This document shows positions 1-32,461 of a DNA stretch of 32,461 nt, in pieces. Position numbers and translations under genes: made by a program. The notes below the pieces were generated by a model. The model had not been told where the DNA came from. It saw nothing but the letters and a program-made list of their open reading frames with translations, and did not search any database. Each line of letters starts with the position of its first letter. Within the stretch, counting starts at the first letter, position 1. This DNA comes from Burkholderiales bacterium (lineage in GTDB: Bacteria; Pseudomonadota; Gammaproteobacteria; Burkholderiales; Methylophilaceae), in contig JAURKY010000007.1 of assembly GCA_030831475.1 (NCBI GenBank), forward strand, positions 1-32,461, in the 5' to 3' direction.

Positions 1-88
1 ACGCAGCTCCTGCTGAAGAAGCTCCAGCACAAGACGCAGCTCCTGCTGAAGAAGCTCCAGCACAAGACGCAGCTCCTGCTGAAGAAGA
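1..88 (+). repeat. 33-bp tandem repeat in the rpsP tail
   Basis: A 33-bp unit starts with GACGCAGCTCCTGCTGAAG and ends with GCTCCAGCACAA. It encodes [11 protein letters not shown]. One copy lacking its first base (1-32), one full copy (33-65) and a partial copy (66-88) are visible. The unit is identical base for base to the repeat in rplS at 1813-1932. Confidence 0.95.
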
Positions 89-104
89 GAAAAAAGACGA
101 GTAG
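1..104 (+). CDS. rpsP: 30S ribosomal protein S16, C-terminal tail only (5' end outside window)
   Basis: Only the last 33 complete codons are present, ending in TAG at 102-104. The visible peptide is a repeated [11 protein letters not shown] motif that finishes in EEEKKDE. No S16 core is visible. The identification rests on position, because rpsP directly precedes rimM-trmD-rplS in most proteobacteria, and on the rplS product further down carrying the same tail. S16 is an assembly protein of the small subunit and is usually about 80-90 residues without such a tail. Because the start lies outside the window, the full tail length is unknown. An unrelated upstream gene with the same repeat is possible but less likely. 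Confidence 0.75.
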   Translation, partial: AAPAEEAPAQDAAPAEEAPAQDAAPAEEEKKDE

Positions 105-127
105 TTTTTTTTCCAATCTTTAAAGAT

Positions 128-628
128 ATGGAAGAAAAAATTGTCATGGGAAAGATACTTGGCCCCCATGGAATTAAAGGATGGATTAAAATTCATCCCT
201 TTACGGAAAAAAAAGATAGCTTAATAGATCATAAGATCTTAATAGCCTCAAAGGATGAGAAATCATGGCAATCCTTTGAAGTTGAAAGTATGGATGTAGG
301 CGATAAGTTTATTCTAGCTAAGTTCAAAGGTGTTGATGATAGAAATACCGCTGAAAAGTTGAATAAATTTTTTATAGGCCTTGATAAATCGTCTTTACCT
401 AAACTAGATGAAAACAATTATTATTGGCATGAATTAATTGGCCTAGATGTAAAAAATAATGAGGGTATGCATTTTGGAAAAGTTGATTCCCTTATTGAAA
501 CAGGCGCAAATGATGTTTTGGTGGTTATGGGCGATAAAGAACACTTAATACCCTACATCAAACAAGTAATTTTAGAAGTCAATTTAGAAACGAATATGAT
601 TCGTGTGGATTGGCAGGATGACTACTAA
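128..628 (+). CDS. rimM: 16S rRNA processing / 30S maturation protein RimM
   Basis: This 166-residue protein matches RimM, which binds S19 and helps mature the 3' domain of the 30S subunit. The N-terminal RimM domain opens with MGKILGPHGIKGWIKI (residues 7-22), with the family GxHGxKG motif. A PRC-barrel-like C-terminal half follows from about residue 96 (YYWHELIGLDV) to the end. The length is normal for the family. The start ATG lies 23 bases after the rpsP stop, and the 3' end overlaps the trmD start by 11 bases, which suggests translational coupling inside the rpsP-rimM-trmD-rplS operon. Confidence 0.96.
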   Translation: MEEKIVMGKILGPHGIKGWIKIHPFTEKKDSLIDHKILIASKDEKSWQSFEVESMDVGDKFILAKFKGVDDRNTAEKLNKFFIGLDKSSLPKLDENNYYWHELIGLDVKNNEGMHFGKVDSLIETGANDVLVVMGDKEHLIPYIKQVILEVNLETNMIRVDWQDDY

Positions 629-1385
629 ATTTAAGTATAACTTTAACGTTATTAGTTTAATGCCAGAAATGTTTGACGCATTTGAACATTATGGTGTTGT
701 TGGTAGGGCATTTAAAGAAGGGTTAGTTAAATTAAATTTGATTAATCCCAGAGATTTTACGCAGGACACACACAGAACAGTTGATGATCGACCGTTTGGA
801 GGGGGTCCTGGAATGGTAATGACATTAGAGCCATTGATAAACTCTATTGAAAAAGCTAAAAGCTTATCATTATCAAAAAAGAATAAGGTGATTCATCTTT
901 CACCGCGTGGGCAATTGCTAACACAAAAAAAAATTGATGAATTACTTGAACTTGATTCGATAACCTTAATATCAAGTAGGTATGAGGGTGTTGATGAAAG
1001 ATTAAGTAATTGGTTTGATGAAGAATTATCCATCGGGGATTATGTCACCAGCGGTGGTGAATTGCCGGCGATGGTAGTAATTGATTCATTGATTAGACAG
1101 ATTCCTGGGGTCTTAAATGATTCAGAATCGGCTTCGCAGGACTCGTTTGTAAATGGTCTCTTAGATCATCCAAGTTATACGAGACCTGAAACGTATGAAG
1201 ATTTTAAGGTACCTGAGGATTTGCTGACAGGGGATCATGAAAAAATTAGGGTATGGCGATTAAAAGAATCGATCCGTTTAACATTGTTAAATCGCCCTGA
1301 ATTATTAGCCGAAAGGTTGTTGACGAAAGAGGAATCTCGGCTGCTCGATGAGGTAAAAAAAGAGCAGGAACAAGATACCTTATAA
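618..1385 (+). CDS. trmD: tRNA (guanine37-N1)-methyltransferase TrmD
   Basis: TrmD methylates G37 next to the anticodon of tRNAs reading CNN codons, using S-adenosylmethionine, and so prevents frameshifting. The sequence shows the family start [14 protein letters not shown], the [13 protein letters not shown] segment, the [11 protein letters not shown] segment and the trefoil-knot SAM-binding stretch [15 protein letters not shown]. The reading frame extends upstream to a GTG at 603. The ATG at 618 is preferred because it gives the normal length of 255 residues and begins just before the family-conserved part. It overlaps the rimM end by 11 bases. The C-terminal half carries the usual HPSYTRPE motif. 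Confidence 0.96.
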
Positions 1386-1401
1386 TAAAAAGGAACATAA
1401 A

Positions 1402-1944
1402 ATGGCAAATATTATTGAAACACTTGAAAAAGAAGAGATTGCTCGTTTAGGCAAAAAAATTCCTAAATTTTCAGCAGGCGATACTGTAAGCGTAGGTGTT
1501 AACGTGGTGGAAGGTAGTCGAAAAAGAGTTCAGGCATTTGAGGGTATTGTGATTAGCCGTAAAAATCGTGGTTTGAATTCATCTTTCATTGTAAGAAAAA
1601 TTTCATCAGGTGAGGGCGTTGAAAGAACCTTTCAATTGTACTCTCCTCTTATCGAAAGTATCGAGGTAAAACGTCGTGGTGATGTTAAACGAGCTAAATT
1701 ATTTTATCTACGAGATCTTTCAGGAAAATCTGCAAGAATTAAAGAGAGACTTAAGGCAAGACTGTCAGACAATGAGTTTGAAGAAATTCCAGAAGGTTAC
1801 GTGCCTTCTGAAGACGCAGCTCCTGCTGAAGAAGCTCCAGCACAAGACGCAGCTCCTGCTGAAGAAGCTCCAGCACAAGACGCAGCTCCTGCTGAAGAAG
1901 CTCCAGCACAAGACGCAGCTCCTGCTGAAGATGAGAATAAATAA
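1402..1944 (+). CDS. rplS: 50S ribosomal protein L19 with a repeat-rich C-terminal extension
   Basis: Residues 1 to about 118 are a standard L19 ([11 protein letters not shown] at the start, [46 protein letters not shown]). L19 sits at the 30S-50S interface. Family members normally stop near residue 115-120, but this one continues for about 60 residues of acidic Ala/Pro/Glu sequence made of three full and one partial [11 protein letters not shown] repeats, ending EDENK. The tail is predicted to be disordered. A good ribosome binding site, AAGGAAC, lies at 1390-1396, and the gene is followed by a strong terminator, so it closes the rpsP operon. Confidence 0.97.
1813..1935 (+). repeat. 33-bp tandem repeat in the rplS tail, same unit as in rpsP
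   Basis: Three full 33-bp units (1813-1845, 1846-1878, 1879-1911) and a partial fourth (from 1912) encode [11 protein letters not shown]. All copies are identical at synonymous positions, both to each other and to the rpsP copies about 1.7 kb upstream. That points to recent duplication or gene conversion. Confidence 0.95.
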
Positions 1945-1962
1945 TCTTATTTACTTACAATT

Positions 1963-1988
1963 AAAGCCCCGCTAGACGGGGCTTTTTT
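1963..1988 (+). terminator. Rho-independent terminator after rplS
   Basis: The stem AAAGCCCC / GGGGCTTT has a five-base loop (GCTAGA region) and is followed by a run of seven T. It ends the rpsP-rimM-trmD-rplS transcript 19 bases after the rplS stop. Confidence 0.9.
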
Positions 1989-2007
1989 TATTATGCTAAG
2001 CTAGATT

Positions 2008-2922
2008 ATGCATAAGCAAATTGAATCAATACCTCAAGATTGTCTATTGATAATTGATGATTTTATCGATCATTTATGGCTTGAGGATGGTTTATCAAAA
2101 AATACCCTTGATAGTTACCGCTCAGATATTTACGCTTTTTTTAAATGGGCCGCATCTCAGAAAATACACCATAATGATGTTTCACAGGCCACAATACAGC
2201 AATACATGGCATACAAATTTCCTATATCTAAATCTCGAAGCATTTCAAGACTTTTGGCAACTCTGAGACGCTTTTATCGTTATCTATTAAGGGATAATAA
2301 AATTAAAAATGATCCAACTTTAAATATACAAACACCTAAGATACCTAAAAGCCTTCCTAAAAGTCTTACTGAAGAGGAGGTAGAAGAATTGATTGATGCC
2401 CCTAATCTATCTGATCCTATTGGCCTAAGGGACAGAGCCATGCTTGAGTTATTATATGCCTGTGGCTTGCGTGTTTCGGAATTAGTTGGACTACAATTAA
2501 CCGAAGTTATTTTGCAAGACGGTGTTCTTCGTGTTACTGGAAAAGGAAGTAAAACTCGTTTGGTACCGATGGGTGAAGATGCTGTTGAGTGGATAAAAAA
2601 ATACATCATTGAAGCGAGAGAGATAATTCTAAACAAACAAACCTCAAAATTCTTATTTGTCACTAATCGTGCTGGGGCAATGACGCGACAAACTTTCTGG
2701 CATCTCATTAAAAAATACGCTTTAATTGCAGGAATCCAAAAACATTTATCTCCTCATGTTTTAAGACATGCATTTGCTACACATTTAATTAATCATGGAG
2801 CTGATTTAAGAGTTGTTCAAATGTTATTGGGCCATAGCGATATATCAACCACACAAATATATACTCATGTTGCAAGAGAGCGTTTGAAAAAGTTACATCA
2901 AGAGCATCACCCTCGGGGTTAA
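2008..2922 (+). CDS. xerD: Tyrosine recombinase XerD
   Basis: XerD works with XerC at the dif site to resolve chromosome dimers. The protein has 304 residues. It has an N-terminal SAM-like core-binding domain (about 12-100) and a C-terminal catalytic domain with the full active-site set: R155 (ACGLRVSEL), K179 (GKGSKTR), H250 and R253 (SPHVLRHAFATH), H276 (LGHSDIST) and Y285 (IYTHV). Length and motifs fit XerD better than an integrase of a mobile element, and there are no neighbouring mobile genes or att-like repeats. There is no obvious Shine-Dalgarno sequence before the ATG. The stop codon abuts the stop of the convergent folB. XerC cannot be strictly excluded without a tree. Confidence 0.9.
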   Translation: MHKQIESIPQDCLLIIDDFIDHLWLEDGLSKNTLDSYRSDIYAFFKWAASQKIHHNDVSQATIQQYMAYKFPISKSRSISRLLATLRRFYRYLLRDNKIKNDPTLNIQTPKIPKSLPKSLTEEEVEELIDAPNLSDPIGLRDRAMLELLYACGLRVSELVGLQLTEVILQDGVLRVTGKGSKTRLVPMGEDAVEWIKKYIIEAREIILNKQTSKFLFVTNRAGAMTRQTFWHLIKKYALIAGIQKHLSPHVLRHAFATHLINHGADLRVVQMLLGHSDISTTQIYTHVARERLKKLHQEHHPRG

Positions 2923-3267
2923 TCAGCGTTCTATGATTACCCCAACAAATTCAGTTGATTTAATAATTTTATTTTTAGCTATTTTAATTTTGATAGACTT
3001 AAAGCTGCATTGCTTTCTAATTGTTTCAATGATGATTTCGCCTAAAGTCTCGAGAAGCTTAAATTGATTTTTAGTTGCAACATCAGTAATAATTTTTTCG
3101 ATCTCAGCGTAATCAATGGTGTTATTAATATCATCTTTAAAGAGTTTTTTACCCTTTAACTCAATTTGAATATCAAAACGTAAAGGTTGTTTTTTACTTC
3201 GTTCTTTTGAGGTCACACCAATATTTGATTTAACTTTTAAATTTTCCAAAAAAATGAAATTGCTCAT
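2923..3267 (-). CDS. folB: Dihydroneopterin aldolase
   Basis: This 114-residue protein matches FolB, which cleaves 7,8-dihydroneopterin to 6-hydroxymethyl-dihydropterin and glycolaldehyde in folate synthesis. Visible family features are the start IFLENLKVKSNIGVTSKERSKKQPL (residues 5 onward), the NTIDYAEIEKII segment and the LLETLGEIII segment containing the active-site region. The length is typical. It lies convergent to xerD with no base between the two stop codons, and its start is 29 bases from the divergent plsY start. A folB/plsY pairing next to tsaD is common in beta- and gammaproteobacteria. Confidence 0.93.
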   Translation of the reverse strand: MSNFIFLENLKVKSNIGVTSKERSKKQPLRFDIQIELKGKKLFKDDINNTIDYAEIEKIITDVATKNQFKLLETLGEIIIETIRKQCSFKSIKIKIAKNKIIKSTEFVGVIIER

Positions 3268-3296
3268 GTTTACTTGCTCGAATATAATTTTAAATA

Positions 3297-3884
3297 ATGA
3301 TTTATCAAATAATTATAACGTTAATTGCCTATTTAATTGGCTCTGTCTCTTTCGGTATTTTAGCAAGCAAACTCTTTAATATTGCAGACCCTAGAACCAT
3401 GGGATCAAAAAATCCGGGGGCTACGAATGTCATGCGTCAAGGTAATAAAGTAGCAGCCATTTTTACTCTACTTGGAGATATGCTCAAAGCAACAATCCTA
3501 TTATTGATCGCTAAATTCTACGGGGCTTCTGATTCATTAATTGTTTTAATTGCTGTTGCTGTAATGTTAGGCCATGTTTATCCGATTTATTATCAATTTA
3601 AAGGAGGCAAGGGAGTAGCAACAGCGTTGGGTATTCTTCTAGGCATTAGTCCGGTGTTGGCTTTATCAGTATTAATTATTTGGATAATTATTTTTTTCAT
3701 CTGGAAGTTTTCATCGCTTGCTGCCATTGGTGCAACGTTATCGTCTCCCATCATTGCTCTTTGGATAGGCCTCTCCAACCAGCTTGTTTTTTTAATGTGT
3801 ATACTAAGTTTAATCATTTTAGTTAGACATAAGTCAAACATCAAAAACTTATTAAATGGAACTGAATCAGGCTTTAAAAAATAG
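3297..3884 (+). CDS. plsY: Acyl-phosphate:glycerol-3-phosphate acyltransferase PlsY
   Basis: PlsY is an inner-membrane enzyme that transfers an acyl group from acyl-phosphate to glycerol-3-phosphate, the first step of phospholipid synthesis. The 195 residues show the three family motifs: GSVSFG near residue 15, GSKNPGATNVMR near 36-47 and KGGKGVATALG near 101-111. At least five hydrophobic segments are visible. The start ATG is divergent from folB across a short intergenic gap. The stop is one base from the stop of the convergent tsaD. Confidence 0.95.
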   Translation: MIYQIIITLIAYLIGSVSFGILASKLFNIADPRTMGSKNPGATNVMRQGNKVAAIFTLLGDMLKATILLLIAKFYGASDSLIVLIAVAVMLGHVYPIYYQFKGGKGVATALGILLGISPVLALSVLIIWIIIFFIWKFSSLAAIGATLSSPIIALWIGLSNQLVFLMCILSLIILVRHKSNIKNLLNGTESGFKK

Positions 3885-3885
3885 C

Positions 3886-4890
3886 CTAGGTTTCAGTTAA
3901 GCGCCATCGAGGCTTGATAGTGAAATGATAATCTTGTTTTTGAGCTATTTCGTATTTTAGGGCACCTGCTAGCGCAATCATTGCGCCATTATCAGTACAA
4001 AACTCCAATGAAGGAAAAAATAATTGAAAGCCTAGCTCATTTGACTTAACAGTAAATTTATCTCGTAGTTGCTTATTAGCCCCCACACCACCCGAAATAA
4101 TTAGCTGTTTTTGGTTAAATTGTTCAAGCGCACGAATTGTTTTAGTAACCAAGACATCAGTGATGGACTCTTGAAAAGCATAGGCAATATCAGCTTTTGT
4201 TTGGTGATCCAGTACCTCTTGTTTTTTTGTTAAGTTTAGAACCGCAGTTTTAAGGCCACTAAAACTAAAATCTAGATTATTTGAATTGATGAGAGGTCGA
4301 GGTAATTCGAAGCGGTGTTTGCCCTCCAAGGCTAATTTAGATAATTCTGCACCGCCTGGATAGCCTAGCCCTAAAAGTTGTGCAGTTTTATCAAACGCTT
4401 CTCCTGCAGCATCATCAAGCGTATCTCCTACAATTTCATATTCTCCAATAGTATTTACCACAATGATTTGGCTATGGCCTCCTGAAACCAGTAAAGCTAA
4501 AAAAGGGAAAGACGGTTTATTTTCTTCTAACATGGGCGCTAAAAGATGGCCCTCTAAATGATGAACTGGTATGGCAGGTATATTTCTTGCGCAGGCCAAT
4601 GATTCAGCAACAGTACTGCCAACCAACAATGCACCTGCCAAGCCCGGCCCTGCTGTGTAAGCAACAGCATCAATTTGTTCAATCACAAGGTTATTTTTTT
4701 TTAGCACCTTATCAATTAAAGGCATGATGAGCCTGATATGATCACGTGATGCTAATTCAGGCACAACGCCACCGTATTTAGCGTGCAAGTCTACTTGGGA
4801 GTTTAAAATATGATCAATCAGCCCATAGTCTTTTTTGTAGATCGCTATTCCAGTTTCGTCACATGAGCTCTCGATACCAAGAATTATCAT
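3886..4890 (-). CDS. tsaD: tRNA N6-adenosine threonylcarbamoyltransferase TsaD
   Basis: TsaD is the catalytic subunit that places the threonylcarbamoyl group on A37 of ANN-decoding tRNAs, with TsaB, TsaC and TsaE. The protein begins MIILGIESSCDETG. The frame is open to an upstream ATG at 4929, but the extra 13 residues (MLIFVFFNKNNKI) are not family-like, so 4890 is chosen, giving 334 residues. The metal-binding HxxxH is H111-H115 (VHHLEGHLLAP). The ASKHA nucleotide-binding motifs include LVSGGHSQ, DDAAGEAFDK and, near the C-terminus, CTDNGAMIALAG. It is divergent from rpsU. Confidence 0.96.
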   Translation of the reverse strand: MIILGIESSCDETGIAIYKKDYGLIDHILNSQVDLHAKYGGVVPELASRDHIRLIMPLIDKVLKKNNLVIEQIDAVAYTAGPGLAGALLVGSTVAESLACARNIPAIPVHHLEGHLLAPMLEENKPSFPFLALLVSGGHSQIIVVNTIGEYEIVGDTLDDAAGEAFDKTAQLLGLGYPGGAELSKLALEGKHRFELPRPLINSNNLDFSFSGLKTAVLNLTKKQEVLDHQTKADIAYAFQESITDVLVTKTIRALEQFNQKQLIISGGVGANKQLRDKFTVKSNELGFQLFFPSLEFCTDNGAMIALAGALKYEIAQKQDYHFTIKPRWRLTET

Positions 4891-4906
4891 TATTTTGTTA
4901 TTTTTG

Positions 4907-4935
4907 TTGAAAAAAACAAATATTAGCATTAAAAT
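4907..4935 (+). promoter_or_regulatory. Sigma-70-type promoter for rpsU-yqeY(-dnaG)
   Basis: TTGAAA at 4907-4912 and TAAAAT at 4930-4935 are separated by 17 bases. The predicted start near 4942 leaves a leader of about 43 bases with an AAGAGAG purine-rich site just before the rpsU ATG. The call is by motif only. Confidence 0.55.
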
Positions 4936-4984
4936 AAGCGACTTTTATGCCTGAACCTAAGGCAAAAATTTATTAAGAGAGAAT

Positions 4985-5197
4985 ATGTCTACAATTAAAG
5001 TAAAAGAAAACGAACCATTTGACGTAGCTTTACGACGTTTCAAGCGTTTGGTTGAAAAAACTGGCCTCTTAAATGATTTAAGGGCGCGTGAGTTTTATGA
5101 AAAACCAACGTGGGAAAGAAAAAGAAAAGCTGCTGCTGCGGTTAAAAGACAATACCGTCGCCTCAGAAATCAAATGCTTCCTCCAAAACTCTACTAA
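4985..5197 (+). CDS. rpsU: 30S ribosomal protein S21
   Basis: This 70-residue, strongly basic protein matches S21, which promotes initiation on the 30S subunit. It shows the family signature [19 protein letters not shown] and the conserved [19 protein letters not shown] segment. It heads the classic macromolecular synthesis operon (rpsU-dnaG-rpoD), here with yqeY inserted nine bases after the stop, as in many proteobacteria. A GAGAGAAT purine stretch precedes the ATG. Confidence 0.97.
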
Positions 5198-5206
5198 TTC
5201 TTTTCA

Positions 5207-5650
5207 ATGTCTTTAAAAGACACCATCATCGAAGATACCAAAACCGCGATGCGTAAGAAAGACGCATCGACGTTAGGTACGTTACGTTTGCTTCAAGCTG
5301 CTATTAAACAAAAAGAAATTGATGATCGTATTACCCTGGATGATGCAGGTATCGTAACAGTCTTACAGAAAATGCTTAAGCAGCGCCAGGATTCTATTGA
5401 GGCTTTTAGGCAAGCGAATCGTCAAGATTTGCTTGATAAAGAGGAAATGGAGGTTAAAGTACTCAATCAATACATGCCCCAACAGTTATCTAATAATGAA
5501 ATTACTGAAATCATCGATGCTGCCATTACTAATACATCTGCTTCTGGCATGCAGGACATGGGTAAAGTCATGGGTATTGTTAAAGAAAAAATAGCTGGTC
5601 GTGCAAATATGGCTGAAGTCTCACAAATTATTAAATCACGCCTTAGTTAA
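5207..5650 (+). CDS. yqeY: GatB/YqeY domain protein
   Basis: This 147-residue protein matches the YqeY family, which shares the tail domain of the GatB amidotransferase subunit that binds tRNA. Family landmarks are MRKKDASTLGTLRLLQAAIKQKEID (residues 15-39), LKQRQDSIEAFRQANRQDL and the C-terminal DMGKVMGIVKEKIAGRANMAEVS. The stand-alone protein has no firmly established function, but its constant place between rpsU and dnaG suggests a translation-linked role. The start has no clear Shine-Dalgarno sequence and lies nine bases after rpsU, consistent with coupling. Confidence 0.93.
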   Translation: MSLKDTIIEDTKTAMRKKDASTLGTLRLLQAAIKQKEIDDRITLDDAGIVTVLQKMLKQRQDSIEAFRQANRQDLLDKEEMEVKVLNQYMPQQLSNNEITEIIDAAITNTSASGMQDMGKVMGIVKEKIAGRANMAEVSQIIKSRLS

Positions 5651-5667
5651 ATCTTCTTTAAGATTTA
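5648..5667 (+). repeat. AT-rich inverted repeat after yqeY
   Basis: TAAATCTT / AAGATTTA form a perfect 8-bp stem around a CTTT loop, beginning at the yqeY stop codon. No T tract follows directly, so it is more likely an RNA processing or partial attenuation element between yqeY and dnaG than a full terminator. Confidence 0.4.
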
Positions 5668-5668
5668 G

Positions 5669-5697
5669 TTGCCACATTAAATAAATAATTATATAAA
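5669..5697 (+). promoter_or_regulatory. Possible internal promoter for dnaG
   Basis: TTGCCA at 5669-5674 and TATAAA at 5692-5697 are spaced by 17 bases. The predicted start would fall at about 5704, on the dnaG ATG itself, which would make a leaderless message. An AGGG at 5698-5701 lies very close to the ATG and could instead serve read-through transcripts from rpsU. Confidence 0.35.
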
Positions 5698-5703
5698 AGG
5701 GTT

Positions 5704-7422
5704 ATGATCCCTGAGACCTTCATTCATGAATTATTGAATCGAATTGACGTCGTTGATGTTGTCGATAAACGTGTTCAACTTAAAAAAGCAGGTGCCAATT
5801 ATGTGGCATGCTGTCCTTTTCACAAAGAAAAAACCCCATCATTTTCAGTCAGTCCGTCAAAACAGTTTTATCATTGTTTTGGCTGTGGTGCGCATGGATC
5901 AGCTATAAGTTTTTTGATAGAGCATGACGGTTTGACTTTTGTTGAGGCAGTTAATGATTTAGCTAGCTCTGTTGGCCTCAAAGTACCCAATGAAAATGCT
6001 CAAAAGAAAACAAATACATCTGAAACACAAAGCTTGGAAGAGATTTTAAATAAAGCCAATCTGTTCTATCAAAAAAAACTAAGGGATTCAAAAGAGGCGA
6101 TTGAATATTTAAAAAAAAGAGGTTTAACAGGACAGGTTGCAAAAGCATTTTCAATTGGTTTTGCTCCAGAGGGTTGGTCAAATCTTTCCGATCAATTTTC
6201 TTCAAAGGACGAAGAGATACTCATCAAAGCTGGCCTCGCCCAAAAAAACCAGCAGAATAAATTGTATGATCGTTTTCGTAATCGTATTATGTTTCCTATC
6301 ATCAACGAAAAAGGTGTAGTTATTGGTTTTGGTGGTAGAGTCATTAATACTGAAGATACGCCTAAATACTATAATTCCCCGGAAACACCTTTGTTCCAAA
6401 AAAGTTACGAACTATATGGCTTAGTTTCAGCACGAAAGTCGATTCGTGAGAACCATAGTGTTCTTGTTGTCGAGGGCTATATGGATGTTGTGGCATTGGC
6501 TCAGCATGGGGTGAGGAATGTAGTAGCAACGCTTGGTACTGCTACAACGAGTTTCCACATAAAAAAACTTATGCGTTATACTCAAGAAATTATATTTTGT
6601 TTTGATGGCGATCATGCTGGCAAAGAAGCTGCATGGAGAGCAATGCAAAATGCAATTGAAGCCCTAACAGATAACTTAGTTTTAAAATTCCTTTTCTTAC
6701 CAGAGGGCCATGATCCAGATTCATTTATACGAGAAAATTCAAAAGAGGCCTTTGATGCATTAATTAAGGATGCATGCCCGCTGAGTGAATATTTAATTAG
6801 ATATTTGAGTCAAAATAATAAACTTGCAACACAAGAGGATAAGGTAAAGTTTCTTAATGAACTTGAGCCTATTATAAATAAAATTGATGCGCCTAAATTA
6901 AATCTATTTTTAAGAAAGAAAATTTCTAATTTATTGGGTTTAGATGAAAGCGATATGAATGCAATTTTTAAACCAAAAACTATTAGTGCCCCATTAAAAC
7001 CTAAAATTGATACTAAATTTTCATTGTCGTTAAAAAGAAAATTTTGCCTGATGATGCTGCTTGATATTGAAGCAGTTAGGCAAGATGATGCAACTTTTTT
7101 TAATGGAAATGATAATGATGATTTGCTCGGCCAGGCAATAATCAAGCTCGTAAATGAGCTTGAAAAAAAAACTTATGCCAATCTTATGTATGCATTGGAG
7201 CTTAAATTTGATGAAAGTTTTGTTAAAGACATCAATAGGCAATTAAATCGTTTTGATATGAATTTGAATTATAAAGATGAGCTTGATGCAATGAGGCAAA
7301 GTCTAACAAAGAAATTGAATGCATCAGAAAATCTTTCTCGCTTGAACCTTTTACAGAAGAAAAGTCCAAGTGCTCTTACCGAAGATGAGAAGGCTTTTTT
7401 AAGGGGTATGAAGAAATTATAA
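5704..7422 (+). CDS. dnaG: DNA primase
   Basis: DnaG makes RNA primers at the replication fork together with DnaB. The 572-residue protein has the N-terminal CHC2 zinc finger (C37, H40, C58, C61 in CCPFHKEKTPSF...YHCFGCGAHG), the RNA polymerase core and TOPRIM domain (VVEGYMDVVALAQHG and FCFDGDHAGKEAAWRA, then GHDPDSFI) and a C-terminal DnaB-interacting region that is poorly conserved at sequence level. The length is close to the E. coli enzyme (581). It sits between yqeY and rpoD in the macromolecular synthesis operon. The C-terminal third is richer in Lys and Asn, in line with the AT-rich genome. Confidence 0.97.
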   Translation: MIPETFIHELLNRIDVVDVVDKRVQLKKAGANYVACCPFHKEKTPSFSVSPSKQFYHCFGCGAHGSAISFLIEHDGLTFVEAVNDLASSVGLKVPNENAQKKTNTSETQSLEEILNKANLFYQKKLRDSKEAIEYLKKRGLTGQVAKAFSIGFAPEGWSNLSDQFSSKDEEILIKAGLAQKNQQNKLYDRFRNRIMFPIINEKGVVIGFGGRVINTEDTPKYYNSPETPLFQKSYELYGLVSARKSIRENHSVLVVEGYMDVVALAQHGVRNVVATLGTATTSFHIKKLMRYTQEIIFCFDGDHAGKEAAWRAMQNAIEALTDNLVLKFLFLPEGHDPDSFIRENSKEAFDALIKDACPLSEYLIRYLSQNNKLATQEDKVKFLNELEPIINKIDAPKLNLFLRKKISNLLGLDESDMNAIFKPKTISAPLKPKIDTKFSLSLKRKFCLMMLLDIEAVRQDDATFFNGNDNDDLLGQAIIKLVNELEKKTYANLMYALELKFDESFVKDINRQLNRFDMNLNYKDELDAMRQSLTKKLNASENLSRLNLLQKKSPSALTEDEKAFLRGMKKL

Positions 7423-7472
7423 AAAAATATTTAAAATCAGTAAGTTATACTTAGAATCCACATTTCATTTCA

Positions 7473-7501
7473 TTGACAAAAAAGTCTATTAATAATATGA
7501 T
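7473..7501 (+). promoter_or_regulatory. Consensus sigma-70 promoter for rpoD
   Basis: A perfect TTGACA at 7473-7478 and TATGAT at 7496-7501 are spaced by exactly 17 bases. The predicted start is near 7508, giving a leader of about 49 bases. rpoD can therefore be transcribed independently of the upstream rpsU-dnaG unit. Confidence 0.85.
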
Positions 7502-7507
7502 TGAGGG

Positions 7508-7524
7508 TTTTCAAATTTTGAAAA
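7508..7524 (+). repeat. 5'-terminal hairpin in the rpoD leader
   Basis: TTTTCAA / TTGAAAA form a 7-bp stem with a three-base ATT loop exactly at the predicted transcription start. It could stabilise the rpoD message, or act as a DNA operator because it is palindromic. Confidence 0.45.
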
Positions 7525-7556
7525 ACATCTTGTTACGCCGTTCATAAGAGGAAATT

Positions 7557-9530
7557 ATGGCTAGACCTAAAAAAAATCCAGAAGATAAAAAACCCAAAAA
7601 AGTTAAAAAGGTAAAAAAATTAAGAGAGTTATATCTTAAAGATGCCGCCAATGACCCTGTAGAGGCAGAGAATAGGCGTGCACAACTTAAAGCTTTAATT
7701 ATCCTTGGCAAAGAGAGAGGTTATTTAACTTATGCTGAAATTAATGACCATCTTCCAGATGAAGTTTCCGACTCTGATCAGGTAGAAAATATTGTAGGCA
7801 TCATTAATGACATGGGCATTAGTGTTTATGAAGAAGCCCCGGATGCTGAATCACTTCTTATGTCAGATGCACCTGCACCTGTAACTGATGAAGAGGCGGC
7901 TGAAGAGGCTGAAGCGGCTCTTGCAACAGTTGATTCTGAATTCGGGCGTACCACTGATCCTGTAAGAATGTATATGCGTGAAATGGGTACGGTTGATCTT
8001 TTAACACGTGATGATGAGATTGAAATTGCTAAACGTATTGAAGATGGCCTCAAGCATATGGTTCAAGCCATTTCAGCTTGCCCGATTATCATTGATGACC
8101 TTATGACTATTAGTGAAAAAGTTAAAAAAGAAGAGATTGGGGTAGATGAATTTGTTGATGGTCTAATCGATGTTGAGGCAGAACAAGAACTTGCTAAAGT
8201 TGAGGCAGCTCTAGAAGAAGTTGATGAACCAGATGAGGATGAGGACGAGGATGAGGATGAGGATTCATCTGATAATGGTAAAGCTTCAGGTATGTCTGCT
8301 GAAGACCTTAAGCATTTAACTGAAGAAGTCCTCTCACGTTTTAACAAAATTAAACGGGCGCATAAAAAATTAGACGATCTTCGTAAACAAAAAAAATGGG
8401 TTGATGATAAAGATTATGCAAAACACCAAGATTTAATCCTCAAAGAACTTTTTAACTTTAGATTCTCGTCTAAGTTTGTTGAAATTCTGTGCGATAAAGT
8501 TAGGGTATTTGTTGCTAAGGTCAGAACACATGAACGTGCCATTATGGACTTTTGTGTTGAGCAGGCAAGAATGCCAAGAACACATTTTATTAAAAGTTTT
8601 CCAGGTAATGAAACTAACCTCAAATGGCTCAAAGAAGAGCTGAAGCTTGATAAAGCTTATATCGAAAATCTCAAAAGACTTAAACACTCTATTTTTGATC
8701 AGCAAAATAAATTGATTGAACTGGAAGAAGAAGCGGGTATTCCGATTAAAAATTTTAAAGAGATCAATCGTCAGATGACTACAGGCGAGGCTCGAGCTCG
8801 ACGAGCAAAACGTGAGATGATTGAGGCTAACTTAAGGCTCGTAATTTCGATAGCAAAAAAATATACCAATCGTGGATTACAATTTTTGGATCTGATTCAA
8901 GAGGGCAATATTGGCTTGATGAAGGCGGTGGATAAGTTTGAATATCGTCGAGGTTATAAATTTTCAACCTATGCAACTTGGTGGATTCGACAAGCGATTA
9001 CTCGCTCTATTGCTGATCAAGCAAGAACTATTCGAATTCCAGTGCATATGATTGAAACCATCAATAAGATGAATCGTATTTCAAGACAAATCTTACAAGC
9101 TACAGGAGAGGAACCCGAGCCAGCAGTACTTGCTGAAAAAATGGGAATGCCAGAGGATAAAATTAGAAAGATTTTAAAAATTTCTAAAGAGCCTATTTCG
9201 ATGGAAACTCCTATTGGCGATGATGAAGATTCACATTTAGGTGATTTCATCGAGGATGTAGGTACGCTTACTCCTGATGATGCTGCCGTGTATACCAGCT
9301 TGAAATCAGTGACCTCTGAAATATTAGAGGGCTTAACACCAAGAGAAGCCAAAGTGCTACGTATGCGATTTGGCATTGAGATGAATACAGACCATACCCT
9401 TGAAGAAGTAGGTAAACAGTTTGATGTGACTCGTGAGCGAATAAGACAAATTGAAGCTAAGGCCTTAAGAAAATTGAGACATCCTACTCGCTCAGAGAGA
9501 CTTAGAAGTTTTTTAGAAAATAAAGATTAA
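7557..9530 (+). CDS. rpoD: RNA polymerase sigma factor RpoD (sigma-70)
   Basis: The housekeeping sigma factor has 657 residues. Region 1.1 lies at about 40-95, region 1.2 at about 135-165 ([16 protein letters not shown]), and a non-conserved insertion carries a run of alternating Glu/Asp ([11 protein letters not shown], about residues 228-238). Regions 2.1-2.4 include [38 protein letters not shown] and [14 protein letters not shown]. Region 3 follows, and region 4 ends with [20 protein letters not shown]. The start is supported by AGAGGA at 7547-7552. The N-terminus is unusually lysine-rich ([17 protein letters not shown]). Together with rpsU and dnaG it completes the macromolecular synthesis operon. 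Confidence 0.98.
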
Positions 9531-9536
9531 CATCTC

Positions 9537-9613
9537 GGGCCTATAGCTCAGTTGGTTAGAGCAGAGGACTCATAATCCTTTGGTCCCTGGTTCGAGTCCA
9601 GGTGGGCCCACCA
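9537..9613 (+). tRNA. tRNA with CAU anticodon, probably tRNA-Ile2 (lysidine-modified)
   Basis: A full cloverleaf is visible: acceptor GGGCCTA pairs with TGGGCCC, the D arm is GCTC...GAGC, the anticodon arm is GAGGA-CTCATAA-TCCTT, the T arm is CCTGG-TTCGAGT-CCAGG, and CCA is encoded (9611-9613). The anticodon is CAT. The acceptor stem and the CTTTGGTCC variable region look more like the bacterial Ile2 tRNA, whose C34 is changed to lysidine by TilS, than like elongator Met. It is clearly not initiator Met, because it starts with a paired G-C. The location just after rpoD is known from betaproteobacteria. Confidence 0.9.
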
Positions 9614-9642
9614 ATTTAAAACAATAAACTTAAAACGACCTT

Positions 9643-9671
9643 TTGCTGTCCTTTTTATTTTGATGTAATAT
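9643..9671 (+). promoter_or_regulatory. Sigma-70-type promoter for the zinc receptor unit
   Basis: TTGCTG at 9643-9648 and TAATAT at 9666-9671 are spaced by 17 bases. The predicted start falls at about 9678-9679, on the ATG of the next gene, and there is no Shine-Dalgarno sequence, so the message may be leaderless. A loose palindrome around AATATT overlaps the -10 box but is too imperfect to be called a Zur site. Confidence 0.5.
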
Positions 9672-9678
9672 TCACTCG

Positions 9679-9960
9679 ATGTTTAAAAAGAATTTATATT
9701 TATTTTTAATTCTTGTCAGCCTTTTGTTCAATGTGCAGGCCGGCTTTGCTCATGATATAGAGCATCAATACCATGATGTAAATAACGAAGCTTCGCATGA
9801 TTGTGAGGACTGCACTTTAAAACATCAAGTTCTAAAATCTACTTTATTATTTAAAGCTTCAAAATTTCATTTAGCTAATGAAGATAAGTTTTTTGATAAT
9901 TATCAATTAAAAAATCTTTTTTCATTAAGCTTTGTTTCCTATCAGTCTCAAGCCCCTTGA
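9679..9960 (+). CDS. Small secreted His/Cys-rich protein upstream of a ZnuD-like receptor
   Basis: The 93-residue product has a signal peptide (KK then a hydrophobic LYLFLILVSLLFNVQAGFA, likely cut after residue 24). A short metal-ligand cluster follows: HDIEHQYHD, then HDCEDC and KHQ. The C-terminal half has no recognised domain. His/Cys-rich small exported proteins are often found beside zinc TonB receptors, so a periplasmic or surface zinc-binding role is inferred, not shown. It is followed after 51 bases by the receptor gene, probably in one transcript. No Shine-Dalgarno sequence precedes the start. Confidence 0.7.
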   Translation: MFKKNLYLFLILVSLLFNVQAGFAHDIEHQYHDVNNEASHDCEDCTLKHQVLKSTLLFKASKFHLANEDKFFDNYQLKNLFSLSFVSYQSQAP

Positions 9961-10011
9961 TAAATCCTAAAAATTTTTAATTAACTTTATTAATTTTTTT
10001 AGGAGAATGGT

Positions 10012-12090
10012 ATGCGTAAAATTATTACGCTGTGCCTCATAATAGCGTCTTATTATTTGCACGCTAATGAAGAAGTGCAACTTAGGTTAAAAGAGGTTCC
10101 CATCACTGCAAATCCGTTAATGTTGTCGAGTGATGAAATGGTGAATCCTATTCAAATCATCAATGGTGAAGATTTAATGAATTTAAAAAATTCATCATTG
10201 GGAAATACATTAAAAAAAATACCCGGAATAACAAATAGTTCTTGGGGAGACAGCGTTGGTAGGCCAGTGATTCGGGGTATGGATAATAATCGAATCCAAT
10301 TACTTAACAATGGGATGGAAATCAATGATGTTTCGGCAATGTCAGGTGACCACAATGTACCTATAGATACCTTATCAGCTGAACAAATTGAGGTAATTCG
10401 TGGCCCAGCTTCAATTATCTATGGCGGCGGTGCTACTGGTGGGGTTATTAATATAATCGATAATCGAATTCACCCAGAATTTATTGAAGGAATATTTGGA
10501 AAATATGATGTTGGTTATGGTGGTGCAAATAATGAGTCCTCAGGTTCAGTCTTAATTGATTATGGGGCCAATAATTTTATGTTCCATATCGACGGGTATA
10601 AAAGGGATAGCAAAAATTTAAAAATACCAGGCTACTCTGTTTCTAAAAGATTGAATCAATCTGAGGGTTTAGCCCGAGATGCCAATGGAAAAGATAAACT
10701 AAATAATTCTTACATTGAGTCGGAGGGAGGCTCTTTTGGATTGACGCACATAGATGATGATGGTTATTTAGGCTTTGCAATTTCTAATCATCAGAATGAA
10801 TATGGTAATCCAATTGAAGATGGTGCTAAATTTGATATGGAAATAGACCGTTATGATTTAGCTTATGAGTCTAAAACCCTTTTTGATTTTGTCGATAAAT
10901 TTAAATTCAAATTTGGGTATAGCGACTATGAACATCAAGAAATTGAACCACAAGGTGATATAGGTTCTGAGTTTCTTAAAGAAACTTTTGAGGGAAAATT
11001 TGAATTTATTCATTCATGGTTTAATTCACCCGGTGTTTTTGGTGTTGATATGGGTAAGCATCAATTTTCTAAAAGCCAAGGAGACCCTTTTATTGCAAAT
11101 AATCATGCAAAAAAAATATCGTTATATTTTTTAGAAGAATTTAATTTATTAAATCAAAAATTCTCTGTTGGTTTTAGGCAAGGTTATGACAGGCTTGATG
11201 CTAATAGTTTTATTAGTGATGATGGCTGCTCCGTTGCTTATTCTTCAACAACGGATTGTGCTGCATCGGGGGGTACTGAGCTATCTACAAGTTTTAATAA
11301 ATCAAAAGAAGAGTTTCATACTTCAAATATTTCTATCGGCACAACTATCCCGATTAATAGTTCTTGGTCATGGGGAATCAATGTCAATCACACTCAAAGA
11401 GCTCCCGCATACAATGAGCTGTATGCATATGGACATCATCATGCTACTGAAACAATTGAGCAAGGCAATCGCAACCTTGAAAAAGAGAAATCCTATGGAC
11501 TAGATACTCAATTAAAATTTAAAGAACAGAATTTTAATTTTTCATTTGGCCCCTATTACTCAAGATTCGAGGACTATATAGCTTTATTTAATTCTGGAAC
11601 AACTCAAAATCATCTGCATGAGGGGGAGGAAGATAGTGAAGCCTTACCTGTATATCAATATCAAAATATTCCTGCTGAGTTCTATGGCTTTGAAATAAGT
11701 AGCACTTTAAATTTTAATGACAATTATGAAGCTAAATTTTGGAGCGATTATGTTCGAGCAAAAAATCGAGACGGAGGTAATTTACCCAGAATTCCACCCT
11801 TTAGAATCGGTGGTAGTTTAAGTTATGAGTTTAATCTTTTGAGTACATCTTTTGATGTTATGCATGTCTTTAATCAATCTGATATTGAAAGCAATGAGCT
11901 TAAAACTGATGGCTATACGGATTTGAGTTTTAACATGAGTTATAAGTTACCCATTGAATCAAAAGTCAGTTTATATCTGAAAGGAACTAACTTGTTGGAT
12001 GAGGAGCAAAGAGACCACACATCTTTTTTAAAGGATAAAACCTTAATGGGTGAAAGGGCTATAACTTTTGGATTGTCAGGTCATTTTTAA
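10012..12090 (+). CDS. TonB-dependent outer-membrane receptor, ZnuD-like (probable zinc uptake)
   Basis: The 692-residue protein has a signal peptide (cut near HA-NEE, residue 19), an N-terminal plug with RPVIRGMDNNRIQLL, SAMSGDHNVPID and IEVIRGPASIIYGGGATGGVINI, and a 22-strand-type barrel ending in the expected terminal Phe (GLSGHF). Two features fit ZnuD zinc receptors: a loop with a Cys pair (DDGCSVAYSSTTDCAASGG) and two His-rich loops (GHHHATETIEQGN and HLHEGEED). A strong AGGAGA site precedes the ATG. The upstream small His-rich gene supports a metal role. Substrate is by similarity; copper or another metal is possible. Confidence 0.85.
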   Translation: MRKIITLCLIIASYYLHANEEVQLRLKEVPITANPLMLSSDEMVNPIQIINGEDLMNLKNSSLGNTLKKIPGITNSSWGDSVGRPVIRGMDNNRIQLLNNGMEINDVSAMSGDHNVPIDTLSAEQIEVIRGPASIIYGGGATGGVINIIDNRIHPEFIEGIFGKYDVGYGGANNESSGSVLIDYGANNFMFHIDGYKRDSKNLKIPGYSVSKRLNQSEGLARDANGKDKLNNSYIESEGGSFGLTHIDDDGYLGFAISNHQNEYGNPIEDGAKFDMEIDRYDLAYESKTLFDFVDKFKFKFGYSDYEHQEIEPQGDIGSEFLKETFEGKFEFIHSWFNSPGVFGVDMGKHQFSKSQGDPFIANNHAKKISLYFLEEFNLLNQKFSVGFRQGYDRLDANSFISDDGCSVAYSSTTDCAASGGTELSTSFNKSKEEFHTSNISIGTTIPINSSWSWGINVNHTQRAPAYNELYAYGHHHATETIEQGNRNLEKEKSYGLDTQLKFKEQNFNFSFGPYYSRFEDYIALFNSGTTQNHLHEGEEDSEALPVYQYQNIPAEFYGFEISSTLNFNDNYEAKFWSDYVRAKNRDGGNLPRIPPFRIGGSLSYEFNLLSTSFDVMHVFNQSDIESNELKTDGYTDLSFNMSYKLPIESKVSLYLKGTNLLDEEQRDHTSFLKDKTLMGERAITFGLSGHF

Positions 12091-12102
12091 TTATGATACA
12101 TA

Positions 12103-12130
12103 TTGATTTATTTAATACTAATGATATTAT
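12103..12130 (+). promoter_or_regulatory. Promoter for small lipoprotein at 12169
   Basis: TTGATT at 12103-12108 and TATTAT at 12125-12130 are 16 bases apart, with a predicted start near 12137. It lies just past the end of the receptor gene, so the lipoprotein can be expressed by itself. A weak CCC/GGG hairpin with a T run (12138-12154) lies at the predicted start and may terminate read-through from the receptor gene. Confidence 0.5.
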
Positions 12131-12168
12131 TCTTGCGCCCAATTTCGGGTTTTTTCTAAAGGTAACTT

Positions 12169-12363
12169 ATGTACAAAGTTATTGTTTTAATGCTTTGTTC
12201 TTTTTTGGTTTTAGGATGCAATAATCAAGCTACTACCTCAGCTGATACCACAAAAAATGATTCAAAACCTTTTCATCCAACAGATAGTCTTTTAATTGGA
12301 GGAAATGGTGGTTTCAATCCCAGTGGCAAGGATGGTGGTGCGGATTTGGGTGACATAAACTAA
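12169..12363 (+). CDS. Small lipoprotein with GGNGGFNP C-terminal motif (copy 1)
   Basis: This 64-residue protein has a clear lipoprotein signal with the lipobox LVLG-C17 and Asn at +2, which in gammaproteobacterial rules favours outer-membrane sorting. A short polar linker follows, and then a C-terminal segment PFHPTDSLLIGGNGGFNP...GKDGGADLGDIN. The last 30 residues are nearly the same as those of the lipoprotein at 17174, while the linkers differ. The family is not one I recognise. It has its own promoter and a terminator directly after the stop, so it is monocistronic and could be well expressed. Confidence 0.85.
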   Translation: MYKVIVLMLCSFLVLGCNNQATTSADTTKNDSKPFHPTDSLLIGGNGGFNPSGKDGGADLGDIN

Positions 12364-12369
12364 AAAGTA

Positions 12370-12400
12370 AATCTCCCTAAAGAAATTTGGGGAGATTTTT
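12370..12400 (+). terminator. Rho-independent terminator after the lipoprotein
   Basis: The stem AATCTCCC / GGGAGATT has a 12-base loop and is followed by T residues. It starts six bases after the lipoprotein stop codon. Confidence 0.85.
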
Positions 12401-12443
12401 ATGAAAAAAATAGAATCCATTTATTTTAAAAATAAAAAATAAC

Positions 12444-12965
12444 ATGAAAAATAATATGAACACTCTCCCTAGAATGATTTTTTTAACACGCTGGCTTCAA
12501 GCGCCTTTATATATTGGTTTAATTCTTGCTCAAGCTGTTTATGTATGGCAATTTTGGGAAGAGCTTATACATCTAATTAAAGAGGTTTCTTTAAATACAA
12601 TTACTGAAACTAATATCATGTTAATGATTCTTGGTTTAATTGATGTAGTTATGATTTCAAATTTATTAATCATGGTTATTCTTGGAGGTTGGGAAACATT
12701 TGTATCGAGATTAAAACTTGAGGGCCATCCTGATGAGCCAGAGTGGTTATCATCTGTTAATGCAAGCGTTCTCAAAGTTAAGCTTGCAACTGCTATAGTT
12801 GGAATATCCTCCATACACCTTTTAAAAACTTTTATAAATGCTAGTCAGCTAGAGGATAGTGTTATATTTTGGCAAACTATTATTCATATAACATTTCTAT
12901 TATCTGCTATTGCAATAGCTTATACAGAAAAAATTGTAATAGATGTACATAAAAAACATTTATAA
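12444..12965 (+). CDS. UPF0114 family inner-membrane protein (YqhA-like)
   Basis: The 173-residue protein has four hydrophobic segments (about 14-32, 50-80, 108-128, 142-160). It shows family features: RWLQAPLYIGLILAQAVY near the start, the VMISNLLIMVILGGWETFVS segment, then DEPEWL and KVKLATAIVGISSIHLLKTF. Members are conserved but of unknown function. The start could also be the second Met, four residues in; neither has a clear ribosome binding site. It lies 30 bases upstream of htpX in the same direction, suggesting a shared transcript. Confidence 0.85.
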   Translation: MKNNMNTLPRMIFLTRWLQAPLYIGLILAQAVYVWQFWEELIHLIKEVSLNTITETNIMLMILGLIDVVMISNLLIMVILGGWETFVSRLKLEGHPDEPEWLSSVNASVLKVKLATAIVGISSIHLLKTFINASQLEDSVIFWQTIIHITFLLSAIAIAYTEKIVIDVHKKHL

Positions 12966-12995
12966 ACCCTATATATTTTTTGTCGGAGAAATAAA

Positions 12996-13871
12996 ATGTC
13001 CAGAATTTTTTATTTTCTTTTAACCAACCTAGCCATCGTCTTAGTGCTATCAATTACCATGAGTATTTTTGGTATTGGCGGTTACCTAGATGCCAACGGA
13101 ATAAACTATCAGGGCCTTTTGGTATTTACCGCTTGTTTTGGTTTTGGAGGCGCATTTATTTCTCTTGCATTATCCAAATGGACAGCAAAAAAAATGTCTG
13201 GCGCCCAAGTAATTATTAACCCTAATAGTGCCCAAGAAAGATGGCTTTTAGACATTGTTGCTCATCAAGCACAACAGGCAAATATTGGTATGCCTGAAGT
13301 GGCAATTTTTCCATCAAGTCAACTCAATGCTTTTGCAACCGGTATGAGTAAAAATAGCTCTTTGGTAGCTGTGTCTCAAGGCTTATTAAATAATATGACG
13401 CGAGAAGAAGCTGAGGCCGTTCTAGCCCATGAAGTTTCTCATATTGCTAATGGTGATATGGTGACGCTTACCCTTATTCAAGGTGTCGTGAATACCTTTG
13501 TGATGTTTTTATCAAGAGTCATTGGTTACACGGTTGATAAAGTTGTGTTTAAAACTCGCAATGGAGTAGGACCTGGTTTTTACATTACGATGATTTTTGC
13601 AGAAATTATTTTAGGAATTCTAGCTTCAATTATTGTAATGTGGTTTTCAAGGCAAAGAGAGTTCCGAGCTGATTTTGGAGGAGCAAAATTATCAAGTAAG
13701 GAAAAAATGATTAGTGCCCTAGAAAAATTAAAGAGCTATTATCAGCCATCAGACTTGCCAAAACAAATGGCAGCATTTGGTGTGTCAGGTAATAAGAATT
13801 CTGGATTAATGGATTTATTTTCTAGCCATCCACCATTAGATAAGCGAATAGAGTATTTAAAAAATCTCTAA
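12996..13871 (+). CDS. htpX: Membrane-bound zinc metalloprotease HtpX
   Basis: HtpX is an inner-membrane M48 protease that removes damaged membrane proteins under heat or envelope stress, alongside FtsH. The 291 residues include two N-terminal membrane helices (4-24, 38-60), the zinc motif HEVSH (H145, E146, H149), and a third ligand E222 in REFRADFGGA after two further hydrophobic stretches. The C-terminal LFSSHPPLDKRIEYL is typical. CGGAGAAA precedes the ATG. The 3' end overlaps the convergent marC-like gene by 15 bases. Confidence 0.96.
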   Translation: MSRIFYFLLTNLAIVLVLSITMSIFGIGGYLDANGINYQGLLVFTACFGFGGAFISLALSKWTAKKMSGAQVIINPNSAQERWLLDIVAHQAQQANIGMPEVAIFPSSQLNAFATGMSKNSSLVAVSQGLLNNMTREEAEAVLAHEVSHIANGDMVTLTLIQGVVNTFVMFLSRVIGYTVDKVVFKTRNGVGPGFYITMIFAEIILGILASIIVMWFSRQREFRADFGGAKLSSKEKMISALEKLKSYYQPSDLPKQMAAFGVSGNKNSGLMDLFSSHPPLDKRIEYLKNL

Positions 13872-14465
13872 GACTGCTTTGGTAATAATTTCTATAGCTA
13901 ATGCTCCAAGGATTAGGCCCATTATTCGTGTAATTACTTTTGCACCTATTGGGCCGATTTTTTTTGATACAACATCAGCATAATTAAATAGTGACCAGAT
14001 TAGAAAAGATACAATAGCAACTGGAATGACTAATAAAGTTTGATTAAGAAGTCCCGGATTAGAACTGGAGGCAATAATGACATTACTTATTGCCCCAGGA
14101 CCGGCAAGTAATGGTATACCTAGTGGTACATAAGCTATTAAATCAACTTCACTATCGATTGTATCTTCCAGTTTTTTTTGGTCACGACCTTGCATCATGT
14201 CGATACCCATTATTAGCAACAATAAGCCACCACAAATTTTAAAGCTTACTAAACTGATACCAAAAAAATCAAGAATTGACTGACCTAGAAAAATGGAGAG
14301 TACTAAAACAAAAAAAACAGTAAGTGATACATTTTTTGCAATTTTGGACTCATCAACTTTTTTATTTTGTTTAAAAGCTAAATACAAAGGTAAAGCAATT
14401 AATGGGTCAACAATTGCAATAAGCGCTGTTGTTTGTTTGATGATTAATGTTAATTCTGGAAACAT
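13857..14465 (-). CDS. MarC family integral membrane protein
   Basis: The 202-residue protein has six hydrophobic segments and the MarC/UPF0056 landmarks IVDPLIALPLYLAF near the N-terminus, SFKICGGLLLLIMGIDMM in the middle, LIAYVPLGIPLLAGPGAISNVI and a final RIMGLILGALAIEII. The family was once linked to antibiotic resistance, but this was not upheld and the transport role is unknown. The coding region overlaps the htpX 3' end by 15 bases on the opposite strand. The upstream side (14466-14614) is a non-coding stretch. Confidence 0.88.
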   Translation of the reverse strand: MFPELTLIIKQTTALIAIVDPLIALPLYLAFKQNKKVDESKIAKNVSLTVFFVLVLSIFLGQSILDFFGISLVSFKICGGLLLLIMGIDMMQGRDQKKLEDTIDSEVDLIAYVPLGIPLLAGPGAISNVIIASSSNPGLLNQTLLVIPVAIVSFLIWSLFNYADVVSKKIGPIGAKVITRIMGLILGALAIEIITKAVLEIF

Positions 14466-14614
14466 GATTAATTTTAAATTAGTTTTATAGGATAGGAAAT
14501 CTCTGCCTTTCTGAATTTTTCATAACTTTGAAAAAATATTTGTTGCTTTTTTAAATAATTAAGAGCAAATTATGCATCGTAGTACATCGTACTACTTTTA
14601 TTAATTTAGGAGAT
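14466..14614. other. Intergenic region with divergent signals
   Basis: These 149 bases lie between the marC-like start and a microgene. They are AT-rich, and the only clear structure is the inverted repeat at 14579-14595. Possible -35/-10 elements for the microgene (TTGTTG near 14541, AAATTAT near 14566) are weak. Confidence 0.4.
14579..14595. repeat. Perfect 7-bp inverted repeat upstream of the microgene
   Basis: GTAGTAC and GTACTAC flank an ATC spacer. It is followed by TTTTATT. It could be an operator or a short leader hairpin, since the microgene start is 20 bases downstream. Confidence 0.6.
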
Positions 14615-14674
14615 ATGATGGCTGATAAAAGTCAAAAGAAAAAAGAAACAAAAGGTAAACCAAAGAAGAAGTAA
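14615..14674 (+). CDS. Possible 19-residue Lys-rich microprotein
   Basis: The frame ATGATGGCTGAT... encodes MMADKSQKKKETKGKPKKK, with 9 Lys in 19 residues. It is preceded by an almost ideal TTAGGAGAT ribosome binding site (14605-14613), stronger than that of most genes here, and followed by a long hairpin at 14701-14728. These flanks are the argument for translation. The peptide is too short for family assignment and could instead be a leader peptide or a chance frame. The start may be either Met. Confidence 0.45.
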   Translation: MMADKSQKKKETKGKPKKK

Positions 14675-14700
14675 TCTTTTGTAACCTTGAGCTTTAATTA

Positions 14701-14728
14701 GGGCGGGCTTTCTTATGAAAGCCCACCC
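14701..14728. terminator. Strong hairpin after the microgene
   Basis: GGGCTTTC / GAAAGCCC with a TTAT loop (14705-14724) is extended by GGG/CCC across a C-A mismatch (14701-14728). There is no T run directly after it on either strand, so it is a stable RNA end or weak terminator, or a recombination relic. Confidence 0.5.
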
Positions 14729-14823
14729 TAAATCTCCTAAGTAACATTAAATCAATAAAATTAATATTCACCTTTACTTTTTATCTGCTTAAATAAAAGA
14801 AATCTATTAACTTGTTAGAAATT

Positions 14824-15504
14824 ATGTTTTATCGATTAAGTAGGTTAATTTTCCTGATTTTTCTTGGACTATTCACCATTTATCTATTTTATCTTTTGAC
14901 AATTATTTATAAGATTTATCAGTTTAGAGATATAAATCCTATGTATACCAGTCTGATGGAATATCAAATTGGTGAGCAAGCCAAAGATATCCAACTTACA
15001 TGGACCCCATATAAATCCATATCTAATGATCTTAAAAGAGCTGTAATAGCAGCAGAAGATGATAAATTTATTCAGCACCAAGGTTATGATTGGGAAAGTA
15101 TTGAGAATGCAATCTACAAAAATTTAAAACAAAAAAAGAAAGTGGGCGGGTCAACCATTTCTCAACAACTAGCTAAAAATTTATTTTTAAACTCAGAAAA
15201 GAAAATTTCAAGAAAACTAAATGAATTTGTCATAACTTTTTTTATTGAAATGATTCTATCTAAAAAGAGGATTTTAGAGATTTATCTAAATGTGATTGAG
15301 TGGGGCAATAAAACATATGGTGTGCACGCTGCATCAAAAAAATATTTTTCTATTAAACCCTATGAGTTAAATGCTTTGCAGTCTGCTAAATTAGCATCGA
15401 TGATTAATAATCCAAAATATTTCGATAAGAATTTTAATGAACCCTATTTGGTTAAAAAAACGTTTGTGATTTTGAATAGGATGGATTACTCAATAGCCCC
15501 TTAA
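14824..15504 (+). CDS. mtgA: Monofunctional peptidoglycan glycosyltransferase
   Basis: MtgA polymerises lipid II into glycan strands at the inner membrane. The frame opens at TTG 14812, but ATG 14824 is chosen, giving 226 residues. One N-terminal membrane helix (about 6-29) is followed by the GT51 domain. Its motifs are AVIAAEDDKFIQHQG, where E78 is the likely catalytic acid, GGSTISQQLAKNLFL, and KKRILEIYLNVIEWGNKTYGVHAASKKYF. There is no transpeptidase domain, which matches MtgA. The protein is slightly shorter than E. coli MtgA (242). No Shine-Dalgarno sequence is seen. Confidence 0.93.
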   Translation: MFYRLSRLIFLIFLGLFTIYLFYLLTIIYKIYQFRDINPMYTSLMEYQIGEQAKDIQLTWTPYKSISNDLKRAVIAAEDDKFIQHQGYDWESIENAIYKNLKQKKKVGGSTISQQLAKNLFLNSEKKISRKLNEFVITFFIEMILSKKRILEIYLNVIEWGNKTYGVHAASKKYFSIKPYELNALQSAKLASMINNPKYFDKNFNEPYLVKKTFVILNRMDYSIAP

Positions 15505-15510
15505 AAAAGT

Positions 15511-15532
15511 ATTTGTATTTTTATATACAAAT
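15511..15532. promoter_or_regulatory. Perfect 8-bp inverted repeat overlapping a promoter (operator candidate)
   Basis: ATTTGTAT and ATACAAAT flank a six-base TTTTAT spacer. The left arm covers the -35 box of the lipoprotein promoter and the right arm ends two bases before the -10 box. This is the layout of a repressor operator; the regulator is unknown. Confidence 0.6.
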
Positions 15533-15540
15533 GATATGAT
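15513..15540 (+). promoter_or_regulatory. Promoter for small lipoprotein at 15584
   Basis: TTGTAT at 15513-15518 and TATGAT at 15535-15540 are 16 bases apart. The predicted start near 15547 falls inside an 8-bp direct repeat TCGAATTC (15545-15552 and 15557-15564). Confidence 0.65.
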
Positions 15541-15583
15541 GCGCTCGAATTCAACTTCGAATTCTTTATTTTAAGGGAAAATC

Positions 15584-15754
15584 ATGGCAAAAATACTTGT
15601 TGCTTTTTTAATGTCACTTGTTTTATTTGGTTGCAATAATAATTCATCTAATGATGTTTCAACTGCAGATTCTGAACCAGCTCAAGAAGCTCCAGTAGAA
15701 GAAGCTCCAGTAGAAGAAGCTCCAGTAGAAGAAGCTCCAGCTGATACTGAATAA
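15584..15754 (+). CDS. Small lipoprotein with EAPVE repeats
   Basis: The 56-residue product has a lipoprotein signal with lipobox LVLFG-C17, then a polar linker (NNNSSNDVSTADSEPAQ) and a tail of EAPVE repeats ending EAPADTE. The lipobox Cys at position 17 and the MxKIL-type start match the other two small lipoproteins nearby (12169, 17174), but the GGNGGFNP motif is missing. AAGGGAAAA precedes the ATG. It has its own promoter and terminator. Function unknown; the acidic, proline-rich tail is likely extended. Confidence 0.85.
   Translation: MAKILVAFLMSLVLFGCNNNSSNDVSTADSEPAQEAPVEEAPVEEAPVEEAPADTE
15686..15740 (+). repeat. 15-bp tandem repeat in the lipoprotein tail
   Basis: Three full units of GAAGCTCCAGTAGAA (15686-15700, 15701-15715, 15716-15730) and a ten-base partial fourth encode EAPVE. 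The core GAAGAAGCTCCAG is also the core of the 33-bp repeat in rpsP and rplS. Confidence 0.9.
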
Positions 15755-15770
15755 GCAAATCAATTAAGTA

Positions 15771-15797
15771 AAAAAACCATCCTTAGGGTGGTTTTTT
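15771..15797. terminator. Bidirectional Rho-independent terminator
   Basis: AAAAAACCATCC / GGGTGGTTTTTT form a long stem around a TTA loop (one mismatch region), with T runs on both strands. It serves the lipoprotein on the plus strand and the convergent gene ending at 15809 on the minus strand. Confidence 0.9.
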
Positions 15798-15808
15798 TAT
15801 GGTCAGAT

Positions 15809-16126
15809 TTAGTTTTTACAACGATCTTGAGAAGTGGTTTCTATTTCCATAAGACTATTATTATCCATTTCAACCTCGACGCATTGTCCCACTACCGCAG
15901 GCCCATTTTCCTCATCTAAACGAGTCGATTCGACAATGTAAAATGTTTTATCTCCAATGGTCCAAGCACCTACTTTTTCTTCAGGCCTATTGGAAATAAT
16001 GCCATGATAATCATCTTCATCGAACCAATGGTCTAAAACATCCTCTATATCTTTACCTTGATTTGCATAATATAAAAATATAAAAAGTGTTACGATGATT
16101 ATGAGGACAATTGATTTTTTAACCAT
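15809..16126 (-). CDS. Hypothetical membrane-anchored protein
   Basis: The 105-residue protein starts MVKKSIVLIIIVTLFIFLYYA, a single membrane helix, followed by an acidic, soluble part with DIEDVLDHWFDEDDYHGI, VGAWTIGDKTFYIVEST and two Cys near the C-terminus (GQCVEV and QDRCKN) that could form a disulfide outside the cytoplasm. No family is recognised. Its ATG is only 15 bases from the ATG of the divergent gene at 16142, and no ribosome binding site is visible, so the start is uncertain. Confidence 0.7.
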   Translation of the reverse strand: MVKKSIVLIIIVTLFIFLYYANQGKDIEDVLDHWFDEDDYHGIISNRPEEKVGAWTIGDKTFYIVESTRLDEENGPAVVGQCVEVEMDNNSLMEIETTSQDRCKN

Positions 16127-16141
16127 ACCAATGATTCTATT

Positions 16142-16468
16142 ATGAAAAAACTACTTTGGCTTATTTTATTGCCTCATTTAGTTCAAGCTGAGTTAATTAG
16201 CGTTGAACTTTTATGTAAAGGGGTTGAAAAAATTCAGAATCAAGAGATTACCGAAATGATTAGAATTGATGGTAATACTTTAGTGCACAAAGTTCATGGC
16301 AATCATTTTTTAGAAGTCACAGATAATAAAATCAGCATGCTTGAGATGGATGGTGAAAAAGTAGGGCTATCTTTTGATCTAAATCGAAATAATGGCGATA
16401 TTGAAATTATTCGAGGCTGGGATAAGCCTTATCATTTTAAAGGCAGTTGCGGGGTCATTAGAAGATAA
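16142..16468 (+). CDS. Hypothetical secreted protein
   Basis: The 108-residue product has a signal peptide MKKLLWLILLPHLVQA, probably cut before ELISVELL. The mature part has two Cys (LLCKGVEK and GSCGVIRR), likely disulfide bonded, and alternating hydrophobic residues typical of a small beta protein. No known domain is recognised. The divergent neighbour starts 15 bases away, so promoter elements must lie inside that gene. A strong terminator follows. Function unknown; a periplasmic location is inferred from the signal peptide. Confidence 0.75.
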   Translation: MKKLLWLILLPHLVQAELISVELLCKGVEKIQNQEITEMIRIDGNTLVHKVHGNHFLEVTDNKISMLEMDGEKVGLSFDLNRNNGDIEIIRGWDKPYHFKGSCGVIRR

Positions 16469-16472
16469 TAAA

Positions 16473-16494
16473 AAAGGGGCTATCAGCCCCTTTC
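16473..16494. terminator. Bidirectional terminator between the secreted protein and hsp20
   Basis: AAAGGGGC / GCCCCTTT with a TATCA loop, A-rich upstream and T-rich downstream. It lies between the convergent stops at 16468 and 16500. Confidence 0.85.
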
Positions 16495-16499
16495 TTAAT

Positions 16500-16979
16500 T
16501 TAAGCTAAAACTTCTTCAGCTTTTTTTTCTAATTTTGGCATTGAATAATTCTTTAAAGTGCCAATTTCAATCTTTTTAGGTTTTTTAGATTCTGGAATAA
16601 TATTTTCCAATCCAATCGATAAGATACCATTTTTAAAGGCTGCACCTTGAACCTCAATGGTGTCTGCTAGGCGAATCGTTTTCGAAAAAGATCGTGTACC
16701 AATACCCTTATGAAGGTAATTGACTTCATTATCAGCCTGCTCTTTTTCACCTTTAACAGTCATAAGGCCATCTTTGACAGTAATATCAATTTCTTTTTCA
16801 TCAAAACCTGCAATCGCAAGCTCAACCATGTAATGGGTATCATTAACCTTAATAATATTATGCGGCGGGAATTTGTCGCTGACAGTTTCAACTGAATTTT
16901 GCATAATAGACTCGATGTCTCTTAGCATGGTTTCAAAACCAAGTGTACTTGGGTATAAATTACCAAACGAAATTTTCAT
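16500..16979 (-). CDS. Small heat shock protein, Hsp20/alpha-crystallin family (IbpA-like)
   Basis: Hsp20 proteins bind unfolding proteins and hold them for refolding by DnaK and ClpB. The 159 residues contain the alpha-crystallin domain at about 38-135 (YMVELAIAGFDEKEIDITVKDG, then the conserved GIGTRSFSKTIRLADTIEV and AAFKNGILSIGLENIIPE, with the family A-x-x-x-N-G-I-L motif). The IbpA-type N-terminus includes LGFETML. The C-terminus has the ...KKIEIG motif. AAGGAGATAAC precedes the ATG. An excellent sigma-32 promoter is upstream, so heat induction is expected. Confidence 0.94.
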   Translation of the reverse strand: MKISFGNLYPSTLGFETMLRDIESIMQNSVETVSDKFPPHNIIKVNDTHYMVELAIAGFDEKEIDITVKDGLMTVKGEKEQADNEVNYLHKGIGTRSFSKTIRLADTIEVQGAAFKNGILSIGLENIIPESKKPKKIEIGTLKNYSMPKLEKKAEEVLA

Positions 16980-17055
16980 AGTTATCTCCTTAATTTAAAG
17001 CAAAATAAATGTATGTAATGATTTACCCCTAAGGCATAAATTAATTACAAATTAA

Positions 17056-17083
17056 ATATGGGGTTAATATGTTTTTTTTCAAG
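17056..17083 (-). promoter_or_regulatory. Sigma-32 (RpoH) heat shock promoter for hsp20
   Basis: On the minus strand, CTTGAAA (17077-17083) and CCCCATAT (17056-17063) are separated by 13 bases, an almost perfect match to the RpoH consensus CTTGAAA-N11-16-CCCCATNT. The predicted start near 17049 gives a leader of about 70 bases. Confidence 0.88.
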
Positions 17084-17087
17084 GTAA

Positions 17088-17115
17088 TTGAAAATTTCTA
17101 GAAGAGTGTTAATAT
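17088..17115 (+). promoter_or_regulatory. Sigma-70 promoter for small lipoprotein at 17174
   Basis: TTGAAA at 17088-17093 and TAATAT at 17110-17115 are 16 bases apart. It lies back to back with the divergent sigma-32 promoter of hsp20, only five bases between the two -35 elements. The predicted start is near 17122. Confidence 0.65.
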
Positions 17116-17173
17116 TTATTTATTCATAGCAATGTGAATCGGTACTAATTAAATAATTTGAAAGGATAGTTTC

Positions 17174-17383
17174 ATGCCAAAAATTTTAATCGTTTTTATA
17201 CTAGGCCTTTTTGTCATTGGCTGTAATAGTTCTGACACGTCTTCTGCTGCAGCTGATGCTCCTGCAGAAGAAGCTACAGCTGATGCTGGCGACGCTTTTC
17301 ATCCTACCGATGCTTTATTAATTGGCGGTAATGGCGGCTTTAACCCATCAGATGGTGGCGCAGATCTAGGTGACGTTAATTAA
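17174..17383 (+). CDS. Small lipoprotein with GGNGGFNP C-terminal motif (copy 2)
   Basis: The 69-residue product has a lipoprotein signal with lipobox FVIG-C17 and Asn at +2. An Ala-rich linker (AAADAPAEEATADAGD) is followed by the C-terminal block FHPTDALLIGGNGGFNPS-DGGADLGDVN. This block matches the lipoprotein at 12169 almost residue for residue, while the DNA differs at many third positions, so the peptide is under selection. Family unknown to me. AAAGGATAG precedes the start. A terminator follows that also carries the start region of the next gene. Confidence 0.88.
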   Translation: MPKILIVFILGLFVIGCNSSDTSSAAADAPAEEATADAGDAFHPTDALLIGGNGGFNPSDGGADLGDVN

Positions 17384-17392
17384 ATAATTTAG

Positions 17393-17419
17393 GCCTCAAT
17401 TTAAATTGGGGCTTTTTTT
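17393..17419 (+). terminator. Terminator that overlaps the start region of the next gene
   Basis: GCCTCAATTT / AAATTGGGGC (one G-T pair) is followed by seven T. The next ATG begins at 17420, directly after the T run, and its only Shine-Dalgarno-like sequence, GGGG at 17407-17410, is inside the right arm of the hairpin. Confidence 0.85.
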
Positions 17420-17668
17420 ATGAAAATTTTACTTGGGGTATTTTTATTCGTTACCTCATTGCTTATTCTTGCTGAAGAAGAGAGAGATAGCACTCTATCA
17501 AAAGAAGAGGTATCCAAGCTTGAGTCGCAACACGAATACTCGAACACAAAAAAGCTGCTAAAAGATTTAGAGAATTACGAGTCTTATCGGCCAGATTCTT
17601 TTAATGATGCTAGTCGCAATCCTTTTCAAAAAAAACGTTATGAATTTGACTTAGATGATGATAATTAA
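17420..17668 (+). CDS. Hypothetical small secreted protein
   Basis: The 82-residue product has a signal peptide MKILLGVFLFVTSLLILA, likely cut before EEERDS. The mature part is highly charged (KEEVSKLE, KKLLKDLENYE), probably helical, and ends in RNPFQKKRYEFDLDDDN. No family is recognised. The start sits at the end of the terminator of the preceding lipoprotein, so expression depends on terminator read-through and hairpin opening, or on an unseen promoter. Translation is plausible because of the clean signal peptide, but this is the least certain of the larger frames here. Confidence 0.65.
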   Translation: MKILLGVFLFVTSLLILAEEERDSTLSKEEVSKLESQHEYSNTKKLLKDLENYESYRPDSFNDASRNPFQKKRYEFDLDDDN

Positions 17669-17708
17669 ATTCTTTCTTTTTTTCTTTTCTTTCATATAAA
17701 TTTATTCT

Positions 17709-18242
17709 ATGAATAATATTTTTAGATTAATTATAAGCTTGGTCATTGCATCTATTTTTGCAGGTTGTACGACCATCGCAACCTCAGGTGCTGATCGTCG
17801 TCCTCTTGGTACACAAATTGATGATTCAAAAATTGATTTTGGGTGTCCCTCAAGTTCTAGTGATGAAAAATTTAGAATCCAATGTTTAACCTATAATTAC
17901 ACTGTTTTAGTCACTGGACAGGCTGCTGATCAGAAAAAAATTGATCAGTTGATTGCCGAAGTTAAGAAGATTGAGAATGTAAAAAAAGTGATTAATCGTA
18001 TGACTGTAGGCGCTATCAACGATGATATCTCGGGTGATGCAAAAATTACTGCGGACGTGATAGAAGAAATCATTGAAGAAGAGGGCGTGTCTAAATTCCA
18101 TGTCCAGGTTTATACTGAATTAGGTGTGACTTATTTATTGGGTTCTCTTTTTGATGAAGAGGCACAAGCTGCGATTACAGCCGCTAAGCGATCAACTAAG
18201 CTTAAAAAACTAGAGCCCTTATTTCAGGGCCCTGTTTATTAA
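17709..18242 (+). CDS. Dual BON-domain outer-membrane lipoprotein (DolP/YraP-like)
   Basis: The 177-residue protein has a lipoprotein signal with lipobox IFAG-C20. Two BON domains follow: one about 36-104 (YTVLVTGQAADQKKIDQLIAEVKKIENVKKVINRM) and one about 108-172 (ITADVIEEIIEEEGVSKFHVQVYTELGVTYLLGSLFDEEAQAAITAAK). This is the architecture of DolP, which helps outer-membrane integrity and the Bam machinery in E. coli. In E. coli and many relatives the gene sits beside diaA or mtgA-like cell envelope genes. Here it is convergent with a SYLF gene. Assignment to the orthologue is likely but not proven. Confidence 0.85.
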   Translation: MNNIFRLIISLVIASIFAGCTTIATSGADRRPLGTQIDDSKIDFGCPSSSSDEKFRIQCLTYNYTVLVTGQAADQKKIDQLIAEVKKIENVKKVINRMTVGAINDDISGDAKITADVIEEIIEEEGVSKFHVQVYTELGVTYLLGSLFDEEAQAAITAAKRSTKLKKLEPLFQGPVY

Positions 18243-18260
18243 TTTCTAAATTAAATAGAG

Positions 18261-18803
18261 TTACTGCGGCGTATCAATTTTACTAATCTTAGCACCCTCT
18301 AAATTTAGGTTGTACATCAAGCCTTTATTTGAGTAAACAAATGCAACAACAGGATCTTCGATAGTTTCGGTGTTGATTTCTCCTCCCACACCCCATACAG
18401 CGACCGCGACACTGGCATCACCTCCAGCCTCCCATCCACTTTTATTTCGAAAAGTTTTTAAGGCATCATCGGTCATAAATAAATAAACTTCAGCTCTTTT
18501 TTGAACGCCAATTTGGAAGCCTACAGAACCACCGATATTGTTATAGTACTGCATCTTTTTTCCACCAATAATCAGTGCTCCTTCACCATAAGCCCCTCCA
18601 AAAACTAACCCGGCTTTGATAATACCTGGAAACACCAAAATCCCTTTAGCTTTTTTAGAAAGCTCTTGTGCTGCAGGTGAGAATTTATATAACTCATCCA
18701 ATGCGACTTTAATTTCTGCGTCCAACTCAGCCTTAGAAGCACTGAAAGCTAAATTTGATAGTGTAAGTAAAAAAATCAAAAACGTTGTCCTAATAAATTG
18801 CAT
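18261..18803 (-). CDS. SYLF-domain (YSC84-like) secreted lipid-binding protein
   Basis: The 180-residue protein has a signal peptide (MQFIRTTFLIFLLTLSNLAFSA) followed by a SYLF domain spanning nearly the whole mature part: AKGILVFPGIIKAGLVFGGAYGEGALI, YYNNIGGSVGFQIGVQKRAEVYLFMT and VWGVGGEINTETIEDPVVAFVYSNKGLMYNLNLEGAKIS. Bacterial members are exported and of unclear role. The eukaryotic relatives bind phosphoinositides. It is convergent with the BON lipoprotein gene 18 bases away. Upstream it faces the Fur-box region of the porin operon. Confidence 0.88.
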   Translation of the reverse strand: MQFIRTTFLIFLLTLSNLAFSASKAELDAEIKVALDELYKFSPAAQELSKKAKGILVFPGIIKAGLVFGGAYGEGALIIGGKKMQYYNNIGGSVGFQIGVQKRAEVYLFMTDDALKTFRNKSGWEAGGDASVAVAVWGVGGEINTETIEDPVVAFVYSNKGLMYNLNLEGAKISKIDTPQ

Positions 18804-18867
18804 ATATATTTTCTCCTCTCAATAAAGAATATAAGCAACTTTTATAGGGTTGTAAACTACAAAAGAC

Positions 18868-18897
18868 TTGTAATTGAGAATGATTCTCATTTATAAT
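18868..18897 (+). promoter_or_regulatory. Promoter of the porin operon
   Basis: TTGTAA at 18868-18873 and a perfect TATAAT at 18892-18897 are 18 bases apart. The spacer is entirely filled by the first Fur box, and the second Fur box covers the expected start near 18904. Confidence 0.7.
18871..18893. promoter_or_regulatory. Fur box 1
   Basis: A 23-base unit with the perfect palindrome TGAGAATGATTCTCA (18875-18889) matches the iron-responsive Fur consensus GATAATGATTATCATT at nearly all positions. It lies in the promoter spacer. Confidence 0.9.
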
Positions 18898-18916
18898 TGA
18901 GAATGATTCTCATTTA
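18894..18916. promoter_or_regulatory. Fur box 2
   Basis: An exact second copy of the 23-base unit follows directly, with its palindrome at 18898-18912. The tandem, zero-gap arrangement places two Fur dimers in register over the -10 box and start. Confidence 0.9.
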
Positions 18917-18930
18917 TATTTAGGATTTTA

Positions 18931-20139
18931 ATGATGTTAAGACAATGGACCCCACTTTTTGCGATGCTGTTTATTTTTTCTGCAAGTGCAAACACACCTA
19001 GCAATGAAGAGATCTATCAAATGATGATGGAATTAAAAAAAGAAATTGCAGATCTTCGAGCTGAAAATAAAAAATTAAAAGAATCAGTTGAGGTGGTTGA
19101 AGAATCTGTGGATGAGGTTGTTATAGCTACGGATGAAGCCATCAAAGAACAAGCTAAGATTGCAAGCCGAACATCCTTTGGGGGTTATGGTGAGTTGCAT
19201 GGCAATTGGTTAGATGATCAACATGGCAGTGCTGACAAAGATGAAATTGATTTACATCGTTTTGTTCTTGAATTCAGACACGAGTTTAGTGATAACTTAA
19301 GATTTGTATCTGAGGTTGAATATGAGCATGGTGTTGCAGGTGAGGGACAGAATGGTGAGGTCGAGATTGAACAGGCATACATTCAATATGACTTAAATAA
19401 TCAATATTCAATGACAGGTGGTGTGTTTATCATTCCTGTAGGGATACTTAATGAAACACATGAACCTGGAACTTTTTATGGTGTAGAAAGAAATAATGTA
19501 GAGACTAAAATTATACCAACCACATGGTGGGAAGGCGGCGCCATGCTATCAGCTAAGTACGATAGTGGTATTAGTTATGATCTAGCAGTCTCTTCAGGCC
19601 TTAAAGCTTCTGCAGCGGATTATTTACCAAGGGATGCACGGCAAAAAGTGAGTGAAGCTTCAGCCAAAAGCCCATCATTGACTGGCCGAATTAAATATAC
19701 TGGCATTCCTGGTTTAGAAATTGCTGGATCTATAAATCATCAAGTTGATTACAGTCAGGACACCTTGAGTACAGTTGATGATGCGACTTTATATGAAGCT
19801 CATGCCATTTTACAAAGAGGAAATTTTGGTTTTAAAGCTATGTATGCGGAGTGGGATATCCAAGGTAGTGGCCCCAGGTCGGTTGGTGCCGACAGACAGC
19901 TTGGTTGGTTTGTAGAGCCCTCTTATAGAATTCATGATGTTGGTTTTTTTACCAGGTATAGCCTTTATGACAACAAAGCCAACTCCTCGTCAGATACAGA
20001 GGTTAAACAATGGGATATCGGTGTGAATTGGTGGATTCATAAAGATGTTGTTGTAAAACTAGATTATCAAGACCAGTCAACAGCTTCAGGTATCACTGAG
20101 CTGGATGGCATTAACGCTGGACTAGGATACGCTTTTTAG
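18931..20139 (+). CDS. Outer-membrane porin with N-terminal coiled coil (Fur-regulated)
   Basis: The 402-residue protein has a signal peptide (cut after SASA, about residue 20), a coiled coil at about 25-66 (EEIYQMMMELKKEIADLRAENKKLKESV), and a beta barrel from about 82 (SFGGYGELHGNW) to the terminal Phe (GINAGLGYAF). It resembles the phosphate-selective porin O/P superfamily, whose members often have such a coiled coil and form trimers. The twin Fur boxes point to iron limitation. No iron ligand motif is evident. It heads an operon with a flavoprotein and a PepSY protein, which argues for a role in iron entry. The exact solute is unknown. Confidence 0.82.
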   Translation: MMLRQWTPLFAMLFIFSASANTPSNEEIYQMMMELKKEIADLRAENKKLKESVEVVEESVDEVVIATDEAIKEQAKIASRTSFGGYGELHGNWLDDQHGSADKDEIDLHRFVLEFRHEFSDNLRFVSEVEYEHGVAGEGQNGEVEIEQAYIQYDLNNQYSMTGGVFIIPVGILNETHEPGTFYGVERNNVETKIIPTTWWEGGAMLSAKYDSGISYDLAVSSGLKASAADYLPRDARQKVSEASAKSPSLTGRIKYTGIPGLEIAGSINHQVDYSQDTLSTVDDATLYEAHAILQRGNFGFKAMYAEWDIQGSGPRSVGADRQLGWFVEPSYRIHDVGFFTRYSLYDNKANSSSDTEVKQWDIGVNWWIHKDVVVKLDYQDQSTASGITELDGINAGLGYAF

Positions 20140-20149
20140 TGACATATAA

Positions 20150-20659
20150 ATGAGACTATTATTAGTAATATTATTATCTTTTTTTGTTACGTTGAATCTT
20201 TTTGCCAAAGGAACTTATAAAGCTGAGGATACATTCTTAAAAGAGGCATTTAATGGTGATATACCTAAATCTCAGTCCATTATTTTAAAGAGAGAACTTA
20301 GGGACAATATTCAAAATATTTTAGGACATCCTTATTCAGGTTTAAGAATTAAGTATTGGAGAAATGACCAAACTACGGCATGGATTCTTGAAGAGGTAGG
20401 TAAAGATGAACTCATAACCTTTGGATTTGCTATCAATGATAAGAAAATTTTTAAGGCAGATGTATTAATCTTTCGTGAGACGAGGGGCTGGGAAATAAAA
20501 TACCCTGCTTTTACTCAACAATTTATTGGTTTGCAATTAATGGATGAGAATTTGTCAAAAAATATAGATGGTGTCTCGGGAGCCACTTTATCTGTTTATG
20601 CCATGAAGGCGACTGCCAGGTTGGCATTATTTTTAAATGATTATGTTTTAAGTCAATGA
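20150..20659 (+). CDS. Exported FMN-binding domain protein (probable covalent flavoprotein)
   Basis: The 169-residue protein has a signal peptide (MRLLLVILLSFFVTLNLFA) and one FMN-binding domain. Its motif D140-G-V-S-G-A-T146 is the known flavinylation motif, in which ApbE attaches FMN to the Thr through a phosphodiester bond. The protein therefore very likely carries covalent FMN in the periplasm. No apbE gene is in the window. It begins ten bases after the porin stop and overlaps the next start by four bases (ATGA). Related proteins carry electrons to periplasmic acceptors; ferric reduction is inferred here from Fur control. Confidence 0.85.
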   Translation: MRLLLVILLSFFVTLNLFAKGTYKAEDTFLKEAFNGDIPKSQSIILKRELRDNIQNILGHPYSGLRIKYWRNDQTTAWILEEVGKDELITFGFAINDKKIFKADVLIFRETRGWEIKYPAFTQQFIGLQLMDENLSKNIDGVSGATLSVYAMKATARLALFLNDYVLSQ

Positions 20660-21384
20660 AAAAAAATAAAAAAATTATTGATTTACACCGCTACATTGGT
20701 TTGATCATTTGTATTTTTTTAGTGCTGTTATCGATTACGGGTATCTTTTTGAATCATACTGAAGATTTAAAGCTCAGCGAGAGACATTTAAAGTGGCCTT
20801 GGCTAATGAAAATTTATGGCTTTGAGGTTCCCCAAGTTGACCAACATTTTGAGGTTGGTGATCACTTTATAAGCAATTATCAGGGGCAAATTTTTATTGA
20901 TGGCCAGTCATCGTTTGTAATTCAAGAGGCTTTAAAGGGTGTTGTTATTAACAACAATATTTTTTATATTGCCACGTCTGAAGAAGTTTATCTTTTTTCT
21001 GATCAGCAAGATTTTATTGATATTTTGGAGCCCCCGGTTGATTCAATTGAGTCTATTGGTCAGGACCAACTCAATAACACAATTTTAATTCAAGATAACG
21101 TAAGACAAATCTGGTCTTTGAATGATATTGAAAATGATTGGAAGTTAACTGAGATTCAAAGTAATCCTTGGAGCATAGAAACTTCCATGACAAGCATGCA
21201 ACAAGAGATGATGAAAAATTACTTTTTTGGCAAAGGCATTAGCTTAGAGCAATTTTTGCTCGATCTGCATAATGGTGCCATTTTAAAAAAACTAGGGAAA
21301 TATTTATTAGATATTGTTGGCATTCTAACGCTGGTTTTATCGGTCACGGGCATTTGGATGTGGTCATTTAGAAAAAAAAGATAA
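20656..21384 (+). CDS. PepSY-associated membrane protein (probable redox partner)
   Basis: The 242-residue protein has two membrane helices, near 13-33 and 214-236, with a periplasmic domain between. Family features are DLHRYIGLIICIFLVLLSITGIFLNHTED at the start and LHNGAILKKLGKYLLDIVGILTLVLSVTGIWMWSFR at the end. The His residues at the helix borders (H11, H34, H205) are positioned as in PepSY_TM proteins, such as the siderophore reductases FoxB and PiuB, that bind heme. It could pass electrons from the quinone pool to the upstream flavoprotein. It is the last gene of the operon, and its stop abuts that of the next convergent gene. Confidence 0.8.
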   Translation: MKKNKKIIDLHRYIGLIICIFLVLLSITGIFLNHTEDLKLSERHLKWPWLMKIYGFEVPQVDQHFEVGDHFISNYQGQIFIDGQSSFVIQEALKGVVINNNIFYIATSEEVYLFSDQQDFIDILEPPVDSIESIGQDQLNNTILIQDNVRQIWSLNDIENDWKLTEIQSNPWSIETSMTSMQQEMMKNYFFGKGISLEQFLLDLHNGAILKKLGKYLLDIVGILTLVLSVTGIWMWSFRKKR

Positions 21385-22014
21385 CTAATATCGCCACAAG
21401 TACCATGCAGCCACAGAACGATAAGGCTGCCATTTTTTGGATTCCATAAGTAATAAAGATAGACTGATAGAGTCTAATTTTTTCATCTTTTGATAATTAG
21501 ATTTAATAGCAAAGTCAGTGGCCGGCATGATATCAAGTCGGCCTAAATTAAAGATCAACATCATCTCAACGGTCCATCTTCCTACACCCTTGATGACTAT
21601 AAGCTTTTCGATAATCTCTTCATCATCCATACGTTTAAGATCATTAGAGTTTGGAATAGTATGATCATGGTGACATCGTGCAATATCTAAAATACTGACT
21701 AATTTATTTTTTGATAACCCACATTGTTTGAGTAAATTGGGATCCATTTCTAAAATAGCGCTTGCATGAGGTGGTTGGTTATTAAAAAGAGATAAAAAAC
21801 GATCGTAAATGGTTGAGGCAGCTTTGGGGTGAAGCTGCTGAAAGATAACGGATTTAATTAATGATTGGTAGGGCTCGAGATTACTTATAGCAATTTCACA
21901 AGGACCCACTTTTTGAATCAATTCATACCAATCAGCATCTAGATTCGATAAAAAAGCTTCCGCTTTTTTTAAATTTTGTTTACCAGTTAATTTTTTTTCC
22001 TGCATAGTCAACAT
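21385..22014 (-). CDS. DNA-3-methyladenine glycosylase, HhH-GPD family (AlkA-like)
   Basis: The 209-residue protein matches the helix-hairpin-helix glycosylases that remove alkylated bases. The hairpin IKGVGRWTVEMMLIF is followed by the catalytic-Asp segment LDIMPATDFAIK. An upstream part (PYQSLIKSVIFQQLHPKAASTIYDRF) is typical of yeast Mag1-like and AlkA-like enzymes. The frame is open to 22047. Other ATGs are at 22026 and 22005; 22014 is chosen because an AGG lies five bases before it. The gene overlaps the 3' end of the SDR gene by about 35 bases, so the two are probably cotranscribed. No N-terminal AlkA domain is present. Confidence 0.85.
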   Translation of the reverse strand: MLTMQEKKLTGKQNLKKAEAFLSNLDADWYELIQKVGPCEIAISNLEPYQSLIKSVIFQQLHPKAASTIYDRFLSLFNNQPPHASAILEMDPNLLKQCGLSKNKLVSILDIARCHHDHTIPNSNDLKRMDDEEIIEKLIVIKGVGRWTVEMMLIFNLGRLDIMPATDFAIKSNYQKMKKLDSISLSLLLMESKKWQPYRSVAAWYLWRY

Positions 22015-22672
22015 AACGACCTGCATTCGATAAATTAAGCTTTTCAATTTGCTTCATCATGCCAGCAACACTTTCATCAACATTAATCCATGCACCCATG
22101 CCGCCCATATCTGTTCTAACCCATCCAGGATGTAATGTTAATGTTGCAATACCTTGATGACCTAAGTCATGCTCTAAGCTTCTCATAATGCTATTAAGTG
22201 CCGTTTTACTGGATCGGTAAATATATGAGCCGCCACTGGTATTATCATCGATACTTCCCATTTTGCTAGTAATAGAAATAATTTTTTTAAGGCTACCTTG
22301 AAGAATATTATCAAGCAAATTAATGGTTACCTCGTAAGGTGCAATGGAATTAGTGGCAAAACTCTCAAGCCAAGCCTGTTTATCAATCGAACCCAACGTG
22401 CATGATCGATGTATGCCGGCATTATTAATTAAAACATCAATGGGTTTATTTTTTAATGCATCTGCGAGCTCATGGATCTGATCTGTATTCGAGACATCTA
22501 ATAGATAAATTTCAAGTGATCCGAAGTCTTTTGCAAGTTGATTTAACTTGCTCGCATGACTTGGGTCTCGGCATGTTGCAATAACATGCCAACCTAATTT
22601 TAAATACTCTTCAGCAAATTTTAATCCAATGCCTCGATTGGCCCCTGTAATTAGGACTGTAGATTGACTCAT
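21980..22672 (-). CDS. Short-chain dehydrogenase/reductase
   Basis: The 230-residue enzyme is a classical SDR with the NAD(P) motif TGANRGIG (residues 9-16), NNAG near 85-88, the catalytic Ser in ISITSKMGS, and YIYRSSK, giving the YxxxK active site. The C-terminal half ends with HPGWVRTDMGG, which is seen in C-factor (CsgA)-like SDRs. The substrate cannot be told from sequence. The start ATG follows a TTAACCATGAGT-type context. It is upstream of and overlapping the glycosylase gene, an arrangement with no obvious functional link. Confidence 0.87.
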   Translation of the reverse strand: MSQSTVLITGANRGIGLKFAEEYLKLGWHVIATCRDPSHASKLNQLAKDFGSLEIYLLDVSNTDQIHELADALKNKPIDVLINNAGIHRSCTLGSIDKQAWLESFATNSIAPYEVTINLLDNILQGSLKKIISITSKMGSIDDNTSGGSYIYRSSKTALNSIMRSLEHDLGHQGIATLTLHPGWVRTDMGGMGAWINVDESVAGMMKQIEKLNLSNAGRYVDYAGKKINW

Positions 22673-22754
22673 GGTTAAGTTTAAATAGTTATTATTTTTT
22701 TTACTATAACATCGCTAGTTTGTATTTAGAAAGTCAAAAGGTTTGTTGCAAAAA

Positions 22755-22783
22755 AAAACGCCTCAATCATAAGGCGTTTTTTT
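22755..22783 (-). terminator. Rho-independent terminator of the HU gene
   Basis: On the minus strand, AAAACGCCTT / AGGCGTTTT form a stem around a seven-base loop, followed by a run of T. The T and A tracts on both sides also allow termination of the plus strand. It lies 16 bases after the HU stop. Confidence 0.9.
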
Positions 22784-22798
22784 ATATCCTTAGAGAGT

Positions 22799-23071
22799 TT
22801 AATTTACAGCTGATTTTAGTGCTGCACCTGCTTTAAATGAGGGAACCTTACGAGCTGGGATTTTTAATTCTTTACCAGTTTGAGGGTTTCTACCTGTTCT
22901 TGCCGCTCTTTTGCTAACTTTAAAAGTACCGAAACCAATCAGTGTTACTGAATCGCCTTTTTTAAGGGCGCCTGTAATTGTCTTAATAGTAGCATCAATA
23001 GCGCGTGTTGCATCAGCTTTTGTTGAACCTGCTGCCTTTGCAACTGCTTCAATGAGTTCACCTTTGTTCAT
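22799..23071 (-). CDS. DNA-binding protein HU
   Basis: The 90-residue protein matches HU. It shows [26 protein letters not shown], the [28 protein letters not shown] arm with the conserved Arg and Pro residues that intercalate DNA, and the [14 protein letters not shown] end. This is the standard length. GGAGG lies directly upstream. HU is a nucleoid protein that bends DNA. Whether it is the HupA- or HupB-type is not decidable. It is divergent from umuD. Confidence 0.96.
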
Positions 23072-23104
23072 GAAAATTCCTCCAAAGAATTGTTAATCTA
23101 AACT

Positions 23105-23131
23105 AGTTTATCTTACTGAAACCCTTGTCAA
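23105..23131 (-). promoter_or_regulatory. Promoter of the HU gene
   Basis: On the minus strand a perfect TTGACA (23126-23131) is followed after 15 bases by TAAACT (23105-23110). The spacing is short, so the -10 call is tentative. The predicted leader contains the strong GGAGGAA ribosome site. Confidence 0.5.
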
Positions 23132-23278
23132 AACTGCGTTTCAAGCTAGGTTTGATTTACTTTGCCTATTTTCCTGCTGAATGTCAACACGTTTTTTTTA
23201 ATTTTTTTATTTTTATGGGTTGTTTTCGTACTACTAATTATGATAGTTTATTATTTGAATAATGTTACAAAATTCAAA

Positions 23279-23854
23279 ATGAAAAATAAAAATTGGGGTG
23301 GCGCAAGACAGGGTGCGGGACGCAAAAAAGATACGGGCCATTATGGTGAGCCTACTCAAGTCATGCGTATACCACAGAGCCGAGTTTATGATATTAAAGA
23401 TTATTTAAGGCGAACAAAATCAAATAACGTTATTGATTTTATCTTGCCTGAAACTAATTTAAGCTCAAATGCCAGAACCTTGTTTGAGCATAAGGTAGCT
23501 GCTGGATTTCCATCTCCCGCTGATGAGCATGCTGAAAAAAAATTAGACCTGAATGACTATTTGGTTGGCCAAAAAGAAACTACTTTTTTTGTCAGGATTA
23601 AAGGTGATTCCATGGTTGACGCCACCATTCATGATGGTGATATTGTCATTGTTGATCGATCTAAGCAGGCTAAGATAGGTGACATTGTATTAGCTTCTAT
23701 TGACGGTGAATTTACCGTGAAGACTTTAGCAAAACAAGGGCAGTTACCCAGACTGTTACCAGCTAATCATCAATACCCTCCGATTGAAATCAAACCAGAA
23801 ATGCAATTTGAGATCTGGGGTGTGGTAACAGGTGCTGTTAGAAAGTTTAAGTAA
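23279..23854 (+). CDS. umuD: UmuD-like autoproteolytic polymerase V subunit with N-terminal extension
   Basis: UmuD is cleaved on RecA filaments and then activates UmuC for translesion synthesis. From ATG 23279 it has 191 residues. The LexA/UmuD fold is complete: the cleavage site is A75-G76 (VAA-GFPSPADE), the catalytic Ser111 is in KGDSMVD, and Lys148 is in GEFTVK. E. coli UmuD has 139 residues; here about 50 extra N-terminal residues carry GGARQGAGRKK, a basic DNA-binding-like segment. The frame is open upstream to 23162, but that part is hydrophobic and low-complexity, and is probably the promoter region. Confidence 0.9.
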   Translation: MKNKNWGGARQGAGRKKDTGHYGEPTQVMRIPQSRVYDIKDYLRRTKSNNVIDFILPETNLSSNARTLFEHKVAAGFPSPADEHAEKKLDLNDYLVGQKETTFFVRIKGDSMVDATIHDGDIVIVDRSKQAKIGDIVLASIDGEFTVKTLAKQGQLPRLLPANHQYPPIEIKPEMQFEIWGVVTGAVRKFK

Positions 23855-25111
23855 TTGATTGCACTAGTCGATGTTAATAATTTTTATGTAAGCTGTGAGA
23901 GGCTTTTCAATCCAAGACTTAATCATAAGCCAGTCGTGGTCTTAAGTAATAACGATGGCTGTATTATTTCTCGTAGCAATGAAGCAAAGAGCTTAGGTAT
24001 TAAAATGGGCGAGCCTCTTTTTAAAGCAGCATCTATTATTAAAAGACATAATGTGACCGTCTTATCTTCTAACTATCCGCTTTATGCCGATATTAGTCAT
24101 CGCGTTATGCAATTACTTTCCACATTTACTGATCAACAGGAAATTTATTCGATCGATGAAAGTTTTTTAAGTATGAAGGGTCAGAGTCATTTATTAGACA
24201 AAGGCTCTTTAATTCGTAAATCTTTATACCAGTGGTTAGGCATGCCTGTATGTGTCGGTATTGGTCCAACTAAGGTATTGGCAAAATTTTCAAATCACTG
24301 TGCTAAAAAACAATCAGTATGGGAGGGAGTGTTTGTCAGTTCATCCTTATCTAATCAAGAACTCAATAAAGTTATGTCTCGTGTATCGGTTGATGAAATT
24401 TGGGGTATTGGCAGACGTTTGGCAGAAAAATTAAAAGCGATGGGGGTAGGGTCTGTATTAGATTTAAAACATTCCAATCCAAATTACATGAAAAAACAAT
24501 TTAGCATTAATATGGAGCGTATAGTTTTAGAGCTCAATGGAATTCAATGTTTTGATCTTGAATTTGATTTTGAACCTAAGAAAGAGATTATTGCGTCACG
24601 TAGTTTCGGTAAGCCTGTCACTCGTTATGATGAACTTGTTGAGGCTGTCACCACCTTTGTATCTAGAGGTGCTCGTAAGGCGCGAGCTCAATCAACTTTA
24701 TGCAGCGCTGTGACTGTGTTTGTTAGAAATAGCCCATTTAATCGAGCCGAATCTTTTTATGGACGAACAATGACCATGCCGATCAAACCTGCAACCAATC
24801 ATTCCCATTTGATTTTACAAGCCGCTTTAAAAGTTTTGCCTGATCTTTATAAGGCTGGGGTTCGTTACAGTAAATGCGGTATTGTGTTATCAAATTTAAT
24901 AGATAGTGATCATAGCCAAAAAGATTTGTGGTCTGAGCTACTTTTGAAGCAACATCAATTATCAAATGTGATGGATGAGATTAACGATCGTTATGATAAG
25001 TTTAGTTTAAGAATAGCAACACAACCTATTAAACCTTTGTGGGGCATGAAACAAACACTTAAAACGCAGTCATTTACGACTTCCTGGCATGAATTATTGA
25101 CAGTTAGTTAG
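23855..25111 (+). CDS. umuC: Y-family DNA polymerase UmuC (Pol V catalytic subunit)
   Basis: The 418-residue protein has the Y-family palm motifs ALVDVNNFYVSCERLF (catalytic Asp) and YSIDESFLSM (catalytic Asp and Glu), then VCVGIGPTKVLAKFSNHCAKK. The helix-hairpin-helix follows (VDEIWGIGRRLAEKLKAMG), and the little finger is present (IIASRSFGKPVTRYDELVEAV), ending with a UmuC-type C-terminus. The start is TTG at 23855, directly after the umuD TAA, so translation is coupled. It is an error-prone polymerase for lesion bypass. The 3' end overlaps the convergent RodZ-like gene by eight bases. Confidence 0.94.
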   Translation: MIALVDVNNFYVSCERLFNPRLNHKPVVVLSNNDGCIISRSNEAKSLGIKMGEPLFKAASIIKRHNVTVLSSNYPLYADISHRVMQLLSTFTDQQEIYSIDESFLSMKGQSHLLDKGSLIRKSLYQWLGMPVCVGIGPTKVLAKFSNHCAKKQSVWEGVFVSSSLSNQELNKVMSRVSVDEIWGIGRRLAEKLKAMGVGSVLDLKHSNPNYMKKQFSINMERIVLELNGIQCFDLEFDFEPKKEIIASRSFGKPVTRYDELVEAVTTFVSRGARKARAQSTLCSAVTVFVRNSPFNRAESFYGRTMTMPIKPATNHSHLILQAALKVLPDLYKAGVRYSKCGIVLSNLIDSDHSQKDLWSELLLKQHQLSNVMDEINDRYDKFSLRIATQPIKPLWGMKQTLKTQSFTTSWHELLTVS

Positions 25112-25976
25112 AAAGGTCAACTAATTCTTTTGGGTTGAGCTGGATAAAGCGATCTTGCGGTTTAAGATGAACGATCCAACCTTGAAAATAAAGGCGACTT
25201 TTATTAGGATCAAGTTGAATTTTAAAAGGAGGTTCTCCCCGATGAGTTACCTTACTTCCTTCCTCTAATTGGTATGTTTTTTTATTACCTAGATTATCAA
25301 CGGTGCAAATTGTTTGAGGCTCTATTGAGATCAGATGAAAGTAATTGGCTGACTTTTCAGGATTGGTTGTTGAAAATTCTTTTACGGCGGTGGTATTAAT
25401 CGTACAAATAAAATCTAAATTAACCCCCTCATTATTTTCTAAAGATTCAACAATCGGTTTATTTTCATTTTCAGACTTTGAATGAGCTATAACTTGATTC
25501 GATTCTGACTCAGAAGAAAAAGGGAGATCATCGACCTGATTGTTTTCACTTTGACTTAAATTATTATTTTCGATAATTTCTTTTTCTAAATGAGCAATGA
25601 TATTCGCATCATCATTTTGTGAATCAGACTGATTAAAAATAAAAATTAGAATCGCAATAAAGCCAAGGAGTATAAGCAGCCAATTAAAAGAAAATGTTGA
25701 TTTTTTGCTAACCTCAACAAACTCATTGGAAGAATTAACTTGTTTTGTATCTTGAATCACAACACTTTTTGGATCAAGGTTTAATAGTTTTGAATAACGC
25801 TTAATGGCAAGCATTTTAAAATGAGGCGTTGCAAAACCAGAATCAAGATTTTTTTCTAACGATATTATTTGACTCACACTTAATGTAAGTTGTTGTGCTA
25901 CATCTTCGTGACTTAATTTTAGTTTTTGTCTCTTGCGTGCGAGGGTATCACCTTTGTAATTAAATGGATCGCTCAT
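25104..25976 (-). CDS. RodZ-like helix-turn-helix membrane protein
   Basis: The 290-residue protein begins with a HTH_25-type domain (GDTLARKRQKLKLSHEDVAQQLTLSVSQIISLE, about 9-41), a linker, one membrane helix at about 97-115, a long acidic/Ser-Asn linker, and a C-terminal periplasmic domain (GSKVTHRGEPPFKIQLDPNKSRLYFQGWIVHL) that matches the RodZ DUF4115-like module. RodZ couples MreB to the cell wall machinery. The usual neighbours (ispG, hisS, pilF-like gene) are absent here, so a divergent paralogue is possible. The start at 25976 lies just after the antiporter gene on the same strand. Confidence 0.75.
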   Translation of the reverse strand: MSDPFNYKGDTLARKRQKLKLSHEDVAQQLTLSVSQIISLEKNLDSGFATPHFKMLAIKRYSKLLNLDPKSVVIQDTKQVNSSNEFVEVSKKSTFSFNWLLILLGFIAILIFIFNQSDSQNDDANIIAHLEKEIIENNNLSQSENNQVDDLPFSSESESNQVIAHSKSENENKPIVESLENNEGVNLDFICTINTTAVKEFSTTNPEKSANYFHLISIEPQTICTVDNLGNKKTYQLEEGSKVTHRGEPPFKIQLDPNKSRLYFQGWIVHLKPQDRFIQLNPKELVDLSN

Positions 25977-25981
25977 ATATT

Positions 25982-27238
25982 TTAAATAAATCTAAAGGCG
26001 ATAATCGCGACTAGAGTTGGGGCAAGCGCACCTAGTAAAAGCCCCATCGGACTGACACTTTTTTCATGAAAATATTCCTTTAAGATAGATATTCCTGCAG
26101 GATTGGGAGCGTTCGCAATCACTGTTAAACCACCCCCGGTCACAGCCCCCTCAACCAAGGAGACCTTAAATTCATCTGACAAACCCTCTACTAAGGAGCC
26201 AAGGTAAGTAAGCGCTGCATTATCAGTAAACGCTGTGAGTGCCGTAGCGCCAAAAAAGACCACATCACTATTCATGGATACTAGGGTAGGTTGTAACCAC
26301 CATTGTTGAACCCCTCCCAAAACAACAAGTCCTGCAAGGAAAAATCCAACCAAAAGGGCCTCTTTAAGGATAAGGTTATTTTGATGATGTTTATAGGCTG
26401 TTGTAAAACCTAAAAAGAATAGAAAGAGCGACATAAACATTGCTGGATGATGAGCAAAGACCACAACACCTAATAAAAATAAAAGATGAACAATAATGAT
26501 CGCGACGGGAACAGGTTTTTCATTTGTATTTTCTTTAAATTCAATTTGATTTAAATGTGGTTTAAATATACTGATTAAAAGTATGGTATTTACCACGACA
26601 GCTAAGGAGGAGCGCCAACCAAAATGAGACAGCATAAATGCTAGATCCCAATTCCAGGTCGAGCTGACCATAAGCACAGGTGGTGCAGCATAAGGAGTTA
26701 ATGTTCCGCCAATGGATATATTTACAAACAGTATGCCAAGTGTTGCATACTTAAATTTAGTATCTTTGATCTGTTTAAAATAATTTTTGCCTAATAAAAG
26801 TGCAGCTAAAGTCATTGCAGCGGGTTCAGTGATAAATGAGCCTAATAAAGGAACGAAACTAAGGAGTAGAAAAAAGATAGCAACCTCTTTTTTGACGGGC
26901 ACCAACCTCGCAATACCTAAAACAAGATTTTGTGATAGTTGCAGAATAGGGCGAGTTGCGGCTATGACCATGATTACAAATACAAACATCGGTTCTGTGT
27001 AATTTCTTGTATCTACATATTCAATGGCAGCTTCCTTACCTTGAATACCAAACATGAATAGAATCAGCACCATGGCCCAGAATCCAAAGACGATTTCAAC
27101 TTCACCTAAAAGATGTAAAAGACCTGAGAATTTTTTATTGGTATGTGCTAAGTGCTCAAAATATTTGGTTGAGAAAGTATGCAATATCGCAATTGCAAAG
27201 AGTGATGCGCCAATAATATTGATGGTGGTTGGATTCAT
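25982..27238 (-). CDS. Putative Na+/H+ antiporter (ion transporter superfamily)
   Basis: The 418-residue membrane protein has about 11-12 hydrophobic segments and fits the putative Na+/H+ antiporter family of the ion transporter (IT) superfamily. Telling segments are FITEPAAMTLAALLLGKNYF, ISIGGTLTPYAAPPVLMV, and the repeat-like LTAFTDNAALTYLGSL and TGGGLTVIANAPNPAG near the C-terminus. The last two are reentrant-loop-type motifs expected in this fold. Ion specificity is not tested by sequence. It precedes the RodZ-like gene by five bases, suggesting cotranscription. The 168-base gap to the divergent TPR gene should hold both promoters. Confidence 0.8.
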   Translation of the reverse strand: MNPTTINIIGASLFAIAILHTFSTKYFEHLAHTNKKFSGLLHLLGEVEIVFGFWAMVLILFMFGIQGKEAAIEYVDTRNYTEPMFVFVIMVIAATRPILQLSQNLVLGIARLVPVKKEVAIFFLLLSFVPLLGSFITEPAAMTLAALLLGKNYFKQIKDTKFKYATLGILFVNISIGGTLTPYAAPPVLMVSSTWNWDLAFMLSHFGWRSSLAVVVNTILLISIFKPHLNQIEFKENTNEKPVPVAIIIVHLLFLLGVVVFAHHPAMFMSLFLFFLGFTTAYKHHQNNLILKEALLVGFFLAGLVVLGGVQQWWLQPTLVSMNSDVVFFGATALTAFTDNAALTYLGSLVEGLSDEFKVSLVEGAVTGGGLTVIANAPNPAGISILKEYFHEKSVSPMGLLLGALAPTLVAIIAFRFI

Positions 27239-27406
27239 AGCATTAGTTATTAATTAATTTTGCTGATTCTAACATTCAAGCCAATGTTTAATAAAGGTCT
27301 TCAATGATATAAATGGTATACCTATTAATTTTGTTACAATTTAGCGTTACTTGTTTTAAATTTAACTTTAACTTTTGGTGCTTATTAAGCTTAGATAATT
27401 TTTACA

Positions 27407-28990
27407 ATGAAACAACTTAATCAACAAGATATTCAAAGATTGATGATGATGCACCAGCAAGGTCAGCATGATAGCGTTATTGAAGTTGCTGAGAAATTAA
27501 TTATAGATTTCCCAAAAGAATTTATTCTTTTTAATATTTTAGGGGTGAGCCATGAAAAGAAGGGAGATCTTGAAAAAGCATCTATCGCTTATAAGAAGGC
27601 TTTAAAAATTAACCCTAATATCCCAGAATTACAATTTAATTTGGGTGCCATTTTGTATGCTCAAAATCATTATCAAGAGTCTATAAAGTATTATCAAAAA
27701 GCCATTAGTTTAAAGGCAGATTTTGTTGAGGCTTTTTTTAACCTTGGCATCACCTATCAAAGTTTAGGCGAATTTGTTAAAGCCATCAGCGCTTATGAAC
27801 AAGCACTCAATATACAACCTGGTTTTTATGAGGCATTGACTAATCTTGGAACAATCAAGCAGTTGCAAGGAGACCTTGATGATGCGATTAAATGTTTTGA
27901 GCAATCTCTAGCTATTTTTGATGATGCCCGAGGGCATTATAATTTGGCGGGTGCATTTCGAAATCAGGGTAATTTAAAACTTGCCATTGATCATTTTAAA
28001 AAAGCAGTTGAAAAGGGTTCGAATGAACCTGATTTTTATTCTGATCTTGGTGATGCTCTATGGCATGACGGACAGATTAAAGAGGCGAATGATTTTTTAA
28101 GATTAGCTGTTCAAAAAAATCCGCAACACCCAAGAGCAAATTATCAATTAGCCATCTTTTTGTATGACAACGAAGCATACGAGGAGGCGATTGAACACTT
28201 TAAAACTTCACAGCTTGGCGATTGGCAAGAGCGAGTTTTATATTGCCTCTATAAATTAAAAAAATTTGATGTTTTTGATGAGCAACTCAAATCTGCAATT
28301 AAGATTAGGAACTTATCACCTTTTTTAGCGACGCTATCCACTCACTATTCCATTAATTTTAACAAAGATGATCCTTATAAATTTTGTCCAGAGCCCTTGA
28401 GGTTTGTTTGTCATGAGAAAATTCCTGAACTCGTCACAGACAATGGCAAGCTTGTTCATGAGCTCCTGCATGATATTAAGACTGCAGATATATCAGAGCG
28501 AAAACAAAGCCGATTAAGCTATGGTGTTCAATCATCAGGTAACTTGTTTAAGCGTAAAGAATCATCTTTTATGGCACTTGCCGAAGCTTTAAAAAAAATG
28601 ATCAAAAACTACCATCAGCGATTTGCGAATGAGCGTTGTGAATTTATTCAATCTTTTCCAAAAAAAATTGAATTTAGCAGTTCGTGGTTTGTAAGGATGC
28701 AAAAAGGGGGACACTTAAGTTCTCATATTCACGAGGATGGTTGGATCAGTGGGGCAGTTTATTTATCTATACCTAATTCAAATAAAGAATCAAATGAGGG
28801 TGCCATTGAATTGAGTACCGATGGCGATGGGTATCCTAGAATGCATGATCAATTCCCAACGCAGACGATTTTACCCGAAGCGGGTGATGTGATATTTTTT
28901 CCATCCTCAGTCTTTCATCGTACCATCCCCTTTAATTCAGATGCTGAGCGCGTTTGTATTGCATTTGATCTAAAGCCCGAGCCTAGGTAG
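27407..28990 (+). CDS. TPR repeat protein with C-terminal 2-oxoglutarate/Fe(II) dioxygenase-like domain
   Basis: The 527-residue protein has about eight TPR units at 1-270 (NILGVSHEKKGDLEKASIAYKKALKINPNIP is typical), a spacer, and a C-terminal 2OG-Fe(II) oxygenase-like domain from about 425. Likely iron ligands are H440 or H442 and D444 in HIHEDGW and H504 in SSVFHRTIPF, with R515 for 2-oxoglutarate. There is no signal peptide, so it is cytoplasmic. The TPR part could hold a protein substrate for hydroxylation. The substrate is unknown. No Shine-Dalgarno sequence precedes the ATG. The 3' end overlaps the convergent YihY gene by eight bases. Confidence 0.85.
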   Translation: MKQLNQQDIQRLMMMHQQGQHDSVIEVAEKLIIDFPKEFILFNILGVSHEKKGDLEKASIAYKKALKINPNIPELQFNLGAILYAQNHYQESIKYYQKAISLKADFVEAFFNLGITYQSLGEFVKAISAYEQALNIQPGFYEALTNLGTIKQLQGDLDDAIKCFEQSLAIFDDARGHYNLAGAFRNQGNLKLAIDHFKKAVEKGSNEPDFYSDLGDALWHDGQIKEANDFLRLAVQKNPQHPRANYQLAIFLYDNEAYEEAIEHFKTSQLGDWQERVLYCLYKLKKFDVFDEQLKSAIKIRNLSPFLATLSTHYSINFNKDDPYKFCPEPLRFVCHEKIPELVTDNGKLVHELLHDIKTADISERKQSRLSYGVQSSGNLFKRKESSFMALAEALKKMIKNYHQRFANERCEFIQSFPKKIEFSSSWFVRMQKGGHLSSHIHEDGWISGAVYLSIPNSNKESNEGAIELSTDGDGYPRMHDQFPTQTILPEAGDVIFFPSSVFHRTIPFNSDAERVCIAFDLKPEPR

Positions 28991-30206
28991 CCTGAACTTT
29001 TTTTGCGAGGGTTTTCAAAAGACGAAGGGAGATCTGATGATTATCATCAACCAGACGATCTAATTTATCATCATCAATAATTAAAAGTCTGGCCCAGTCC
29101 GACATCACATAAGCTGAAACCTGTCTGGGTATTTTGCCAAGTGATGCGAGTTCACCAAAATATTCTCCCGCTTTAAGACTGGTGATCCGTTTACCTTTTT
29201 TAACAATACCGATTTCGCCTTCAACGATATAAAAGAGCCTTCGGTCATGATCTCCCTCTTTATAGAGAATATGATCTTTTTTTTGCTTTTGACCAAATTT
29301 CATCCAAAGCTTGGGAAAGATAGCTTGCCTATGAATATTTTTTTTGAAGAAAAGTTGCTTGATGAGAATGAGATCTTGGTTATGCAGGGAGGCAATAACC
29401 TCGAGACTGATAAGAATGGCAGCACAATTAAGATAGAGCCAAATAACTGAAATAAAAATATTGCGCATCCCCCCAAAAAAACTTCCATACATCGCGCTGA
29501 GCGAGGTAAAAAATTCAAAAGCTTCACTTAATATGAGCCAACTGATACTGGTTATAAACGCACCTAAGATCAGGTGGCGTAATTCAATTTTGACGGGGAT
29601 AAATAATTGATAGAAAAATGTCATCACAACGATAAGTAAGATGGATGAAGTAAAAGTAGTTGCTGATTGACTTTCAATCATTGTGGTTAATGTCGATACG
29701 TATAAAGCAACATCATCTAAGAAAATATTTGTAAACGCATAAACGATAAATAGGCTCAATAGAATAATGACCGAAATAATATCCAGCAACTTATTGATGA
29801 CAAAAAATTGTTTTTTTTCTTCACCAAAAATACGCCTTATACATGATTTTAAATTTGAGGTTAGTGGCGTTGAGCCTAAAAATAAAACAAAAACCCAAAC
29901 AATTTCCCATGCAAAACGTTTACTCGACAAAAGCTTTAATTCACCCATAATCGATTCGGACAATTCAGGTAATAAAAGCTTAATAATTTGATCGACTTTG
30001 CTGTAGGCGATGGCTGATTCATTGAGCCAATGACCAAAAATAAAGATCACCAGTAACATCAAAGGAATAATCGCAAACAGGGTAAAAAAAGCGACGGAGG
30101 CATTCATGGCCATGAATTGGTGATCCCTCATGTTTTCCATCACATCTTTATAGATAAGGTACAAAGGCGCTAGGTTGGTTTTTTTATGAACGGGATCTTG
30201 GGGCAT
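28983..30206 (-). CDS. YihY/BrkB-family membrane protein fused to a cyclic-nucleotide-binding domain
   Basis: The 407-residue protein joins two modules. Residues about 20-275 form a YihY/BrkB membrane part with six or so helices (MAMNASVAFFTLFAIIPLMLLVIF, FGGMRNIFISVIWLYLNCAAILISLEV). Residues about 295-405 form a Crp-type cNMP-binding domain: KKDHILYKEGDHDRRLFYIVEGEIGIVKKGKRI, then the phosphate-cassette-like GEYFGELASLGKIPRQVSAY (F350, G351, E352, R361). YihY proteins normally lack this domain. A cytosolic C-terminal sensor controlling a membrane protein is inferred. The gene is followed by the convergent TPR-dioxygenase stop and preceded by the peptidase gene on the same strand. Confidence 0.85.
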   Translation of the reverse strand: MPQDPVHKKTNLAPLYLIYKDVMENMRDHQFMAMNASVAFFTLFAIIPLMLLVIFIFGHWLNESAIAYSKVDQIIKLLLPELSESIMGELKLLSSKRFAWEIVWVFVLFLGSTPLTSNLKSCIRRIFGEEKKQFFVINKLLDIISVIILLSLFIVYAFTNIFLDDVALYVSTLTTMIESQSATTFTSSILLIVVMTFFYQLFIPVKIELRHLILGAFITSISWLILSEAFEFFTSLSAMYGSFFGGMRNIFISVIWLYLNCAAILISLEVIASLHNQDLILIKQLFFKKNIHRQAIFPKLWMKFGQKQKKDHILYKEGDHDRRLFYIVEGEIGIVKKGKRITSLKAGEYFGELASLGKIPRQVSAYVMSDWARLLIIDDDKLDRLVDDNHQISLRLLKTLAKKVQAT

Positions 30207-30212
30207 TTTATT

Positions 30213-31154
30213 TTATTTTTTTAATTTTTCTGTCGCTTGAATTAAAGCTGCCAATGTACCATCCTCTGAGGCTGAGTGACCCGCATTAGGGACCATAATG
30301 ATTTGGGCATTAGGTATTTGCTTGGATAATTCATAAGCCGTCTTGGGTGGACACACCATGTCGTAACGACCCTGGACAATCACCACAGGTATGTCATTGA
30401 GGGCTGCTGATTTTTCAAGTAATTCATTTCCATTCACATAGCAATCCTCTTTGATGTAATGCAGTTGAACCTTGGCGCGTGCTAATTCAAAATCATAATT
30501 AATGGGTTCGGAACTTGATTCTTCTTCAGGCAATAGTTTTAAAATACTGCCCTCAAATTGATTCCATGCAAAAGCCGCTTGCTTGGCTTCATCTAAATCC
30601 TCACTAAAAACAAGCTCATAATAAGTATCGACTAGATTGGATTTAGTAATGTGTGTTTTGTGAGATAGAAGTTTGGCATGCAATTCTGGAAAGAATTGGT
30701 CGACTTCATTTAAGAACCAACTTAGTTCATGTTTACGACTTAAAAAGATACCTCTTAAAATAAGACCTTGAACCCGATCTTTGTGTTGGATGCCGTAAGC
30801 TAATGCAAGGGTGCTGCCCCATGAGCCTCCAAAAAGGATCCATTGATCGATTTTTAAATGTATCCGAATTGTTTCAATATCATCTATTAAATGTTGCGTT
30901 GTATTATTTTGAGTCTCGCCCAAAGGTTTGCTTTGGCCGCAACCTCTTTGATCAAAAAGAATAATTCTGTAATGTTTCGGATCAAAAAACCGTCTTTGTT
31001 TTGGACCCGTACCGCCACCCGGGCCTCCATGAAGAAAGATAATAGGCTGACCTGATGGGTTGCCAGATTCCTCGAAATAGACGTCATGACCATCTTTGCT
31101 CGACAGATAACCCGCATTAAATGGTTCTATTTCATCAAATAATGTTTTTTGCAT
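30213..31154 (-). CDS. pip: Proline iminopeptidase
   Basis: The 313-residue alpha/beta hydrolase matches family S33, which removes N-terminal proline. Visible are the oxyanion HGGPGGGTG (residues 42-50), DQRGCGQS (68-75), the nucleophile S111 in GGSWGS, the catalytic Asp in QGRYDMVCPP and the His in NAGHSASEDG. Length and motifs fit the bacterial monomeric enzyme. It lies six bases upstream of the YihY fusion gene on the same strand, so the two are probably one transcript. The upstream side faces the xoxF control region. Confidence 0.92.
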   Translation of the reverse strand: MQKTLFDEIEPFNAGYLSSKDGHDVYFEESGNPSGQPIIFLHGGPGGGTGPKQRRFFDPKHYRIILFDQRGCGQSKPLGETQNNTTQHLIDDIETIRIHLKIDQWILFGGSWGSTLALAYGIQHKDRVQGLILRGIFLSRKHELSWFLNEVDQFFPELHAKLLSHKTHITKSNLVDTYYELVFSEDLDEAKQAAFAWNQFEGSILKLLPEEESSSEPINYDFELARAKVQLHYIKEDCYVNGNELLEKSAALNDIPVVIVQGRYDMVCPPKTAYELSKQIPNAQIIMVPNAGHSASEDGTLAALIQATEKLKK

Positions 31155-31256
31155 CGATTTTATACCTTATATTTAAGCATTTTTAATACCCCATTCTAAA
31201 TTAAAAAAAGCCCAAAAATAGACCCTTTTTTTTGATAAGTAAAATAAATCAATAAA

Positions 31257-31274
31257 TGTAACAAAATTGTTACA
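31257..31274. promoter_or_regulatory. Perfect palindrome upstream of the xoxF promoter (operator candidate)
   Basis: TGTAACA and TGTTACA flank an AAAT spacer (7-4-7). It ends six bases before the -35 box, a position expected for an activator site. The regulator is unknown. Confidence 0.6.
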
Positions 31275-31280
31275 AAAGTG

Positions 31281-31307
31281 TTGCATTTCAAAATTCAGAG
31301 GTATAGA
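31281..31307 (+). promoter_or_regulatory. Candidate xoxF promoter
   Basis: TTGCAT at 31281-31286 and TATAGA at 31302-31307 are 15 bases apart, shorter than ideal, which fits an activator-dependent promoter. The predicted start is near 31314, giving a leader of about 130 bases. Confidence 0.5.
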
Positions 31308-31313
31308 GTGTTC

Positions 31314-31411
31314 ATCAAGCACGTGAAGTTGGTGCTACCCGGTGTAAATCTATCTGATGCGATAGCTGTTATGCAGTATATCTGCCATTAGTGGACTTTT
31401 CACTGTTTTTT
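31314..31411 (+). ncRNA. Structured xoxF leader with a terminator-like hairpin (candidate cis-regulatory RNA)
   Basis: Four local hairpins can be drawn by eye: AGCAC/GTGCT (31318-31336), CTATC/GATAG (31350-31365), GCAG/CTGC (31373-31385) and TAGTGGA/TTCACTG (31389-31405), the last followed by six T (31406-31411). CCA/TGG (31385-31394) competes with the last stem. This is the pattern of an attenuator. I do not recognise a known riboswitch class. Confidence 0.45.
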
Positions 31412-31443
31412 ATAACCCTTAGTTAAAACTATGGAGATTTATA

Positions 31444-32461
31444 ATGCAATTAAATAAAATCAAATTAGCTCTTGGTTTCGTTGCTGGTTTAACTGTTGCT
31501 ATGCCAATGGTTGCTTCAGCTGCTGCTGACCAAGAAAAAGCTATGGCTAATGCTAACAACTGGGCTCACCCACGTGGTCAGCATGACAACCAAGCTTTTT
31601 CACAATTAACACAAATCAACAAAGGTAACGTTAAGAACCTTAAAGCTGCATGGACATTTGCAACTGGTGTTAACCGTGGCCACGAAGGTGCTCCACTTGT
31701 TATTGGTAACACTATGTTCGTTCACACAGCGTTCCCTAACAACGTTTACGCTTTAGATTTAAACAACGACCAGAAAATCGTTTGGTCATACTTCCCAAAA
31801 CAAGATCCTAGCGTTCAAGCAGTTCTTTGCTGCGATAACGTTAACCGTGGTCTAGGTTTTGGTAATGGTAAGATCTTTTTACAACAAAACGATGGTATGT
31901 TAGTTGCTCTTGATGCTAAATCAGGTGCTAAAGTTTGGGAAGTGTCTAACACAGATCCAAAAGTTGGCGCTACAAACACTAACGCACCTCACGTAATCAA
32001 AGACAAAGTACTTACAGGTTGTTCAGGTGCTGAATTTGGTGTTCGTTGCTTCATCGCAGCTTACAACATCGATGACGGTTCTTTAGCTTGGAAAGCTTAC
32101 AGTACTGGTCCTGATTCAGAAGTTCTTATCGGTGCTGACTTCAACAAAGAAAACCCACTCTTCTCAGCGTTATCAGTTTACGAAGATGTAAACGGTGGTA
32201 ACACTCAAGGTGGTTCTTTCAAAAAAATCCCAACTGACCAATTACAAGGCGGTGTTGCTGATCTAGGTGTTAAAACTTGGCTCAAACCACAAGCTGTAAA
32301 AGACGGTTGGCAACATGGCGGTGGCTCTGTATGGGGCTGGTGGCCATATGATGCAAAAACAAACTTAGTGTACTACGGTACAGGTAACCCATCTGTTTGG
32401 AACCCAGACGTACGTCCTGGTGACAACAAATGGTCAATGACTGTATTCGCACGTGACCTTG
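31444..32461 (+). CDS. xoxF: PQQ-dependent methanol dehydrogenase large subunit, XoxF type (3' end outside window)
   Basis: The first 339 codons are present. A signal peptide (cut after VASA, about residue 26) leads to the eight-bladed propeller. Landmarks are GHEGAPLVIGNTMFVHT, the vicinal disulfide C129-C130 (VLCCDNVNRG) that stacks on PQQ, the metal ligand E197 in GCSGAEFGVRC and the Asn in YYGTGNPSVWNP. This enzyme oxidises methanol to formaldehyde in the periplasm. PSVWNP-RPGDNKWSMT and FPKQDPSV favour XoxF over MxaF, but the extra Asp diagnostic of lanthanide use is beyond the window. Codon use is strongly biased to GCT, AAC, TTC and CCA, unlike the neighbours, indicating very high expression. 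Confidence 0.88.
   Translation, partial: MQLNKIKLALGFVAGLTVAMPMVASAAADQEKAMANANNWAHPRGQHDNQAFSQLTQINKGNVKNLKAAWTFATGVNRGHEGAPLVIGNTMFVHTAFPNNVYALDLNNDQKIVWSYFPKQDPSVQAVLCCDNVNRGLGFGNGKIFLQQNDGMLVALDAKSGAKVWEVSNTDPKVGATNTNAPHVIKDKVLTGCSGAEFGVRCFIAAYNIDDGSLAWKAYSTGPDSEVLIGADFNKENPLFSALSVYEDVNGGNTQGGSFKKIPTDQLQGGVADLGVKTWLKPQAVKDGWQHGGGSVWGWWPYDAKTNLVYYGTGNPSVWNPDVRPGDNKWSMTVFARDL

Follow-up and report, generated by a model that had tools for sequence, protein, structure and literature searches.

Two ribosomal protein genes at the beginning of the analysed contig, which comes from an aquatic methylotroph with a small genome, namely rplS and, very likely, rpsP, terminate in tandem copies of one and the same 33-bp unit, and the two arrays are identical over 87 nt. 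We consider it probable that this pattern originated from disordered acidic tails of bS16 and bL19 grown by replication slippage, together with one copying event between the genes, which lie 1.7 kb apart. The sharing of an array by S16 and L19 is a new and unusual variation, the tails themselves being of a known kind. The proteins of the ribosome are generally regarded as frozen; in the very small genomes considered here, two of them retain long acidic tails that change fast, and the tails of the genus make up a natural series for asking what such extensions do.

Shared 33-bp arrays and the gene preceding rimM

The analysed stretch of DNA (hereafter, the window), 32,461 bases long, makes up an entire contig in an assembly of 707 kb that is 59% complete. 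Tandem Repeats Finder detected two arrays of a 33-bp unit in it, at positions 1-87 (2.6 copies, score 174) and 1811-1931 (3.7 copies, score 242), both with 100% matches and no indels. The features of the region are as follows:

1..104, + strand: 3' end of the gene preceding rimM (presumably rpsP); last 34 codons, the first of them truncated at the contig edge, followed by a TAG stop (102-104); S16 core absent from the assembly
1-87, + strand: array 1; partial unit 1-32, unit 33-65, partial unit 66-87, then the unique end EKKDE
128..628, + strand: rimM (Pfam RimM and PRC_RimM)
618..1385, + strand: trmD (Pfam tRNA_m1G_MT); open reading frame, its start (ATG 618) picked by eye
1402..1944, + strand: rplS, encoding ribosomal protein L19 of 180 aa, about 60 of them in a C-terminal extension; open reading frame (Pfam Ribosomal_L19, E 4.8e-46, residues 4-116)
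1811..1931, + strand: array 2 in rplS; units 1813-1845, 1846-1878 and 1879-1911, partial copy to 1931
1963..1989, + strand: probable intrinsic terminator 3' of rplS (AGCCCCG...CGGGGCT followed by a T run), recognised by eye

Each unit encodes an 11-residue peptide common to both arrays. The longest exact match between the arrays spans 87 nt with every synonymous site there included, and beyond it the sequences part into EKKDE-stop on the side of array 1 vs DENK-stop on the side of array 2. Thus, the original prediction that rplS and the gene preceding rimM carry tandem copies of one 33-bp unit, identical even at synonymous sites, was borne out. The exact unit matched 4 of 195 loci, all four from the genome of the window, and produced 0 matches in viral contigs; when other copies of the array were sought in the same genome, a weaker, 81% match alone came up, located in a lipoprotein-like open reading frame at 15.7 kb. 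This frame (window 15584-15754, 56 residues, without a Pfam match) contains EEAPV-type repeats encoded by a perfect 15-bp unit in 3.8 copies.

Several other features of the window were observed in passing. A GATGAG hexamer array (8232-8264, 5.5 copies, 92% matches) lies within an rpoD-like gene, in the stretch matching the sigma-70 non-essential region. Two perfect 23-bp copies of TAATTGAGAATGATTCTCATTTA are found at 18871-18918, directly 5' of a porin gene (18931-20139, Pfam Porin_O_P/Porin_4), and this palindrome presumably resembles a doubled Fur box. At 27407-28990, TPR repeats are fused to a putative 2OG-Fe(II) oxygenase domain.

Array 1 lies on the contig edge (contig base 1), and a domain search found no S16 domain in the 707-kb, 59% complete assembly of the window; the TAG stop is separated from the rimM start by 23 bases. 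S16 was found in 95 of the 100 relatives searched and L19 in 94. In 22 of the 25 genus relatives possessing both rpsP and rplS the two genes share a contig and a strand and are roughly 2 kb apart, and in the remaining three (G002, G020, G024) they reside on separate contigs. G020 is the nearest relative, with 71% DNA identity across this region. Its rimM-trmD-rplS contig starts inside the S16 array, another of its contigs ends inside the S16 array after the rpsP core, and the contig of the window starts like the former. Considering the gene order in relatives, the gene preceding rimM is very likely rpsP, and its visible end an S16 tail, the core of the gene itself being absent from the assembly. 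The earlier assignment of this gene to rpsP is therefore supported by position, but not by a domain match. The rpsP and rimM contigs of G020 (L053, 1-137, and L077, 1-130; lengths by eye) both end in one S16 array, and therefore the assembly has lost the true copy number of this array.

Tails of S16 and L19 in the genus and the family

Comparison of rpsP and rplS of the relatives revealed tails throughout the genus, but an array shared by the two genes in the window only (n = 21). All 26 S16 sequences of the genus are extended past the core-end motif, by 52-182 aa in 25 of them and by 29 aa in G002; contig ends cut the tails of G002, G012, G020 and G024, and 100 N lie inside those of G007 and G021. 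L19 is extended by at least 35 aa past the core in 23 of the 27 genomes (window counted), with runs of N in the tails of G024 and G025; outside these 23, L19 of G009, G010 and G029 is cut by a contig end, and that of G014 stops at the core. The S16 tails of G014 and G030 (L047, L060) are shifted in frame vs their relatives and are basic or Q-rich rather than acidic, owing to either sequencing indels or real changes.

A tree (FastTree, four joined proteins, without support values and used for outline only) includes 29 further genomes of the family, G055, where neither gene was found, being outside it. In these 29 genomes, the S16 extension amounts to at least 79 aa in 17 and to 12-15 aa in 12, and the L19 extension exceeds 20 aa in G043 alone (32 aa), a genome adjoining the genus. 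The L19 tail looks like a recent invention of the genus of the window and its sister; the S16 tail in Methylophilaceae is wider and patchy. S16 tails also occur in named Methylotenera metagenome-assembled genomes (MAGs). Among the best 80 of 220 TrmD matches, named Methylophilaceae or Methylotenera MAGs showed 60-62% TrmD identity, the others were bacteria further removed, and none of the loci could be placed in the genus of the window. The wider survey of S16 and L19 left 26 S16 rows and 4 L19 rows unparsed, the S16 ends among them being short.

The net charge of the two tails of the window is -16 and -10, in agreement with the acidic low-complexity tails claimed originally; over the 14 tails of seven tabulated genomes it ranges from -4 to -26. 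The L19 tail of the window consists of A (0.33), E (0.22), P (0.17) and D (0.09), so that A and E together make up 55% of it, and 62% of the visible S16 end. The units themselves differ between genes and genomes. In S16 they read EEAAPA in G001, G003 and G016 and EEAAAPA in G006, and L19 of the same four genomes has one common unit type, unlike their S16 units; G019 and G023 combine APKEE types in S16 vs the EDKVETEAKVD type in L19. Units nearly identical inside an array are common in the genus, and both the sequence and the length of the unit vary from genome to genome, the acidic, mostly A/E/P-rich make-up being retained. Such a combination of changing units and constant acidity suggests that slippage shapes the tails and that selection, if any, acts on their bulk properties.

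Origin of the shared array

The longest exact match between S16 and L19 tails was compared within and between genomes. In the 21 same-genome pairs it reached 87 nt in the window, 35 in G018, 19 in G004 and at most 15 in the other 18 (median without the window 10 nt, n = 20), vs a median of 9 nt and a maximum of 85, followed by 35, in 577 cross-genome pairs. Thus, the exact identity seen within the genome of the window is longer than any found between genomes, one of the 577 pairs coming close with 85 nt; this pair is formed by S16 of G030 and L19 of G007 and has an 18-bp unit. S16 of G002 and L19 of G009, G010 and G029, too short because contig ends cut them, were excluded from the comparison, and no pair was formed for G014 (L19 unparsed, with a stop directly after the core), G025 (without S16) and G012 (without L19). 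Tails containing N (G007, G021, G024, G025) were kept, N never being scored as a match, and the S16 tails of G014 and G030 were taken in their frameshifted form, G030 being one of the 21 pairs.

Matches of at least 24 nt occurred in 6 of the 577 cross-genome pairs; their period is 15 or 18 bp in five, and the sixth, of 25 nt, has none. The two same-genome pairs with such matches show a 33-bp period in the window and a 27-bp period in G018. The periods were compared once the data had been seen. Short units coincide between genomes, and no coincidence of long ones was seen in the 577 cross pairs. In G018, the 27-bp unit that Tandem Repeats Finder assigns to the L19 array also occurs once, complete, in S16, with 35 nt matching exactly; both genes of this locus (L051) lie on one long contig distant from its edges, with the L19 array at 2749-2818. 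This second, weaker case supports exchange within the genus, not the contig-edge copy of the window.

When the pairing of S16 and L19 was shuffled, the summed log match length gave P 0.0007 genus-wide and 0.008 within subclades (0.011 genus-wide without the window, G000), and the count of pairs with a match of at least 30 nt gave P 0.018 genus-wide and 0.20 within subclades. Fisher's P for a common unit of at least 30 bp was 0.035, at a threshold set after seeing the data and with pairs that are not independent. Chance agreement of all codons over an 11-codon unit, given the peptide, was estimated at about 4e-4 from the codon usage of the tails and at 7e-5 from that of five window genes; shared codon habits inside a genome also raise same-genome similarity, and both the shuffles and the codon estimates leave that contribution in. 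The signal of same-genome sharing is real, and it derives from one strong case, that of the window, and one weak, that of G018.

With 87 nt vs a cross-pair median of 9, the spread of the repeat between the two genes, as proposed originally, is likely. The accompanying idea of ongoing homogenisation fared differently: an array is shared in one genome of 21 and a single unit in one more (G018), and in the six one-contig genomes of the genus (G001, G003, G006, G008, G016, G019) the S16 and L19 units differ and have at most 14 nt in common. Genus-wide ongoing homogenisation was rejected because of these one-contig genomes. The S16 unit of G020 (11 aa, 33 bp) and its L19 unit (10 aa, 30 bp) resemble each other without being equal, with 80% identity over the best 60 nt; one conversion would equalise such units.

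In the scenario we favour, both arrays would encode acidic low-complexity tails of bS16 and bL19 that are long and probably disordered and that would lengthen and shorten via replication slippage or unequal exchange inside each array. At least one whole unit was probably copied between the genes over 1.7 kb by non-reciprocal, gene conversion-like recombination, presumably helped by pre-existing similarity between the arrays, and both arrays would have expanded afterwards. The direction of copying is hardly indicated by local alignment, as the 33-bp unit scored barely higher on the best L19 (123, G006) than on the best S16 (115, G015); the QD step of the unit occurs in L19 of G001, G003, G006 and G016, and its 11-residue length in S16 of G020. 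Against copying stand the single clear case in 21 genomes and the 85-nt cross-genome match, according to which repeats can come to agree in the absence of same-genome exchange. The decisive S16 half of the evidence is also the least secure, because the array is on the contig edge and the rpsP core is absent.

It is this edge that lends weight to an assembly artefact, in which the rplS array was joined to the rimM-side contig and the true rpsP array shares a short stretch only; we regard this as unlikely, though a chance to be reckoned with. The S16 array begins at contig base 1, ten drafts of the genus break or hold N at the tails (G002, G007, G009, G010, G012, G020, G021, G024, G025, G029), the runs of 100 to 278 N being presumably scaffold gaps, and the rpsP and rimM contigs of G020 both end inside one S16 array. 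Nevertheless, the bases from the array to rimM are unique, and the reads joining them should contain one or more assembler words from the repeat together with unique bases. Since a wrong join needs a repeat word and the unique end in the same reads, at least a partial match would be real, and an assembler word longer than about 54 bases would mean that a full unit is truly present. Furthermore, the G020 contig starting in the S16 array does so with S16's own unit, distinct from the L19 unit of that genome. Because ten genus drafts break or carry N there, array copy numbers in both genes are unreliable, and, as a practical warning, rpsP and rplS are genes within which such arrays cause draft assemblies to break.

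Independent origin, with A/E/P tails of biased codons, which have few possible spellings, drifting to one unit in both genes, appears distinctly less probable still. In its favour are the 85 nt of an 18-bp unit shared by S16 of G030 and L19 of G007, and the lipoprotein-like frame at 15584-15754 carries an EEAPV array of its own; but with the same peptide given, agreement in all codons of an 11-codon unit has a probability of about 4e-4 or less, and the matches of at least 24 nt in the 577 cross pairs hold no shared repeat period above 18 bp. Selection for matched tails, by which S16 and L19 would keep one peptide for binding a common partner, is hardly credible. The peptide is indeed identical in the genome of the window, and the tails are acidic in seven other tabulated genomes; however, 20 of the 21 genomes lack an array common to both genes, and selection at the peptide level leaves the synonymous identity unexplained. 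Very improbable, too, is the bolder proposal that a single module encoding a disordered tail is passed from one ribosomal protein gene of the operon to another, so that both subunits display one peptide recognised by, or repelling, one partner. Returning to slippage with one copying event, the tails would be situated on the ribosome surface, where their value probably lies in bulk charge and flexibility, or mere tolerance, and not in the exact sequence; bulk charge or tolerated filler is the most likely putative role.

Comparison with known ribosomal protein tails

In AlphaFold2 modelling of the window L19 (28 sequences), pLDDT was 69.8 overall, with block means between 81 and 93 up to residue 90 and between 45 and 59 for residues 91-180; in the latter part the sole assigned structure is a short helix at 99-103, and the tail has no secondary structure. 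The low confidence from residue 91 on covers the last 26 residues of the core, and no aligned relative has a tail. The tail of L19 may thus be disordered, although the evidence from the model is weak because the low pLDDT starts inside the core and the alignment holds no tailed relative.

The most often solved lengths are 82 aa for S16 and 115 aa for L19, which we take to be those of E. coli, and longer chains of both proteins are present in the PDB: bS16 9t0z_P (137 aa), C. acnes bS16 8crx_P (147 aa) and L19 1nkw_N (166 aa). According to phmmer, the S16 tail of G003 aligns into 9t0z_P, and the window L19 aligns into 1nkw_N past the core, to residue 157. As in these three chains, the extension in the window follows a normal core, which is seen for L19 (core 4-116, tail to 180), S16 being known from its tail. 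Extensions of the three chains are not known as tandem DNA repeats, unlike those of the window, and the accessible part of the C. acnes ribosome paper (PMC10085706) does not report S16-L19 sharing for them. According to the same part of this source, the bS16 extension of C. acnes comprises 65 residues and partly binds uS4, with a suggested role near the mRNA entry, and its C-terminus has no density (PMC10085706).

Closer to the window, the MAGs of Methylotenera oryzisoli (L116) and Methylotenera sp. (L118) likewise have S16 with an A/K/E-rich extension of 95-97 aa; unlike in the window, these are not perfect arrays, as judged by eye, and their L19 has no extension above 25 aa.

In titles and the beginnings of abstracts among the matches listed from the open-licence literature on such tails, on repeat exchange between genes and on Methylophilaceae, no description of a repeat shared by S16 and L19 was found. 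The tails as such belong to a described class. The accessible part of PMC6821194 describes A/E-rich C-terminal low-complexity regions on bacterial S16, L19, L3, L10 and others, ribosomal low-complexity regions being mostly C-terminal; it counts S16 as one of three proteins having over 100 low-complexity orthologues (A/E-rich in 157 of 187) and L19 as one of those with at least 20 (24 of 32), and makes a case that these regions lie at the surface and engage in new interactions. The claim that such tails are absent from normal S16 and L19 is therefore not supported, given the tails throughout the genus, those of S16 in 17 of the 29 other family members, the longer chains in the PDB and the A/E-rich tails reported across bacteria in that part of PMC6821194. 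The L19 tail of the window is of low complexity as judged on its composition, not by the filter of PMC6821194, and both window tails, with 55% and 62%, fall below the A/E subclass as defined there (more than 70% A plus E). As far as the accessible part of that source goes, the window resembles the tails described in it in the proteins concerned (S16 and L19), the C-terminal site and the prominence of alanine and glutamate, and differs from them in being proline-rich, in its perfect tandem DNA arrays and in a unit common to two genes (PMC6821194).
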